Assembly (NCBI GenBank): GCA_030837225.1
Contig: JAUPKX010000015.1
Span: 1-55,858, forward strand
Length of the DNA stretch: 55,858 nt
Reading direction: 5' to 3'
From: Patescibacteria group bacterium
GTDB lineage: Bacteria; Patescibacteriota; Minisyncoccia; Phycocordibacterales; Phycocordibacteraceae
The position numbers were made by a program, and so were the translations under genes. Positions 1 to 55,858 of this stretch are shown here, in pieces. The notes below the pieces were generated by a model that had not been told where the DNA came from, did not search any database, and saw only the letters and a program-made list of their open reading frames with translations. Each line of letters opens with the position of its first letter. Position 1 is the stretch's first letter.

Positions 1-245
1 ACGATGGTTACGGCAGCGCGGTTAGCGCGTGGCGCCATGTTTGAGCCGGACCAGATAAGGTCTTCACTGCGCTTCCCGCGCATCGACTTCATGGACTGCT
101 CTCCAAGTGCGAAACGGAAGGCTTCTGCGACATTACTCTTTCCGGATCCGTTCGGTCCGACGACGCTCGTCACCGACGACGAGAAATCAAGCACGGTTTT
201 CCGCGCAAAGGACTTGAACCCAGCGATCTCGAGCCGCTTAAGCAT
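1..245 (-). CDS. smc: Chromosome segregation ATPase SMC, N-terminal fragment (cut by window edge)
   Basis: The minus strand from ATG at 245 reads MLKRLEIAGFKSFARKTVLD and then the Walker A motif GPNGSGKSN at about residues 31-39. This is the N-terminal ATPase lobe of SMC, which works with ScpAB in chromosome organisation. Only 81 codons lie inside the window; the coiled coil, hinge and C-terminal lobe are beyond position 1. RecF/RecN-type ATPases have similar starts, but the 'KRLEIAGFKSFA' opening and the following S-M-R-G-K segment fit SMC best. It follows rnc and a membrane protein on the same strand; rnc-smc neighbourhood is common in bacteria. A terminator-like hairpin at 269-300 suggests separate transcription. 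Confidence 0.93.
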   Translation of the reverse strand, partial: MLKRLEIAGFKSFARKTVLDFSSSVTSVVGPNGSGKSNVAEAFRFALGEQSMKSMRGKRSEDLIWSGSNMAPRANRAAVTI

Positions 246-268
246 TTAGAAATAGTATAGCGCATGAA

Positions 269-300
269 AAGCCGCCCCATCCTTTCGGATGGAGCGGCTT
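269..300 (-). terminator. Intrinsic terminator downstream of the membrane-protein gene
   Basis: A 14-bp stem with one mismatch and a 4-base loop (AAGCCGC...GCGGCTT) lies between the stop of the 316-669 gene and smc. Read on the minus strand it is followed by TTTTC, so it probably ends the rnc/membrane-protein transcript. Confidence 0.75.
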
Positions 301-315
301 AGTCCGAGGAGGCGC

Positions 316-669
316 TTAGGGCGCCTGCACGAATATGACCATGAGCAACCCGGCGCCCGTTAAGGCCGGCGCCACAAAGGTGTGGTCGGGATAGAAGTAC
401 CCGATGACGGCCGTGATTACCACGACAGCCACCGAAGAGAGGGCAGCGAATGCTGCACGAACCAGCGTGAAGTGACGACCGTCCTCTTGCGGCGGCCACG
501 TCATGCAGCCGAGCGGGATACCGAGCAGCAGCGCCGCACCGGCGAACATAAAGAATACTGCGTTTTCAGCAGTCTGCTTCCCGATGTAGTACACGAGCAC
601 GATGGCCAGCACGGTGCCTGCAAGTTGCAAAAGGCCCCTTCTTTCTGTGGCTCTATCTTCCTCTTCCAT
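316..669 (-). CDS. Small multi-pass membrane protein of unknown function
   Basis: A 117-residue protein starting MEEEDRATERRG. The ATG at 669 is chosen over the upstream one at 717 because AAGGA sits seven bases before it. After a charged N terminus there are about four hydrophobic stretches (LLQLAGTVLAIVLVYYIG, AVFFMFAGAALLLGIPLG, AAFAALSSVAVVVITAVIG and a C-terminal one), so it is an integral membrane protein. No catalytic motif is visible and I do not recognise the family. It follows rnc on the same strand with a 72-base gap and is closed by a terminator at 269-300. The overlapping ORFs in other frames lack such a pattern. Confidence 0.7.
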   Translation of the reverse strand: MEEEDRATERRGLLQLAGTVLAIVLVYYIGKQTAENAVFFMFAGAALLLGIPLGCMTWPPQEDGRHFTLVRAAFAALSSVAVVVITAVIGYFYPDHTFVAPALTGAGLLMVIFVQAP

Positions 670-741
670 GAGGTATCCTTCCCTAAAAAGCGTCCCGCTA
701 CGTGGGGCCGCGGCCAATATCTACAATGTATTATACCGTAT

Positions 742-1428
742 CTAATCGATTCGGTCTAGTGCTGCTTGAGCTGCAGCTTGTTCTGCCTCCTGCTTGCTCT
801 TCCCGTCTCCACGCGCAACTTCCGTATCGGCAAGGAATACTCCAACCGTGAACTGCTTGTCGTGGTCCGGTCCGGTCTCGGACAGGGTCTTGTAGGTTGG
901 CGTCGTACTCTTCTTGTCCTGTGCAACCTCCTGGAATTGACTCTTCGCATCCTGCCACGTTCGATTCTTCAAAACGAGATCTATCTTCGGATAGAGATTC
1001 GCAGCCACAAACTTCTCTGCAGCCTCGTATCCCTGGTCGAGGTAGACGGCACCCAGTATTGCCTCAAACGCATTCGCAAGGATGATCTGGCGTGCGCGGC
1101 CGGTGTCTTTCTTCTCGCCCTTGGACAAAAGAAGCATATCGTTAACGCCGAGACCTTCTGCGGTCTCCGCAAGCGAGTACGTGTTCACGAGTGCTGCACG
1201 GTACGCCGTGAGGTCGCCCTCAGGCTTGTTCGGGAACTTCGTAAAGAGAAAATGCGTAACCGCGAGCTCAAGAACGGCGTCGCCAAGGAACTCAAGTCGC
1301 TCGTTATGGCTTCCTGACGAGGTGCGATTCTCGTTCAGGTACGAACGATGCGTCAACGCCTCGATAAGAAGGTCGAGGTTCTTGAAAGCTACACCGAGTT
1401 TTTCGCTATGCGCGATAAAATCAGACAT
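742..1428 (-). CDS. rnc: Ribonuclease III
   Basis: A 228-residue double-strand-specific RNase that processes rRNA precursors and structured mRNAs. The RNase III signature NERLEFLGDAVLEL is at residues 42-55, with metal-binding candidates E46, D50 and E122. The position equivalent to E. coli D114 is N119, a change I would not expect to abolish activity but cannot assess. The dsRNA-binding domain occupies about residues 158-226 (DAKSQFQEV near its start, GDGKSKQEAEQAAA near its end). Length is normal for the family. The -10 hexamer TATAAT lies exactly six bases before the ATG, implying a leaderless mRNA. The NusB-Nudix gene is upstream on the same strand, 35 bases away. Confidence 0.97.
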   Translation of the reverse strand: MSDFIAHSEKLGVAFKNLDLLIEALTHRSYLNENRTSSGSHNERLEFLGDAVLELAVTHFLFTKFPNKPEGDLTAYRAALVNTYSLAETAEGLGVNDMLLLSKGEKKDTGRARQIILANAFEAILGAVYLDQGYEAAEKFVAANLYPKIDLVLKNRTWQDAKSQFQEVAQDKKSTTPTYKTLSETGPDHDKQFTVGVFLADTEVARGDGKSKQEAEQAAAQAALDRID

Positions 1429-1434
1429 AGCCGC

Positions 1435-1462
1435 ATTATACCAGAATATTGTGTAATGTGAA
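1435..1462 (-). promoter_or_regulatory. rnc promoter, leaderless type
   Basis: On the minus strand a perfect TATAAT (1435-1440) is followed by GCGGCT and then the rnc ATG. TTCACA is 16 bases upstream at 1457-1462. Transcription starting about seven bases after the -10 box would begin at the start codon. Confidence 0.6.
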
Positions 1463-1463
1463 C

Positions 1464-2357
1464 CTAGCGTCCTTTATCCAAAAGCTTCTGTACTGCCTCA
1501 GTAACAATAGGAAGCATGTCGTCATAGAAGTTAAGTTCGAGAATGTCCGTAAGCCGGAACCAGCGCGCGTCGTCGAGACCGCCCTTCTTCTCGAGCGTGA
1601 GCTCCATGTACGGAGACTCAGCGAGGAAATACGTGACGTGCTTGCGCATCTTTCCCTTCTCGGGATGCGAGGCAATATATTCGTTCTCCCCGATCTTATC
1701 TTTGATGACTGCCGGAAGACCTAGCTCGTCCTTGAGTCCCTCGATAGTTCCCTCCTCAACACTCATACCGGTCGGGATCTTTCCCTTAGACAAGGTCCAG
1801 TGTCCAAACACATCATGGACGAGCGCAAGATAGTACTGTCCCTCGTGATACGCATAGACAATCGCGCCGCCAAGCTCCTCTACGGGAAGATCCTCACGCC
1901 GTACGCGTTCCTTCTTCCCCGTCTCTTCTTTTCCTGGCTCGCCGAGTTCCTTATAGACGGCACCAAGGACACCGTTCACAAAACGACCCGAGGAGTCGCC
2001 ACCAAATACTTTCGCAAGCTCAATAGCTTCGTTGATGGCAACCTTTGCAGGGACCTGAGAACGGTCTGCAAACAGAAGTTCGTAAAGACCAATGCGCAGA
2101 ATGTTTCTATCTACCGGCGCAATGCGCTCAAGAGGCCAATCCGGCGCTGCTTTTGTTATAACGAGATCGAGGTCCGCGCGCTTGGCGAGGACACCTTGAA
2201 GGAGAGCTTCCATGAATGGCCGGTCGGTATCGTCTCCACCGAACTCTTCGACGTTGCGCTGGAGTGCGGCAGTTGCTTCCGCATCACTACGGTAAGACGT
2301 ATCCCACTCGAAGAGAGTCTGGAGGACGACGGAACGGGCGAGATGTCGGTTGGCCAT
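1464..2357 (-). CDS. nusB: NusB antitermination domain fused to a Nudix-like domain
   Basis: A 297-residue fusion. Residues 1-140 are a NusB domain (N-terminal RHLARSVVLQTLFEWD; later PVDRNILRIGLYELL and PAKVAINEAIELAK), which in other bacteria binds boxA RNA with NusE/S10 in rRNA antitermination. A charged linker (about 141-157) leads to a Nudix fold at about 160-297. The Nudix box aligns over KGKIPTGMSVEEG and TIEGLKDELGL, but the catalytic REUXEE core reads EGLKDE: both the Arg and the first catalytic Glu are lost. It may therefore bind rather than hydrolyse nucleotides. A TATACT box lies 21 bases before the ATG. The order nusB-rnc-smc is sensible for RNA processing. Confidence 0.9.
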   Translation of the reverse strand: MANRHLARSVVLQTLFEWDTSYRSDAEATAALQRNVEEFGGDDTDRPFMEALLQGVLAKRADLDLVITKAAPDWPLERIAPVDRNILRIGLYELLFADRSQVPAKVAINEAIELAKVFGGDSSGRFVNGVLGAVYKELGEPGKEETGKKERVRREDLPVEELGGAIVYAYHEGQYYLALVHDVFGHWTLSKGKIPTGMSVEEGTIEGLKDELGLPAVIKDKIGENEYIASHPEKGKMRKHVTYFLAESPYMELTLEKKGGLDDARWFRLTDILELNFYDDMLPIVTEAVQKLLDKGR

Positions 2358-2395
2358 GTATGGAAAGAGCTTCAGTACAGTATACAGACAAAAGC

Positions 2396-2422
2396 ACAGG
2401 ACCCGCCATAGGCGGGTCCTGT
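2396..2422 (-). terminator. Intrinsic terminator after rpmF
   Basis: A perfect 12-bp inverted repeat with a 3-base loop (ACAGGACCCGCC/GGCGGGTCCTGT) lies just after the bL32 stop. On the minus strand it is followed by GCTTTTG; the plus strand also has a T run, so it could act both ways. Confidence 0.8.
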
Positions 2423-2441
2423 GTATATCTTTTTGAAAAGC

Positions 2442-2807
2442 TTACGCGGTACCTCCGAATCCAGAACGTGTTGTTGAACGACCCTTCGTGCTCTTGTCTA
2501 GGATCGAACCCTTCTTCACTTCCTTCTTCGCCTCCATGGCCTGCATATCGTTCTTCTGTACTTCAGGGCTGGTGTCTGCGACTTCTACCTGAGAGCGTTC
2601 GCCGCGACCTTCCTTCTTGTTCTTCGTAACCTTTACGATAGGTGCTGCAATCTGCTTGCCCCTATACATACCGGTTGCCTCGTCAATACGGTGTGGGAGC
2701 CTAAGGTTGCCCGACACCTTGTCAGTAACAATAGCCCCGTCCACAAGCGCGTGATGGCTGCGGCGGTTCTTGGTATGCGAACTAGTGTGGCGCATTCGTA
2801 CGGTCAT
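2442..2807 (-). CDS. rpmF: Large ribosomal subunit protein bL32, with long C-terminal extension
   Basis: Residues 1-54 match bL32: MTVRMRHTSSHTKNRRSHHA, then NLRLPHRIDEATGMYRGKQI, corresponding to the LPHR...G.Y.G end of the family. The two zinc-binding cysteine pairs of many bL32 proteins are absent (the equivalent stretches are DKVSG and DEATG), so this is the zinc-independent form. bL32 is usually about 57-60 residues; this one has 121. The extra 65 residues are lysine- and glutamate-rich and low-complexity (TKNKKEGRGERSQ, MEAKKEVKKG), ending with STTRSGFGGTA. The tail has no recognisable domain and could interact with rRNA or a partner. A -10-like TATGAT lies at about 2822-2827 upstream. 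Confidence 0.85.
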   Translation of the reverse strand: MTVRMRHTSSHTKNRRSHHALVDGAIVTDKVSGNLRLPHRIDEATGMYRGKQIAAPIVKVTKNKKEGRGERSQVEVADTSPEVQKNDMQAMEAKKEVKKGSILDKSTKGRSTTRSGFGGTA

Positions 2808-2867
2808 AGTGGGAATACCTTATCATAGGGGCTCTATAAACGGAAGCGCACTGAAGGGCCTTTGTTT

Positions 2868-3140
2868 TAGGGGGTTCTGGTGGTACTAAGAAGAGGTGCC
2901 TTGCCCTTCTCCACAGGAGCCCATCCTGCGATCGGCAGCACAGCAGCCCACCCTACTACAGGGTAAAGGTTAGTCGCCAAAACAGAGGATCTGGCGATGC
3001 AGAATACAGTCACTTCAGTCGTTCGGGGCGTCGGTGAGGAGGAACTGCTCATTTTAACGTCGCGGTATTCTCCGCGCATGCACGATCCGGGGTAGTCGTG
3101 GTGCTGACTGCCCCGGTGCACCTTTCTAAGCACCACCGTC
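2868..3140. ncRNA. Candidate structured non-coding RNA, class and strand unresolved
   Basis: This almost 400-base gap between rpmF and rnhB has no convincing gene but is rich in base-pairing. A long-range helix joins about 2878-2900 with 3114-3137 (GGTGGT.CT.AGAA.AGGTGC against GCACCTTTCTAAGCACCACC, few mismatches). Inside it are perfect or near-perfect hairpins: 2951-2963 (CCCT/AGGG), 2976-2997 (CGCCA/TGGCG), 3061-3076 (CGCGG/CCGCG) and 3087-3116 (CCGGGG.AGTC/GACT.CCCCGG). Size and closure would fit RNase P RNA, and a minus-strand stretch CGGAGAATACCGCG resembles a conserved RNase P segment, but I cannot find a convincing P4 helix. tmRNA is disfavoured: no T-loop or tag sequence is seen. Which strand is transcribed is unknown. 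Confidence 0.4.
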
Positions 3141-3170
3141 CTTGAGCGAGACCATCCGTTCGGACAAAAC

Positions 3171-3202
3171 GAGGGCGCGTTGGCAACTGCCGATGCGCCC
3201 TC
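3171..3202 (-). terminator. Intrinsic terminator after rnhB
   Basis: An 8-bp GC-rich stem (GAGGGCGC/GCGCCCTC) whose arms are extended by internal TGGCA/TGCCG pairing lies four bases past the rnhB stop. The minus strand continues CGTTTTG. The plus strand continues CCTTTATAT, so it might also end a plus-strand RNA at 2868-3140. Confidence 0.7.
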
Positions 3203-3205
3203 CCT

Positions 3206-3781
3206 TTATATATGTATGAACGATCGCCGGTGCTCCTCGATCATGCCATACTCCCGGATCGCTTCCATGTGCGCTTTCGTACCGTATCCTTTGTGTGACC
3301 TAAATCCATAGAGAGGATATGCGGCGTCTGCTTTTAGCATCACCCGGTCTCTGGTTACCTTTGCAGCTACAGACGCGAGCATGATGGAAGGAATGAGTCC
3401 GTCTCCCCCGATTACGGTCTCTTGAGTGTATTCGCTTGGAGCCTTAAGAGACCCGTCGAGCCATACCTTCCCTTCTTCGGGATTTGGGAGGAGCTTCCGT
3501 ACCCCACGATCAAGCGCATGGCGCACCGCATACGCGATACCTTTGTCGTCTATCATGCGCGCACTCGAAAGACACACAACGGCACTTACGTTCCCTGCCT
3601 TCATCTCTTGCTGCAGAATCTTAAAAAGCAACTCCCGCTTCTTCTCGGAAAGTTTCTTCGAATCATTAAGCCCTGGGAATGCCGCGAGGATGTCGTACCC
3701 CTCCCTAACCGCAACAACCCCAACCGCAACAGGGCCCGCTAAGGGCCCGCGCCCCGCCTCATCAACACCGACAAGAATCAT
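3206..3781 (-). CDS. rnhB: Ribonuclease HII
   Basis: A 191-residue enzyme that removes single ribonucleotides and RNA primers from DNA-RNA hybrids. The N-terminal signature GVDEAGRGPLAGP places the catalytic D7 and E8. The third acidic residue is D109 in VWLDGS, and the fourth is in the ASVAAKVTRDR segment (D145). Length is normal. It starts three bases after the stop of the preceding pilin gene (3784-4293) on the same strand, with AGGT just before the ATG, so it is probably co-transcribed with the pilin cassettes although unrelated in function. A terminator follows at 3171-3202. Confidence 0.96.
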   Translation of the reverse strand: MILVGVDEAGRGPLAGPVAVGVVAVREGYDILAAFPGLNDSKKLSEKKRELLFKILQQEMKAGNVSAVVCLSSARMIDDKGIAYAVRHALDRGVRKLLPNPEEGKVWLDGSLKAPSEYTQETVIGGDGLIPSIMLASVAAKVTRDRVMLKADAAYPLYGFRSHKGYGTKAHMEAIREYGMIEEHRRSFIHI

Positions 3782-3783
3782 AC

Positions 3784-4293
3784 CTACCGTGATCGATTCC
3801 CCACCGTTACAGTGCCGTTTCCGTAGTTAAAGACCGTACCGTCGCATGCAGTACTCCCTGGACTTGTCTTTACACCTTCCGGACGCCATACGATCATGTA
3901 CCACCCAAGATCACACCCATAGCTTCGAGAATAATAGGAGAAGGCATATACGCCGGCAGTATAGGGCCAACCACCGGTACTTTGATTCGGGTCACGCGGC
4001 AGCTGCGCCATATAGGGTGCGAGTGCGGTCTGGAAAGTGGCCCAACTACTGTCGGTGCTTGTGGTCCAACCCGAATTAGGTTCAGAGGCACCTCCCGAGG
4101 CTGGGTACTGCCCGTAGTCGAGATAGTAGAGCTCGAGTGCGTTCCTCAGTTGATTTATCGCTGCGGCACGGTTCGCGTCTCGCGCTTTCGCACGTGCGGT
4201 GTTAAGCGAAACGAGCACCACCGACGACAGAACGCCGATGATGGCAATCACCACAAGAAGCTCTATGAGGGTAAAACCGCGTTTACGGTGCAT
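3784..4293 (-). CDS. Type IV prepilin-like protein (cassette A)
   Basis: A 169-residue protein with the class III signal [18 protein letters not shown], cleaved by prepilin peptidase after Gly and methylated on Phe in known systems; E5 of the mature protein is present. The hydrophobic alpha1-N helix runs to [16 protein letters not shown]. The remaining roughly 110 residues are variable, aromatic-rich and contain two cysteines (SYGCDLG and TACDG) that could form a C-terminal loop. The start at 4293 overlaps the end of the partner gene 4283-4537 by 11 bases, showing translational coupling. No pilus ATPase, platform or peptidase gene is in the window, so whether it builds a pilus or a pseudopilus is open. 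Confidence 0.93.
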
Positions 4294-4537
4294 AGGATCC
4301 GGTTGGGAGTGGTGCAGCGGGTGCCACAAGCGGGATTTCTTTCTCCCGCATGAGAAGCGGTACGGCAATCGCCAAAATAACTGCAGCAACGACAACACCG
4401 ACAAGGACTGTCTGTGCCCCCTTCGCATCCTTGGCAAATCCCCACCTCATCACAAGACCTACAAGGGCCGCCTGCGAGCTGCGAACCTGTGGTATCGGTG
4501 CGAGCGTACTCTCCTCGTCAAACGAGACTTCACTCAT
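4283..4537 (-). CDS. Small single-TM partner protein of pilin cassette A (RWGFAKD family)
   Basis: An 84-residue protein of a family seen five times in this window. An acidic N terminus (VSFDEE) and a Pro/Ser linker lead to the signature [13 protein letters not shown] at about residues 29-41. One TM helix ([20 protein letters not shown]) and a short Pro/Ala tail follow. It lies directly upstream of, and overlaps, the pilin gene 3784-4293. The charged N terminus is predicted cytoplasmic. Recurrent pairing suggests a role in pilin assembly, chaperoning or membrane handling, but that is inference; I know no named family with this signature. A TATAGT box lies eight bases before the ATG. Confidence 0.85.
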
Positions 4538-4558
4538 ATAAGGAAACTATAGCATTGG

Positions 4559-5035
4559 CTACTTCCATATACCGGTTGTTGAATCATACATAGTGCAGGT
4601 AAATCCTTGCGAACCGCGACAGAGACCGACATTTGATGTACCGCAGCTCCCAGACCAGCCTGGGTAATACCCGCAGTGCATAAGGTTTCCGTTATACGTA
4701 CTCGTGAGATACATCAAGTTCTCAGCTCCACTCACCCATGCGTATTGATACAGTACCCATCCCTCAGGCGGTCTTGGCCAGGTAACGGATGCATAGGACC
4801 CAATTGTGCAAATCGCATTCGTCGGGGCCGTCGCAGAATTCGGCGCGACCAACTTCCCTCCATCAAGGTCGCATCCAACAATCGCACTCAGAAGTGAGCT
4901 TCCGTATGTTTGAATACCAGCATTCTTTGCTTTCGTACGCGCCGTGTTCAATGACGCGAGCACCACCGACGACAGAACGCCGATGATAGCGATCACGACG
5001 AGGAGCTCGATCAGGGTGAACCCGCGTTGTCTCAT
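4559..5035 (-). CDS. Type IV prepilin-like protein (cassette B)
   Basis: A 158-residue prepilin starting [14 protein letters not shown]. The start at 5035 is chosen because the leader of earlier ORF starts would be far too long. The N-terminal block up to SLNTARTKAKNAG is almost the same as in the other pilins here. The C-terminal part is different: it carries five or more cysteines (VGCDLDG, AICTIG, MHCGYY, SCGTS, GLCRG, FTCTMY), enough for two or three disulfides. It is 13 bases downstream of partner 5049-5303 and 21 bases upstream of cassette A's partner, so cassettes B and A form one co-oriented run ending in rnhB. Confidence 0.92.
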   Translation of the reverse strand: MRQRGFTLIELLVVIAIIGVLSSVVLASLNTARTKAKNAGIQTYGSSLLSAIVGCDLDGGKLVAPNSATAPTNAICTIGSYASVTWPRPPEGWVLYQYAWVSGAENLMYLTSTYNGNLMHCGYYPGWSGSCGTSNVGLCRGSQGFTCTMYDSTTGIWK

Positions 5036-5048
5036 AGTGTTACTGCGC

Positions 5049-5303
5049 CTAACTGGTCGGCCCTGGTATAGCCGTCTGCTCGAGCGGATTAGGTGGTACT
5101 GCTTTAGGACGCAGCGAGCCAAATATGAGCACGAATATCATGGTTGCGAACGCAACAACCGCTATACCAATAAGAAGGTACTCTGCCTGCTTCTCATCTT
5201 TCGCCCATTTCGATCGCACGAGCCATCCGACCATACCTCCCTTCGTCCCTTGCGGGACGCGGGACGACAGTCCTGCTTCTTCACTAAATTGAATGTTAGC
5301 CAT
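5049..5303 (-). CDS. Small single-TM partner protein of pilin cassette B
   Basis: An 84-residue member of the same family as 4283-4537: acidic start (IQFSEE), linker, signature VRSKWAKDEKQA, one TM helix (LLIGIAVVAFATMIFVLIFG) and a Pro-rich tail (VPPNPLEQTAIPGPTS). It is the most divergent copy in the signature (SKWAKDEK instead of RWGFAKDEK). It heads the minus-strand run that continues through pilin B, cassette A and rnhB and is divergent from dnaE, whose start is 96 bases away. A TAGAAT hexamer eight bases before ATG would give a nearly leaderless transcript. Function unknown; the case rests on repeated linkage to pilins. Confidence 0.82.
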   Translation of the reverse strand: MANIQFSEEAGLSSRVPQGTKGGMVGWLVRSKWAKDEKQAEYLLIGIAVVAFATMIFVLIFGSLRPKAVPPNPLEQTAIPGPTS

Positions 5304-5387
5304 ATGACTCTATTCTACCCTGTGCCCGGGTACGATAACCAAATAGGACTGTATAGAGGGGTGCTGTCGTTGGGCATCCCAAGCCGA

Positions 5388-5399
5388 TATACTGTAGGT
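5388..5399 (+). promoter_or_regulatory. dnaE promoter -10, leaderless type
   Basis: TATACT at 5388-5393 is followed by exactly six bases (GTAGGT) and the dnaE ATG at 5400. No clear -35 is seen at 16-18 bases upstream. Confidence 0.55.
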
Positions 5400-8300
5400 A
5401 TGGGACGCTTCATTCATCTCCATACCCACAGCCACTACAGCTTCCTCGAAGCCTTACCTAAGATACCCGAACTCGTGAAGGCGGCGAAAGATCAGGGCAT
5501 GGACGCACTTGGACTCACTGACGCTGGCAACATGCACGGCGCCATTGAGTTCTATCAGAAAGCACGTAAGGCAGGACTAAAACCTATCTTTGGTGTCGAT
5601 GCATACGTCGCCTCGCGGTCCCGAACTGACATGAACGATGTGAAGCGCTCGCGCCTCGTCCTCCTTGCAAAAGACAATGCGGGGTACAAGAACCTGATGA
5701 AACTTGTAACGCGTTCTTTTCTTGAAGGCTTCTATGAGAAGCCGCGCATGGACAAAGAGATCCTGCGCGAACACAAGGACGGCTTAATTGCCATTATCCC
5801 CTCATTCGCGGGCGACGTTGCACAGGCACTGAAAGCTGGAGACCGAAACGGTGCAGCTGCATCCCTTGCCGAGTATGTGAGTATCTTCGGCGCAGACAAT
5901 CTCTACCTCGAGATATCACACCACCCGAAAGTTGAGGGACACCCCGGGCGCATGCGGGCAATCCAGGAACTCGCCGCGGCCGCTGGGGTGCCCGTTGTTG
6001 CACAACACGATGTGTACTACCTGAAGCCAGAAGATCGCGAGGCAACTGAAGTGATGCGCCGAATCGCGCACGGCAACAAAGGGGACGCAAACCAAGAAGA
6101 GGACTTCTCCTTTGTTACAGAAACACAAATGCGTGAGTGGTTTCCTAAGGACGCCGTAGATGCATCGGGCGAGATTGCTGACCGCTGTGAGGTATCCATG
6201 GAACTTGGGAGCTGGAACTTCCCTGAAGTTATTCTCCCGGAAGGTGTTACTCACGCCGAAGAGCTTCGGAAGAAAACCTACGACGGTTTGTCTATGCGCG
6301 GCATGGAACGTACTGAAGAGGTTGAGACGCGTATGGAGTACGAGCTCGATGTCATTATTTCGAAAGGATTCGCGCCCTACTTCCTTGCGGTGTCAGACCT
6401 CCTTACCTTCGCGAAATCTGCAGGCATCATGTCAACAACACGTGGCTCGGCTGCAGGGTCCCTCGTCTCCTACCTCTGCGGCATCACGAACGTCGATCCC
6501 CTTTTCTACAAACTTCCCTTCGAGCGCTTCCTTAATCCAGAACGTCCGAAGGCACCAGATATCGACATGGACTTTGCCGACAACCGTCGCGACGAAATGA
6601 TCGCGTATGCCAGACGGAAGTATGGCGAAGACAAAGTAGCGCAGATCGGAACGTTCGGTACCCTCATGGCGCGTGCCGCCGTGCGCGACGTCTCGCGAGC
6701 CCTTGGCCACGCGTATCGTACCGGCGACCGCATTGCAAAACTCATTCCTCTTGGAAGCCAGGGATTCCCGATGACCATCAAGCGCGCACTCGAGCTTGAG
6801 CCGGAACTTAAGCAGCTCTACGAGGAAGACGACGATGTGAAGGAGATCATAGACCTGGCCCAACGAATTGAAGGCTGTGTCAGGCATACGGGCGTGCACG
6901 CAGCCGGTGTGGTTATAGCACCAACTCCTTTATGGGAATGGACCCCGATCCAGTTCGATCCGAAGAATCCGGAAAAGCGCATCACGCAATTTGATATGCA
7001 TGCCGTTGAGGACGCAGGACTTCTTAAGTTCGACTTCCTCGGTATTAAGAACCTTGCCATCCTCTCAGACGCCGTGGAGCGGGTGCGGGTATCCCGCGAC
7101 ATATGGATTGATATTGAGAACATTTCCATAGACGATCCAAAGACGTTCGCGATGCTTGCGCGCGGCGAAACGGAAGGCACCTTCCAGCTAAACGGTTCCG
7201 GTATGACGCGCTACTTGAAGGAACTCCAACCGACAACCATTCACGACATCAACGCGATGGTGGCCTTGTATCGTCCGGGCCCAATGGAAACGATTCCCCA
7301 GTACATCGAGCGCAAGAAGAATCCTCGTCTCATATCCTTTATCGATGAACGTATGAAGGACTATCTCGACATGTCCTACGGACTTCTCGTGTACCAGGAC
7401 GACGTGCTCTTAACCGCCATTACACTTGGCGGCTATTCCTGGCTTGAGGCCGATACACTTCGCAAAGCTATGGGAAAGAAGATCCCCGCAGAGATGGAGG
7501 CGCAGAAAGAGAAGCTTATGAAGGGCTTCCAGGAATACGGAAAGTTAACTCCCGCGAAGGCTGCAAAGATCTGGACCCTGATCGAACCGTTCGCTGCCTA
7601 CGGATTCAACAAAGCACACGCTGCCTGCTACGGAAAAGTCGCGTACCAGACCGCCTACATGAAGGCGAACTATCCGGTTGAGTACATGGCCGCACTCCTC
7701 ACGGCGGACGCTGGAGACACGGAACAGATCGCGATCCTGGTTGCAGAAGCAGACCGTCTCAGCATCCCGGTCCTTCCACCGGACGTAAATGAGTCCGGTG
7801 CAGACTTCACGGTTGCAGGAGAGAACAAAGACACCATTCGCTTTGGACTCACTTCAATAAAGAACTTTGGCGAGGGTATTTCGCAGGCGCTCATCAGTGA
7901 GCGCGAGAAGAACGGACCATTCGCATCGCTGTCTGAATTCCTTTCTCGCATTGAATCGAGGAACCTAAACAAGAAGTCTCTGGAAAGTCTTATTAAGTCT
8001 GGTGCACTCGATACGCTTGCCGGAGAGAACCGTGCGCATCTCCTCGCACACATCGAGACTATGCTCACCTTCCATCGCGAAGCAACCACAACGCCCTCGC
8101 AGGATTCCCTGTTCGCATTCGCTACACCAACACTGAACCTTCCCCAAGTTACAGGAGAGACATCGCTTACCGACAAGCTTCTGTGGGAGAAAGAACTTCT
8201 CGGCATCTATGTGTCGGGCCATCCACTTGATGCACATACCGACAAGACTGCGAAAGCCGGGCTGTCCATTGCCGAAATTAAGCACGACCCCAAAGCTGGT

Positions 8301-8543
8301 CTTACGGTTATCCTGCCTGTACTTGTAGACGAGGTGCGCACCCTGCTTACAAAGAAAGGAGAGAAAATGGCGTTTCTAAAAGTATCTGACAAATCAGACA
8401 GCATTGAAGGGGTTATCTTCCCGAAGACCTTCGCAGAGAAATCTGACATTGTGGTGCCGGGCACATGCCTACTTGTTAAGGCGAACGTCTCAGGCCGCAA
8501 CGGCGAGACCTCCCTTTCCATAGAGAACTTGAAGCGCCTATGA
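5400..8543 (+). CDS. dnaE: DNA polymerase III alpha subunit
   Basis: A 1,047-residue replicative polymerase; the start at 5400 opens the PHP domain (GRFIHLHTHSHYS). The reading frame is open further upstream but that part runs antisense to the pilin genes. The polymerase active site shows PDIDMDF at about residues 385-391 with two catalytic aspartates, and a third aspartate in KFDFLGIKNL at about 544. The HhH/beta-binding region and a C-terminal OB fold (LPVLVDEVRTLL..., GVIFPKTF) follow. It is about 110 residues shorter than E. coli DnaE. In the PHP domain the usual TDHGN motif reads TDAGN (A42), losing a metal-binding histidine, so intrinsic 3'-5' exonuclease activity is doubtful. No epsilon subunit is nearby. 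Confidence 0.97.
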   Translation: MGRFIHLHTHSHYSFLEALPKIPELVKAAKDQGMDALGLTDAGNMHGAIEFYQKARKAGLKPIFGVDAYVASRSRTDMNDVKRSRLVLLAKDNAGYKNLMKLVTRSFLEGFYEKPRMDKEILREHKDGLIAIIPSFAGDVAQALKAGDRNGAAASLAEYVSIFGADNLYLEISHHPKVEGHPGRMRAIQELAAAAGVPVVAQHDVYYLKPEDREATEVMRRIAHGNKGDANQEEDFSFVTETQMREWFPKDAVDASGEIADRCEVSMELGSWNFPEVILPEGVTHAEELRKKTYDGLSMRGMERTEEVETRMEYELDVIISKGFAPYFLAVSDLLTFAKSAGIMSTTRGSAAGSLVSYLCGITNVDPLFYKLPFERFLNPERPKAPDIDMDFADNRRDEMIAYARRKYGEDKVAQIGTFGTLMARAAVRDVSRALGHAYRTGDRIAKLIPLGSQGFPMTIKRALELEPELKQLYEEDDDVKEIIDLAQRIEGCVRHTGVHAAGVVIAPTPLWEWTPIQFDPKNPEKRITQFDMHAVEDAGLLKFDFLGIKNLAILSDAVERVRVSRDIWIDIENISIDDPKTFAMLARGETEGTFQLNGSGMTRYLKELQPTTIHDINAMVALYRPGPMETIPQYIERKKNPRLISFIDERMKDYLDMSYGLLVYQDDVLLTAITLGGYSWLEADTLRKAMGKKIPAEMEAQKEKLMKGFQEYGKLTPAKAAKIWTLIEPFAAYGFNKAHAACYGKVAYQTAYMKANYPVEYMAALLTADAGDTEQIAILVAEADRLSIPVLPPDVNESGADFTVAGENKDTIRFGLTSIKNFGEGISQALISEREKNGPFASLSEFLSRIESRNLNKKSLESLIKSGALDTLAGENRAHLLAHIETMLTFHREATTTPSQDSLFAFATPTLNLPQVTGETSLTDKLLWEKELLGIYVSGHPLDAHTDKTAKAGLSIAEIKHDPKAGLTVILPVLVDEVRTLLTKKGEKMAFLKVSDKSDSIEGVIFPKTFAEKSDIVVPGTCLLVKANVSGRNGETSLSIENLKRL

Positions 8544-8567
8544 TAGGGTCACTCAGGAGGAAATACT

Positions 8568-8726
8568 ATGGAACACAAACAAGGACTTGAACGTCAGCTC
8601 AAAGCACGGGTTGAGGCAATGCAGCGCGAGAAGCTTCAGAGCGGAGAGGTTCACTTGGATCCTGACCCAGCCGCAAATGCAGAGCTAACGGACTTCTCCC
8701 CTCCTGAATTCGGGAAAGGTACCTAG
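8568..8726 (+). CDS. Small acidic-basic protein, 52 residues, unknown function
   Basis: A short gene with an excellent Shine-Dalgarno site: AGGAGG at 8555-8560, seven bases before ATG. It encodes MEHKQGLERQLKARVEAMQR followed by a helical, charged segment, a DPDPAANAEL stretch and the end FSPPEFGKGT. There is no TM helix or known motif. It starts 24 bases after the dnaE stop and is followed immediately by a terminator (8727-8752), so it is probably the last gene of the dnaE transcript. The strong ribosome site and tight terminator are the evidence that it is real. Confidence 0.7.
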   Translation: MEHKQGLERQLKARVEAMQREKLQSGEVHLDPDPAANAELTDFSPPEFGKGT

Positions 8727-8752
8727 AATGGCGACTCACACGAGTCGCCATT
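8727..8752 (+). terminator. Hairpin terminator after the 52-residue gene
   Basis: A perfect 10-bp stem (AATGGCGACT/AGTCGCCATT) with a 6-base loop starts right at the stop codon and is followed by TCCGCTTT. The U tract is weak. Confidence 0.65.
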
Positions 8753-8803
8753 TCCGCTTTATGGTATAAAGCAGCCAGAAGCACTGTCTAGAAGGGAGAC
8801 GAC

Positions 8804-9124
8804 ATGGCTACCGAAGAAGAAACTACCCCCACTGCACGCGCGCTCGCGCTTCAGATGAGGTTCAGTGGAGCCCCACCAACCCTGATGCGGGAGTACGGGA
8901 TACGCGATTTCCGTGCACGTAAACCCCGTCTCTCGGGTAATCCCAGCTACCGGCGAGGCTATCACCTTGCCAGACAGCTGTCGCAGGATTTCCAGCGTTT
9001 CGTCGAGACTATCGAACGCGGCACTCCAGGAGTACGGGCAGGACGCGATTGCATGAGTTTTCTTATGCAGCGACAGTACGGGGGAAACCCTCCCGACCCT
9101 TGTCCCTGCTATACATGGACCTGA
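8804..9124 (+). CDS. Hypothetical basic protein, 106 residues
   Basis: An independent short gene with a ribosome site (GAAGGGAG) six to ten bases before ATG and a terminator five bases after its TGA stop. It starts MATEEETTPTARALALQMRF, continues with an arginine-rich middle (IRDFRARKPRLSG, SYRRGYHLARQLSQDFQRF) and ends in a Pro/Cys-rich tail (GNPPDPCPCYTWT). It is predicted soluble. No family is recognised. The gene lies between dnaE and thrS and is framed by its own terminator on both sides, so it is a separate transcription unit; a small nucleic-acid-binding role is conceivable from its charge but unsupported. Confidence 0.65.
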   Translation: MATEEETTPTARALALQMRFSGAPPTLMREYGIRDFRARKPRLSGNPSYRRGYHLARQLSQDFQRFVETIERGTPGVRAGRDCMSFLMQRQYGGNPPDPCPCYTWT

Positions 9125-9128
9125 AAGG

Positions 9129-9154
9129 CGGCGGCTCCCCAGAGCCGCCGTTTT
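9129..9154 (+). terminator. Intrinsic terminator after the 106-residue gene
   Basis: A perfect 9-bp GC-rich stem (CGGCGGCTC/GAGCCGCCG) with a 4-base loop is followed by TTTTCCTT. Confidence 0.88.
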
Positions 9155-9181
9155 CCTTATATATGTTATCCTCGTACGCAT

Positions 9182-10921
9182 ATGGCATCCCTCGAAGATA
9201 AGCGTCACACCCTCGCCCATTTACTCGCCGCTAGCGTGCTTGAACTCTATCCGGACGCCAAGCGCACTATCGGACCGGCTATTGATGACGGCTTCTATTT
9301 CGATTTTGAATTCCCAACCCACAAGCCTACCGAAGCAGACCTCGAACGCATTGAGGAAACCATGCGGGACATCCTCCCAGCCTGGACCGAGTTCACCCGT
9401 TCTGAACTCTCTGCAGAAGACGCAAAGGCAGAGTACAAGGACAACCCCTACAAGCAGGAACTCATCGACGAGTTCACGAAGGACGGACAGAAAGTTTCCT
9501 TCTACAAATCAGGAACCTATTCCGATCTCTGCCGTGGCGGCCATAGCGACAATCCAGCAAAGGATATTGCCCCTGATTCCTTTACCCTCTCGCGTATTGC
9601 TGGCGCATACTGGCGTGGAGACGAGAAGAACATCATGCTCACTCGTGTCTACGGACTCGCCTTTGAGACCAAAGAAGTACTCGATGCACATCTTCTAATG
9701 CTTGAAGAAGCCAAGAAGCGCGACCACCGCGAGATTGGCGAGCGTCTCGACCTATTTCATTTCGACGAATCGATCGGAAAGGGTCTCCCAATCTGGCTCC
9801 CAAAAGGCAACATCATAAAGGAGGAGCTTGAGGCATGGGCAAAGGAGACTGAGCGACAGTGGGACTACGAGCGCGTGACGACACCCATCATCACGAAGGA
9901 AGACCTCTTCTACACCTCCGGACACCTACCCCTCTACAAGGACAGCATGTACGCACCGATACAGATCGAGGATGCGAACTACTACATAAAGCCGATGAAC
10001 TGCCCGTTCCATCATCGTGCATTCGCCGCGCGTCCGAAAAGCTATCGCGACCTCCCGGTTCGTTATGCAGAATACGGCTGGTGCCATAGGTACGAGGACT
10101 CAGGAAGTCTTTTCGGCCTCATGCGCGTACGCGGCATGCAGATGAACGATGCGCACATCTATATCCAGAAAGAGGATGCGGTTGAGGAGTTTGTCCGCGT
10201 CATTAAGCTGCACGAGTACTACTACAAAGCACTCGGCATCGAGAACTACGAGATGGAGCTCGCACTTCGCGATCCTGCGAAGATGGATAAGTACCATGGC
10301 GACGAGGAGGACTGGATTGATGCAGAGCGCATGACAATCGAGGCCATGGAGAAGTCCGGCGTACCCTTCAAGATTGTAAACGAAGGTGCAGCATTCTATG
10401 GACCGAAGATGGACTTCCAAATCTACTCCTCGATTGGCAGGTCTTTCACCGCATCCACGAACCAGCTCGACCTCTTCATGGGCAAGCGCTTCGGTCTTGA
10501 GTACACCGATAAGGACGGTACAAAGAAGACGCCCGCAATCATCCACCGCGCACCGCTCGGCACCCATGAGCGCTTCATCGGCTTCTTAATCGAGCATTTC
10601 GCTGGCGCCTTCCCTACCTGGCTCTCACCGGTCCAGGTCCGTGTCCTTCCGGTTTCAGAGAAACACGCTGACTACGCAGCCTCGCTCCGAACCACTCTCA
10701 AAGACGCCGGCGTCCGTGTTGATGTTGATGCGAACGAATCACTTGGCAAGCGCATACGCGCCGCGAAGCAAGAGAAGCTTCCGTACGTGCTCGTTGTTGG
10801 AGACAAGGAAGTGGAATCGAATCAAGTATCCGTTGAAAGCCGGGATCGCGGCCAGGAAGGAGCTGTTGCGCTCAGTGAATTCGTACAGCGTGTGTCTCAA
10901 GAAATCAAAGACCGCATATAG
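9182..10921 (+). CDS. thrS: Threonyl-tRNA synthetase lacking the TGS domain
   Basis: A 579-residue class II synthetase that charges tRNA-Thr. It begins directly in the editing domain (HTLAH at residues 9-13; LCRGGHSDN carries the second Cys/His pair), so the TGS domain of about 60 residues found in E. coli ThrRS is missing. The core has motif 2 (WCHRYEDSGSLFGLMRVRG), motif 3 (LGTHERFIGFLIEHFAG) and the zinc ligands Cys in MNCPF, His in NDAHIY and His in IIHRAP. The C-terminal anticodon-binding domain starts near VRVLPVSEKHADY. The cognate tRNA-Thr(TGU) lies about 13 kb away. TATCCT nine bases before ATG suggests a very short leader. Confidence 0.97.
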   Translation: MASLEDKRHTLAHLLAASVLELYPDAKRTIGPAIDDGFYFDFEFPTHKPTEADLERIEETMRDILPAWTEFTRSELSAEDAKAEYKDNPYKQELIDEFTKDGQKVSFYKSGTYSDLCRGGHSDNPAKDIAPDSFTLSRIAGAYWRGDEKNIMLTRVYGLAFETKEVLDAHLLMLEEAKKRDHREIGERLDLFHFDESIGKGLPIWLPKGNIIKEELEAWAKETERQWDYERVTTPIITKEDLFYTSGHLPLYKDSMYAPIQIEDANYYIKPMNCPFHHRAFAARPKSYRDLPVRYAEYGWCHRYEDSGSLFGLMRVRGMQMNDAHIYIQKEDAVEEFVRVIKLHEYYYKALGIENYEMELALRDPAKMDKYHGDEEDWIDAERMTIEAMEKSGVPFKIVNEGAAFYGPKMDFQIYSSIGRSFTASTNQLDLFMGKRFGLEYTDKDGTKKTPAIIHRAPLGTHERFIGFLIEHFAGAFPTWLSPVQVRVLPVSEKHADYAASLRTTLKDAGVRVDVDANESLGKRIRAAKQEKLPYVLVVGDKEVESNQVSVESRDRGQEGAVALSEFVQRVSQEIKDRI

Positions 10922-10933
10922 TGCTACATAGAG

Positions 10934-10961
10934 AAAAGGCGCCGATTGCTCGGCGCCTTTT
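10934..10961. terminator. Bidirectional terminator between thrS and the surface-protein gene
   Basis: A stem AAAAGGCGCCGA/TCGGCGCCTTTT of 12 bp with a 4-base loop lies between two converging genes. A and T runs on both sides let it work in either direction. Confidence 0.9.
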
Positions 10962-10978
10962 CTCTTCTTTACTGATGA

Positions 10979-12970
10979 TTATCCTGCAACTATACCGAGG
11001 GCGCGCGTAAGCGCCATCTTCACACCGGTCATGCCAGCTGAGTAGCTGCCATCAACGGCCGTGGTGAGTGAAGCAACGAGGCGCTCCAAGTAGGATGAGT
11101 GGCATCCGTTGGTCAACTCCGCGATGTCAGGATGGCAGGTGGTGCCATCAATGCATGCACGGTATGCGTCGTCGAGTGCACACGCTGCATGCGAGACGAA
11201 CGCTTCAGTGTCCTCACCCTGGCGAGCCATGGAGCGGATCATACCGAAGACCGTATCGCGATCTCCGTTAAGGAGTGCGGCGACAAAGTCACGAACGTCT
11301 GCGTTCATAGGAGCGGCCACAGGGGCTGCTGCTGGAACGTAGCGTGCAGGAGCTGGCGCTACTGGAGCTTCCTCGCGAACAGACTGCATAACCTCCTGAT
11401 GTGTTGGTGCTGAGACAGGTGCCTCATGTACGTGCTTCTGCTCGATCTCACGGGAGAGACCCTTAACGATGTCGTCTATGGTGAGACCTTCGCCGGCAGC
11501 GAACGAACGGAATCCGTCATGTGCGCTGTAGCCCGTAGGCTTTGTCGGTGCTGCTGGTGCTGCGTGTGCGCTGTGCGCTAGTGCATGAGCAACAGGTTCG
11601 CTATGTCCATGGTCCGTAGGTGTAGCTGGCTCGCTATTAAGCGCCTGCTTCACGTTGCCACCGAAGCGCTTTGCGCGTCCGAAGGCGAATGGCACGGCAT
11701 TGAAGAGAACGAGGTATGCGAGTGCTGCACTCCAACCGATGAGCATGATCCAGTAGATCGCAGTTCCCATGGGACCAAGCTCGAGACCCGTGTACGGGAC
11801 CTCAGAGAGGTACACGAAGGAAAGTGGCTCTTCAAGTGGCTGCGTGAATGAGTCAAGGACAACACGTGGAGTGCGGCGACCGCCTCCTCCACCACCACCT
11901 CCACCTCCACAATTAGAAGTACAGGTAGGCGACTCGATAACCACCGCTACCTGACAGTTTGCATTCGATGGTGCGCCAGGAACGGTACCAATGTAGGTAG
12001 TGTCCGATGTCGGATTAACGACGACGGAACCCGTCGTGCCAGTCTTCGCACCGACGCCATTATTGATGTCGATACCTGTGGCGTTCGAGATTACCCATGA
12101 GAGCGTAACCGCTTCGCCAGAGGTGATACGTGTCTTATCTGCCGTAAGGCTGACACACATAGGTCCCTGCTGAATAGGCGTAACGGTGACGGTCGTCTGG
12201 CAGTTGACGCTTCCCGTAGCACCAGTAACGGTCGCTATATACGTGGTCGTCTGCGTTGGATTCACGATACGTGATCCTTCCGCGGTTGGCGTAACGATAC
12301 CAATGCCGTTATTGATTGAAATCGAAGTAGCGTTCAGGGTCTTCCATGTGAGGTTTACCGGGTCGCCACTGTTGATGACACTCGGAGTACCAGTAAGGAA
12401 CACACACTGCGCAGGTGGTGGCGGAGTCGAAGAGACTACGACCGATGCCTGGCAGTTAACTGAGCCGGTAGCGCCAGTAACAGTCGCAGTGTAGGTAGTG
12501 TTCTGTGTCGGATTGACGACGAACGTACCTGCCGCTACGGGTGTTACCGAACCAACACCATTATCGATCGAAATCGAGGTAGCGCTGCGGGTTTCCCACG
12601 CGAGCGTAACTGCCTGACCAGAGGTGATAGTACCCGGGGTTGCTGTAAGGAATACACATTCAGCGTTCTGCTCCACGACTGGTGGCTCCTCAGGAGGAGG
12701 AGGTACTGGGGGCACAGGAGGCGGAGGAGGCACCGGTGGAGTTGGTGGTACTGGGGGCGGAGGAGGAGGGGGTGGAGGAGGAGGGGGTGGTGGTGGCGCT
12801 GGCGGCGTGCAGCACGGAGGAAGCACCTGAGCCATGATGCGGTCAGGAGACGTCATACCGGTCGCAACTGCGAGTGCCATACCAACCGAAAGGGTCGCAA
12901 GCACGGCGAAAAGGCCCACAGCAATGGGGCGCGACTTCACGTACGTGATCTGCTTGTTGATTGATTCCAT
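10979..12970 (-). CDS. Membrane-anchored surface protein with three Ig-like repeats and a proline-rich stalk
   Basis: A 663-residue protein. An N-terminal TM/signal anchor (about 15-37) is followed by CCTPP and a stalk of nearly pure proline (about 56-96). Three tandem repeats of about 80 residues follow at about 104-180, 189-265 and 272-345. Each has one Cys near its start (ECVFL, QCVFL, MCVSL) and one near its end (VNCQ, VNCQ, ANCQ), probably a disulfide per Ig-like fold. A run of ten glycines (355-364) leads to a second TM helix (about 403-428) and a roughly 230-residue helical, Ala/Pro-rich cytoplasmic region. No LPXTG signal is present. It has its own promoter (12977-13005) and terminator. 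Function is probably adhesion or envelope structure. Confidence 0.85.
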   Translation of the reverse strand: MESINKQITYVKSRPIAVGLFAVLATLSVGMALAVATGMTSPDRIMAQVLPPCCTPPAPPPPPPPPPPPPPPPVPPTPPVPPPPPVPPVPPPPEEPPVVEQNAECVFLTATPGTITSGQAVTLAWETRSATSISIDNGVGSVTPVAAGTFVVNPTQNTTYTATVTGATGSVNCQASVVVSSTPPPPAQCVFLTGTPSVINSGDPVNLTWKTLNATSISINNGIGIVTPTAEGSRIVNPTQTTTYIATVTGATGSVNCQTTVTVTPIQQGPMCVSLTADKTRITSGEAVTLSWVISNATGIDINNGVGAKTGTTGSVVVNPTSDTTYIGTVPGAPSNANCQVAVVIESPTCTSNCGGGGGGGGGGRRTPRVVLDSFTQPLEEPLSFVYLSEVPYTGLELGPMGTAIYWIMLIGWSAALAYLVLFNAVPFAFGRAKRFGGNVKQALNSEPATPTDHGHSEPVAHALAHSAHAAPAAPTKPTGYSAHDGFRSFAAGEGLTIDDIVKGLSREIEQKHVHEAPVSAPTHQEVMQSVREEAPVAPAPARYVPAAAPVAAPMNADVRDFVAALLNGDRDTVFGMIRSMARQGEDTEAFVSHAACALDDAYRACIDGTTCHPDIAELTNGCHSSYLERLVASLTTAVDGSYSAGMTGVKMALTRALGIVAG

Positions 12971-12976
12971 ACCTAA

Positions 12977-13005
12977 TATATAACACGTTTGATAATTCTT
13001 GTCAA
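12977..13005 (-). promoter_or_regulatory. Promoter of the three-Ig-repeat protein gene, leaderless type
   Basis: The minus strand carries a perfect -35 TTGACA (13000-13005), a 17-base spacer, TATATA (12977-12982), then six bases (TTAGGT) and the ATG. This is the clearest promoter in the window and predicts a leaderless mRNA. Confidence 0.75.
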
Positions 13006-13054
13006 ATAGACTCCTCTACCACTTTCGTGGCGTACAAAAAATAGGGGAGGTTCC

Positions 13055-13082
13055 GGGTGGGTCGCTTGCAGGCGACCCACCC
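13055..13082 (-). terminator. Hairpin terminator after the secreted cysteine-containing protein
   Basis: A perfect 11-bp stem (GGGTGGGTCGC/GCGACCCACCC) with a 6-base loop is found eight bases past the stop of the 13090-14109 gene. The T run (TATTTTTTG) lies about 15 bases further on the minus strand. Confidence 0.65.
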
Positions 13083-13089
13083 ATTACCC

Positions 13090-14109
13090 TTAGCGTGGTC
13101 GAGCGAGACCGTTCATCACGGCTTCGTCCTCGCGATCGGATGCCCAGAACGTCAGGCCTCTGGGACCGTTCAACGTGAGCCCGTCAGCGACAACTTCGTC
13201 GCTTTCGTAATAGACCCGCGCGTGCCATTCACGCCCGATCCGCTGATAGTCCTGCTGCCAGCGAGTGCCGGAAGCGAAGGAACTCCCAACGACTTGGCCA
13301 TTCACCCTGAGTTTGAGGCACAGGACAAGCAGCTCGTCCGGAGACAGGCGGATTTGGTAGAAGCCGGGCGAGTCGAGCTGGATTTCTCCTTGCGCGACCT
13401 GCTGACGACCAAGCGATCGATTGACTGCTGTGAAGTCGCACGGACGGCCAACGCAGCCGTTCGGCACTTCTTGCCACACCGCACGAGGCGAATCGGGCTC
13501 GTAGAGCCGCGACACGCGACGGTAGGCGAAGCAAGGATCGTTTTCCCGGTTGTAGCGCGACCAGATGACCGAGGATTCCGCTGGGTTGCGGACCTCGATA
13601 TTCTCATAGACGCATTCCAGGTTCACTTCCATCCCGACGGGATTCGCGCAGTTTTGCGCGAGCACCGGGCGGCCCGTTTCCGGGTTCACCCATGCACATT
13701 CATTCCGGAGGAACGAGCGCGACATGCCGTTTACGTCGGTTTGTCCCAGAGTGCCGGACCGAAAAATGATCCGATCCATCTGGTACCTTCCCGAGATCGT
13801 ACAGTCAATGCGGAGGCTGCGCAGATATGCACCGAGGTTCTGGAGCGTCACGTTCCCTCTCGGGTCGTGCGCTCGGAAGGACTCGACGTAGTTTATCGGC
13901 GCAGCACACGAACCGTCTCTGCGGCACTTGGCCGCGTCGAGCATGGTCCTGCCAGTGGGATCGGTCGCGAGCGACCGCTCCACCAGCACAGCGATTTCCG
14001 TCGGCGACTGAGCGCCGTAGTAGTAGCCCTTGTACTGACCAGCCGAAGCTGGTCCAGCCACTGCCCATCCGAAGAAGAGCAGCGCGAGGGCGATGAGAAC
14101 GTTTCTCAT
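13090..14109 (-). CDS. Secreted cysteine-containing protein of unknown function
   Basis: A 339-residue protein with a clear Sec signal peptide (MRNVLIALALLFFGWAVAGP, predicted cleavage after ASA near residue 23). The mature part has about ten cysteines spread in pairs (KCRRDGSC, DCTISG, NECAW, NCANP, LECVY, GCVGRPC), many tyrosines and arginines, and no recognised enzyme motif. GGGGAG precedes the ATG, a classical ribosome site unlike the leaderless neighbours. Base composition looks more G+C-rich than flanking genes, which also explains a long open frame on the opposite strand. Together with the different ribosome-site style this hints at acquisition from another genome, but that is inference. 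Confidence 0.82.
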   Translation of the reverse strand: MRNVLIALALLFFGWAVAGPASAGQYKGYYYGAQSPTEIAVLVERSLATDPTGRTMLDAAKCRRDGSCAAPINYVESFRAHDPRGNVTLQNLGAYLRSLRIDCTISGRYQMDRIIFRSGTLGQTDVNGMSRSFLRNECAWVNPETGRPVLAQNCANPVGMEVNLECVYENIEVRNPAESSVIWSRYNRENDPCFAYRRVSRLYEPDSPRAVWQEVPNGCVGRPCDFTAVNRSLGRQQVAQGEIQLDSPGFYQIRLSPDELLVLCLKLRVNGQVVGSSFASGTRWQQDYQRIGREWHARVYYESDEVVADGLTLNGPRGLTFWASDREDEAVMNGLARPR

Positions 14110-14209
14110 TTTAGGTATCTCCCCTATTGCGCCGCCCCGATGGGGGGCGACTTGGTTAAAGGAACGTCTGGTCTAGTCTGCAATTGCAGCGACCTATCCG
14201 ACAGCGAAA

Positions 14210-14866
14210 CTAGTTCGCGAGCGGATAGCTCTCCACAAGGTCTGCGACGACGATGAAGCGGCTGGTCTTCTTTCCGAACGAGTCACACGTTGCAAGCGTA
14301 AGTGTGTGGCCCTCCGCAGTAAGAGGAATCGCAGCAGACTCAGCATCCGCTTCTGCAACCTGCGTCACAACATATACGTACGTCATGGTCTCGCTATACA
14401 CCATGATTGTGTCTCCCTTCTTAAGGTTCTGGATCTCGTTGAATGCCTTGAACGCTTCGTTGTTTACGATTGGCAGGTAGCTTGAGTGTCCGAAGAGAAT
14501 CGTGTTCCCTTCCTCGCCGAGCTTCGCCGAGGTTGGATAACGAACCGCACCAGTTAGGAGCGCCTCGTCGAGCACCGCGACGCTTGTCGACTCAGGATTC
14601 TTAATCGTGACATTGATACCCACCTCTGGAATTTCTACACGAACCGGATTCTCAGGCGCACTAAGAATGACTGACGCAGCAAGCGAGTTACCCGGGACCG
14701 CGCTCGCAACCGTCTTCTCAGGAGCTTCCGGTACGATGTCGAGCGCCGCGAGAGTCGCAAACGATACGAAAAAGACAACCAGGAAGGTGGCTAGGAAGCT
14801 CCATTTCGAAGCCCAGGCGCGCCCGAAAGCGCGGATAAGCTGTACGGTCTGGTTAATTGCGGTCAT
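14210..14866 (-). CDS. Sortase family transpeptidase
   Basis: A 218-residue protein: one N-terminal TM helix (FLATFLVVFFVSFATLAAL, about residues 24-42), then an extracytoplasmic sortase beta-barrel. The catalytic triad is visible as His in ILFGHSSYLP, Cys in LTLATCDSF and Arg in KKTSRFIVV. Sortases cleave sorting signals and join proteins to a nucleophile on the cell surface. The class is not clear; it is short and resembles class D/E-like enzymes. No LPXTG-type substrate is obvious in the window, so its target may use a variant motif or be elsewhere. It is divergent from the CARDB protein gene, with a shared regulatory region that includes a 12-bp inverted repeat. TTGACA-17-AATGAT lies just upstream on the minus strand. 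Confidence 0.92.
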   Translation of the reverse strand: MTAINQTVQLIRAFGRAWASKWSFLATFLVVFFVSFATLAALDIVPEAPEKTVASAVPGNSLAASVILSAPENPVRVEIPEVGINVTIKNPESTSVAVLDEALLTGAVRYPTSAKLGEEGNTILFGHSSYLPIVNNEAFKAFNEIQNLKKGDTIMVYSETMTYVYVVTQVAEADAESAAIPLTAEGHTLTLATCDSFGKKTSRFIVVADLVESYPLAN

Positions 14867-14947
14867 AGGATCTTACATATCATTACACTATAGACCAGAA
14901 TTGTCAAGGCATCCTTGTAGTGCTTGGCCTCTACCATCTCCTCTTCC

Positions 14948-14983
14948 TTCAGCATACCTACAGGTACCTGAAGGTATGCTGAA
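14948..14983. promoter_or_regulatory. Nested inverted repeat in the divergent sortase/CARDB promoter region
   Basis: A perfect 12-bp inverted repeat (TTCAGCATACCT/AGGTATGCTGAA) flanks a 12-base centre that itself contains the palindrome CAGGTACCTG (14961-14970). There is no T run after it. Position between two divergent genes favours an operator, although an RNA hairpin is possible. Confidence 0.55.
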
Positions 14984-15010
14984 GGTACAAGCCGTCATGC
15001 TAAGGGGTAC

Positions 15011-15039
15011 TTGACAGAGAATAATCAATGTGGTAAACA
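15011..15039 (+). promoter_or_regulatory. Possible promoter of the CARDB protein gene
   Basis: TTGACA at 15011-15016, a 17-base spacer and TAAACA at 15034-15039. If used, transcription begins near the ATG at 15048, not at the upstream ATG 15030, making a leaderless mRNA and a slightly shorter protein. Confidence 0.45.
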
Positions 15040-15806
15040 GCATGCATATGGAAACGACAACAATACGGACAACCAGTGGAACCGGCCGCCGCGCAGCGGT
15101 GAACGGGCTCGCTATCGTGGGCTTCATCGTGCTCGTTATTATCGGCATGGCGCTTGCGGTATATGCTGCACGCTTCGTACCAAAGGCTATCTCGAACATT
15201 GGTTCGGCAGCAGTCTACCTTTCGTCTCAGGTGTTCTCTGACGAAGGTGCCACCGACCTCGTTGTTGTCCCTCCTACGGAAACCGTACCGTTCGGAGACG
15301 ATGTTGTCGCAACAACAACCGCAACGACGACGGTACCTACCGTTACTCCTACCACTCCAGCTACTCCGCAGCCTGGCACCCCCGTCACCACAATCGTTCA
15401 GGTTGGAACAGGCCCTGCCAATTACTACGGTCTTCCTGACCTCGTTATAGAGAACGTAACGACCGGTTACCTTACCTCTGCTGATACCAGCACCTTCCGT
15501 TCTTCCAACGACGTCCCGGATGACAAGCGTGGCGCCGTGAAGTTTACAATCGCAAACCGCGGTACAAACGTCTCTCCACGCTTCGACTTTGAAGTAGAGC
15601 TTCCGACAAGCCGCAGCTACACCTATAAGTCCAAGTCCCAGCAGACACTCCGTCCTGGCGAGCGCATCGAGTATATCCTTGGTTTCGACCAGACGCGCGA
15701 GGGTAACGACCGCACCATCACCATCACGGTTGACGCAGAGCGCGACATCAACGAGTCAAACGAAAGCAACAACGACCGTTCCGTAACAGTCGACATAGAG
15801 CGCTAA
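15030..15806 (+). CDS. Membrane-anchored CARDB-domain protein
   Basis: A protein of up to 258 residues; ATG codons at 15030, 15042 and 15048 are all in frame and the promoter position favours 15048. One TM helix (GLAIVGFIVLVIIGMALAVY, about 27-46) is followed by a Thr/Pro-rich linker (TTTATTTVPTVTPTTPATPQ) and a C-terminal CARDB-type beta domain (PDLVIENVTTG at its start, DINESNESNNDRSVTVDI at its end). CARDB domains are extracellular adhesion or scaffold modules. It is divergent from the sortase and ends at a strong hairpin. A role in envelope architecture is likely; substrate status for the sortase is not supported because no sorting motif is seen. Confidence 0.85.
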   Translation: MVNSMHMETTTIRTTSGTGRRAAVNGLAIVGFIVLVIIGMALAVYAARFVPKAISNIGSAAVYLSSQVFSDEGATDLVVVPPTETVPFGDDVVATTTATTTVPTVTPTTPATPQPGTPVTTIVQVGTGPANYYGLPDLVIENVTTGYLTSADTSTFRSSNDVPDDKRGAVKFTIANRGTNVSPRFDFEVELPTSRSYTYKSKSQQTLRPGERIEYILGFDQTREGNDRTITITVDAERDINESNESNNDRSVTVDIER

Positions 15807-15817
15807 CAGCGTCTAAC

Positions 15818-15850
15818 GAAAATCCCTCGATCACTGATCGGGGGATTTTC
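15818..15850. terminator. Bidirectional terminator between the CARDB gene and gyrB
   Basis: A stem GAAAATCCCTCGATC/GATCGGGGGATTTTC of 15 bp with one G-T-type mismatch and a 3-base loop lies between converging genes. A and T tails at both ends allow use by both. Confidence 0.85.
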
Positions 15851-15855
15851 TTGTT

Positions 15856-17961
15856 TTACACGTCGAGGTTTGCGAGCTTTGCGTTACTTTGAATGAACGC
15901 CTTTCGACTTGGTACGTCAGTACCCATGAGAACATCGAAGATTCTATCAGCTTCGACACCGTCCTCAACCGTAACGCGCTTCAGGATGCGGTTAGCGGGG
16001 TCCATCGTTGTCTCCCAAAGCTCAGACGGATTCATCTCGCCGAGACCCTTGTAGCGCTGGATAGTTATCTTGCCAGCTTTCTTTGCTGCAACCTCCTCTT
16101 CGGGAGCGCCGTCGGCATCTTCATCAGTTCCCTGCTCTTCGTCAGCTTCTTCAACGGCAGTATTGGCATCGTCTCCAAGGAAGCGGAACTTCTCTTCGTC
16201 TGAGTACGCATACATCACTTCTTTTCCGCGCTTGATCTTATACAAAGGCGGCTGAGCAATATAGATAAACCCGCCATCGATAATAGGACGGAAATGGCGG
16301 TAGAGGAGTGTGAGCAAAAGAGTACGAATGTGGGCACCGTCCACGTCGGCGTCCGTTGCGATAATGATCTTGTGATAGCGAAGCTTTGAAAGATCGAAGA
16401 TGTCACCGATAGCCGTACCCATAGCTACAACCAAGTTGCGGATCTGTTCAGAGGCGAGCATCTTATCGAGGCGCGCACGCTCAATGTTAAGGATCTTTCC
16501 ACGAAGTGGAAGGATTGCTTGAGTCCTGCGATCTCGACCCATCTTGGATGAGCCACCGGCTGAGTCTCCCTCTACAATGAAGAGTTCCGAATCCTCAGGA
16601 CTCTTGCTCTGGCAGTCTGCGAGCTTGCCCGGAAGGGTCATGCCTTCGAGCGCACCCTTGCGCATCACCGAGTCTTTCGCAGCCTTGGCGGCCTTTCGTG
16701 CCTTCAAGGCAAGCAATACCTTGTTTGCAATTGCCTTGCCGTCGTCCGGATTCTCTTCAAAGAAGGATGCGAGTGCCTGACCAAAAATTGTAGCGACCGC
16801 ACCCTGAGCCTCAACCGATCCGAGCTTGCCCTTGGTCTGGCCCTCGAATTGAATCTCAGGCATCTTCACCGACACCACAGCCGTTATGCCCTCGAGTACA
16901 TCGTCTCCCGTGAAGTTCTCCTCGCTCTCCTTAAGCACACCTGAGGAACGTGCGTAGGAGTTCAGGGTACGCGTGAGCGCGGTCTTGAAACCGGTAACGT
17001 GCGTACCGTGCTCTGGATTATAAATATTGTTTGCGAACGCCATGAGTCGTGGCGAAATGTCATCCGCATACTGGAACGCAACTTCTACCGCAACATCTCC
17101 CTCTGCTGAGTCGACATAAAATACGTTCTTGTGCACTGGTGTTTGGTGCTTGTTATAGAACCCAATGAGGGAGCGAAGTCCGCCCTCAAAGTAGAAGGAC
17201 ATGCTTGGGCAGTCGACACCGGTACTGCGTAGGTACACCGACCCTTCGCTATCAACCGTTGTCTCCTCGCGAGCATCGAGTACTGAAATGCGCGTTCCCT
17301 TTACGAGATATGCCTGCTGACGCAGATGCGCGACGATCTTGTCCCAGTTCCAAGCGATACCGTCCTTGAAGATAGATTCGTCCGGACGGAACATCACGAT
17401 GGTGCCATTGTGGGTCGTCTTGCCAATCTGTTTAACCTTCGCTTTTGCCTTACCGATCTCATACTCCTGCATGTGCATCGCACCGTCCTTATGCACAATA
17501 ACTTTCGTATGCGTTGAAAGCGCGTTAACCACCGAAGCTCCTACACCATGGAGACCGCCCGAGACCTTGTAGCCTGAGTCTTCGCCGCCGAACTTTCCGC
17601 CGGCATGCAGCGTTGTCATGATCGTCTCGAGCGCTGAGACTTTCGTCTTCGGATGGATGCCAACCGGAATACCGCGCCCGTTATCAACAACGCGCACGTA
17701 CCCGCCTGGCAACAGCGCTACCTCAATATCGTTCGCGAACCCGCCCATAGCCTCGTCACGCGAGTTGTCGAAGATCTCCCAGATAAGGTGATGCAGACCG
17801 TCAGGACCGGTTGTACCGATGTACATACCCGGACGCTTACGTACTGGTTCAAGGCCCTCAAGGACTGAGATCGATGACGCATCGTACTCCTTCGCCTTTG
17901 CAGCTTTAACGGCCGCTGGTGCGGCCGCTTTCTTCGGTTTTTCCTCCCCATCCTTTGCCAT
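15856..17961 (-). CDS. gyrB: DNA gyrase subunit B
   Basis: A 701-residue type II topoisomerase ATPase subunit. The start at 17961 (MAKDGEEKPKKAAAP) is chosen for an AAGGGAA site upstream. The GHKL ATPase domain shows DNSRDEAMGG, DNGRGIPVG and GGLHGVGASVVNALS. The transducer domain follows and the TOPRIM domain has FIVEGDSAGG and ATDADVDGAHIR; the C terminus has QRYKGLGEMNP. An acidic low-complexity insert of about 30 residues (AVEEADEEQGTDEDADGAPE) sits in the region before QRYKGLG. The N terminus has a Lys/Ala-rich extension. ParE cannot be fully excluded, but the motifs fit GyrB. No gyrA is in the window. Confidence 0.93.
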   Translation of the reverse strand: MAKDGEEKPKKAAAPAAVKAAKAKEYDASSISVLEGLEPVRKRPGMYIGTTGPDGLHHLIWEIFDNSRDEAMGGFANDIEVALLPGGYVRVVDNGRGIPVGIHPKTKVSALETIMTTLHAGGKFGGEDSGYKVSGGLHGVGASVVNALSTHTKVIVHKDGAMHMQEYEIGKAKAKVKQIGKTTHNGTIVMFRPDESIFKDGIAWNWDKIVAHLRQQAYLVKGTRISVLDAREETTVDSEGSVYLRSTGVDCPSMSFYFEGGLRSLIGFYNKHQTPVHKNVFYVDSAEGDVAVEVAFQYADDISPRLMAFANNIYNPEHGTHVTGFKTALTRTLNSYARSSGVLKESEENFTGDDVLEGITAVVSVKMPEIQFEGQTKGKLGSVEAQGAVATIFGQALASFFEENPDDGKAIANKVLLALKARKAAKAAKDSVMRKGALEGMTLPGKLADCQSKSPEDSELFIVEGDSAGGSSKMGRDRRTQAILPLRGKILNIERARLDKMLASEQIRNLVVAMGTAIGDIFDLSKLRYHKIIIATDADVDGAHIRTLLLTLLYRHFRPIIDGGFIYIAQPPLYKIKRGKEVMYAYSDEEKFRFLGDDANTAVEEADEEQGTDEDADGAPEEEVAAKKAGKITIQRYKGLGEMNPSELWETTMDPANRILKRVTVEDGVEADRIFDVLMGTDVPSRKAFIQSNAKLANLDV

Positions 17962-18039
17962 ATGTTCCCTTAAGTATACCACGCACACGCAACGAAATCC
18001 CGTCTTACAAGGGTGTTAATGCGGCCTAGGTACGGCCTA

Positions 18040-18387
18040 CTATCTGGTCCTGGTGATAGTCACCCCTGGTACCCCGTTGTCCCACGCCTCAAGCTTCCGT
18101 ATCGTAATGGTCACCTCCTTTGCACGGGCATCCATGAGGATTTTCTCTGCTATTTCTTCAGCTATTTTCTCCACGAGAAACCGCCGCTTCCCAGACAGCG
18201 TCTCAAGAACGATCTTCTTAAGATCGTCGTAATCTATAGTATCGGCTAGCGTATCGGTGTCTCCAGACTTCTTGGATTCGAATCCAACCTTAAGAGCAAC
18301 ATCGAAACTCTGCTCCCTGCTCCACTCATGCTCGTAGTGACCATGCGTCGCATCAATCGTGAGCGAATCGATATGAAGATAATCCAT
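18040..18387 (-). CDS. folB: Dihydroneopterin aldolase family protein
   Basis: A 115-residue FolB/FolX-type protein starting MDYLHIDSLTID. The family pattern is visible: early D-x-L-T-I-x-A-x-x-G-x-Y-x-x-E, then QSFDVALKVGFE, a central TDTLADTIDYDDLKK (compare D-x-L-x-x-T-V-D-Y), FLVEKIAEEIAEKIL and a final VTITIRKLEAW. In folate synthesis FolB removes glycolaldehyde from dihydroneopterin. No other folate gene is nearby, so the substrate is unproven. The gene begins two bases after pheT ends, with GGGAAG upstream; a start at 18405 overlapping pheT is also possible but gives a poorer family match. Confidence 0.82.
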   Translation of the reverse strand: MDYLHIDSLTIDATHGHYEHEWSREQSFDVALKVGFESKKSGDTDTLADTIDYDDLKKIVLETLSGKRRFLVEKIAEEIAEKILMDARAKEVTITIRKLEAWDNGVPGVTITRTR

Positions 18388-18389
18388 GT

Positions 18390-20297
18390 CTACCGTACTT
18401 CCCATCCTTCCTTCTTATTCAGTAAGTCGGTTACGCGCTCCATTGCCGGATCGAGGTCAGTGTCTGCAAGTGTTCGCTCGTTCGATTCAAAGACAAGACG
18501 GAACGCGTACGAGGTACGTCCATCCTTCTTGAACTGATCGAAAAGATCAATGCGAGCAAGATACTCTCCAGCCTGAGCGATAATCGCGCTTGCGACCTCG
18601 CTCTCTTGTGTTCCCTCGGGAGTCCAGACCGCAATATCGCGAAGTGCGGACGGATACAGCGAGTAGGGTTTATAGGTTCCTTGCTGAACAGTCACCGGTG
18701 CGTAGTTCTCGCCAAGCTTCTCGAGGTTTAGCCTCCCGAGATTAAGTTCCATCATCTGCCCATCAAGCGTGAAGTGCGCGGCAGCACGAATCCCGAGCAG
18801 GTCCTGCTCGAGTGCGGCAACGTTTTCTTTAAGAGCCTCAGCCGCGAGTGCGGGCTTTCCACCAACAGCAACTACACCCATAGAAAGGAGCAGTGCTTCT
18901 CCATGCTTCGTGAAGACGGTACCAATCTCGAACAGCTTTACGAATGGCGCCGGACCAAGAACCCTTGGAGCAACGCCCGTCGCGCGTACAAGCGCATCCT
19001 TAAGGGTAGCTATAAGGGACGCCCGCAAATATGGCCTGTCGGACTGGAGTGGGTTCGCAAGTTCGATCTCTCCTTCAGCTGCAAACGACGGCGTTGAAAT
19101 CTCGCTGAATCCCCGCTCAACAAGAAAGTCGCGAACCGCCTCAATACCCCGGAAGCGTTCCTGTGACGGAACACCGTCAAGAAGCGGCAGCTCGGTAGAG
19201 TCAATGCGATCGTATCCAAGGATACGGCCGACCTCTTCAACGAGATCCTCAGCGATTGTGATATCGCCGCGTTCAAACGGGGCGAGGACCGTGAAGGTGT
19301 CCTCTACTTCGGTGTATGAAAATCCGAGACGATCAAACGCGCCGCGTACGTCTTCAATCGAGAACGTGCTACCAAGTATCCCGTTTATTTTCCCAAGCGA
19401 CACGGACGCAGTCTGCGGTTCCGGAGAATGAGGATACACATCCGTTACGCCAACGATTTCGCCGCCCGCAACCTTCTGTATGAGTTCGATACATTGCGCC
19501 ATGCCGTATCCAGCGAGCGCCGGGGATGGCTTGTTCTGGAACCTCGTCGAGGCGTCAGTAAAGAGCTTCAGAGCCTGCGCGGCCTTCCTGACCTGAGTTC
19601 CGTCGAAGCTTGCAGCTTCAATAATAAGGTTGGTTGTGCTATCAGTTACTGCTGCGTGTATCCCCCCTTTCACGCCCGCGATCCCAAGAGCAAGGCCGGC
19701 GGCGTTTGCGTCCGCAATAAGAAGTGTGCCCTCAGGAAGTTCGTAGTCCTCGCCAGTGAGTGTTGTAATAGACTCTCCCTCACTTGAGGCACGAACCGTA
19801 ATCGCATACGCGTTCTCACGCTTCGTAAGCTTGCTCGCATCAAACGCATGCAGGGGCTGCCCGATATCGAGCATCACGTAGTTAGTTGCATCGACGACAT
19901 TGTTTATCGATCGCTGCCCTACCGACTCGAGTGCAGTCTTGAGCCACTCAGGAGACGGCCCTATCGTAACGCCGGTTATAAGCGCACCAATGTAGCGTGC
20001 GCACTTCCCTTCCTCGTCGAGCGATACCGATAGCTGATTGGTTTCTGGGAACGAAGCGAGTTCTTCTTTCAAGGGATCCGTGGCGAGCGGAATATTAAGC
20101 ACCGCGGAGAGTTCTTTAGCGACACCCCGATGACTCAGCATGTATGCAGCGCGGTCCGGAAGGACATTTACGTCGAGTAGGTCCCCTTCTGCTTCCTCAA
20201 CTTCAGCCACATGGAATGTAAGTTCGTGTGCGAGCGTGTCTACCGCGGGAAGCGGTGTAGCGAAGTACTTCTGGAGCCAGGTGATTGAGACTTTCAT
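18390..20297 (-). CDS. pheT: Phenylalanyl-tRNA synthetase beta subunit, shortened
   Basis: A 635-residue subunit; E. coli PheT has 795. The N-terminal B1 start (MKVSITWLQKYFATPLPAVD) is present, but the next block goes straight from VAEVEEAEGD to DVNVLPDRAAYMLSHRGVAKELSA, so the OB-fold tRNA-binding B2 insertion is missing. The B3/B4 editing module, the B5 domain and the pseudo-catalytic core follow. The C-terminal anticodon-binding B8 domain is present (SLYPSALRDIAVWTPEG, AFRLVFESNERTLADTDLD). It starts two bases after pheS and forms a tetramer with it in known systems. folB follows with a 2-base gap, so the three genes are one operon. Confidence 0.96.
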   Translation of the reverse strand: MKVSITWLQKYFATPLPAVDTLAHELTFHVAEVEEAEGDLLDVNVLPDRAAYMLSHRGVAKELSAVLNIPLATDPLKEELASFPETNQLSVSLDEEGKCARYIGALITGVTIGPSPEWLKTALESVGQRSINNVVDATNYVMLDIGQPLHAFDASKLTKRENAYAITVRASSEGESITTLTGEDYELPEGTLLIADANAAGLALGIAGVKGGIHAAVTDSTTNLIIEAASFDGTQVRKAAQALKLFTDASTRFQNKPSPALAGYGMAQCIELIQKVAGGEIVGVTDVYPHSPEPQTASVSLGKINGILGSTFSIEDVRGAFDRLGFSYTEVEDTFTVLAPFERGDITIAEDLVEEVGRILGYDRIDSTELPLLDGVPSQERFRGIEAVRDFLVERGFSEISTPSFAAEGEIELANPLQSDRPYLRASLIATLKDALVRATGVAPRVLGPAPFVKLFEIGTVFTKHGEALLLSMGVVAVGGKPALAAEALKENVAALEQDLLGIRAAAHFTLDGQMMELNLGRLNLEKLGENYAPVTVQQGTYKPYSLYPSALRDIAVWTPEGTQESEVASAIIAQAGEYLARIDLFDQFKKDGRTSYAFRLVFESNERTLADTDLDPAMERVTDLLNKKEGWEVR

Positions 20298-20299
20298 AC

Positions 20300-21031
20300 C
20301 TACTGTGTTGTTTGATCGAATCCGTACACGAACCGAATGTCGCCGCCATGGAATCCACGTATATCGTTCACTGCGTGCTTCACCATAATGAGGCGTTCAA
20401 TGCCGCCGCCGAACGCAAAGCCTTGGTACTTATCCGGATCGAGGCCCGCATTCTTTAAAACAGACGGGTGCACCATACCAGCGCCCATAACCTCAAGCCA
20501 GCGACCTTCCTTCCCAGGAGCTTCGAACCAAACATCTACTTCAACCGAAGGCTCGGTAAACGGAAAGAAACTTGGACGGAATCGCACCTTCGCGTCTTCC
20601 GCGAGATAGTCCTTGAAGAACTGCTCGAGCGTACCCTTCAAGTGTGCGAGTGTGATGCCTTCGCCAATGCAGAGTCCCTCATTCTGATAGAACTGCGCTT
20701 CATGCGTGGCATCGGTCGCCTCATTCCGGAATACCTTGCCTGGCACAATGACGCGATACGGAGGCAGATTCCCGAGCGCAAGCTGCTCCTCGATATACCG
20801 AACCTGCACAGGACTAGTCTGGGTGCGCGGAACCCTTTTTGGCTCCTCCTTCGTCCAGAAGGTGTCCTGCATGTCTCGTGCCGGATGGTCCGCAGGTATG
20901 TTAAGCACGTTGAAGTTGTAGTGTTCCTCTTCCAGTTCGGGCCCATATGCAATAGAGAAGCCCATGCGCGCGAACGAGCTAGCGATAGCGCGTATAGAAG
21001 CCGAGATCGGGTGTAGGCGGCCAGGAGGCAT
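20300..21031 (-). CDS. pheS: Phenylalanyl-tRNA synthetase alpha subunit lacking the N-terminal coiled coil
   Basis: A 243-residue catalytic subunit; typical bacterial PheS has about 330. It begins at PPGRLHPISASIRAIASSF, the start of the catalytic core, so the N-terminal coiled coil that contacts tRNA-Phe is absent. Class II motif 2 (YRVIVPGKVFRNEATDATHEAQFYQNEG), the FFPFTEPSVEVDV segment and motif 3 (GFAFGGGIERLIMVKHAVNDIR) are intact. The ATG at 21031 is preferred. A TATACT hexamer lies nine bases before it, implying a very short leader. It is the first gene of pheS-pheT-folB and is divergent from the GT2 gene. Confidence 0.95.
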   Translation of the reverse strand: MPPGRLHPISASIRAIASSFARMGFSIAYGPELEEEHYNFNVLNIPADHPARDMQDTFWTKEEPKRVPRTQTSPVQVRYIEEQLALGNLPPYRVIVPGKVFRNEATDATHEAQFYQNEGLCIGEGITLAHLKGTLEQFFKDYLAEDAKVRFRPSFFPFTEPSVEVDVWFEAPGKEGRWLEVMGAGMVHPSVLKNAGLDPDKYQGFAFGGGIERLIMVKHAVNDIRGFHGGDIRFVYGFDQTTQ

Positions 21032-21106
21032 ATAGAATCGAGTATACACGGCGCATCCTAGAAAAAACAGGCGTATTTGCTATACTTCAGCGAACTACGG
21101 CCATAT

Positions 21107-22345
21107 ATGTCACTCGAGATACTTGCGTATCCGTTCTTGTTCCTCGGTCTCTATTTCGAGGTGTTTATGCTCCTGACCTTCCTCTCAGGACCCGCCAAGG
21201 ACAGAAGGCTCAGGGTACCCGGACTAAACACCCCTAAGGTGGCTATTATTGTGCCCTGCTGGAACGAGGAGAACACCATTGACGGCACCGTGCAGTCCCT
21301 ACTCGCACTCGACTACCCACAGGAGAAACTTCAGATCATTCTCGTTAACGACGGATCCACCGACAACACGAAGACCGTGATGGGCTCATATCAGGGAAAC
21401 CTGCAGATAACGATCGTGCACAAAGAGAACGGTGGCAAGCACACGGCGATTAATAGAGGCATCGAGATTGCAACGGATGCTGAGTTCGTTGGCTGCCTTG
21501 ATGCCGATTCCTTCGTAGCGCCCGACGCGTTGCGAGAGATGATCTCCTGCTTCGAGGACCCAAAAGTTGCAGCAGCTACACCCGCCATGTCGGTGTTCCA
21601 ACCAAAGAATCTTCTCGAACAAATGCAAAACACCGAATACATCGTCGGTATCGCAGCGCGTCATGCACTCTCTGCGGTGAATGGTATCTATGTGACTCCG
21701 GGACCATTCTCCTTCTATCGCCGCTCAGTTATTGAGGAACTGGGCGGTTTCCGCCATGCGCATCAGGCTGAGGATATGGAGATGGCACTCCGTATTCAGC
21801 GTGCAGGTTACGAGATTGAGAATGCACCTCGTTCCAGGGTCTACACCAAGGTGCCGCGCTCGGTGCCAAAACTCATAAAACAGCGTACACGCTGGACCAC
21901 GGGATTCCTTCGGAACGTGATGACCGACTACCGCGATCTTGTGGGGAATCCGAAGTACGGCATCCTCGGACTCATGGTGCTTCCGCTTGGCTTCGTTGCC
22001 ATCGTCGGCGGAGCGTTCCTCTTCATTGTGGCTCTCGCTTCTTTTGTTCTAACCCTCATGCAGAGGTACTCGCTTACCGAAGGCATTCCCCTTTCCTATA
22101 CGCTGCTCCCGCGCTTCTCTGTCGAATGGTTCTATCTGCCAATGACGTTCCTCCTCCTCACAAGCATCGTCGTTGGCATTCTCTCGGTGTCCCTCGTACT
22201 CATCGGCCGCCACGTCTCAAACACCCCCGCGAAGGTCATCCTCGGTATCATTGGTTACACCTTCATCTACGCCTTCATCGCACCCTTCTGGCTCATTCGT
22301 GCCATGTATGATGTGCTAACCGGCAAGCGCCGTGCATGGCGGTAG
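21107..22345 (+). CDS. Membrane glycosyltransferase, family 2
   Basis: A 412-residue processive-type GT2. An N-terminal TM helix (residues about 4-24) precedes the GT-A domain: AIIVPCWNEENTIDGTVQSL, the DGSTDNT nucleotide-binding site, LDADS (DXD), HQAEDMEM and the processive QRTRW signature (KQRTRWTTGF). Three or more TM helices follow (near MVLPLGFVAIVGGAFLFIVA, FYLPMTFLLLTSIVVGILSV and VILGIIGYTFIYAFIAPFWL). The architecture fits synthases of beta-linked polysaccharides such as poly-GlcNAc, hyaluronan or cellulose types, which extrude the polymer; the sugar cannot be told from sequence. A TATACT box is at 21081-21086. The next gene is 28 bases downstream. Confidence 0.92.
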   Translation: MSLEILAYPFLFLGLYFEVFMLLTFLSGPAKDRRLRVPGLNTPKVAIIVPCWNEENTIDGTVQSLLALDYPQEKLQIILVNDGSTDNTKTVMGSYQGNLQITIVHKENGGKHTAINRGIEIATDAEFVGCLDADSFVAPDALREMISCFEDPKVAAATPAMSVFQPKNLLEQMQNTEYIVGIAARHALSAVNGIYVTPGPFSFYRRSVIEELGGFRHAHQAEDMEMALRIQRAGYEIENAPRSRVYTKVPRSVPKLIKQRTRWTTGFLRNVMTDYRDLVGNPKYGILGLMVLPLGFVAIVGGAFLFIVALASFVLTLMQRYSLTEGIPLSYTLLPRFSVEWFYLPMTFLLLTSIVVGILSVSLVLIGRHVSNTPAKVILGIIGYTFIYAFIAPFWLIRAMYDVLTGKRRAWR

Positions 22346-22373
22346 CATCATTTATCCTTAGCTTTCTTATCCT

Positions 22374-23057
22374 ATGTCGCTCGGAACCCGTAACGCTCTC
22401 CTCGCTCTCGCGATAACTGTCGCCATAATCGGCACAATCGTAGCTGCCATAAACCACCTCGACCGTCAAAGGATCGCGGAGCTCGATGCTATCCAGAGCC
22501 AACTTGCTACGGACACCCTCTCGGTTGAGACGCAGTTCGCACTCCTTGAGAACGCGCCGTGCGCCGACCTTACGGCAGGCACTGACCTCACGAGCGAGGT
22601 CTCCTCGCTCGGAGATCGCCTTGGTATCGCTGAGTCGCGTCTCGGGAGCGACAACCCAGAGGTACTTCGCCTAAAGAAGCAGTACACCCTGCTCCAGATT
22701 CGCGACTACATCCTTACCCAAAGGATTGCAGACACCTGTGACATCGAGCCTGTTACGGCGCTCTACTTCTACTCGAACGAGGCAGGTGCCTGCGAGAGCT
22801 GCGACCGTGCGAGTTACGCTCTCTCGTATCTCCGCCAGACGTACCCGCAGCTTCGGGTGTACACCTTCGACTACAATCTCGACCTGGGGGCTCTTAAGAC
22901 CCTTATCGCAGTTGAGAAGGTTGAGGAACGCTTCCCGGCCTTTGTTATCGAGGGCGAGCGTTCCTACGGCTTTACGGACGTCGAGACCTTCCAGGAACTG
23001 TTCCCGAAAGGCCTATTCGCGACAACAACCGCAACGAGCACGAAAGCTAAGAGGTAA
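22374..23057 (+). CDS. Membrane-anchored thioredoxin-fold-like protein with CxxC
   Basis: A 227-residue protein. One N-terminal TM helix (residues about 7-27) is followed by a helical segment likely to be coiled (DRQRIAELDAIQSQLATDTL...LRLKKQYTLLQIRDYILTQR) and a C-terminal domain with the pattern of a thioredoxin fold: TALYFYSNEAGACESCDRAS, LRVYTFDYNLDLGA, RFPAFVIEGE and GFTDVETFQELF. The CESC motif suggests thiol-disulfide activity outside the membrane. It is 28 bases downstream of the GT2 gene and probably co-transcribed; whether the two work together is unknown. It ends at a hairpin shared with the converging nuclease gene. Confidence 0.8.
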   Translation: MSLGTRNALLALAITVAIIGTIVAAINHLDRQRIAELDAIQSQLATDTLSVETQFALLENAPCADLTAGTDLTSEVSSLGDRLGIAESRLGSDNPEVLRLKKQYTLLQIRDYILTQRIADTCDIEPVTALYFYSNEAGACESCDRASYALSYLRQTYPQLRVYTFDYNLDLGALKTLIAVEKVEERFPAFVIEGERSYGFTDVETFQELFPKGLFATTTATSTKAKR

Positions 23058-23071
23058 GGAACACATACTCT

Positions 23072-23108
23072 ACATAAAGGGACCCAATAACATTGGGTCC
23101 CTTTATGT
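23072..23108. terminator. Long perfect hairpin between converging genes
   Basis: A perfect 17-bp stem (ACATAAAGGGACCCAAT and its complement) with a 3-base loop. It lacks a long T run but lies between a plus and a minus gene; its 3' arm overlaps the last codons of the nuclease gene. Confidence 0.7.
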
Positions 23109-23909
23109 GCTTGTGGGAAAGTTACACGGACTATTCTTAAACTCCCATTCTGGAATTTTGCTAGCGTATTGTTTCTCTAGTTCGAGATATTCTTTCTTTA
23201 GAATTACTTTCAGTGTGTGGTGCGGAAAATGCTTTCTGAATTTCTCATCGCGAAGGCGGGAGTATTCGCTCCAGAAATTTTTAACCTCTATGTATAGATT
23301 GTCCGCAGGGAGATAGAAATCTGGTGTGTATGTCTGGTTCCCAATATCAAATGTTTCTGGCTCATACAACCAAACCTTTCCTTGGAGGGTGTACAGGCGA
23401 GCAACATTAGCTTCCCATCTGCTATGAAAACTAAGCATTGGATCTACATCAAGGCGGACTCCTGACTTTCCTCTGGATGCCTTCGCCGATGTTGGTTGGC
23501 TTCCATTGAACTGTATCGAACAAAGTACGGTGCAGAATTTTCTCTTCTTATATCTTTCTGCATAGAATTCTTTCCTGCAGTTGGGGTTGCAGCATACGAA
23601 TATCGTGCGAGGAACGAGAACGCTTCCCTTGAGCGGACTCTTTCTCCCTTTATTAGCTTGAGATATCTTCTGTTTGACCTCGTTAGACCAACGTCGCTTC
23701 GAGTTATTAACCGTTGCCGCACACCGATTCCCACAGTACCGCTTTGGACTTGTGGGTTGTGTTACAAACGATTTGTCGCACCCCTCACGAACACATACTC
23801 GAGCATCTTCTTTCTTTAGGTGTTCATATACTCTATTCTTCTGATTCCGAGACGTTATCTCGCTCTGCTTCGTTCGATACTCTTCTGAGTCGTAGAACGC
23901 ATGTCTCAT
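23103..23909 (-). CDS. Zinc-finger, NUMOD3-type, PD-(D/E)XK putative homing endonuclease
   Basis: A 268-residue basic protein. Two treble-clef-like zinc motifs are visible (VCVREGCDKSF...RYCGNRCAA and CCNPNCRKEF...KFCTVLCS). Between them lies a NUMOD3-like DNA-binding stretch (SNEVKQKISQANKGRKSPLKG). The C-terminal nuclease core has YTPDFYLPADNLYIEVKNFWS, where the Asp and the E-x-K form the PD-(D/E)XK centre. This mix is typical of free-standing homing endonucleases. The host intron or intein is not visible: the nearest gene upstream is an intact, intronless tRNA-Thr 84 bases away. TACTAT lies exactly six bases before ATG. Its composition is more A+T-rich than its neighbours, fitting a mobile origin. 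Confidence 0.8.
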   Translation of the reverse strand: MRHAFYDSEEYRTKQSEITSRNQKNRVYEHLKKEDARVCVREGCDKSFVTQPTSPKRYCGNRCAATVNNSKRRWSNEVKQKISQANKGRKSPLKGSVLVPRTIFVCCNPNCRKEFYAERYKKRKFCTVLCSIQFNGSQPTSAKASRGKSGVRLDVDPMLSFHSRWEANVARLYTLQGKVWLYEPETFDIGNQTYTPDFYLPADNLYIEVKNFWSEYSRLRDEKFRKHFPHHTLKVILKKEYLELEKQYASKIPEWEFKNSPCNFPTST

Positions 23910-23915
23910 CTATCT

Positions 23916-23921
23916 ATAGTA
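23916..23921 (-). promoter_or_regulatory. -10 box of the nuclease gene, leaderless type
   Basis: TACTAT on the minus strand, then six bases (AGATAG) and the ATG at 23909. Confidence 0.45.
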
Positions 23922-23992
23922 TGGGACTAACTAGACCATAAAAGATGTGTATGTGCATAGAGTTACTCATACCCTACTAGTTGAAAAACAGG

Positions 23993-24067
23993 AGCCGGGG
24001 GCGAGGATCGAACTCGCGAAACCTCTCGATTACAAGTCGAGCGCTCTACCAACTGAGCTACCCCGGC
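23993..24067 (-). tRNA. tRNA-Thr, anticodon TGT
   Basis: A complete cloverleaf on the minus strand. The acceptor stem is GCCGGGG/CCCCGGC, the D arm GCTC/GAGC, the anticodon arm CTCGA-CTTGTAA-TCGAG with anticodon TGT (reads ACA), the variable loop seven bases, and the T arm GCGAG-TTCGATC-CTCGC. The discriminator base is T. CCA is not encoded (the genome continues CCT), so a CCA-adding enzyme is needed. There is no intron. Confidence 0.97.
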
Positions 24068-24108
24068 GAATATTCTGAGTATACGGGCTAACGGGAAGCG
24101 AGCAAGTT

Positions 24109-24552
24109 CTACTCTCCTTCTGGCAGCTTGCGACGCGAGGGCTTGCGTGCGGCCGTCCTCGCGCTCTTAAGGGCAAGCCGTATGCGATGTGCGCTCTCCT
24201 GAAGAATCCCCGGCTTCTCGTTCCCTTCACTCTCAAGCGGCACGGTTATGCCGCGGCGCTCCCGCAAGGCCTTCACGGTACGCGTAAGGAGACGCTCAGT
24301 TGTGCGTACAATGCGCAGCACGAAGTGTGCCACGTCGTGCAATGCGCGCTCGAGTACGGTCCCGAGGAGGTGCCTGGTAAATGCTCCCCAATCTACGTGT
24401 GTGGCTATGAACGCAACGCGTGCTACTTTCGCATCGAGCTTGTTGCGGTACTCACCCGCGATACGAAGTCCTCTTCGGTGTTCAAACGCGGTAAGCGCTA
24501 TGAATCCGCCAAAGAGGATGAGGGAGAGGCCAATGAGGATGAGATACAACAT
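24109..24552 (-). CDS. Hypothetical membrane-anchored basic protein
   Basis: A 147-residue protein with one N-terminal TM helix (MLYLILIGLSLILFGGFIAL) and an arginine- and histidine-rich remainder that looks helical (LERALHDVAHFVLRIVRTTE, RLALKSARTAARKPSRRKLP). The long cationic domain is predicted cytoplasmic by the positive-inside rule. No family is recognised. It lies between tsf and tRNA-Thr in the same direction, 36 bases after the tsf stop, with a hairpin (24563-24584) in the gap. A possible role at the membrane near nucleic acid or ribosomes is speculation. Confidence 0.7.
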   Translation of the reverse strand: MLYLILIGLSLILFGGFIALTAFEHRRGLRIAGEYRNKLDAKVARVAFIATHVDWGAFTRHLLGTVLERALHDVAHFVLRIVRTTERLLTRTVKALRERRGITVPLESEGNEKPGILQESAHRIRLALKSARTAARKPSRRKLPEGE

Positions 24553-24562
24553 AGATACTGGA

Positions 24563-24584
24563 GAAGGCCGGATACCCGGCCTTC
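24563..24584 (-). terminator. Hairpin after tsf
   Basis: A perfect 9-bp stem (GAAGGCCGG/CCGGCCTTC) with a 4-base loop lies between tsf and the next gene. There is no T run, so it may be an attenuator or processing site, not a strong terminator. Confidence 0.5.
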
Positions 24585-24588
24585 AGGA

Positions 24589-25170
24589 CTAACGAGCTGA
24601 AAAGCGCGCGAACTTCGAGATCTCGACGCGCTCGCCAAACTTCTGCGCTGCCTCGTTCAAGAGGTCGCGGATAGTCTTTGATTCGTCACGAATATAAGAC
24701 TGCTCGAGAAGCACCTGGTCCTTGAAGTACGAGGCCATCTTGCCCTCGAGGATCTTCTCCTGCATTTCAGCCGGCTTGTCCTTAACTTCTTCCTTAAAGA
24801 TAGACATTGCTGCGTTCTTTGCGTTCTCAGAGATCTCCTCGCTTGTAAGTACGGAAGGATTTGATGCGGCGACGTGCATCGCGATTGCGCGAGCAAGGTC
24901 TGCGAACTCTGCGTTCTTTGCAACGAAGTCAGTCTCTGAGGAGAGGAGGACCATAGCGCCAACAACACCGTCATGAACGTATGAACCGATGGCACCGGCT
25001 CCAAGCTCGCGATCTGACTTCTTGTCAGCAGCAGCACCTGAGCGCTTTTTGAGAATAACCTCTGCCTTATCCATATCTCCCTCTGCCTCTTCAAGGGCCT
25101 TGCGGCACTGCATGATAGAGACGCCAGTCTTGTCGCGAAGTATCTTGACGGTGTCGAGAGAGATTTCCAT
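24589..25170 (-). CDS. tsf: Elongation factor Ts
   Basis: A 193-residue nucleotide-exchange factor for EF-Tu. The UBA-like N terminus reads DTVKILRDKTGVSIMQCRKALEEAEGDMDKAEVILKK. The core signature SSETDFVAKNAEF, which contacts EF-Tu, is present. It is shorter than E. coli EF-Ts (283) and near the short forms of other bacteria and mitochondria; one core subdomain is probably reduced. The ATG at 25170 fits the family; an ORF start at 25227 would overlap the end of rpsB. There is no ribosome site before it. It follows rpsB by 57 bases, the usual rpsB-tsf pair. Confidence 0.96.
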   Translation of the reverse strand: MEISLDTVKILRDKTGVSIMQCRKALEEAEGDMDKAEVILKKRSGAAADKKSDRELGAGAIGSYVHDGVVGAMVLLSSETDFVAKNAEFADLARAIAMHVAASNPSVLTSEEISENAKNAAMSIFKEEVKDKPAEMQEKILEGKMASYFKDQVLLEQSYIRDESKTIRDLLNEAAQKFGERVEISKFARFSAR

Positions 25171-25227
25171 GGGTGTTATGAAGTTACTACGGTAAGTATG
25201 AGAAGGGCGAGCAGCCCTTAGAAACAA

Positions 25228-25938
25228 TTAGCCCTTCAAACCAGCCTCGTAGGCGGTAGCGAGCTCACCAAGCACGAGTGTGATGACATCACGTGATGCG
25301 TCGTTCACCACAATCGGGTATGCCGCGTCCTTGAGATCGCAGTCCGAACTCATGATGCCGATAACCGGAATACCGAGTGCGCGAGCCTCGCGAGAAGCAT
25401 GTGCCTCGTGACGAGTGTCCACGATAACCATGACGTCAGGACGGCGAGTAAGTCCGGTTGCACCCGAAAGACGAAGCGTAAGCTTATCGATCTCGCGATC
25501 AATCTTTACGCGCTCAAGCTTGGTGTAGAGCTTCGCGAGCTCCCCACTCTCACGCTTTGCGGAGAGGTCAGCGAGACGGTCGATACGCTTCTTGATCTCC
25601 GTGAAGTTTGTGAGCGTACCGCCGAGCCAGCGACCAGCGACAAACGGGACACCGAGGCGCTTTCCAACAGCCTTAACCGAGTCCTGTGCCTCACGCTTGC
25701 CTCCAACGAATAGAACAACCTTGCCATCACGTGCGAGGGCTGCCATGACAGCCTTTGCCTTTGCGAGCTGCTCATCAGTCTTCTTAAGATCAAAGATCTC
25801 AAGGTTTGATTTAGCGCCGAGCACGAATGGGCGCATGGTTGGGTGACGGCGGCTCTTTACCTGTGCGAAATGAGCGCCAGCGCCAAAAAGACGCTCGACG
25901 CCGGGGCCGCTCTCGCGGTTCTCTGTTGCTTCAGTCAT
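25228..25938 (-). CDS. rpsB: Small ribosomal subunit protein uS2
   Basis: A 236-residue uS2. Family blocks are GAGAHFAQVKSRRHPTMRPF (compare G.HFGH...WNPKM), KTDEQLAKAKAVM, VLFVGGKREAQDSV, FVAGRWLGGTLTNF, RRPDVMVIVDTRHEAHASRE and the end NDASRDVITLVLGELATAY. uS2 is needed for 30S assembly and uS1 docking. The gene is in the usual order before tsf and follows prfA. A TATCCT hexamer nine bases before ATG suggests a very short leader of its own. Confidence 0.97.
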   Translation of the reverse strand: MTEATENRESGPGVERLFGAGAHFAQVKSRRHPTMRPFVLGAKSNLEIFDLKKTDEQLAKAKAVMAALARDGKVVLFVGGKREAQDSVKAVGKRLGVPFVAGRWLGGTLTNFTEIKKRIDRLADLSAKRESGELAKLYTKLERVKIDREIDKLTLRLSGATGLTRRPDVMVIVDTRHEAHASREARALGIPVIGIMSSDCDLKDAAYPIVVNDASRDVITLVLGELATAYEAGLKG

Positions 25939-25972
25939 GATTGGCCTAGGATAACACAGTCTATTCTAGGCA

Positions 25973-26926
25973 TCAATCGTCACCCTCAGCCGGCCCTACC
26001 CCACCCGCTTCAGCCGCTAGCTGGAGAGCCTCAACAAGCGGGTCGATCCCGCCCAGCATTATCTTAGGCAGATTGTGCCAGCTCTCCTTTAGACGATGGT
26101 CCGTAACCCTATCCTGAAGGAAATTGTAGGTCCTAATCTTCTCCGAGCGGTCTCCCGTGCCAATCTGGCCCGAGCGCATATCTGCATGCTTCTTGGCTTC
26201 CTCCTCGTCATGAAGCGCTTCAAGCTTTGCTGAGAGGATCTCCAGCGCCTTGATGCGGTTATTCAGCTGCGAGCGCTCGCTCGTCGAGCGGACGTCGATT
26301 CCGGTCGGTCTATGAATGAGACGTACCGCGCTCTCCACTTTGTTCACGTTCTGGCCGCCAGCACCCCCCGAACGGGAGAACTCCATATCAATATCTGCCA
26401 TATCAACCTCGAACTTAGGCTTCGCGCGAATCGGCAGTGCCGCTACGGACGCGGTTGAGGTGTGTATGCGTCCTGACTTCTCGGTTATAGGAACACGCTG
26501 TACACGATGTACGCCCGTCTCGTAGCGAAGTGCGTCATATGCAGCTACGCCGTCAATCTCAAGCGTAAGCTCGTCTATAACGCGCAACCTCCAGTGCTTC
26601 CCCTCAGCATACTTCTGGTACATCTCCTTCAGTTCCTGGGCGAACAAAGTGGCTTCGTCCCCGCCGGCGCCGGCCCTAAACTCAAGCACGATAGCCTTTG
26701 GGCGTACTGCCTCCTCCCTATCCTTGTCGAGGATACGCTCAATCTCTTCGAGAATCTCCTTCTGTCTACTATCGATACGCTCCAAGTCCTCAGCGAGCAT
26801 TTCAAGAAGCACGGCATCGTCTCCGGCAGCTTCTGTTGAGTCCACGCGTTCCCGTTCGAGACGCTCAAACTCCTCCGCAAGGTATGCAGTCTGATGGTTT
26901 GTTTTGAATTCTGAGGAGTACTCCAT
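25973..26926 (-). CDS. prfA: Peptide chain release factor 1
   Basis: A 317-residue class I release factor. The stop-codon-reading PxT motif is P146-I-T148 in [20 protein letters not shown], which assigns RF1 (UAA/UAG). The peptidyl hydrolysis motif GGQ is at 190-192 in [14 protein letters not shown]. Compared with E. coli RF1 (360) it is shorter mainly in the N-terminal domain. UGA is used as a stop in this window, so an RF2 gene should exist elsewhere. It lies between rpmE and rpsB on the same strand, with a hairpin at 26947-26975 upstream. Confidence 0.96.
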
Positions 26927-26946
26927 GGATGTATATGATAACGCAC

Positions 26947-26975
26947 GAGCGCCCCGCCAGACTGGCGGGGCGCTC
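26947..26975 (-). terminator. Hairpin between rpmE and prfA
   Basis: A perfect 13-bp GC-rich stem (GAGCGCCCCGCCA and its complement) with a 3-base loop. No T run follows on the minus strand, so read-through into prfA is likely. Confidence 0.55.
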
Positions 26976-26986
26976 GTTACAAATCG

Positions 26987-27244
26987 TTACTTGCCTGCTT
27001 TCGCGGACGCTGCGCGCTGCTTGAAGCGCTCGACGCGGCCGGTCTTGTCGAGGGAACGATCCTCACCAGTGTAGAACGGGTGAGACTTCGAGGAGATCTC
27101 GATGACGTACTTCGGGTATTCCTTTCCCTCAAAAGTACCAGTCTCCGTGGTACGGATGGTTGATCCAACGAGGAACTGGGCACCGGACGACATATCCTCA
27201 AAGAGGACCTGGCGGTAATCGGCGGGGTGGATGTCTTTCTTCAT
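26987..27244 (-). CDS. rpmE2: Large ribosomal subunit protein bL31, type B
   Basis: An 85-residue zinc-free bL31. It begins MKKDIHPADYRQVLFEDMSS and contains FLVGSTIRT, KYVIEISSKSHPFYTGED and VERFKQR. Type A cysteines are absent. Together with zinc-free bL32 at 2442-2807 this suggests ribosomes with little zinc demand. A TATAGT box is nine bases upstream of ATG. It heads the rpmE-prfA-rpsB-tsf row; rpmE-prfA adjacency is common in bacteria. Confidence 0.95.
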   Translation of the reverse strand: MKKDIHPADYRQVLFEDMSSGAQFLVGSTIRTTETGTFEGKEYPKYVIEISSKSHPFYTGEDRSLDKTGRVERFKQRAASAKAGK

Positions 27245-27272
27245 AGCTTCGAAACTATACCAGAGCCTACCA

Positions 27273-27309
27273 AAGCGAGCAACCGCCCCTTTTAAGAGAC
27301 TGCTCGCTT
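27273..27309. terminator. Hairpin between the WxxxxGWxSF-repeat protein and rpmE2
   Basis: A perfect 9-bp stem (AAGCGAGCA/TGCTCGCTT) with a 19-base loop. The plus strand continues CCTTCTTTT; on the minus strand an internal TTTTAA is in the loop. It may end the 27317-28990 transcript. Confidence 0.5.
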
Positions 27310-27316
27310 CCTTCTT

Positions 27317-28990
27317 TTAGAACTCTATGAAATTCGGGATAACATTCACTGTTATCGTATCGAGTACCGGTCCGCCATCGCAGGATATTGAGTAGGTGCT
27401 CTGTGTATTAATTGATCGGGTCACGTTTGTGATCGGGACGTTGCAGGCCGTAGCGCTCGTTGTCTGCGTAAAGCCATCTGTGCCTGTTACAGTGCACGAC
27501 GTGTTCACTCCGCTCGCGGTCCAGGTAAGTGTGGTCGAAGTACCGGATCTCACACGACTTGGGGTCGCGGTCAGAGTTGCAGTAAGCGAACTGGTGCATG
27601 CCGCTGGTGATGTCACCCTAACGTACGGACAGGTTGCTGACGCACTCGATGGAGTTGCTTCTACCGTCATGCCATACATACCCGTACTAGAGAATGTTCG
27701 TGATGCGGTGCTTCCAGAACCAAATCCTCCAGCACCATCGGGAGAGACCCACCGATACGGGGAGCTCGCAGTGCCGCTTGGCGAGGCAGTATATGTCACG
27801 GTGCTTCCGACAATAACGCTGGTGCTGCTCACGTTGCAGGACACGCCTGCACCGACAGAAGATACGGTAACGGCAGTCCAAGGGCCGCAGTTATCGATCT
27901 CGCTGGATTCCGTAATGAGACCGGCGTCACTACTCGATGCCTTGTCTGCGCATGTTCGGAGATACCAGGTGCCAGCAGAGAGCGTTGCGTTCAAAGATGC
28001 CGGGACAGTGCCGCCAGGCGTCAACGTACCGAGTGATACTGTACCGAGATCAACCGCATTCGAGCCAGCGGCGTCCGTAGCACGCTGGAAGAGCGCCGAG
28101 AAAGATCCACCCGTCGCAGCGGGTCCGCTGTTTGCAATAGTACTCGTGAACGCCCGTGCAACGCCGGGTGTCGCGGTCGTAGGGGTAATACCGCTCGCAG
28201 TCAAGTTCAATGTACCGCCTGCGCATGCCACACCGCTTCCCGTCACACCGTACCCGCTTCCGCGGAATGAAAGCCACCCTATGACACCATTCTGTAGGCT
28301 TGGTCCTCCACCCCAGGCGTTCCCTTGCCATTCGCACCCATTGGCAGTCACGGCGTACGCTGCCGCAGGACCTGTGGTTACAACAGACTCGTAATCTTCA
28401 ACTATTCCGTACACACTTCCCTGTCCAACGCACGCGTTGCCTGGGTAGGCATGTACTTTGCAGCGATATCCATTTGCATACCCATCGCTTGATGAACCAT
28501 CCACTATACCCTGCGGGCAGAGTGGCTTTTGAAGTAGTGTGTCATCACTACATATCTTTGTATTAACGGAAGTAAGGAGCTTCCAGCGAGCCGTATCAAC
28601 CGTACCCCCACCTCCGGAAAGCTGTATCCAGCCTCCCCAGCCTCCGGTCTGGATGGAAGAACCAGAACCCGCGAGCGCGCGAGCCCACCCGGTTACCGCA
28701 CCTGTCTGCTTATCGAAGCGCGCCTGGCACGTGCCTGAAGGACAGCCGCCAAGCTGGCTGCTGTTGAAGGATATCCACCCGACGTTCGGGGACCATGCAT
28801 ACCCGCCCATGAGACCGTTCGCGGCCACGTTCACCCCATGATTCACGCCACCACCCGTCGTGCTGTTGAAGCTCACCCAGCCGATCGTTGAAGACCATGC
28901 CCATCCGGACAGGTTATCGGAGGAGCCAGCATTCGTTACCTGTGGGACGACGAGGAATGCCAGGAGCCACAGGATGAAGAGGGGGCGCAT
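27317..28990 (-). CDS. Secreted surface protein with GWxSF repeats, CARDB and Ig/PKD-like domains
   Basis: A 557-residue protein with a signal peptide (FILWLLAFLVVPQVTNAGSS). Repeats around the motif W-S-x-x-x-G-W-x-S-F follow: GWAWSSTIGWVSFN, GYAWSPNVGWISFN, GWGGWIQL and GVIGWLSFRG. A CARDB-like domain (about 255-375, with ESSEIDNCGPWTAVTV near its end) and a PKD-like stretch (YRWVSPDGAGGFGSG, RTFSSTGMYGMTVEA) come next. The final Ig-like domain contains TPSRVRSGTSTTLTWTASGV and ends TITVNVIPNFIEF. The C-terminal third has the same order of domains, and the same last residues, as the 29992-31998 protein. Ligand unknown; probably cell-surface or secreted. Confidence 0.85.
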   Translation of the reverse strand: MRPLFILWLLAFLVVPQVTNAGSSDNLSGWAWSSTIGWVSFNSTTGGGVNHGVNVAANGLMGGYAWSPNVGWISFNSSQLGGCPSGTCQARFDKQTGAVTGWARALAGSGSSIQTGGWGGWIQLSGGGGTVDTARWKLLTSVNTKICSDDTLLQKPLCPQGIVDGSSSDGYANGYRCKVHAYPGNACVGQGSVYGIVEDYESVVTTGPAAAYAVTANGCEWQGNAWGGGPSLQNGVIGWLSFRGSGYGVTGSGVACAGGTLNLTASGITPTTATPGVARAFTSTIANSGPAATGGSFSALFQRATDAAGSNAVDLGTVSLGTLTPGGTVPASLNATLSAGTWYLRTCADKASSSDAGLITESSEIDNCGPWTAVTVSSVGAGVSCNVSSTSVIVGSTVTYTASPSGTASSPYRWVSPDGAGGFGSGSTASRTFSSTGMYGMTVEATPSSASATCPYVRVTSPAACTSSLTATLTATPSRVRSGTSTTLTWTASGVNTSCTVTGTDGFTQTTSATACNVPITNVTRSINTQSTYSISCDGGPVLDTITVNVIPNFIEF

Positions 28991-29013
28991 GATTTCGCGA
29001 GGATTACTATTTC

Positions 29014-29607
29014 TTAGTAGGTCTGAACATCTCTTGGATCATCGTATCGTGGGGCTGTCCCACCACCGCCAGAAGTCACTTCGTCATTCCCGTCGCCTGT
29101 ATAGGTTGGTGGTGGTGGTGCTGGTGTATCGCCGTATGGAGCCGTACAGTCGAGCTTCCACTGCATCTGACAACCACCCTTACGGTCATCGGTATCATCG
29201 CGATACGGAGCAGTCCACTGGTCTACTGGCACGCAAGAAACTTGAGACGCTGCTCCGGTACCGCACTGGCGCGCCTTGCTGTTATCACTTCCTACGTCCG
29301 GCACGACCGATACACACATCCGGCAGGCAGCGAGCGCATCACCCGCTGTTGGCCATTCGGTGATACAGCTGTCTCCGATGCAGTAGCCGTCGTCCGTACC
29401 CATGGACTTGGCCCAGAACTGCCCGAGCTTCTGTTGGAATGTCGTACCGACATTCACGGGAGCGGAAACATTTCCGCCAGGAGGCGCTGACGCCGGCTGC
29501 GTAAAGGTTGACTGTGCAAGCGCGACGCCGCTTACGGCGAACACTGCGATAAACACCGTAAGTAAAGGCTTCTGTACGGTACCTAATAATTTCCTAATAG
29601 TACGCAT
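29014..29607 (-). CDS. Secreted protein with APPGGNVSAPVN-type motif
   Basis: A 197-residue protein with a signal peptide (PLLTVFIAVFAVSGVALAQS). The mature part starts with TFTQPASAPPGGNVSAPVNV, a motif I associate with many secreted CPR proteins. Eight or more cysteines follow, mainly in pairs (YCIGDSC, AACRMC, QCGTG...VSC, GGCQMQW...DCTAP). The C terminus is a Pro/Gly-rich tail (TPAPPPPTYTGDGND, SGGGGTAP). No enzyme motif is seen. It lies between two large secreted proteins on the same strand, 23 bases upstream of the 28990 start, so they are probably made together. Confidence 0.78.
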   Translation of the reverse strand: MRTIRKLLGTVQKPLLTVFIAVFAVSGVALAQSTFTQPASAPPGGNVSAPVNVGTTFQQKLGQFWAKSMGTDDGYCIGDSCITEWPTAGDALAACRMCVSVVPDVGSDNSKARQCGTGAASQVSCVPVDQWTAPYRDDTDDRKGGCQMQWKLDCTAPYGDTPAPPPPTYTGDGNDEVTSGGGGTAPRYDDPRDVQTY

Positions 29608-29693
29608 GCGGGAATGGTTCGAGGAGTAATGCGTTCAGTATAACCTCAAAGACCCTCCGTCCTGAGACGAAAGGTCTATAGAGGGGAAAACCG

Positions 29694-29951
29694 CTAATTT
29701 GCCTCAAGACCAGAAAGGAGCGATTGGCGCTCTTCGAACGTAAGATCTTTTGCTCTGGGATTCTCAGGGAGTGTGTTGAGGATGGCCCGCCTCTCTTCCC
29801 CTTCTTGCACCATGCGCTGTGTCTTGAAGTAGGGGTGGTAGAACCAAATTGCAACAGCGGCGGCAATCGCAACAAGTATAGCGATTGCGAGGATCACGAG
29901 AATGAGCTTTCTTTTTGGCTGCGGGATTGGCTGCGTACTGAGTTCATCCAT
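29694..29951 (-). CDS. Small single-TM protein
   Basis: An 85-residue protein: a short cytoplasmic start (MDELSTQPIPQPKRK), one TM helix (LILVILAIAILVAIAAAVAI) and a charged helical tail (FKTQRMVQEGEERRAILNTL, TFEERQSLLSGLEAN). It resembles the pilin-partner proteins in size and topology but lacks their RWGFAKDEK signature. No pilin lies next to it; it sits 40 bases after the 29992-31998 surface-protein gene on the same strand. Function unknown. Confidence 0.7.
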   Translation of the reverse strand: MDELSTQPIPQPKRKLILVILAIAILVAIAAAVAIWFYHPYFKTQRMVQEGEERRAILNTLPENPRAKDLTFEERQSLLSGLEAN

Positions 29952-29991
29952 ACGAGTCTGTACTATCTATTAGTCCGTTAAGCGTATCATG

Positions 29992-31998
29992 CTAGAACTC
30001 CTGGAAACTCGGAATAACGTTAACCGTTGCGGTCTTTGGCGGCGCACCGTCGCAAGTGAGCGTGTAGGTGCTCTGGGTGTTGATGGTAACGGTATCCTCT
30101 CCTGCGGCGCTACAGACCGGAGCAGCAGAGACTGCAGAGGACCAGGAGATTCCCGGGCCCGTAACAGTACAGTCTGCATTCTGGCCATTCACGCCAGCGG
30201 CACTCCATCGAACGGTTGAGGTTTGGCCAGCACGCACTCGTGCTGGACTCGCTGTAATGGTAAGCGCTGGCGTACCTGCCGTGCACCAGTTAGCGGCCAC
30301 CGTAACAAGTGGACACTGAGCAGCGGACGCTGCGTTTGTTGCTGTTACCTGCATGCCATACGTTCCCGGCGCAGTGAATGTCCTTGTGGCGCTTGCACCA
30401 GTACCGTAGCCAGTCGTGCCATCAGACCCAGTCCATCCGTACGGCGACGTTGCCGCTCCCACGGTGCTTGTGTCATAGGTCACACTGCCTCCAACAACCG
30501 CTGACTGGGTATTAACCGTACAGGACACGCTTGCTGGAACCACCTGTCCTGTCACCGAAATATCGGTCCATGGACCACAGTTGTTGCCCTCATTCGATTC
30601 TGTAACTTGTCCAAGCCAGTCTGCACAAAGCCGAACAGAATAGGTGCCAGAGGTCGGGAAGCTGTAGCTGAAACCGCCTGAACCTGATACACCCGCAGAC
30701 AGTACCGGAATAGAGACCGATGCCGTCGTTGAGTTCTTTGCGGCAGGAGCCGTAAGCTGGAAGTATCCGGTAGTTGCTCCCGCAGCAGCACTACCAATAT
30801 TTGAGATTGTTCCAGAGACTGTCTGAGCCTGTCCTCGCGTAGCAGTAGTCGGGCTAATCGCTCCAGCGGTGAGGTCCGGTGTAAGTGCACCAACAGTCAA
30901 GTACTGCCAGCCGCTACAGTTGTTCGCATAGTTGCTCTCTGTGTGCACATTCACCCAGCTTGTATTGTTGTTTGCACAGACACGATAGAACTGCTGAGCT
31001 TGAGACGTCGGCGTGTACGAAGCAGAGACTTGCTGCCAGCCCCCTGCATCAAGCGGATCAATTGCAGTTGCGGCCAGTACCTGGTTAACCGTCGCGCAAT
31101 TGGTATCACATACCTGAACAATATTTGGGAAGTACCCTGCGTCTCCCATGCCTTGGTTCGCAACACCCCCATACAGTGTTACTGCTTGGTTTGTCATAGC
31201 GGTTACCGCACCACCCACCTGTCCCACGAGGTCAGGTACCTGTGTGACCGTTACCGTTGCTGCCGAACTAACCGAACTTTCGGTTGAGGAACCTGATGAC
31301 ACACACTCATACACGTCTGTTTCTATGCTACAGGTCGATTGATTTGCGCGATTTATTTTACAAGAGCCAGAGGTGCACGATTTGCCTTGGGGACTGAAAG
31401 GGCAGTCTGGAACATTTGTATACACACTCGCATTCTGGGAGACCGGGCAAGCAAGGTCCGATACATCGCTCGAAGTATACTGCCAGGTTGGACCCGGACT
31501 AGGCTGACCGGTAGTACAGGTAATAACATAGGTCGCTGATTGCGTCGGTGACACGCTGCGCGAGCCAGAACCATTCGCCGTAACGCTACCAACACTCTGA
31601 TTGATCGAACAGGAATTAACCCCACTTGAGCTCCAGGAAAGTGTTGCTGCAGAGCCTGCTGCTACTGTTTCGGGACTAACCGTTAAGGATACCGAGCTAG
31701 AAGGGGTTGGTGTAGGTGGTGTAGGATCTTCGCCGCCGCCTCCTTCGCCAGGTCCTCCTCCCTCATCACCGCCACAAGGGATTTCCTCTTGACTAACGAA
31801 GCCGTACCCGCCGAAACAAGCGTTTGTCGAGACACTGGTATCTCCATTTCCATTAGTCTCTCCAGGCCCACTTGCACCACAGGTAACAACAATGCTGCCG
31901 AAGCATTGCGCGTATACAACCTGAGGCGAAGGTGACACATACACACCTATGAAGAGTGCAGCAAGGAACACGGGCACTACTATTGAAATCTTGCGCAT
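29992..31998 (-). CDS. Secreted multi-domain Ig/CARDB surface protein
   Basis: A 668-residue protein with a signal peptide (ISIVVPVFLAALFIGVYVSP). A glycine/proline linker (GGPGEGGGGEDPTPPTPTPS) precedes an Ig-like domain (SVSLTVSPETVAAGSAATLS). A cysteine-containing module (LACPVSQNASVYTNVPDCPF), two CARDB-like domains (PDLVGQVGGAVTAMTNQAVT and PDLTAGAISPTTATRGQAQT) and a PKD-like domain follow. The last Ig-like domain (ASPARVRAGQTSTVRWSAAG) ends TATVNVIPSFQEF. The last third is paralogous to that of 27317-28990. It is the largest protein of this secreted cluster. Role in attachment is inferred from the domains only. Confidence 0.85.
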   Translation of the reverse strand: MRKISIVVPVFLAALFIGVYVSPSPQVVYAQCFGSIVVTCGASGPGETNGNGDTSVSTNACFGGYGFVSQEEIPCGGDEGGGPGEGGGGEDPTPPTPTPSSSVSLTVSPETVAAGSAATLSWSSSGVNSCSINQSVGSVTANGSGSRSVSPTQSATYVITCTTGQPSPGPTWQYTSSDVSDLACPVSQNASVYTNVPDCPFSPQGKSCTSGSCKINRANQSTCSIETDVYECVSSGSSTESSVSSAATVTVTQVPDLVGQVGGAVTAMTNQAVTLYGGVANQGMGDAGYFPNIVQVCDTNCATVNQVLAATAIDPLDAGGWQQVSASYTPTSQAQQFYRVCANNNTSWVNVHTESNYANNCSGWQYLTVGALTPDLTAGAISPTTATRGQAQTVSGTISNIGSAAAGATTGYFQLTAPAAKNSTTASVSIPVLSAGVSGSGGFSYSFPTSGTYSVRLCADWLGQVTESNEGNNCGPWTDISVTGQVVPASVSCTVNTQSAVVGGSVTYDTSTVGAATSPYGWTGSDGTTGYGTGASATRTFTAPGTYGMQVTATNAASAAQCPLVTVAANWCTAGTPALTITASPARVRAGQTSTVRWSAAGVNGQNADCTVTGPGISWSSAVSAAPVCSAAGEDTVTINTQSTYTLTCDGAPPKTATVNVIPSFQEF

Positions 31999-32093
31999 AC
32001 GTATAAATTAGGTCGGTAAGAGTTGATACGGGGATCGAGGGACTATAAAGGAATTATGCCCCTTTTTTGAGATTCTGTGCACGCTTATGCACA

Positions 32094-33425
32094 CTAATTT
32101 GCACTCAAGAAATCAATGTCCTTCTGAAACGCAGCCGCCTTAGCCATAACACTGTTGCCATACCCTTGTCCTGACGTAGCCCAGTTCCCTCCTGCGTAGT
32201 ATTTGGCGGCTGCCGTGTGCTCAGCAATGTACGATCCTCCTGCCGCGCCTCCGTCGGCAAGGTAGAGACCGGTTGCCGTAATAGCGTGAAGCGCATTCCA
32301 AGGATCGGCGGCACCGACACCGAGTGAAGATTTGATTCTGCCTTCATACATCTCCCAGGTACTCGGAATAAACTGCGTAGGACCCATGGCGCCGCCATAC
32401 CCCCCCGGAAGCGGACACGAGATTGGTGTATTCAAAGGATCGCGGCCGGCCGCTTTCATAAGGCGCTCAAACGGCACCGTGTCGCGCGGTGCCTTCATAG
32501 TGCCCGGGAACGGCGTACCAGTATTCTTTCCCTTCCCGTCCCCGGTACTAAGATCGGTTATGAGGCACTGTCCGACATTCTTCCCGAGATCAGACTCCTG
32601 CGAGAGAATCGCGAGGATCATCGCCGGACGAACTCCGGTTATTCTCGAAGCGGTCTTTGCATATTCAACCGCCTGTCCAAATTGGATGCCTCCCGTGTCT
32701 CGAAGCGGGAAGAGCTTCGCACGGATTTGTGCGGCCGTTTGCTCCTGCGATGTTTTGATTTGTCGATACTGACTCTCCTGTCCCTTGGTCTGCGCCAGGA
32801 GCGACCGTTTCTCAGCTTCCTTCGCCTGCACCTTTTTCTGGTCCAGGATAAGGGCGGAGCGGAGGATCTCCTGATCGGTGCGTTGGTCTTCGAGCCCCGT
32901 CTTCTCTACTTCCGTTGCAAGGCGCGTATCGCGAAGTTCCTCGAAAGACACCCGCATCGCCTGCTTTATAGACGCAAAGGTATCAAGATCCCCAAACACA
33001 TCTGAGAGGTCGCCGGTTGAGAGGACTGCTTCAACAATGGAGACATCGTCTATAGCATCGGTCTGGCGCAGGATCTGCGCGAGCGACTCCTGCTCGCGGG
33101 TCATCTTCTGTGAAAGGGTGCCTATGGTGCGACTATGAATGGTTATACCAGCAGAGAGTGCCTTGATCTCAGTCTCCGTGCTACGAACCTGAAGTTTCGC
33201 CTTCTTGATTTCCCCATCAAGAATAGCGATGTCGCGCTGCAAGGACGCACCTTCGGCAGACAAGGAATCGATGGTGGCTTGGGTCTTCCTCATTTCCCGC
33301 TCAAGGTCTGCAAGCTGTCGCTCAAGCTGCGCGCGCTCCTCGCCAGAGAGTTCTTGCGCAATGATTGCCACAGGGGCAACGAAAAGCACGGCAAAGAGGG
33401 AAAGGACGAGTATAAAGCGCTTCAT
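32094..33425 (-). CDS. Secreted coiled-coil lytic transglycosylase-like protein
   Basis: A 443-residue protein with a signal peptide (RFILVLSLFAVLFVAPVAII). Residues about 28-245 are a long coiled coil of the EnvC/CwlO type (ERAQLERQLADLEREMRKTQ, KKAKLQVRSTETEIKALSAG). A lytic-transglycosylase fold follows: AMILAILSQESDLG holds the likely catalytic Glu, GAMGPTQFIPSTWEMYEGRI matches the SLT/MltB pattern, and GLYLADGGA...KYYAGG completes it. It should cut peptidoglycan glycan strands during growth or division. In other bacteria the EnvC-type coiled coil usually carries an LytM or NlpC domain, so the pairing with a transglycosylase is less common. A TATACT box is 11 bases before ATG. Confidence 0.88.
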   Translation of the reverse strand: MKRFILVLSLFAVLFVAPVAIIAQELSGEERAQLERQLADLEREMRKTQATIDSLSAEGASLQRDIAILDGEIKKAKLQVRSTETEIKALSAGITIHSRTIGTLSQKMTREQESLAQILRQTDAIDDVSIVEAVLSTGDLSDVFGDLDTFASIKQAMRVSFEELRDTRLATEVEKTGLEDQRTDQEILRSALILDQKKVQAKEAEKRSLLAQTKGQESQYRQIKTSQEQTAAQIRAKLFPLRDTGGIQFGQAVEYAKTASRITGVRPAMILAILSQESDLGKNVGQCLITDLSTGDGKGKNTGTPFPGTMKAPRDTVPFERLMKAAGRDPLNTPISCPLPGGYGGAMGPTQFIPSTWEMYEGRIKSSLGVGAADPWNALHAITATGLYLADGGAAGGSYIAEHTAAAKYYAGGNWATSGQGYGNSVMAKAAAFQKDIDFLSAN

Positions 33426-33457
33426 GACAAAGGTTCAGTATAGCAGAAGACGAAACG

Positions 33458-33487
33458 AGACCGCCTGCACTTACATGCAGGCGGTCT
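33458..33487 (-). terminator. Terminator-like hairpin after rplY
   Basis: A perfect 12-bp stem (AGACCGCCTGCA/TGCAGGCGGTCT) with a 6-base loop lies between the rplY stop and the transglycosylase start. The T run is short. Confidence 0.65.
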
Positions 33488-33502
33488 TGAGTAACAAATA
33501 CG

Positions 33503-34141
33503 TTATGCGGCTTCCTCTTCTTCGCCGTCCTTGCCCTTCTTCTCAACCTCAATAGCGTCCATATCAGGCGCTGCGGAGTCTTCCTCCTTCTCTTCTTCAA
33601 CGGCCTGTGCAAGCGCAACAATCTCGTCCTCAGGGGTGAGGATCTCTACGCCTGCTGGCGCGGTGAGGTCGGAAACACGGATCTGGTCGCCGTCTGCGGC
33701 GAGAGAAGAAATATCAACCTCGATCTCAGATGGAAGCTTCGAAGGATCGGATTCAATCTCAACTTCGTGAAGCACCTTCACAAGGTTCGAGCCGGTCTTA
33801 ACCGCCATAGACTCGCCGATAAAGGAGAGCGGTACGGAAACCGTAACCTTTGCACCCTTCTGAACTGCGTAGAAGTCTGCGTGACGTGGGATGTGCGTAA
33901 CGGGGTCGCGATCAAGATCGTGAATAAGAACCTGCATTGGCTTCTCAAGACCCTCGAGGGTGATGAGTGCGGACTCGCCACCGTGGCGAAGAAGCGCCTC
34001 GAACTCCTGGCGAGGAACGGTTATGGAAATAGCCTCCTGCTTTGGTCCGTAGACAACGGCTGGGAGTGCGCCGTCCTTAGCGAGCTTCAAAGAGCTCTTA
34101 CCAAGAATGGTGCGGGGGGAAACGCTTAATGTGTGCTGCAT
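33503..34141 (-). CDS. rplY: Large ribosomal subunit protein bL25 (CTC family)
   Basis: A 212-residue bL25/CTC protein starting MQHTLSVSPRTILGKSSLKL. The 5S-rRNA-binding domain shows GALPAVVYGPKQEAISITVP and HDLDRDPVTHIPRHADFYAV. The C-terminal TL5/CTC domain runs through VTVSVPLSFIGESMAVKTGS to about residue 185 (VEILTPEDEIVALAQAVEEE). A strongly acidic tail (EKKGKDGEEEEAA) ends the protein. The ATG at 34141 fits the family; the ORF extends 12 codons upstream. It binds 5S rRNA in the central protuberance. Confidence 0.94.
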   Translation of the reverse strand: MQHTLSVSPRTILGKSSLKLAKDGALPAVVYGPKQEAISITVPRQEFEALLRHGGESALITLEGLEKPMQVLIHDLDRDPVTHIPRHADFYAVQKGAKVTVSVPLSFIGESMAVKTGSNLVKVLHEVEIESDPSKLPSEIEVDISSLAADGDQIRVSDLTAPAGVEILTPEDEIVALAQAVEEEKEEDSAAPDMDAIEVEKKGKDGEEEEAA

Positions 34142-34194
34142 AGTGCAGGGAGTATGCCTGAAAAGGGCTTGATGCACAAGTAGGCTCGTACCAA

Positions 34195-34228
34195 TTGACT
34201 CCTTCGAGCGTCTACTATATTATATAAT
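34195..34228 (+). promoter_or_regulatory. Promoter/operator region of the RHH-RelE pair
   Basis: TTGACT at 34195-34200 and two overlapping -10 candidates, TATATT (34216-34221, 15-base spacer) and TATAAT (34223-34228). The tract is very A+T-rich and runs to TATAG at 34241, with loose dyad symmetry. Autoregulation by the antitoxin is typical of such pairs. Confidence 0.5.
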
Positions 34229-34250
34229 CATATTAACTTATAGTACTTCT

Positions 34251-34469
34251 ATGGCTACTATCTCCGTTCCCCTTTCCGCTGAGCTAGAGAATCGCTTGGA
34301 TGCTCTCGTCTCTGACGGTGTTGGCTCCAACCGTGCGGACGTAATGCGTCGTGCGCTTGAAAGACTCGCTGAGGAAGAGGCGATTAACGCGGTACTCAAT
34401 GCTGAACGTGAGGTTGGCGACGGAAAAATCTTGCGGGGTGATCTCCGTACCCTACTGTTGGAAAACTAG
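34251..34469 (+). CDS. Ribbon-helix-helix antitoxin
   Basis: A 72-residue protein. The N-terminal strand TISVPLSAELENRLDAL and the following NRADVMRRALERLAEEEAIN form a CopG/ParD-like ribbon-helix-helix DNA-binding domain. The C-terminal part (AEREVGDGKILRGDLRTLLL) is the expected toxin-binding tail. It is three bases upstream of a RelE/ParE-type toxin and preceded by an A+T-rich promoter. Antitoxins of this type repress their own operon. Start at 34251 matches the domain start; no strong ribosome site is seen. Confidence 0.88.
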   Translation: MATISVPLSAELENRLDALVSDGVGSNRADVMRRALERLAEEEAINAVLNAEREVGDGKILRGDLRTLLLEN

Positions 34470-34472
34470 CTC

Positions 34473-34733
34473 ATGAAGATAGCTCTCGCGCCGCAATTCA
34501 GGCGGCAGTTTAAGAAGCTTCCAAGAGCACTTCAAGAGGAAGCTGTAGAGAAGATGGAACTCTTTCGTGATACGAAAAATCACCTCGCACTAAAGGTTCA
34601 TAAATTGCACGGAAGGTTGAACAGTCGTCTGAGCTTTTCGGTTAACTACCGCTACCGCATCATTTTTATGTGGGAAGTAGCCAACGAGTCGGCAATCATG
34701 CTCGCGATTGGCGACCACGCACTCTACGATTAA
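34473..34733 (+). CDS. RelE/ParE-superfamily toxin
   Basis: An 86-residue basic protein: MKIALAPQFRRQFKKLPRAL at the N terminus, then HLALKVHKLHGRLNSRLSFS, VNYRYRIIFMWE and IMLAIGDHALYD. This is the RelE/YafQ/ParE fold pattern with conserved basic and aromatic residues and a final GDHALY, found in ribosome-dependent mRNA interferases. It overlaps fba at its 3' end: the two converging stops share the bases TTAA at 34730-34733. Whether it cleaves mRNA or targets gyrase cannot be told, but the tail favours the RelE/YafQ branch. Confidence 0.9.
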   Translation: MKIALAPQFRRQFKKLPRALQEEAVEKMELFRDTKNHLALKVHKLHGRLNSRLSFSVNYRYRIIFMWEVANESAIMLAIGDHALYD

Positions 34734-35755
34734 CGAATCGCTGCTGCTACTTTCTCGAGTCTCTCGAGAAACACCTTCCGCGCTGCGGGCACGTTCTCGT
34801 CCTCTCCCTTCCACACCATAATTGCCTCTTCCTGGAGTGCTCGGCCATAGCTAAAGGTGAGGGGCCAAGGGGCGTTGCGTTCTCGTGCGAGCTTCGTTAT
34901 GGCAGCAAGGTTCGCGGTTGCCTGATCCGGCGTCTGTCCTCCGGAAAGGAATACGATGCCTGCAACTTCAGCGGGCACCGTGTCCATGAGCGCCCCCACC
35001 GTATCCTCGGCTACCTCTTCGGGTGTGTCGGTCCTTCCGCTCTTGTCTCCTGAAAGTGCCATGGACGTCTTAATGATGATGCCGGAGAGATCAGCGCACT
35101 GCTCGTTCAACGTATCAAATAGCACTCGCATCGCTGACTCAATCACCGCCCGAGAGCGTAGCCTGCTATGGGCACCATCAAGAAGTACCTCAGGCTCAAG
35201 CATAGGCACCATGCCTGCCTTCTGAACTTCGCAGGCATAGGTAGCAAGCCGTTTCGCATTCTCAACGAGCGCCCGTGCCGTTGGAAGGCGGTCCCCTTCT
35301 ATGGTTATGGCCGCGCGCCACTTCGTGAAGCACGTCTTACTTTCTCCGTGGTACTCATTAAGGCGCTCAGGCAGACCGAGAAGCCCCTTGGTAATACTCT
35401 CCTCCGGACTCTCACTGAGTGGCTCAAGTCCCTCATCAACCTTGATGCCCGGAAGTATGCCGCGTGCCGCAAGCAATTCAGGGAACGGGAGTGCGTCGAT
35501 TTCTTTGGACGGAATACCGTCCTTGGTATCGGACTGCGAGAGCGTCTCCTTATAGAGAATCACGCCCGAGAGATAGGCCTCGATACCAGGCGTTGCAAGG
35601 AGCATGTCCCGGAACTTCCGATGCATCTCGGGACCTGTTGCAATACCAAACGCGGCGAGTCGCTTCTCGTCCGCTGTCTTCTCGCTTTCGTCTGCGGCGA
35701 GTATGCCCTTACCTGGTGCAACCAGCGCGCGCGCAATATCCGAAAGGTTCATCAT
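34730..35755 (-). CDS. fba: Fructose-bisphosphate aldolase, class I
   Basis: A 341-residue Schiff-base aldolase that splits fructose-1,6-bisphosphate. The family start GKGILAADESEKTADEKRLA is present, with GIKVDEGL (active-site Lys), KWRAAITI, the EPEVLLDGAH segment and the Schiff-base Lys in GIIIKTSMALSG. FLSGGQT and the C-terminal SYGRALQ are also seen. Class I is less usual in bacteria than class II. The -10-like TACACT lies exactly six bases before the ATG at 35755. Its stop overlaps that of the RelE-type toxin. It belongs functionally with gap and the pentose-phosphate genes further downstream. Confidence 0.96.
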   Translation of the reverse strand: MMNLSDIARALVAPGKGILAADESEKTADEKRLAAFGIATGPEMHRKFRDMLLATPGIEAYLSGVILYKETLSQSDTKDGIPSKEIDALPFPELLAARGILPGIKVDEGLEPLSESPEESITKGLLGLPERLNEYHGESKTCFTKWRAAITIEGDRLPTARALVENAKRLATYACEVQKAGMVPMLEPEVLLDGAHSRLRSRAVIESAMRVLFDTLNEQCADLSGIIIKTSMALSGDKSGRTDTPEEVAEDTVGALMDTVPAEVAGIVFLSGGQTPDQATANLAAITKLARERNAPWPLTFSYGRALQEEAIMVWKGEDENVPAARKVFLERLEKVAAAIR

Positions 35756-35761
35756 GTAAAA

Positions 35762-35767
35762 AGTGTA
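35762..35767 (-). promoter_or_regulatory. fba -10 box, leaderless type
   Basis: TACACT on the minus strand, six bases (TTTTAC), then ATG. It is back-to-back with the pilin C promoter, 20 bases away. Confidence 0.5.
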
Positions 35768-35787
35768 GCATGCGGGCTCCTGTGCGG

Positions 35788-35799
35788 TAGAATATATTC
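35788..35799 (+). promoter_or_regulatory. -10 box of pilin C, leaderless type
   Basis: TAGAAT at 35788-35793, six bases (ATATTC), then the pilin ATG at 35800. Confidence 0.45.
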
Positions 35800-36238
35800 A
35801 TGAATGCACAGAAGGGATTTACCTTAATCGAGCTCTTGGTTGTGGTCGCTATTATCAGCTTATTAAGCTCTGTTGTTGTGGCGTCCCTCAATACCGCGCG
35901 CTAAATCAAGAGACGCTGGACGAATTACCGCGATAAAGCAAGTGCAGAATGCGCTCGCACTTTATTACGTTGATCGAAACGACTATCCTCCCATTGCGCA
36001 GGATGAATGCGGTGGCACTGAAGGATTTACAACAACCGGAAACAACTTTATGAGTTCCTTGGTCTCTTTGGGCTATCTTGCTTCCTCTCCAGTCGATCCA
36101 GGGAATCTTAACTGCGGTATGCAGTATGTCCGTGACAGCAATACCTCCTATCGCGTCTTCTATCGTGTTGAGGCGGGGGCAACACCTCCCGCAACCGGCT
36201 GCAACCAGCCGCCTACCTGGTACTGTCTTCGGCCGTAA
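35800..36238 (+). pseudogene. Type IV prepilin gene with frameshift (pilin C)
   Basis: Translation from ATG 35800 gives [19 protein letters not shown] and continues to SLNTAR, then meets TAA at about 35902. In the next frame the protein resumes as AKSRDAGRITAIKQVQNALA, which is the expected continuation in the other pilins, and runs to a stop at 36238 (CNQPPTWYCLRP). The break lies in an alternating GC tract (CCGCGCGCTAAA); two missing bases would restore the frame. It could be a true pseudogene, a slip-prone phase-variable tract, or an assembly error. The downstream half is otherwise intact with Cys residues kept, arguing for recent loss. Confidence 0.85.
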
Positions 36239-36241
36239 CCT

Positions 36242-36493
36242 ATGAATGTAACCTTCGACGAAGAACAGCAGATTACGAGAGTACCGCAGACTGGTGTCTC
36301 GGGTCTCTATGCGCTTGTTATCCGATGGGGATTCGCAAAGAATGAGAAGCAAGCCGTCACGGTATTGTTAGTGGTAGCTGCTGCCTGCGTCGTACTCGCT
36401 GGTTTCGCGCTATTCAGCGGGAAAGGCAGCACCACCGTACCTCCTGACGAGTACGCCGAGCGAGCGCGATCGCAAGATACGGCACCCCGATAG
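36242..36493 (+). CDS. Small single-TM partner protein of pilin cassette D
   Basis: An 83-residue member of the five-copy partner family: MNVTFDEEQQITRVPQTGVS, the signature VIRWGFAKNEKQA, one TM helix (LLVVAAACVVLAGFALFSG) and a charged tail (PPDEYAERARSQDTAPR). It begins three bases after pilin C ends and finishes three bases before pilin D begins, so the three genes are one tight plus-strand unit. Both flanking pilins are frameshifted while this gene is intact. Confidence 0.85.
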   Translation: MNVTFDEEQQITRVPQTGVSGLYALVIRWGFAKNEKQAVTVLLVVAAACVVLAGFALFSGKGSTTVPPDEYAERARSQDTAPR

Positions 36494-36496
36494 CCT

Positions 36497-36959
36497 ATGA
36501 AGCGCGGATTCACCCTCATTGAGCTTTTTAGTTGTCATCGCCATCATCGGCGTCCTCTCGAGTGTCGTACTAGTATCCCTTAATACCGCACGCTCGAAGG
36601 CGAACGATGCAAAGATACGTACTGATCTACGCCAAATATCAACAGCACTGCAATTCTATTTCGATAAGTACGGCAGGTACCCAACAAATCCTCAATCATG
36701 TTGCGGGTCAAGTTTCCCTTCTGCTCTTACACCTCTTGTGACCGAGGGATTCATCGCTACGCTACCAACCTCTCCGAATCCCGCGTATCCGTATTACTAC
36801 TATGACTACGGAGGTACGACCGGAGCCCTCGTTGTGAGTCAATTTTTAGGCACCGCTCCTTCAACCGGATATGCTGGTTCCTGTCGTCCTTTCTCAGGAG
36901 GCAATTGGTGCAGGAGCGATGAGAGTAGCACCTACTATTGTCTCTGTAATCCATATTAG
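36497..36959 (+). pseudogene. Type IV prepilin gene with frameshift (pilin D)
   Basis: ATG at 36497 gives [10 protein letters not shown] and then leaves the pilin frame at a run of five T (GAGCTTTTTAGTT). With four T the frame would read [20 protein letters not shown] and continue unbroken to the stop at 36959 (CRSDESSTYYCLCNPY). The C-terminal region has seven cysteines, including the CCG pair. A single extra T in a homopolymer can arise by slippage or by sequencing error. It is the second frameshifted pilin in 1.2 kb, with an intact partner gene between. Confidence 0.85.
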
Positions 36960-36981
36960 GCCTCGTGCTAAACTCTCGAGT

Positions 36982-37974
36982 ATGAGCATAGATTTCCTCG
37001 CCGTTGGCGACACCGTGGTAGATGATTTTATTCGATTAAAGGACGCAGCCGTTAATTGTGACGTTGATACAAACGCCTGCACCATTACCATGCGCTGGGG
37101 TGACAAGATCCCCTTTGAGTCCTCAACCATCCTTGCAGGTGTTGGGAACTCTGCAAACGCAGCCGTCTCCGCATCGCGCCTTGGACTTTCCTCAGCGCTT
37201 CTCGCAACCATTGGCAACGATCATGATGGTGAACTCATCCTAGAATCATTCGCACGCGAAGGACTCAACACCTCGTTGATTACGAGAGCCGACGACAAGT
37301 TCACCAATCATCATTACGTCCTCTGGTACGAGAGCGAGCGGACCATCTTGGTTAAGCCGGAACCATACGAGTATGTGTTCCCGAAGGATCTTGAGCCGCC
37401 GAAGACGATCTACCTCTCGTCGCTTGGCAATGCCAGCGTCACCTACTACGAGGATATGGCTCGCTACCTACACGAGCATCCTGATATCTTCCTCACCTTC
37501 CAGCCAGGGACCTTCCAAATGAAAATGGGTTCCGAAGCACTAAAGCCTATCTACGCACGCACGAACCTGCTCGTCGTTAATAAGGAAGAAGCAGCGCGGA
37601 TTCTCAATCTTGAATCCACAGAATCTATAACGGTCCTTCTTGAAAAGCTTATGGCACTTGGACCAAAGACCGTGATCATTACCGATGGTCGCCTCGATGC
37701 CCATGCATTCGATGGTGAGAAGACCCTATTGATTCCCATGTACCCAGACAACCGCCCGCCGTTCGAACGCACGGGTGCTGGGGATGCGTTCGCCTCGACC
37801 ATAACCGCCGCACTCTCACTCGGCAAACCGCTCGAGGAGGCGCTTCTGTGGGGACCGATCAACTCGATGTCAGTTGTACAGGAAGTTGGTGCACAGAAAG
37901 GACTTCTTACGCGCGAAGTACTTGAGGACTATCTCGTCAAAGCACCTCCCGAATATAGGGTTAGCAATCTCTAG
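36982..37974 (+). CDS. PfkB-family sugar kinase
   Basis: A 330-residue ribokinase-fold kinase starting MSIDFLAVGDTVVDDFIRLK. The first family motif is GVGNSANAAVSASRLGLSSA; the second, near the C terminus, is RTGAGDAFASTITAALSLG, with the catalytic Asp in GAGD. Substrate specificity is not evident; ribose, fructose, fructose-phosphate or nucleosides are all possible. Its place beside fba, transketolase and rpe favours sugar or sugar-phosphate. TAAACT lies seven bases before ATG. A terminator-like hairpin follows at 37978-38003. Confidence 0.9.
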   Translation: MSIDFLAVGDTVVDDFIRLKDAAVNCDVDTNACTITMRWGDKIPFESSTILAGVGNSANAAVSASRLGLSSALLATIGNDHDGELILESFAREGLNTSLITRADDKFTNHHYVLWYESERTILVKPEPYEYVFPKDLEPPKTIYLSSLGNASVTYYEDMARYLHEHPDIFLTFQPGTFQMKMGSEALKPIYARTNLLVVNKEEAARILNLESTESITVLLEKLMALGPKTVIITDGRLDAHAFDGEKTLLIPMYPDNRPPFERTGAGDAFASTITAALSLGKPLEEALLWGPINSMSVVQEVGAQKGLLTREVLEDYLVKAPPEYRVSNL

Positions 37975-37977
37975 CAG

Positions 37978-38003
37978 AAATCCCCGGCCTCTGCCGGGGA
38001 TTT
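37978..38003. terminator. Bidirectional terminator between the kinase and the 62-residue gene
   Basis: A perfect 11-bp stem (AAATCCCCGGC/GCCGGGGATTT) with a 4-base loop lies between converging genes. Confidence 0.82.
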
Positions 38004-38004
38004 C

Positions 38005-38193
38005 CTATTCAGTTGACGTAGCTGCGCTTCTTCCACGTTCAAAGTCCGCGTCTTCGGCAAATGGATTGAACGGCGGTTCGTTGTACGCAGCATTGCTTGA
38101 GTTAACGGCGTCAACAATAAGTGCAATGGCACCAAGTGCGAGCAGCACAATGAGCGTTATGGCCGCGTAGGAGGTGAGTTTCTTCCCCTTCAT
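38005..38193 (-). CDS. Small single-TM protein downstream of the transketolase C-terminal subunit
   Basis: A 62-residue protein: basic start (MKGKKLTSYA), one TM helix (ITLIVLLALGAIALIVDAV) and a polar tail (EPPFNPFAEDADFERGRSAA). It starts seven bases after the stop of the transketolase gene, so it is likely the last gene of that operon, ending at the hairpin 37978-38003. It lacks the pilin-partner signature. Function unknown. Confidence 0.65.
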   Translation of the reverse strand: MKGKKLTSYAAITLIVLLALGAIALIVDAVNSSNAAYNEPPFNPFAEDADFERGRSAATSTE

Positions 38194-38200
38194 ATACGTA

Positions 38201-39190
38201 TCAGTATATACCCAAGGACTTGCGTACCGCTGCCGTTATTCCCGGGGCGGTGAGACCGTAGTGCGCAAGGAGCTCCTCCGGTTCTCCGGACTGTCCGAAC
38301 ACGTCTTTCATCCCAAGCCGCGTAATCGGAACCGGGTACCGTTCCGAAAGGAATTCCGCTATCGCACTTCCAAAGCCGCCCGCTACCTGATGTTCTTCTA
38401 TCGTTATCACGCGGCCTGCGCGACGTGCGGCTTCTTCTATTTTCTCCTCGTCGAGTGGCTTAACCGAGGGCACGTGCAGCACCGTTACTTCAATGTTGTC
38501 GGACGCTAGGGAGCGTGCCGCAAGAAGAGCCTCGTATGAAAGTGCCCCGATACTCATAAGGGCAACCTTGGGCTTCGCGCTCTCCCAGAGTACGAGTGCT
38601 TTCCCTACCTCAAACGGCGTATCAGTGGTTGTGAAGACCGGAGTCGGTGCGCGCCCAAAGCGCAAGTACGTTGGAGTCTTTGATTCTGCAGCTGCCACCG
38701 TTGCCTTTCTTGCCTCCTCGGCGTCTCCTGGGACTATTACGTTCATACCCGGCATCATGCGCATCATGCCAATGTCCTCAAGCATTTGATGCGTAGCGCC
38801 ATCAGGACCCACCGATACACCCGCATGCATACCGCAGACAACAACGGGCTGCTGGTTAAGGGCGATAGTTGTACGGATCTGCTCGTAGTTACGTCCAGGA
38901 CTAAACGCCGCGTAGCTCGCTATGAAAGGACGCTTCCCAACCGCTGCCATACCAGCCGCAACCGTGGCCATGTTTTGTTCGGCGACTCCGACTTCAATAA
39001 AACGATCGGGGAATTCTTTCTCGAACCACTCAGCGCGTGTACTCTCTTTAAGATCCGCACAGAGCACTACAACGTTTGGATCCTTCTTGCCAGCCTCAAC
39101 GGCACCCAAGCCGAAGCCGTCTCGTGTCGCTTTCTTCTCGATGTCTTTCGTGAAGATCTGCGGGGAGAGTTTTGAGGATGTTGCAATCAT
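38201..39190 (-). CDS. Transketolase, C-terminal subunit (pyrimidine-binding and C domains)
   Basis: A 329-residue half-transketolase. It has ADLKEST, RFIEVGVAEQNMATVAAGMA (with the conserved Glu for thiamine diphosphate), FSPGRNYEQIRTTIALNQQP, HAGVSVGPDGATHQMLEDIG and the C-terminal domain near KVALMSIGALSYEALLAARS. With the N-terminal half (41137-41994) it would form the full enzyme of the non-oxidative pentose-phosphate pathway. In many split systems the halves are adjacent; here 1.9 kb with NYN, XRE and pilin genes lies between. TACAGT is exactly six bases before ATG, so it has its own promoter. Residues 13-26 are shared with the upstream pilin. Confidence 0.94.
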   Translation of the reverse strand: MIATSSKLSPQIFTKDIEKKATRDGFGLGAVEAGKKDPNVVVLCADLKESTRAEWFEKEFPDRFIEVGVAEQNMATVAAGMAAVGKRPFIASYAAFSPGRNYEQIRTTIALNQQPVVVCGMHAGVSVGPDGATHQMLEDIGMMRMMPGMNVIVPGDAEEARKATVAAAESKTPTYLRFGRAPTPVFTTTDTPFEVGKALVLWESAKPKVALMSIGALSYEALLAARSLASDNIEVTVLHVPSVKPLDEEKIEEAARRAGRVITIEEHQVAGGFGSAIAEFLSERYPVPITRLGMKDVFGQSGEPEELLAHYGLTAPGITAAVRKSLGIY

Positions 39191-39196
39191 GAGTCT

Positions 39197-39202
39197 ACTG
39201 TA
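39197..39202 (-). promoter_or_regulatory. -10 box of the transketolase C-terminal subunit gene, leaderless type
   Basis: TACAGT on the minus strand, six bases (AGACTC), then ATG at 39190. It lies in the 34-base gap after pilin E. Confidence 0.45.
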
Positions 39203-39224
39203 GCATTAGGCACGCATAAGGTTC

Positions 39225-39839
39225 TTAGAAATCAAGCAGTACCACGAGTTCCCCGGGAGCGGTTGAGTAGCCCAAACCGTCGCCGCGCACTTCTCCCGTG
39301 GCGAGGTTGCCGTCGTCTAGTATCCTATCAATTGCGATGAGTGCGCTTGTTGGGATAACACCAGTATTGTCGTTATACGTTGTACCTGGCGCATCCTCAT
39401 CAAGGAAAAAGTAGACTTCGCTCACACCGTCAGATGTTAGGTCCCCGCTTCCAATCGTGAAATGACCTCCCCATGGGTGCTCAAGGTTCCAAACACCCGC
39501 GAAGTACGGGCCACCCCACCTAGGGACACCGAGCGCATTGCGGTACGGGTCAGTGCTTATAGTGCACGTAAGGCCGCAGTCCGGCGGGAACGATCCTGTA
39601 TCGGTGACATAGAGTGCCACAACACTTCGCAGCTCTCTGAGTTGCGATACTGCATTGGCTATATTTCCCTTCTCTCGCGCAGTATTAAGGGAAACAAGTA
39701 CCACTGACGACAGGAGGCCGATGATAGCGATGACAACGAGGAGCTCTATGAGGGTGAAGCCGTCACGTGTCGCCTTCTTCTCGATGTCTTTTGAGAAAAG
39801 ATTCTCTGTGAGTTTTGCTTCTTTATGCATCATAGACAT
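39225..39839 (-). CDS. Type IV prepilin-like protein with a transketolase-derived leader (pilin E)
   Basis: A 204-residue prepilin with an unusually long leader: MSMMHKEAKLTENLFSKDIE then [19 protein letters not shown]. The leader part F-S-K-D-I-E-K-K-A-T-R-D-G-F is almost the same as residues 13-26 of the transketolase C-terminal subunit encoded just downstream (F-T-K-D-I-E-K-K-A-T-R-D-G-F). The mature part follows the family (SLNTAREKGNIANAVSQLRE) and has a cysteine pair (CGLTC) and an acidic second half. It has no RWGFAKDEK partner. The ATG overlaps the XRE stop by one base (TAATG), so it is coupled to that gene. Confidence 0.92.
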   Translation of the reverse strand: MSMMHKEAKLTENLFSKDIEKKATRDGFTLIELLVVIAIIGLLSSVVLVSLNTAREKGNIANAVSQLRELRSVVALYVTDTGSFPPDCGLTCTISTDPYRNALGVPRWGGPYFAGVWNLEHPWGGHFTIGSGDLTSDGVSEVYFFLDEDAPGTTYNDNTGVIPTSALIAIDRILDDGNLATGEVRGDGLGYSTAPGELVVLLDF

Positions 39840-40120
39840 TACTGTCGTACGGACACGTGGAGCTCGAGTCCGAGAGCGTCGGACAGCTTCTGAACGAATG
39901 CCAGAGTAGGGTTCGAGTTCCCTGATTCGAAGCGAGCAATTGCTGACTGCTTCGTGCCGATCTTTCGTGCAAGCTCAGCTTGCGTGACACCTCCTTTTGC
40001 GCGAGCACAGACAAGCGCGTCGACAAGCGCGAATTCGAGACCGAGATCGTCATAGGCTTTCTTAAAGCTGGGCTTACACATTAACTCCTTCTGAAGTTCT
40101 TTGTGCGAGGTAAGTTTCAT
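39839..40120 (-). CDS. XRE-family HTH regulator, HigA-like antitoxin
   Basis: A 93-residue protein starting MKLTSHKELQKELMCKPSFK. The helix-turn-helix is GVTQAELARKIGTKQSAIAR followed by FESGNSNPTLAFVQKLSDAL and the short C terminus GLELHVSVRQ. This layout matches HigA-type antitoxins. The usual partner, a HigB-type toxin, would be upstream; only a short remnant is seen there. A perfect 18-bp palindrome (40131-40148), just 11 bases before the ATG, is its probable operator. It overlaps pilin E by one base, so it may influence pilin E expression. Confidence 0.88.
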   Translation of the reverse strand: MKLTSHKELQKELMCKPSFKKAYDDLGLEFALVDALVCARAKGGVTQAELARKIGTKQSAIARFESGNSNPTLAFVQKLSDALGLELHVSVRQ

Positions 40121-40130
40121 ATACTGAAAA

Positions 40131-40148
40131 TATACCGTATACGGTATA
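40131..40148. promoter_or_regulatory. Perfect 18-bp palindrome, probable XRE operator
   Basis: TATACCGTATACGGTATA equals its own reverse complement. It overlaps the likely -10 region of the XRE gene, the expected place for autorepression. Confidence 0.75.
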
Positions 40149-40149
40149 C

Positions 40150-40255
40150 CTGTACAACGTATTTCTTTATGCACGCGAGGCATGCAGGCCACGTCTTTAG
40201 GGAACTTTTTCTTTACGAAGACATAGAAAAGAATCGTATTGTCTCTTGAAAACAT
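40150..40255 (-). pseudogene. Possible 3' remnant of a HigB/RelE-type toxin
   Basis: In the frame upstream of the XRE gene lies NTILFYVFVKKKFPKDV. This resembles the conserved end of HigB-type toxins, where a hydrophobic strand is followed by F-x-K-K-x-x-x-x-P. A stop codon (TAG) lies four codons before the ATG at 40255 and no upstream toxin domain is seen in any frame. The match is short, so it may be chance. Confidence 0.35.
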
Positions 40256-40320
40256 AAAATAGAGCTATCCATTCTCATTGCCCCTTCACCAAAGTCAGGT
40301 ATAATAGCCACACCAGACTT

Positions 40321-40347
40321 GAGCGGCATCCTATACGGGTGCCGCTC
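40321..40347 (-). terminator. Hairpin after the NYN gene
   Basis: An 8-bp stem (GAGCGGCA/TGCCGCTC) with inner CC/GG pairs lies just past the NYN stop. There is no T run on the minus strand. Confidence 0.55.
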
Positions 40348-40352
40348 GCTGT

Positions 40353-40991
40353 TTATGCTCCCTCCCTTTCGTCTTGCCTCAAGCGTTCCCGTAAGTATTG
40401 AAAATCCCTGAATTCACTGCCCGCAAACTGTTTAATTTCCCGAGCGGTTCGGTCACTACGAGCAAGCAAGAGTACTTCCTTGCCCTCTTTCCGAAGGTGT
40501 TTAAGCACCGGCAGGAAGTCGCCATCGCCGGAAAGGATGACCGCACGGTCAAATTCTTCTTTGTCTCGCATAAGGAAGAAAGACAGATCGACGTCGCAGT
40601 TTGCCTTGCGACGCGGTACCCCATCATTATCCTCATATGTCTTCACTGGCTTGAGTACGAGGTTATAACCGAACTTCGCGAGTTTGCAGTAAAAGCGCAC
40701 ACGTCTCAGATGCCTGTCCATCAGGACTAATTGAGCTTCCGTCATTTCCTTGCTGCGTGTACGAACGAGGCCTGAAAGATAGATCTCAAGTTCTTTGATG
40801 GGTACCGTATCGTGCTCGAGATAGTCGAATGGAAAACGATGTACTTCGACCCCGCCAAAGTAGTAGGCTTTCTCAACTCCATACTTTTCTTTGAGGTAGT
40901 GGAGCAGTTTGGCGTGATCAATACTCCAGCCGAGCGACTTCTTGCCGCCATACGAGAGGTTTGAGGCATCGATAAAAGCGTAAGAGCGCAT
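40353..40991 (-). CDS. NYN-domain protein (LabA/PIN-like ribonuclease)
   Basis: A 212-residue protein of the NYN/LabA group. Conserved acidic positions are at the start (YAFIDASNLSYGG), the middle (KANCDVDLSFFLMRDKEEFD) and the end of the fold (RAVILSGDGDFLPVLKHLRK, followed by GKEVLLLARSDR). Such proteins have a PIN-like RNase fold and bind a metal through these aspartates. The RNA target is unknown. It lies between the two transketolase halves on the same strand; a functional link is not evident. TAAAAT is nine bases before ATG. Confidence 0.9.
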   Translation of the reverse strand: MRSYAFIDASNLSYGGKKSLGWSIDHAKLLHYLKEKYGVEKAYYFGGVEVHRFPFDYLEHDTVPIKELEIYLSGLVRTRSKEMTEAQLVLMDRHLRRVRFYCKLAKFGYNLVLKPVKTYEDNDGVPRRKANCDVDLSFFLMRDKEEFDRAVILSGDGDFLPVLKHLRKEGKEVLLLARSDRTAREIKQFAGSEFRDFQYLRERLRQDEREGA

Positions 40992-41136
40992 CGTTCTGAG
41001 ATTTTACACCCTTGCACCAGTGATACTCGACTGTTGCAGTGATTCAGCAAGCCAATGTATTTTGCAAATGATACCCTTCCAGTCCATTATTTCAAGTGCA
41101 TCCTGCGATCGTATGTGCGAATAGTACTTCCCTATC

Positions 41137-41994
41137 TTAGGCATACTCGTTCGGTACCCTTCCAGCACCGTTACGCAGTTCTTTCATGAATCGTGCCGCT
41201 TCTTCTTTTGTTGGTGGCTTCCCGTGCCATTTGTAATCATATTCAATCTCCGGCACACCCTTCCCAGGAATCGTATGGGCAATGATGAGGGTTGGCTTCT
41301 CTGGAATCGCTTTCGCGTGATCAACGGCATCAATGAAGGCTTCTATGTTGTGCCCGTCCACCTCCATCACGTGCCATCCGAAAGCCTCGTACTTTTCCTT
41401 GAGAGAGTTGAGCGGCATCACATCCTCGGTCATGCCGTCTATCTGTATGTTGTTGCGGTCCATAACGGCAGTTAAATTGCCGAGCTCGTATTTGCTTGCA
41501 AACATAACGGCTTCCCAGGTGTTTCCTTCCTGCTGCTCGCCGTCCGACATCATAACGAAGGTGCGATTCTTCTTCCCGTCCATCTTTAAAGCGAGAGCGA
41601 TGCCTGCCGCTTGCGACAGTCCGCTTCCTAAAGGCCCTGAGGTTGTCTCAAGTCCTGGAAGGCGGTCTCGTTCCGGGTGTCCCTGGAGACGGGAACCGAA
41701 TTTACGAAGCGTTAGACATTCCTCAACCGGGAAGTAGCCTGCGTGCGCCATGGCGGAATAACGAACCGGTACTGTGTGTCCGTTACTTAGTATTAGTCGG
41801 TCACGCTCTTCCCAGTCCGGGTTCTTAGGGTCGTGTTTGAGTATATGGAAATAGAATGCGGCAAAGAGATCGCTCATGCCGAGCGGGCCTGCGGTGTGTC
41901 CGCTCCCGGCCTGTACAAGCATGTCGAGAATGGTCTCGCGGATTGCTTCCGCGCATGTCTCGATATTCTTAATCTCAATGTCCGTGAGCGCCAT
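41137..41994 (-). CDS. Transketolase, N-terminal subunit (TPP diphosphate-binding domain)
   Basis: A 285-residue half-transketolase. The signature is QAGSGHTAGPLGMSDLFAAF at the N terminus; the thiamine-diphosphate motif is MMSDGEQQEGNTWEAVMFAS with AVMDRNNIQIDG, and HTIPGKGVPE follows. His residues for substrate are in SNGHTVP and QGHPER. It should pair with the C-terminal subunit at 38201-39190. The gene is 18 bases downstream of pilin F on the same strand. The two halves transfer ketol units between sugar phosphates in the pentose-phosphate branch. Confidence 0.95.
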   Translation of the reverse strand: MALTDIEIKNIETCAEAIRETILDMLVQAGSGHTAGPLGMSDLFAAFYFHILKHDPKNPDWEERDRLILSNGHTVPVRYSAMAHAGYFPVEECLTLRKFGSRLQGHPERDRLPGLETTSGPLGSGLSQAAGIALALKMDGKKNRTFVMMSDGEQQEGNTWEAVMFASKYELGNLTAVMDRNNIQIDGMTEDVMPLNSLKEKYEAFGWHVMEVDGHNIEAFIDAVDHAKAIPEKPTLIIAHTIPGKGVPEIEYDYKWHGKPPTKEEAARFMKELRNGAGRVPNEYA

Positions 41995-42012
41995 GCTTCT
42001 TACGATATCATG

Positions 42013-42492
42013 CTAGTTCGTCGAAGACTTTGAGTATAAGTTCCCTCCCCACCAGGTACAGGTGTTGTAATCACCGTAGTACCATGGTGCGATAACTCCT
42101 GTGGTGCACGTACCCTGCGGATTCTCCATAGACGTTCCCAGGAAGTATCCTGTACCGTTTGAGTGGTAATGAAACGGGGCGAGATTTGCGCCGTACGGGG
42201 TCAGATCGTGCGGCTGCGGATTGAGGTAGGTCTGTAGTCCCGGTATCCAGTTCGTTTGCTGATTATCCACGCACCAGCTGTCCGACCGGCAACCTCCGCT
42301 TAATGGATAGGAGCCGTTGGCATCATAGTAAAGCGCGAGCGCGACAACAATTTGATTCATTGCGGCTCTCCGGCTTGCGTCACGGGCTCGGCTTCGCGCC
42401 GTATTTAGGGATGCGAGCACTACCGACGAGAGCACGCCGATGATAGCGATGACAACGAGGAGCTCAATCAGGGTGAAGCCGCGCGTTTTCAT
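42013..42492 (-). CDS. Type IV prepilin-like protein (cassette F)
   Basis: A 159-residue prepilin starting [17 protein letters not shown], with the shared block to SLNTARSRARDASRRAAMNQ. The variable part has two cysteine pairs (GGCRSDSWC and GTCTT...YNTCTWW) and many Tyr/Trp residues. Its ATG overlaps the stop of the partner gene by four bases (ATGA). It is followed 18 bases later by the transketolase N-terminal subunit, so a pilin cassette lies inside the carbon-metabolism operon. Confidence 0.93.
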   Translation of the reverse strand: MKTRGFTLIELLVVIAIIGVLSSVVLASLNTARSRARDASRRAAMNQIVVALALYYDANGSYPLSGGCRSDSWCVDNQQTNWIPGLQTYLNPQPHDLTPYGANLAPFHYHSNGTGYFLGTSMENPQGTCTTGVIAPWYYGDYNTCTWWGGNLYSKSSTN

Positions 42493-42755
42493 GGCGAAGG
42501 AATTGGTGCAGTGAAGCCCCGATCCATGCGTATTTGATCCGGCGTTCGGTACTCGCCGGACCCCTTCCCGAACTGGAGAAACAGCAGCACGAACATAGTT
42601 ATGAATCCTGCAATAACTATACAAAGGAGAAAGAGCTCTGCGCTCTTCTCATCTTTCGCGAATCCCCAGCGTATAACGAGCCGCACCAGTGCGGGTGACT
42701 GCGTGAGTACTGGGGCTGAAACTACCGGTTCTTCGTCAAAAGATACGCCTGCCAT
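42489..42755 (-). CDS. Small single-TM partner protein of pilin cassette F
   Basis: An 88-residue member of the partner family: MAGVSFDEEPVVSAPVLTQS, the signature VIRWGFAKDEKSA, one TM helix (LFLLCIVIAGFITMFVLLFL) and a polar tail (SGEYRTPDQIRMDRGFTAPI). It overlaps the pilin gene by four bases. A TATTAT box (42762-42767) exactly six bases before ATG gives it a probable promoter of its own, directly after rpe. Confidence 0.87.
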   Translation of the reverse strand: MAGVSFDEEPVVSAPVLTQSPALVRLVIRWGFAKDEKSAELFLLCIVIAGFITMFVLLFLQFGKGSGEYRTPDQIRMDRGFTAPIPSP

Positions 42756-42761
42756 ACTTAA

Positions 42762-42767
42762 ATAATA
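42762..42767 (-). promoter_or_regulatory. -10 box of pilin cassette F, leaderless type
   Basis: TATTAT on the minus strand, six bases (TTAAGT), then ATG at 42755. It shows the cassette could be expressed independently of rpe. Confidence 0.45.
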
Positions 42768-42776
42768 GCTTATATC

Positions 42777-43499
42777 TTATCCGTATATACCGTGCCGCTG
42801 TGTAAGCTCGTCGAACTCTCGGTAGCGGGTAGCGAGATCCGGTGCCTTCCAGAGTGCCGATCCAACAACAAGTCTCTTCACACCAGCCTGAAGCAGTTTT
42901 GGTGCATTCTCAAGCGTTACTCCCCCATCCACCTGAATTTCAATGGTTGGGTAGCGCTTGCGGAACGTCGCAATCTTAGCGAACACTCTTGTATCAAAGG
43001 GCTCGCCTTGATGCCCAATCTTCCTGATGCCCATGAACTGAACATAGTCGATCTTCTTTAGATGCGGCTCGATAAGTGCCAGGTCAGTCTCCATGCCAAT
43101 AGAAAGACCGAGTGCGAGGAGACCTGGCGTGAAATCCGCATCATGCCCATAGATTCCGTGTGTGCTTGAGAGAAACCGGGGGATGAACCGTGTGCTCTCG
43201 CTGTGCACGGTAAGTCTCGAGGCCCCAAGTCCTATCCATGAGCCCGCAACCGATTCCGGATCCGCGCTCATAAGATCAATCTCAAATTTAAACTCCCCTG
43301 CGTACGGCAGAAGCTCGCCGTCATTCAGCATGCGCTCCGGTTCCTTGGCGTCCGTTATGTAGGGCCAGCTCGCGGGACCTGCAAATACGCCGTCCACAAT
43401 ATCAATCTGCACTTCCTCACAGAGTCCGGAGAGCTGAGAGAGTTTGTCCTCAAGATCCTTGCGCGATGTCGGTATGATTGCCGGAACAATGATTCCCAT
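42777..43499 (-). CDS. rpe: Ribulose-phosphate 3-epimerase family protein
   Basis: A 240-residue TIM-barrel protein starting MGIIVPAIIPTSRKDLEDKL. Family segments are CEEVQIDIVDGVFAGPASWP, FEIDLMSADPE, RLTVHSESTRFIP, LALGLSIGMETDLALIEPHL, DYVQFMGIRKIGHQGEPFD (compare M.V.PGFGGQ.F), and IEIQVDGGVTLENAPKLLQA. It interconverts ribulose-5-phosphate and xylulose-5-phosphate. The first metal-ligand His of the family (H-x-D-x-M-D-G) is Gln here (QIDIVDG), so activity or specificity may differ. The start at 43499 is supported by TATACT exactly six bases before ATG. It lies between pilin cassettes G and F. Confidence 0.85.
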   Translation of the reverse strand: MGIIVPAIIPTSRKDLEDKLSQLSGLCEEVQIDIVDGVFAGPASWPYITDAKEPERMLNDGELLPYAGEFKFEIDLMSADPESVAGSWIGLGASRLTVHSESTRFIPRFLSSTHGIYGHDADFTPGLLALGLSIGMETDLALIEPHLKKIDYVQFMGIRKIGHQGEPFDTRVFAKIATFRKRYPTIEIQVDGGVTLENAPKLLQAGVKRLVVGSALWKAPDLATRYREFDELTQRHGIYG

Positions 43500-43505
43500 G
43501 AATGC

Positions 43506-43511
43506 AGTATA
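43506..43511 (-). promoter_or_regulatory. rpe -10 box, leaderless type
   Basis: TATACT on the minus strand, six bases (GCATTC), then ATG at 43499. Confidence 0.55.
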
Positions 43512-43528
43512 CCGCCTGAGGATTGGTG

Positions 43529-43758
43529 TTAGTTCTCGAAACGCCCCATTACCCAACTGAACTCGCCCTGCCAATCACGACCTGAACAGGACCACCCTGG
43601 ACTTGTCGCATGCCGCGCGCCACCCGCAGTATCGCTTGTTCTGAATCCAAGGACGTAGAACGCACCACGAGACACGTCACATCCTGCGTAGCCCGCGGGG
43701 TAGCGATAGTACGAAAAGTTTCCACCAGGGTGAATCCTTTGTTAGTAGGTCGTGCCAT
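43529..43758 (-). pseudogene. Deleted type IV prepilin gene (cassette G)
   Basis: From ATG at 43758 the protein reads MARPTNKG|FTLVE and then loses the pilin helix. A different frame immediately after this point gives NFSYYRYPAGYAGCDVSRGA, then FYVLGFRTSDTAGG and GWSCSGRDWQGEFSWVMGRF to a TAA at 43529. This C-terminal half resembles the other pilins (compare [20 protein letters not shown] in cassette A). So the central region, including most of the hydrophobic helix, has been removed and the frame shifted. An ORF of 69 residues remains open in the first frame but is probably meaningless. The partner gene upstream is intact. Confidence 0.85.
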
Positions 43759-43763
43759 AACTG

Positions 43764-44015
43764 CTACTGCTGGAGCTGTATGATCCGGTCTATATCCGTG
43801 CTGTCGAGGCCTTGTGGTCGGTCCACATACATCCAGGTAAAGAGTCCAGCGGCCAGTACGCACCCAGCGATCGCGCTCCACAACAGAAACGCGCTCGCTC
43901 CCTTCTCATCTTTAGCGAGTCCCATGGCTATAACAACACCGAGGAGTCCGCTCCCCTTCGTCGAAACGATCTTTGGTGCTTGGTATGGTTCTTCTTCGAA
44001 GGAAACGTTTGCCAT
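43764..44015 (-). CDS. Small single-TM partner protein of pilin cassette G
   Basis: An 83-residue member of the partner family: MANVSFEEEPYQAPKIVSTK, the degenerate signature VIAMGLAKDEKGA, one TM helix (LLWSAIAGCVLAAGLFTWMY) and a tail ending DIDRIIQLQQ. It starts three bases after the rpiB stop, with AAGG overlapping that stop region, so it is in the gap-rpiB transcript. Its pilin is deleted, and this copy, like that of cassette B, has drifted at the RWGF positions. Confidence 0.83.
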   Translation of the reverse strand: MANVSFEEEPYQAPKIVSTKGSGLLGVVIAMGLAKDEKGASAFLLWSAIAGCVLAAGLFTWMYVDRPQGLDSTDIDRIIQLQQ

Positions 44016-44018
44016 ACC

Positions 44019-44507
44019 TTATCCAAGCTTCGTGATGCGCCGTACATGCCGTTCCTCGCCCGTGAACGGGGACTCGATGAAGATGCGTACCGCTTCTTTC
44101 GCATCGTCTTCCGTTAGGAAGCGAGCCGCAAGAGAGAGCACGTTCGCATCGTTATGCTCACGCGCGAGGCGTACAATGTCGTACCCATCCAAGGATGGTG
44201 CTCCTGCCGCGTCAATGGCACCCGTTGCCTGTGCCTGTCCGTAGTAGAGGGCGCAGCGTGCACCTTGTACGCGATTCGCAGCGATTGCCTCTCCTTGTCC
44301 TGAGCCGCCAATAACAATACCGAGCGTACCCGGGTTCTCTACAACTTTCTTCGCGCAGGGTGTGACGTAGTCGGGATAATCGTCGTCGTCGTCGAGCGAA
44401 CTAGCACCAAGGTCCTCTACCTCGTACATAAGCGCATCACGCAAATACTCAACGAGTACACTCTTCAGAATGAATCCAGTATGGTCTGCGACGATGAATA
44501 TCTTCAT
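44019..44507 (-). CDS. rpiB: Ribose-5-phosphate isomerase B
   Basis: A 162-residue RpiB/LacAB-family isomerase. The substrate loop is VADHTGFILKSVLVEYLRDA; the active-site segment is GIVIGGSGQGEAIAANRVQG, and REHNDANVLSLAARFLTEDD is the C-terminal signature. In E. coli RpiB the base is a Cys in CGTG; here that position is Gly (IGGSG) and a Glu follows (GQGE), as in the mycobacterial type, where Glu is the base. An acidic insertion (LDDDDDYPDYV) precedes it. It interconverts ribose-5- and ribulose-5-phosphate. It lies six bases after gap, so both are one operon. Confidence 0.93.
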   Translation of the reverse strand: MKIFIVADHTGFILKSVLVEYLRDALMYEVEDLGASSLDDDDDYPDYVTPCAKKVVENPGTLGIVIGGSGQGEAIAANRVQGARCALYYGQAQATGAIDAAGAPSLDGYDIVRLAREHNDANVLSLAARFLTEDDAKEAVRIFIESPFTGEERHVRRITKLG

Positions 44508-44513
44508 AAGCGA

Positions 44514-45560
44514 TTAGATAGTTAGTTCAGGCTCTGGAGTTGCCAGGGTAACAGGCGTATTCCCTGCCTTAAGTACGTGTTGCACAAGAGTTGCGGTGTA
44601 TCCGGCCTCGTTGTCATACCAGGCGAGCACCTTAACGAGGTTCCCATCAACAACGCGCGTCATACCAAGGTCTGCGATACTCGCCGCGCGCTGCCCCACA
44701 ATATCGCTTGATACATATTCCATATCAGACGCTTCAAAGATTCCCTGCCAGCGCGGAAGAGCTGCGGCCTTCCTGAGTGCCTCGTTCACTTCTTCAACCG
44801 TTGTTGCGCGCTTTGCGATAAAGGTTATGTCGGCAATAGATCCGGCAGGTACGGGAACTCGAAGCGAGATGCCATCAAACTTGCCTGCAAGTGAGGGGTA
44901 CGCCTTCGTTACGGCTATAGCCGAGCCTGTAGACGTCGGGATGATGTTCTGCGCTGCGGCTCGTCCTTCTTTCATGTCCTTGGACGGGCCGTCCACAATG
45001 GACTGCGTACCGGTGTAGGCATGCGTTGTTGAGAGGATTGCCTTCTCGATACCAAGTACTTCGTCGAGAATCGCAATAACGGGAGACGCTGAGTTCGTGG
45101 TGCACGATGCGTTACTCGTTATAGGGCAGGTCTGGAGCTTTGATTCGTCGAGTCCCATAAGCACCGTTGCGCCGAGCGGATGCTCGTCCTTAACGGGGCC
45201 CGTTATAACCACACGCTTTGCGCCTGCTATTATGTGCGCGTTCGCTTTCTCGTAGTTAGTGAAGAATCCCGTTGATTCAACAACCACATCAACCGCTAAA
45301 TCCTTCCACGGAAGGAGTGCGGGATCTTTCTCAGAAACGAACCTCACTTCCTTCCCGTTTATTGAAAGAGCGCCTTCTTTCCAGGCAACCGGAAATGGCG
45401 CACGGCCGTATACCGTATCGAACTGAAGGAGGTATGCGAGATTCTCCGCAGAACCTAGGTCATTTATAGCGACAACCTCTATGTCAGACCTGTCCCAGGT
45501 CTGCCGTACAAACGCTCTCCCTATTCTCCCGAACCCGTTAATTGCTACCCGAATGGCCAT
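44514..45560 (-). CDS. gap: Glyceraldehyde-3-phosphate dehydrogenase
   Basis: A 348-residue glycolytic enzyme. The Rossmann start is MAIRVAINGFGRIGRAFVRQ; the catalytic Cys is in SNASCTTNSASPV, and THAYTGTQSIVDG, RAAAQNIIPTSTGSA and WYDNEAGYTATLVQHV are family blocks. NAD or NADP preference is suggested only weakly: AINDLGSAENLAYLLQFD has the Asp often seen in NAD enzymes. It is the first gene of a minus-strand row that runs through rpiB, cassette G, rpe, cassette F and transketolase. A 14-bp palindrome lies 14 bases upstream of the ATG. Confidence 0.97.
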   Translation of the reverse strand: MAIRVAINGFGRIGRAFVRQTWDRSDIEVVAINDLGSAENLAYLLQFDTVYGRAPFPVAWKEGALSINGKEVRFVSEKDPALLPWKDLAVDVVVESTGFFTNYEKANAHIIAGAKRVVITGPVKDEHPLGATVLMGLDESKLQTCPITSNASCTTNSASPVIAILDEVLGIEKAILSTTHAYTGTQSIVDGPSKDMKEGRAAAQNIIPTSTGSAIAVTKAYPSLAGKFDGISLRVPVPAGSIADITFIAKRATTVEEVNEALRKAAALPRWQGIFEASDMEYVSSDIVGQRAASIADLGMTRVVDGNLVKVLAWYDNEAGYTATLVQHVLKAGNTPVTLATPEPELTI

Positions 45561-45573
45561 GAATGTAGTGCGC

Positions 45574-45587
45574 TACCTATATAGGTA
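45574..45587. promoter_or_regulatory. 14-bp perfect palindrome upstream of gap
   Basis: TACCTATATAGGTA is its own reverse complement and lies 14-27 bases before the gap ATG, overlapping the likely -10 region (TATACC and TATATA variants). It is a candidate operator or simply an A+T-rich promoter core. Confidence 0.45.
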
Positions 45588-45635
45588 TAAGTTTAGCATC
45601 TCCAAGGGGCTAGAGATCCCCCATTCCTCTAGGCT

Positions 45636-45794
45636 CTATTTGGTAAAACGACTCGGATTGAATATGCCCTGTGCGTAGAGAATCATTGCCTGATTAAGGA
45701 CTGCCGTCAGGGTTGTACCTTCAGCGCGGGCGCGCTTCATTGCTCCTTTCTTTATCTTCGTAGTAGTAGTGAATGAAATACGTGTCGTGGCCAT
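45636..45794 (-). CDS. Small RHH-like protein, possible orphan antitoxin
   Basis: A 52-residue protein starting MATTRISFTTTTKIKKGAMK and continuing RARAEGTTLTAVLNQAMILY. The pattern of a short strand (TRISFTT) followed by two helices matches RelB/CopG-like ribbon-helix-helix proteins. TATACT lies eight bases before ATG, so it has its own nearly leaderless promoter. No toxin is next to it: gap is downstream and Doc/AbrB upstream in the same direction. It may be an orphan antitoxin or a small regulator of gap. It is too short for many gene finders. Confidence 0.6.
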   Translation of the reverse strand: MATTRISFTTTTKIKKGAMKRARAEGTTLTAVLNQAMILYAQGIFNPSRFTK

Positions 45795-45815
45795 ATACAA
45801 AAAGTATACAACTGA

Positions 45816-46199
45816 TTAAGAGGCTTCGGAATTTGTTTCGAGCCAATTCGCAAGCTCTTCTTGTGAGATGTTCTTGGTAGCAACGTTGAGTGTTGTCGTT
45901 ACTACATCCTCGTTTGAGGCTATAAACGTATACCCGTTCATTGAAAGAAACCGAGCCGTAGCGACGAAGCCAGTTCGTTTATTCCCATCGACGAACACGT
46001 GATAATTTACCAAACCTTCAAATAGAATGGCTGCTTTATTCCATAGTGTCGGATAGAGATCAGCACCTCCAAAACAAGCCGCAGGCTTTTCTGCGATAGA
46101 TGCAAGAAGATGAGGATCCCGGACGCCATTACTGCCGCCGGAGGCGTCAATGATCATCGCATGGAGCACCAACAAGTCCTCCGCCGATACGTAGTTCAT
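45816..46199 (-). CDS. doc: Doc-family toxin (Fic fold)
   Basis: A 127-residue Doc-like protein. The core motif is HVFVDGNKRTGFVATARFLS, matching H-x-F-x-D-G-N-K-R-T. The N terminus (MNYVSAEDLLVLHAMIIDAS) and the GVRDPHLLASIAEKPAACFG segment are typical of the Doc family. Phage P1 Doc phosphorylates EF-Tu and stops translation; the same activity is inferred here. It begins two bases after the AbrB-type antitoxin on the same strand. Confidence 0.93.
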   Translation of the reverse strand: MNYVSAEDLLVLHAMIIDASGGSNGVRDPHLLASIAEKPAACFGGADLYPTLWNKAAILFEGLVNYHVFVDGNKRTGFVATARFLSMNGYTFIASNEDVVTTTLNVATKNISQEELANWLETNSEAS

Positions 46200-46201
46200 A
46201 C

Positions 46202-46438
46202 CTACTTATCCTTTAACGCCTCGAGTGCAGGACGATAGTTCTCAATGAATGCCTTAGCCCACGTAACAGTGTCGGTATCAACAACACTCGGAGATATGGT
46301 ACGCGCCTCAATAGTGACCTTCTTATCATGTACCGACACGGAGACGGAGTCCCCGATCTTAAGACCGAGCTCCTCAAGAGACTTCTTTGGAATCGTTACA
46401 GCCGCAGAGCTACCTACTTTCAGTACTTTCTGTATCAT
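46202..46438 (-). CDS. AbrB/MazE-type antitoxin paired with Doc
   Basis: A 78-residue protein. The N-terminal swapped-hairpin domain is QKVLKVGSSAAVTIPKKSLE followed by ELGLKIGDSVSVSV, the AbrB/SpoVT/MazE type. The C-terminal tail WAKAFIENYRPALEALKDK is the probable toxin-neutralising segment, similar in style to tails of other Doc antitoxins. It is the first gene of the pair. Its domain is unlike the Phd fold of phage P1, so this is an AbrB-Doc combination. TAGAAT lies 12 bases before ATG. Confidence 0.9.
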   Translation of the reverse strand: MIQKVLKVGSSAAVTIPKKSLEELGLKIGDSVSVSVHDKKVTIEARTISPSVVDTDTVTWAKAFIENYRPALEALKDK

Positions 46439-46517
46439 TATCTGAATCTTATTCTAATAATATACTAATGTCAAGAGGGTCGTTTGCGCAATCAACTCTG
46501 GTGTCCTAGGTTGATAA

Positions 46518-47576
46518 CTATACTTTCACATATCTCGTTCCTCGACCTTGTCCTAACCGCGTAAGAAGCTTTAACGTAACCAAGCGAGACAGTGCTTGCT
46601 TGACGGTTTCTCTTTCTATTCTGCCTTCAAGAAGAGTGACGACTTCAGCCACGCCTATTTCCCTGCCCTCGGTAAAGAGCTGATACACCTCTTTCTGTTT
46701 TTCAGAGAGAAGCTTTTCTGGCCGATCCTCTTCCATGATTGCTTGCGCTCGTTTCGTTTGCTCAAGAAGTGCCATGAGGAAGTACTCAACCCAAGGACTA
46801 ATGTCCTCGTGGTCTGTGCCATGGTTCTTCTGCACTCTACGGAGGGCAAGGTAATACTCGACTTTAGTCTGCTCAATGATCTCATCCAGCGATACATATG
46901 GCACGTAACTATATCCCGCCTTAAGAAGCAGGAGATTGGTGAGCGCTCGACTTATTCGACCATTACCATCTGAGAATGGGTGGATTGCGAGGAACTCAAA
47001 AATAAAGTTAGCGATAACAAGAAGCGGGTGAATCTCGCGGCTTTTAAGTTTCTCATTTGTCCATTCAATCACTGCCGACATCTCCCCTTTTACGAGATAC
47101 GAGTGGGTAGGGTTAAAGAGCACGATCTCTTCTTTTTTTTCGTTCTCCATAATGACGGCATTGTCGCCGTCCTTGTATTTTCCTTTGTGTGTCTTGTCCT
47201 TCTGTGAGTAGTTGAGGAGGATGTTATGGAATTGCAGTATCCAGCCTTCAGTGAGAGTAATGGTTTTCCAATTATCGAAGACGCGACCAATGAGATCAGC
47301 GTACCCTGCTACTTCTTCTTCATCGCGACCTTTTGGTGCACTTGCGTTAAGACCACGCAAAAAGCGGGCAATTTCTTCGTCCGTCATTGTTGCTCCTTCT
47401 ATACGAGTCGAGGCACCAGTTGAGGTTATGATCACGAACGCCTTAAGACGTCCTAGAATCTGCGGACTGAGGCGAAGACTTCCTTGCCATAGACCTTGGA
47501 ATTGGTCTATCTGAGAGATTCGCGTAAGAATGTCCTGCGATAGCGGTATTCTTTTGCTGAGGCGATTTTCTTCCAT
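46518..47576 (-). CDS. Fic-family protein with winged-helix C terminus
   Basis: A 352-residue Fic protein. The inhibitory motif [S/T]xxxE[G/N] is present as STRIEG in TSTGASTRIEGATMTDEEIA, placing it N-terminal to the core (class II). The catalytic motif is HPFSDGNGRISRALTNLLLL, matching HxFx(D/E)GNGRxxR, typical of AMP-transferases. A C-terminal winged-helix domain (LLEGRIERETVKQALSRLVT) suggests DNA binding and possible autoregulation. The ATG at 47576 is preferred over a TTG seven codons upstream. It is the third toxin-type gene in 2 kb, but class II Fic proteins are often not toxins. Confidence 0.93.
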   Translation of the reverse strand: MEENRLSKRIPLSQDILTRISQIDQFQGLWQGSLRLSPQILGRLKAFVIITSTGASTRIEGATMTDEEIARFLRGLNASAPKGRDEEEVAGYADLIGRVFDNWKTITLTEGWILQFHNILLNYSQKDKTHKGKYKDGDNAVIMENEKKEEIVLFNPTHSYLVKGEMSAVIEWTNEKLKSREIHPLLVIANFIFEFLAIHPFSDGNGRISRALTNLLLLKAGYSYVPYVSLDEIIEQTKVEYYLALRRVQKNHGTDHEDISPWVEYFLMALLEQTKRAQAIMEEDRPEKLLSEKQKEVYQLFTEGREIGVAEVVTLLEGRIERETVKQALSRLVTLKLLTRLGQGRGTRYVKV

Positions 47577-47732
47577 ACGTAATTGGTTATAAATCAACTA
47601 TACACAATAGTACACGAATATACCCAATATAGCAAGTAATTGAGTATGTTTGGTCTTTTCGTATCATTACTACGTGTAAGTCGCATCATCGAGATACTAT
47701 TTTAGATAGGTTTTGATACGATACAGCGATAC

Positions 47733-50700
47733 TCAAGGAGCGGGAGCTGGTTCAGGGACTGGAGCGGATGTTGGTTCTGGAACAGGCGTAGGTTCTGGCT
47801 CTGGCTCCTCTTCAACGACGGGCGCCAAAGGTACTCCAATCGTTTCTTCCTCACTTTCTCCCTCTGGAATCGGTGTCTCTTCTGGCGGCGCTATAGGCGG
47901 CGTACCAGTGTCCTGTGGTACTTCGATACCTTTTGTCTCTAATACGTCCCGAAGCTCATTCCCGGTAATACATACCTCGACACCTTCTGTCGTCATGAGG
48001 CAGATCTCGTCGGCATGAACCTTTCCGAAATACCCCTGTACGGCTGTCACTCGCGCAGCAACGAAATCAGCTAGTGGACGGTGTCCGCTTGTGAGAAGGT
48101 CCGTTATGTAACTAACCGCTCTCCGTAGAGGCTCGTCTTCTATCGCACTGATAGCACTGGCAGGGGTTGTGCTTGTAGCAATCCGAATATTTTCGTCGTT
48201 AAATCTTGCAAGTTCTTCGATAGCGATATCAATACTTGCAAGACGATCAAGAATAAGGTCCGTGCGGCGGAGTGATTCCTGTGCGCTCGATAGTGCGTAG
48301 CTTCCCATCTTGTAGAGATCAGCTTTTCCGCCTGTGTAGACTTCTTCCGGCAAGGTCTCGGTTGTTTCTGTAAGGAATGCGGTTGCGGTTACTGACCCTA
48401 CTGTCGTAAGCGCGTCGTTGAACGTACTGGTGCCTGAAACGGTGAGTTTGCCTGCAATGGATGCGTCTGTCGATACAATGAGAGAAAGTGCTTGTGTGTT
48501 TTGTGCGGCAGGGGCAAGTGCGATGGTGCGTAAATCAAGATCCTGAATAGACTTCACTATGAGCGGCGTCATGCGTCCGTAGTCCACTGCCCATGGACGA
48601 GTGATATCGCTTCCAACATGTACCGCCTCTGGATAGACCTCATAGAGATCCTGCGCGATGTAGCCCTGCGTTCGATTGCCTGGATCGCTTATAAAGTTGT
48701 ATTCCTGTACCCCGACCCGACGAAGAGTCTCAATGCCCCGAGTCGAAAGTACGATGTTTTCCTTGAGGCGGCGGTCAGATGAGGTGTTATATGCAGTCGT
48801 AGAGTTGCCTGTACTGATAGAACCAACATTGCTGCCTGCAGCGTTCTGGAATGCAATGGCAACGGTACTCTCAACGGCTGGGCGCAGCTCGATACCGTAT
48901 TCTTGTCCGCCGCCACCAAAAGCGATGTCGAGTCGAGACGTATATTGCCCGGTAGTGGTTGTGCCGACAAAAATGTTGCCGTCAGCACCAACTCTCATTC
49001 GCTCTACCACTGCTGCATTAAGGGTCTCCGGCTGGGTTGCGAACGCTATACCGCCACCATATCCATTAGAAGGATTCAGGAACTGAATTTCAGTCTTAAC
49101 GTGTGGAGTTCCGACGTAATTCGTACTAATGGTCAGCGGGGTTGCAGACCCATACGCGCCTTCTAAATGAATAGCCTTGGTACCGGAAGTGGTAACCGAG
49201 AGTTTTGCTACTGCAGGAGTGGTGGTACCAATACCGACGTTACCGTCAGCACTTACCCGCATTCTTTCGACATCATTTGTCTTAAGGATTAACGGGGCGT
49301 TGCCCGAATGAAGAGCCATGCCGTTCGGCTCACTCCACGACATCAACGTACGGAGCGAACCACCACCGAAGGCTTTAAGAACGAAAGCCTCACTATAGTT
49401 ATACTGCGCGCCGATTGTTGCATAGTAGTTCGATGAATCAGACGCCGAGTTTAGTCTGAGCTGGTTGGTATTGCTCTCAATTGTCAAAGGATTATCTGGA
49501 GCAGTTGTACCGATACCGACGTTGCCGTTTGAGTTAAGGATTGTCATCCTATTTGAGAACGTAATTGCATTTCCTGCGGTTCCTGATACAGCAGTCCTGA
49601 ATTTTATATTTCCGCTAGCAAAGTCTATGGCTGCAGCTGTGTCATTCCTGTCATACAGGTAACTATCACCTGTGGAAGTGAAGCGGATGCCGTCTCCAAT
49701 CAGTGGATAGCCTGATCCCGAACTACCAATGGTAGCGAGACCTATCCTTGCGCCTCCCCAACTAGAGCCACTGGCGCTTACCTGAAGATTGAAGTTCGCG
49801 GGGTTTGTGGTGCCGATACCGACGTTACCGGTGGAATTAATAATCATTCGCGTCGCTCCTGCAGTGTTGTCATGGAAGACAAGGCTGCTTGGTGTGTACT
49901 GATAGTTTCCTCCAGACGCGATGCTGAATGTCTTTGCACCAGCCGAAGACCCGAGGACGATGGATGGTTCGATTCCTCCGATGGTCAGGTTCACACCAGA
50001 CGTAGATGCTGGCGTTGTAGTACCAATACCCACATTACCAGAGGCATCTATACGTAGTCGCTCATTGGTACCTGCAGTACCCCCAGTCACCATCCTGATG
50101 ATGCCGCTCGCATGGCCGGATATGAACACCAGCCCGGCTGATTTATCCGTTTGAGCCAGAAGCGCGTCAGGATAACCGATACCGGGGCCGGTTCCGTTTC
50201 CGTTTACTCCAACGAAAGCAGTACCTGTCGTATCGTTGATGAACTGGACTGAAGTGCGTGCACTGGTTCCGGTACTAGTATTTGTGATAGCTAGCCGTGG
50301 GTTGCTGTCGTCTCCATCCTTGCGGACATGTAAGGTGTAGTCAGGTGCCGCAGTACCAATACCGACGTTGCCATCACCAAGCAGGGTCAGTACCGTAGTA
50401 AGAGTTGGCATCACAGTCGGGTTGGCTGCAATTCCTGAAGAAGTGGGGTTGAGCCGGAAATCCATCCTACCTGCGCCGTTAGAAGTCGCGTCCGCACTAC
50501 CGAGCGCAATCGTACCAAATCGCCCGAACGATACACCGTTATTGAAAGGCCTTTCCAGTGTAAGTATGTCGCTTGCACCTGCCGTCGCGGTCTGAGCAGA
50601 ACCAGCAAGATGTTGTTTGCTGAGCGGTAAAGTAGTACCAACACCGACCTTGCCGCTGGCATCGATACGCATACGTTCAGTATTAGCCGTACCAAGCGTT

Positions 50701-53700
50701 AAGAAGCCCGAGGCACCATCACCACCACGATAAAAATCAATAAACCCGTTGGTGTACGATCCATTCAAGTAATCAAGTGCTAGTCTATACGCAACACTAT
50801 CTTGAACGGACCCATCACCTGAGGTGAGTTTTAGTTTAAAGTTAGTTCCAGCACCTTGCCACTGCTGAATCGCGCTGTTTATACCCGTAACAACGTCTAG
50901 TTTTGCACCGGGGTCAGTAGTACTGATACCGACACTTCCCGCACTATCTATATACACTCTCGATGTGAAAGTACGGGACCCCGAACCTGCTGATGCTTGT
51001 ACATAATTAAGGGAACCACTTCCCCCAAGGATAAGGGCCGATCCTGTCTGTGCTGTGTTATCAAGTGTTCCTGCCGTAGCTGAGGTTAGGAGTGTGTTGT
51101 TAGAGAACACTGGCGTGTCTCCTGAATACTGGACGCCGAGACGGTGCTTCAATCCAGACCAGCCAGTTGGTTCAAGGATGTAATTAAGTGCTGAGCCAGT
51201 TGAGCCTGCTACATGCATCAAGCTTGAAGGAGTGGTTGTGCCGATACCGACGTTGCCTGCGGATGTTATACGTAACTGCTCAGTTTGCGAGCCGTTTGCC
51301 GGATTCGTATAGAACGATATGGCAGACGCAGGACGGAGTCCTGACGTAAACGCGGTTGATTCCGTGAGGAAGTCAATCTCTGCCGTAGAGAGGAAGCCAG
51401 TTCCCGAGTATGCCTGTCCCGCGATGAGTCCGGTTGTGTCACCTGCTACGGTATTCGTTGGAGCTGCAACGGTTCCTCGCGCATGCCGCAACCGGATTCC
51501 GGCGCCGACCGCGGAGGCGCCGTTGGACTCTATGATAAGGGTGCTGCCTGCGGTACTGGTCTCAGCCAGGTGGAGCAAGCTTTGAGGGGAGGTAGTACCA
51601 ATACCGACGTTGCCATCTCCTAAAATAGTAAGCGCATTGTATCTACCAACTCCACTCTTGAATGTATCGAATCTAAGACCTGCAGAAAATGTCCCTGAGT
51701 TATCAACATAAGAGTATATTCTTGGGTCATTACTAATTGAGTAGTCACTGGCAGGAGAAAGATGTAACTCGGCCGTACTGCCATTGGCAGCACTAAGCGT
51801 CGTTCCAATTCTGGTTATCGCATCATTTGCCCCTGTCGTTTGAATATCCAACTTCACCCCAGGACCCGTCGTACCAATACCGACGTTGCCTCCGTTTCCC
51901 TGCAGAATAAGTGCATTTGCTCCCACTCCCTGCTTGAAGCCACCAATGTATGCTTTATTTCCTACCGGGTCATAAGTAAAGTGTGCTCCTCCCTGGTTGG
52001 ACGCGTAATTCTCCTCATGACCGATAAAGAAGCCTCCGGCTTCGGCACGTATTGCGTTTGAAACATGGAGTTTAGTAGTGATGCTTAGATTCTGGTCGAT
52101 GTCGTAGCTCGTACTAGCGGGGGTTGTCGTACCAATACCCACGTTGCCATCCCCCTGTATGGTCATGGCGGTAGCCCATGCGTTTGAGACGTTGTTCACA
52201 TCAAACTGCATACCCCCTGTGTATACAGTACCGGGGCTAACTGAATATCCACGAATACGACCACCGTTGTAGTATCCATTAAACTCGATACCAGCACCTG
52301 AGAGCGCATCGGTTGGGGTGTTCTTGAGTCTGATAAGTGAGTTGCTCGTACCGGCGCTTGAAGTAGCGATGTCGAGCTTGTATGTAGGAGAAGAATTGCC
52401 TATACCGACGTTACCGTTATTTATTATATTGACCGCATTTGCCACAGCTGCTGTTGAAAAACTGAAGCCAGAATATGTAGATTCATTTCCAACAAATTGC
52501 AGAAACCCGGTACTATTATTTCTGCCAATTACATAATCAAGACCCGCAGAATAACCGAGTTTTATTTGAGGGTTGGGGTATCCGACAGTTGTATCGTAAA
52601 TAGTTAACTTCCCGGTTGGCTCCGTCGTACCAATACCGACGTTGCCTGTCACCCCGAGTACAAGCTGGTTGGCACCGCCTGCGGTGCGCATGTTCTCCAT
52701 AATGGTATTACCCGAAGTATCGAAACGAAGTTTAAATTGTGAAGGTGTCGCCGCTACGCTTTGATTAGTTATATTAATGAGTGTATTGCCTTCGGCTTTG
52801 CTCAATGTGAGAAGTGCGTCAGGTGAGGTAGTACCAATACCAACATTGCCGGATGTTTTTACGGTCACATAGTCGTTGATTCCGAGCTGGTTATAGCCTG
52901 AGATCTTGAAACTATCGCTATCGGAGTTATCGAGTCCCAGGCTCCATGCCTGTCCACCGTTTACATCGAACGTCGCCAACGCATCTCCCGTGGATATTGC
53001 GAGTGCACGGAATCGAGCAGCGCCAGTACCGCCGTTATATACGGCAATATCCGCATTACCGGTCGCAGACCCCGATCCTCGAAGGTACTCCACTGCTCCC
53101 GTTACGCTGCTACTATTAATGCCGACCAAGACATTGTCTGCCGCGGCAGCATTATTCTGAAATACTGCGACGCTTCCTGGCGAGTTGGTGAAGACATCGA
53201 GTGAGTTGCTACCCAGTGCCGCGCTGTTGATGGCCACTTTCCCGCCAAAGTATCCCGTACCACCTACCTCTAACTTGTAGCCGGGGGCCGTAGCACCAAC
53301 GCCAACGTTGCCTGCTCCTGTTACTACTAGATGTACGGTTCCAGCACCGGCTCCTGAGCTAACCATAAATGGATAGTCGGATGCGGTAGTTCCTGATGCG
53401 TGCGTACGCAACCCGTAACTATTACCAGATGATGGGCGACTGCTCACTACCGCTGCCCATTCATTTGCAGTGGACTTCCAAAGGAATCCTGTGGCATTAG
53501 CGCCTGCAATACTATCTCCTGTTGCAGTATTGGAAAGTTGAGAAAGAGGGGCCGCATTACCAATACCGACATTATGTGTCGCACCGTTTATTCCCATATA
53601 GCCAGTTCCAGACGCGTCATAGAACCACATACCCTTATTGGCAGTAACGGGCTGAGCAAAACCTCCAAGACTATCCACCCCGAATACAAACGCGCCAGAA

Positions 53701-55858
53701 GTGTTCTCGACTTGAAATGCACCCTGTGATGAACCGCTGTATACAGTTAGTGCACGGTTCGGGGTGGTGGTACCAATACCGACATTGTTCCCAAGCGGGT
53801 TGAGCGAGAGCGGTTTAGACGCGAAGCTTTGCAGCTGCGCGAACGTAGATTCCTGACTCAAGACTACAGAACTGCCGAGCGGAGATGCGTAGGCACCACT
53901 CACTTCAAGTGCCCCACTATATACGTGGAGTTTGTTGTTTGGACTTGTGGTGCCGATACCGACGTTGCCTGTAGACAGCGTTGCTCCCGTACCAGAAAGC
54001 CCTGTTCCATAGATAAGGTTTCCAATCACCAGCTGATTGCTGGCAGTTGCGCTTGGTACTGCCACATCGTTTCCAATAGCAATGTTATTGCTTCCGGTAG
54101 TTACTTGGTTGTATGAGGCGGCGATAGTGGAATTGCCCAACAATACGTTGCGTGCTCCTGTAGTGAGCCCGTCGCCAGACTTGTATCCGACAAGCGTATT
54201 GTAGTCGGAGCCGGTCGCGAAGTTACGTCCGGCCTGATAGCCGATGGCGACACTTCCCTGATTGTAGTAGGAGGCGGAACCGTACGCAGCAAGGTACCCA
54301 ATTGAAACAGTAGAGGTTGCAGACGTGTTGCTATAGAGTGCAGCGGTACCGATAGCTACGTTGTTGGTTCCTGTCTTGTTCGTAAGCGCCACGGTGTAGC
54401 CAATACCGATGTTGCTGGAGCCTGTAGTGTTCTGGCCAAAGGCGTTATAGCCAATTCCGGTGTTATCAGTGCCGGAGGTATTGGTCGAAAGTGCCAAGTA
54501 ACCAATGCCTGCGTTGTCGCTTCCGGTGTTGGAGCTAAGGGCGCCATACCCGAGAGCGAAGTTCCGACTTCCTGTGTTGGCGTTACGCATCGTGTTACTA
54601 CCAATCGCCGTATTAAAGCTACCCGTAGTGTTGGCGAGCAATACCTCGTCTCCCAGGGCCACATTATAGGATCCCGTCGTATTGGCCTGAAGCGATTGAG
54701 CACCCACTACGGTATTACTTTGACCACTGGTGGTTACCCTCAGTGCGTAATACCCAACGGCAGTGTTGTTGTCGGAAGATGTAGCGGTATACAGCGCGTT
54801 GTGTCCCACAGCCGTAGAGCGAAGCCCTGTTGCATCAAGAAGCCGCCCTGCCCCATCTCCTACGAGAATGGAGAAGTTGGTGGAAGAAGCCATGAGGATA
54901 GTTGTACCGTTCTGCTTGTACCCTCCGGTGATTCCAGATGTGTTAAAAAATCCTGAAGCGTATGCGGAGCCTGCTACAGAGAGGAGCGAACCTGGAGTTG
55001 TTGTACCAATACCAACATTCCCTCCATTGCTAATGGTTAGAGCATCGAAGCTGCCGCTCTTCGTGAAGGTAAGCGCACTGCTAACACTTGATACGTGCCA
55101 GATGGAGTTTCCGTCGCTCTCCGCAAAGCCAAGCGTGCCGTTTATGGACAGAGTGCGGTTCGGTACCGTTATACCGAGTCCCGCGTTCCCTGAAGTGTCG
55201 AATGTCATGCGCGTTGATCCTCCTGTTTCAAACGCAAGATTGTTGCTGTCGTTGGTACCGAGTACCGCTGTTGCACCAAACGAGTTCCCTCCCTGTTGGA
55301 AGAAGCCTGAAGCAAGGGACGTAGTTGAGACGGCGAGCGTGTTGCCAGTCCAGGTAAGTGCATTGCCGGCTGTGATACGAGAGGAAGGGGTGTCGTAGAA
55401 GGTGTTCCAGTTGGTGGTCGATGCTGTGAGAGGGATCTCATACCCGCTCGTTAAGGAAAAGGCGCCAGTGCCGCTTGTGTACGTGAGTCCCGTTGCTGAA
55501 CTGGAGAAGAGACCGCGCGCGGTTGTACTGAAGTCTGAGATTGTAGACGCGAGTTGGGTGCCCGTGTGGTTTGCGCGGGCCAAGTAATAACTTCCCTCCT
55601 GTCCGTCGAGCGTACCGGTCCAGTCTCCTGCGGTTGAGAGAGAGATAACGTTGTTTGCAATAGAGAGAGGAGAGGTTGCGGAGGTTATGCGATTTAGGTA
55701 TGCCGTGCTCCATTCGGTCGTTGAGGCGGTGAGCGGAATGTTGTAGCCAGAGGTAAGACTGAATGCTCCCGTACCGCTTGTGTACGTTAGGCCGGTTGCT
55801 GAACTGGAGAAGAGGCCTTGTGCGGTTGAGGCGAAGTCGCTAATTGTTGCAGCGAGCT
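47733..55858 (-). CDS. Giant repetitive tail-fibre-like adhesin with an S74 chaperone domain (5' end outside the window)
   Basis: At least 2,707 residues are encoded; the frame stays open to the window edge, so the true start lies beyond 55858. From the N-terminal side it shows a 101-residue tandem repeat, a YadA-like head of about 15 short repeats, and some 20 copies of a module centred on GNVGIGTTxP. Near 48754-48789 it has SSDRRLKENIVLSTRGIETL, the start of the Peptidase_S74 intramolecular chaperone, with Ser for self-cleavage and later TQGYIAQDLYEVYPEAV. Unusually, about 265 further residues follow it, ending in a Pro/Glu-rich tail (PEPTPVPEPTSAPVPEPAPA). It is probably a trimeric surface fibre for attachment. 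Confidence 0.93.
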   Translation of the reverse strand, partial: LAATISDFASTAQGLFSSSATGLTYTSGTGAFSLTSGYNIPLTASTTEWSTAYLNRITSATSPLSIANNVISLSTAGDWTGTLDGQEGSYYLARANHTGTQLASTISDFSTTARGLFSSSATGLTYTSGTGAFSLTSGYEIPLTASTTNWNTFYDTPSSRITAGNALTWTGNTLAVSTTSLASGFFQQGGNSFGATAVLGTNDSNNLAFETGGSTRMTFDTSGNAGLGITVPNRTLSINGTLGFAESDGNSIWHVSSVSSALTFTKSGSFDALTISNGGNVGIGTTTPGSLLSVAGSAYASGFFNTSGITGGYKQNGTTILMASSTNFSILVGDGAGRLLDATGLRSTAVGHNALYTATSSDNNTAVGYYALRVTTSGQSNTVVGAQSLQANTTGSYNVALGDEVLLANTTGSFNTAIGSNTMRNANTGSRNFALGYGALSSNTGSDNAGIGYLALSTNTSGTDNTGIGYNAFGQNTTGSSNIGIGYTVALTNKTGTNNVAIGTAALYSNTSATSTVSIGYLAAYGSASYYNQGSVAIGYQAGRNFATGSDYNTLVGYKSGDGLTTGARNVLLGNSTIAASYNQVTTGSNNIAIGNDVAVPSATASNQLVIGNLIYGTGLSGTGATLSTGNVGIGTTSPNNKLHVYSGALEVSGAYASPLGSSVVLSQESTFAQLQSFASKPLSLNPLGNNVGIGTTTPNRALTVYSGSSQGAFQVENTSGAFVFGVDSLGGFAQPVTANKGMWFYDASGTGYMGINGATHNVGIGNAAPLSQLSNTATGDSIAGANATGFLWKSTANEWAAVVSSRPSSGNSYGLRTHASGTTASDYPFMVSSGAGAGTVHLVVTGAGNVGVGATAPGYKLEVGGTGYFGGKVAINSAALGSNSLDVFTNSPGSVAVFQNNAAAADNVLVGINSSSVTGAVEYLRGSGSATGNADIAVYNGGTGAARFRALAISTGDALATFDVNGGQAWSLGLDNSDSDSFKISGYNQLGINDYVTVKTSGNVGIGTTSPDALLTLSKAEGNTLINITNQSVAATPSQFKLRFDTSGNTIMENMRTAGGANQLVLGVTGNVGIGTTEPTGKLTIYDTTVGYPNPQIKLGYSAGLDYVIGRNNSTGFLQFVGNESTYSGFSFSTAAVANAVNIINNGNVGIGNSSPTYKLDIATSSAGTSNSLIRLKNTPTDALSGAGIEFNGYYNGGRIRGYSVSPGTVYTGGMQFDVNNVSNAWATAMTIQGDGNVGIGTTTPASTSYDIDQNLSITTKLHVSNAIRAEAGGFFIGHEENYASNQGGAHFTYDPVGNKAYIGGFKQGVGANALILQGNGGNVGIGTTGPGVKLDIQTTGANDAITRIGTTLSAANGSTAELHLSPASDYSISNDPRIYSYVDNSGTFSAGLRFDTFKSGVGRYNALTILGDGNVGIGTTSPQSLLHLAETSTAGSTLIIESNGASAVGAGIRLRHARGTVAAPTNTVAGDTTGLIAGQAYSGTGFLSTAEIDFLTESTAFTSGLRPASAISFYTNPANGSQTEQLRITSAGNVGIGTTTPSSLMHVAGSTGSALNYILEPTGWSGLKHRLGVQYSGDTPVFSNNTLLTSATAGTLDNTAQTGSALILGGSGSLNYVQASAGSGSRTFTSRVYIDSAGSVGISTTDPGAKLDVVTGINSAIQQWQGAGTNFKLKLTSGDGSVQDSVAYRLALDYLNGSYTNGFIDFYRGGDGASGFLTLGTANTERMRIDASGKVGVGTTLPLSKQHLAGSAQTATAGASDILTLERPFNNGVSFGRFGTIALGSADATSNGAGRMDFRLNPTSSGIAANPTVMPTLTTVLTLLGDGNVGIGTAAPDYTLHVRKDGDDSNPRLAITNTSTGTSARTSVQFINDTTGTAFVGVNGNGTGPGIGYPDALLAQTDKSAGLVFISGHASGIIRMVTGGTAGTNERLRIDASGNVGIGTTTPASTSGVNLTIGGIEPSIVLGSSAGAKTFSIASGGNYQYTPSSLVFHDNTAGATRMIINSTGNVGIGTTNPANFNLQVSASGSSWGGARIGLATIGSSGSGYPLIGDGIRFTSTGDSYLYDRNDTAAAIDFASGNIKFRTAVSGTAGNAITFSNRMTILNSNGNVGIGTTAPDNPLTIESNTNQLRLNSASDSSNYYATIGAQYNYSEAFVLKAFGGGSLRTLMSWSEPNGMALHSGNAPLILKTNDVERMRVSADGNVGIGTTTPAVAKLSVTTSGTKAIHLEGAYGSATPLTISTNYVGTPHVKTEIQFLNPSNGYGGGIAFATQPETLNAAVVERMRVGADGNIFVGTTTTGQYTSRLDIAFGGGGQEYGIELRPAVESTVAIAFQNAAGSNVGSISTGNSTTAYNTSSDRRLKENIVLSTRGIETLRRVGVQEYNFISDPGNRTQGYIAQDLYEVYPEAVHVGSDITRPWAVDYGRMTPLIVKSIQDLDLRTIALAPAAQNTQALSLIVSTDASIAGKLTVSGTSTFNDALTTVGSVTATAFLTETTETLPEEVYTGGKADLYKMGSYALSSAQESLRRTDLILDRLASIDIAIEELARFNDENIRIATSTTPASAISAIEDEPLRRAVSYITDLLTSGHRPLADFVAARVTAVQGYFGKVHADEICLMTTEGVEVCITGNELRDVLETKGIEVPQDTGTPPIAPPEETPIPEGESEEETIGVPLAPVVEEEPEPEPTPVPEPTSAPVPEPAPAP
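48940..55020 (-). repeat. About 20 GNVGIGTTxP modules inside the giant adhesin
   Basis: The protein motif G-N-V-G-I-G-T-T-x-P recurs about every 70-150 residues (I counted 19 clear copies plus variants such as GNAGLGITVP and GSVGISTTDP). At DNA level the plus strand shows near-identical ACCAATACCGACGTTGCC-like blocks, good substrates for recombination. Confidence 0.85.
54055..54825 (-). repeat. YadA-like head repeats in the giant adhesin
   Basis: Roughly 15 repeats of about 14-20 residues of the form N-T-A-V/I-G-x-x-A-L-x-x-N-T-T-G (for example NTAVGYYALRVTTSGQS, NTGIGYNAFGQNTTGSS). This is the left-handed parallel beta-roll pattern of trimeric autotransporter heads. Confidence 0.8.
55400..55858 (-). 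repeat. Tandem repeat of about 101 residues at the 5' edge of the adhesin
   Basis: The stretch LAATISDF...GLFSSSATGLTYTSGTGAF at the window edge recurs 101 residues later as LASTISDF...GLFSSSATGLTYTSGTGAF. More copies probably lie outside the window. Confidence 0.8.

Follow-up and report, generated by a model that had tools for sequence, protein, structure and literature searches.

A probable small protein gene with a structured mRNA in the rpmF-rnhB gap of a Patescibacteria genome

The window analyzed here, that is, the whole stretch of 55,858 nucleotides, is contig C5 of a 667-kb Patescibacteria genome in 16 contigs. Within it, a 398-nt gap (2808-3205) separates rpmF (2807..2442) from rnhB (3781..3206), both located on the - strand and encoding products that match Pfam Ribosomal_L32p and RNase_HII, respectively. 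The rnhB-rpmF pair is followed by a NusB-NUDIX fusion gene and then by rnc. The fusion (window 1464-2357, - strand; Pfam PF01029 and PF00293) is strongly conserved, at ~70-87% identity across the genus. L32 (2442-2807, - strand) has 121 aa in all, with a C-terminal extension of ~65 residues, and two pilin-like genes with N-methylation motifs are found near rnhB (window 3784-5122, - strand). The rpmF mRNA itself looks near-leaderless, having a -10-like TGnTAAGGT ~7 nt upstream of the ATG, as do the relatives. Since this promoter leaves only ~7 nt before the rpmF start in relatives, the gap is not the rpmF 5' UTR, and we rejected its interpretation as an rpmF leader. Two further candidates were also rejected: an 89-aa ORF on the - strand (3136..2867), which is interrupted by stops in the nearest relative, and a mobile or repeated element, as the unit is present in a single copy in its own genome and phage records gave no match.

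The + strand of the gap carries a predicted promoter, a small ORF and a terminator (Table 1). Much of what can be said about them comes from comparison with the nearest relative, L039 (RnhB 87% identical), in which the gap is alignable with 271 of 409 columns identical. The rpmF promoter, the hairpin preceding the ATG, a central block GGTGAGGAGGARCTGCTCATTTTA, the stop-codon hairpin and the terminator are all kept in L039. The predicted + strand promoter is the best-scoring site in the gap of both the window and L039 (spacing 16 or 17 in the latter), and it is found in the same place in L040, L042, L043 and L048 with a spacing of 16-17 bp. L039 keeps both hexamers and the spacer length, with a diverged spacer sequence. 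A stricter consensus scan of the gap did not find this promoter, so that the call rests on comparison.

Table 1. Features of the rpmF-rnhB gap and their state in relatives
Feature	Position	Strand	Basis or conservation
Predicted divergent rpmF promoter, boundary of the element	2808..2845	-	TGnTAAGGT-like motif ~7 nt before the rpmF ATG in relatives' gaps
Predicted promoter: -35 TTGTTT (2862-2867), 16-bp spacer, -10 TACTAA (2884-2889) preceded by TG	2862..2889	+	
Putative transcript, from ~6-8 nt after the -10 to the terminator	2896..3205	+	Deduced from promoter and terminator
Hairpin with Shine-Dalgarno GAGGA (2985-2989) in its loop, directly before the ATG	2973..2998	+	Stem mostly kept in L039
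Small ORF of 32 codons, MQNTVTSVVRGVGEEELLILTSRYSPRMHDPG, stop TAG	2997..3095	+	Frame and ends kept in L039; equivalent ORF in 14/15 units
11-bp hairpin with the stop codon (3093-3095) in its 5' arm and loop GUGGUGCU (3098-3105)	3087..3116	+	Nearly invariant in L039
AGCACCAC, candidate pseudoknot partner of the stop-hairpin loop, 8 bp	3129..3136	+	Pairing changes in L039
Small hairpin GAGCG/CGUUC with loop ARACYAUC	3144..3161	+	Stem kept in L039 via G-U to G-C; loop nearly invariant
Intrinsic terminator, 14-bp stem (3171-3202) and T-rich tail	3171..3210	+	Terminator scan; 13/14 pairs kept in L039

The initial annotation of this region held that no good gene is present. This is probably wrong, given a 32-codon ORF that is preceded by a Shine-Dalgarno (SD) sequence and has counterparts in related genomes. 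Between the window and L039 the ORF is open, retains both ends and contains no indel, as opposed to seven indels elsewhere in the gap. The other alignable pair, L004 and L041, displays the same pattern, with both ORF ends kept, no indel inside and indels around it. In both pairs the start, the SD and the stop are kept, and of the six frames it is that of the ORF that scores best by BLOSUM, the others being not far behind. The corresponding pN/pS values are ~0.67 and 0.72, which suggests weak purifying selection on the peptide and counts against the coding reading.

To place the ORF in a broader context, we turn to the distribution of such units in the genus. We found rnhB in 87 of the 93 genus genomes, and at most readable loci it is followed by rpmF after a gap of 4 to 1428 nt. 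The gaps are of three main kinds: those that are both short and empty, those in which the rnhB strand carries small Cys-rich (CxxC) genes, and those with a unit of ~300-350 nt on the opposite strand. The opposite-strand unit adjoins rpmF, either alone or beside a Cys-rich gene, and it is this kind that occupies the window gap, which has no Cys-rich gene of the type found in the relatives' gaps. For the Cys-rich CxxC proteins themselves (70-120 aa) the rnhB-rpmF gap is a hot spot (for example, in L016, L018, L020, L022, L023, L025 and L061); there are one or two genes per gap, of several mutually unalignable types, and the four tested had no Pfam match. The opposite-strand unit is missing from L006 and present in its close relative L007. 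Thus, the unit is gained or lost whole and behaves as one removable gene.

Comparable units occupy this slot in 15 genomes of the genus, and an ATG ORF of 16-60 codons that is preceded by an SD and lies on the unit strand is found in 14 of the 15. Dinucleotide shuffles have a mean of 2.0, and none of 500 reaches the observed number. As for controls, such ORFs occur on the other strand of 5 of the 15 units and antisense to 6 of 47 other long gaps. The set of 15 units was not picked blind, as L045 and L010 entered it through their ORFs; without these two the count is 12/13. L029, L053, L070 and L085 were considered and excluded from the set. An alternative test, in which ORFs were placed relative to the predicted start, gave 9 of 11 families against 0.61. 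Further homologues were searched for within the genus (E up to 1), by an order-wide pattern search in a sample of 397 genomes and by a contig search; none were found beyond G093.

The peptides cannot be aligned beyond nearest relatives. However, what several of them do share is an Asp-Pro dipeptide, present in 9 units against 0.16 in shuffles. The more specific pattern [YWHF].?DP occurs in 7 of 15 units against 0.03 in shuffles and is absent from all controls, bearing in mind that this motif was noticed in the same data that were used to test it. Examples include the window (..RMHDPG), L043 (..HYDPG), L042 (..PYDPNLHPV), L004 (..RRHDPCLGFA), L062 (..GYDPPTRYYLRLGR) and L012 (..IWDPADIRQRWRRSS); L039, L041, L044, L045, L048 and L010 lack it. 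The motif codons vary synonymously (TAT/TAC, GAT/GAC, CCG/CCT/CCC), which speaks for a peptide and against a DNA word. In its own genome, the window ORF is the only intergenic SD-preceded ORF with aromatic/His-Asp-Pro near its end. None of the peptides had a match above threshold in Pfam, NCBIfam or PHROGs; a PAP2 match for the L041 peptide was sub-threshold and was taken as chance.

Most of the peptides are hydrophilic and several are basic. The 17-residue hydropathy maximum is 0.86 for the window peptide and negative for many others, and only the L004 and L041 peptides have a clearly hydrophobic stretch (1.66-1.93). This bears on the idea that the unit might be a type I toxin-like mRNA, that is, a small toxic peptide encoded by a long, folded RNA whose 5' and 3' parts pair. 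The long structured RNA, its 5'-3' complementarity, the small ORF and the single hydrophobic stretch in L004/L041 would all fit. However, the hydrophilic character of the window peptide and most others does not, nor was an antisense RNA promoter identified, and we regard a toxin as highly improbable.

Turning to the RNA, the order in this gap had been described as unlikely to arise by chance, and our calculations bear this out. The + strand of 2808-3170 folds with an MFE of -140.1 kcal/mol compared to a shuffle mean of -122.6 (z -3.30, 0/100 shuffles better), and the - strand stands out less (z -2.09, 4/100 shuffles). The structure is therefore real and favors the + strand. The structured gap of 398 nt between rpmF and rnhB stands as a discrete element; RNase P RNA is ruled out for it, and the lack of a good gene was not confirmed. 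An enclosing helix of ~20 bp had also been proposed. The MFE structure does contain a long interrupted helix of 18 pairs (2879-2899/3118-3137) with several hairpins inside, but its role as the organizing element was not confirmed. In L039, 14 of the 18 pairs are kept (8 the same, 4 with one-side and 2 with double changes); the inner, transcribed pairs break, and the outer part overlaps the predicted -10. Because of this overlap of the 5' arm with the predicted promoter, most of the helix would not be transcribed. The 3' arm, AGCACCAC, can also pair with the loop of the stop-codon hairpin, GUGGUGCU. Their L039 counterparts as read from the alignment are CGCACCAU and GUGGUGCG, respectively, in which a U-A pair has become G-C by changes on both sides and a G-C pair has become G-U. 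Since the inner part of the long helix breaks and its 3' arm fits the stop-hairpin loop with compensatory changes, a stop-codon pseudoknot seems to us the better reading than the long helix, although the evidence, from one relative, is thin.

It might be argued that these structures, and not the ORF, are what the unit is for. This is the main rival to the peptide reading: a structured regulatory RNA, noncoding or dual-function, with the hairpins and the pseudoknot (3087-3136) as the product and the ORF incidental or secondary. Consistent with it are the fold z-score, the double compensatory and G-U changes in the pseudoknot, the preserved pairing of the terminator and the small hairpin despite changes and the finding that the hairpin 3087-3116, rather than the ORF, is the most conserved block of the gap in comparison with L039. 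On the other hand, the covariation comes from one relative, and a covariance model of the hairpin/pseudoknot core found no other member in related units or in the own genome. Across units, stop codons fall in hairpins no more often than by chance (6/12 versus 6.6). A regulatory RNA would also leave the recurring SD-preceded ORF and the motif unexplained. We view it as possible but rather unlikely. Of the novel RNA class suggested earlier, what holds up is some covariation, amounting to a few compensatory changes in the one alignable relative, L039, but the best cross-genome signal is the putatively translated small ORF. As to other features of the units, the SD is part of a predicted hairpin in 10 of 11 families, where 6.0 would be expected. 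A leader loop CNNRAC is shared by a few units only and absent from the window.

The position of the stop codon, inside an almost invariant hairpin with a pseudoknot, raises another possibility, namely that a ribosome pause or inefficient termination at ..DPG-UAG controls RNA decay or read-through. Termination at Asp-Pro-stop may be slow, and the peptides of the window, L043 and L007 end in DPG or DP. However, the reading frame beyond the TAG soon meets another stop, a few codons on (TGA at 3105), the + strand has no gene downstream and the stop-hairpin arrangement is not general, so that a translation-control device appears very unlikely.

The length and structure of the element also suggested a divergent copy of a housekeeping RNA, and RNase P RNA had been specifically considered. 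Instead, the RNase P model RF00010 matches contig C12 (C12:11283-11599, 125.3 bits), and models of RNase P (RF00010/RF00011), tmRNA, SRP and 6S RNA are all unmatched in 2700-3300 at E up to 10. A permissive scan of the same region with all of Rfam produced two chance matches only (E 0.4 and 1.7; a microRNA and a lentivirus family), and with curated thresholds the only Rfam match in the whole window is a tRNA. The tmRNA (RF00023) is also on C12. This tmRNA (L033 1501-1910 = G000:C12:107336-107745) was missed by ARAGORN and found by Rfam, and its tag, read by eye as AKNTLASVKSPYFGKKDFAFAYA, ends in AYA and not in the usual LAA. The small SRP RNA model RF00169 is unmatched anywhere in the 98% complete genome G000, which leaves one housekeeping RNA unaccounted for but probably reflects divergence. 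Furthermore, the close relatives L005, L006 and L008 lack the element, and such an absence would hardly fit a housekeeping RNA, barring a move of the RNA to another place. This pattern of presence and absence largely refutes the idea already, and we assign it a negligible chance.

Taken together, we consider the gap to be a lineage-restricted, fast-evolving microprotein gene, separately transcribed into a structured mRNA and encoding a peptide of ~32 aa, with a probability of about 0.7. Divergent from rpmF and convergent with rnhB, it would represent a complete small transcription unit. The promoter would drive an RNA of ~310 nt whose leader folds into hairpins, the last one presenting the SD beside the ATG; ribosomes would translate the 32-aa peptide, and the terminator would stop transcription. 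The computations show where the unit lies, its anatomy of promoter, ORF and terminator, its recurrence, the enrichment of the motif and the absence from known families; we infer transcription and translation, as well as the peptide and not the RNA being the main product. The slot beside rpmF is probably an old one that carries a peptide gene of this type in some members of the genus. The peptide would evolve too fast for any but the nearest relative to be aligned, although several members share [aromatic or His]-Asp-Pro. As to its role, our weakly held guess is that the peptide has an accessory part in regulation or in interactions and docks via the xDP motif, the rest being variable.

It is tempting to go further and envisage a genus-wide family of hypervariable Paceibacterota peptides, each with its own short structured mRNA in the fixed slot beside rpmF and united only by [aromatic/His]-Asp-Pro and position. 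It would be a diversifying system in bacteria thought to be host-attached, possibly with a stop-codon pseudoknot tuning translation. We offer this as a speculation that is more likely to fail than to hold by a wide measure. If the peptide family is real, its members would be rapidly evolving products of bacteria that are ultra-small and still poorly understood. More generally, when a gap in a streamlined genome looks noncoding and structured, it can turn out to be a small gene that escapes homology searches and is recognized only by synteny and start-signal statistics.

Several known systems resemble the window unit. Type I toxin-antitoxin mRNAs (hok, tisB, aapA type) carry a tiny ORF in a long structured mRNA with 5'-3' complementarity. 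The window unit is alike in all these respects, but no antisense RNA was found and most of the peptides are not hydrophobic. As in tmRNA (RF00023), a short ORF lies within a structured RNA, its stop codon is part of a hairpin and a pseudoknot, here a candidate one, comes next; in contrast to tmRNA, the window unit has no tRNA-like domain and no Rfam match, and the tag of the true tmRNA of this genome is unrelated. Intergenic microprotein genes are already a known kind (PMC11188072). The ismORFs of Enterobacteriaceae (15-70 codons) are likewise short unannotated ORFs between conserved genes, without known domains and probably unstructured (PMC11188072). However, a family in that catalogue is recognized by purifying selection within a cluster of alignable members (PMC11188072), whereas the units in the rpmF slot have a shared place and anatomy, are mostly unalignable and appear to be under weak purifying selection. 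What is unusual here is that place and anatomy are conserved and the sequence almost not.
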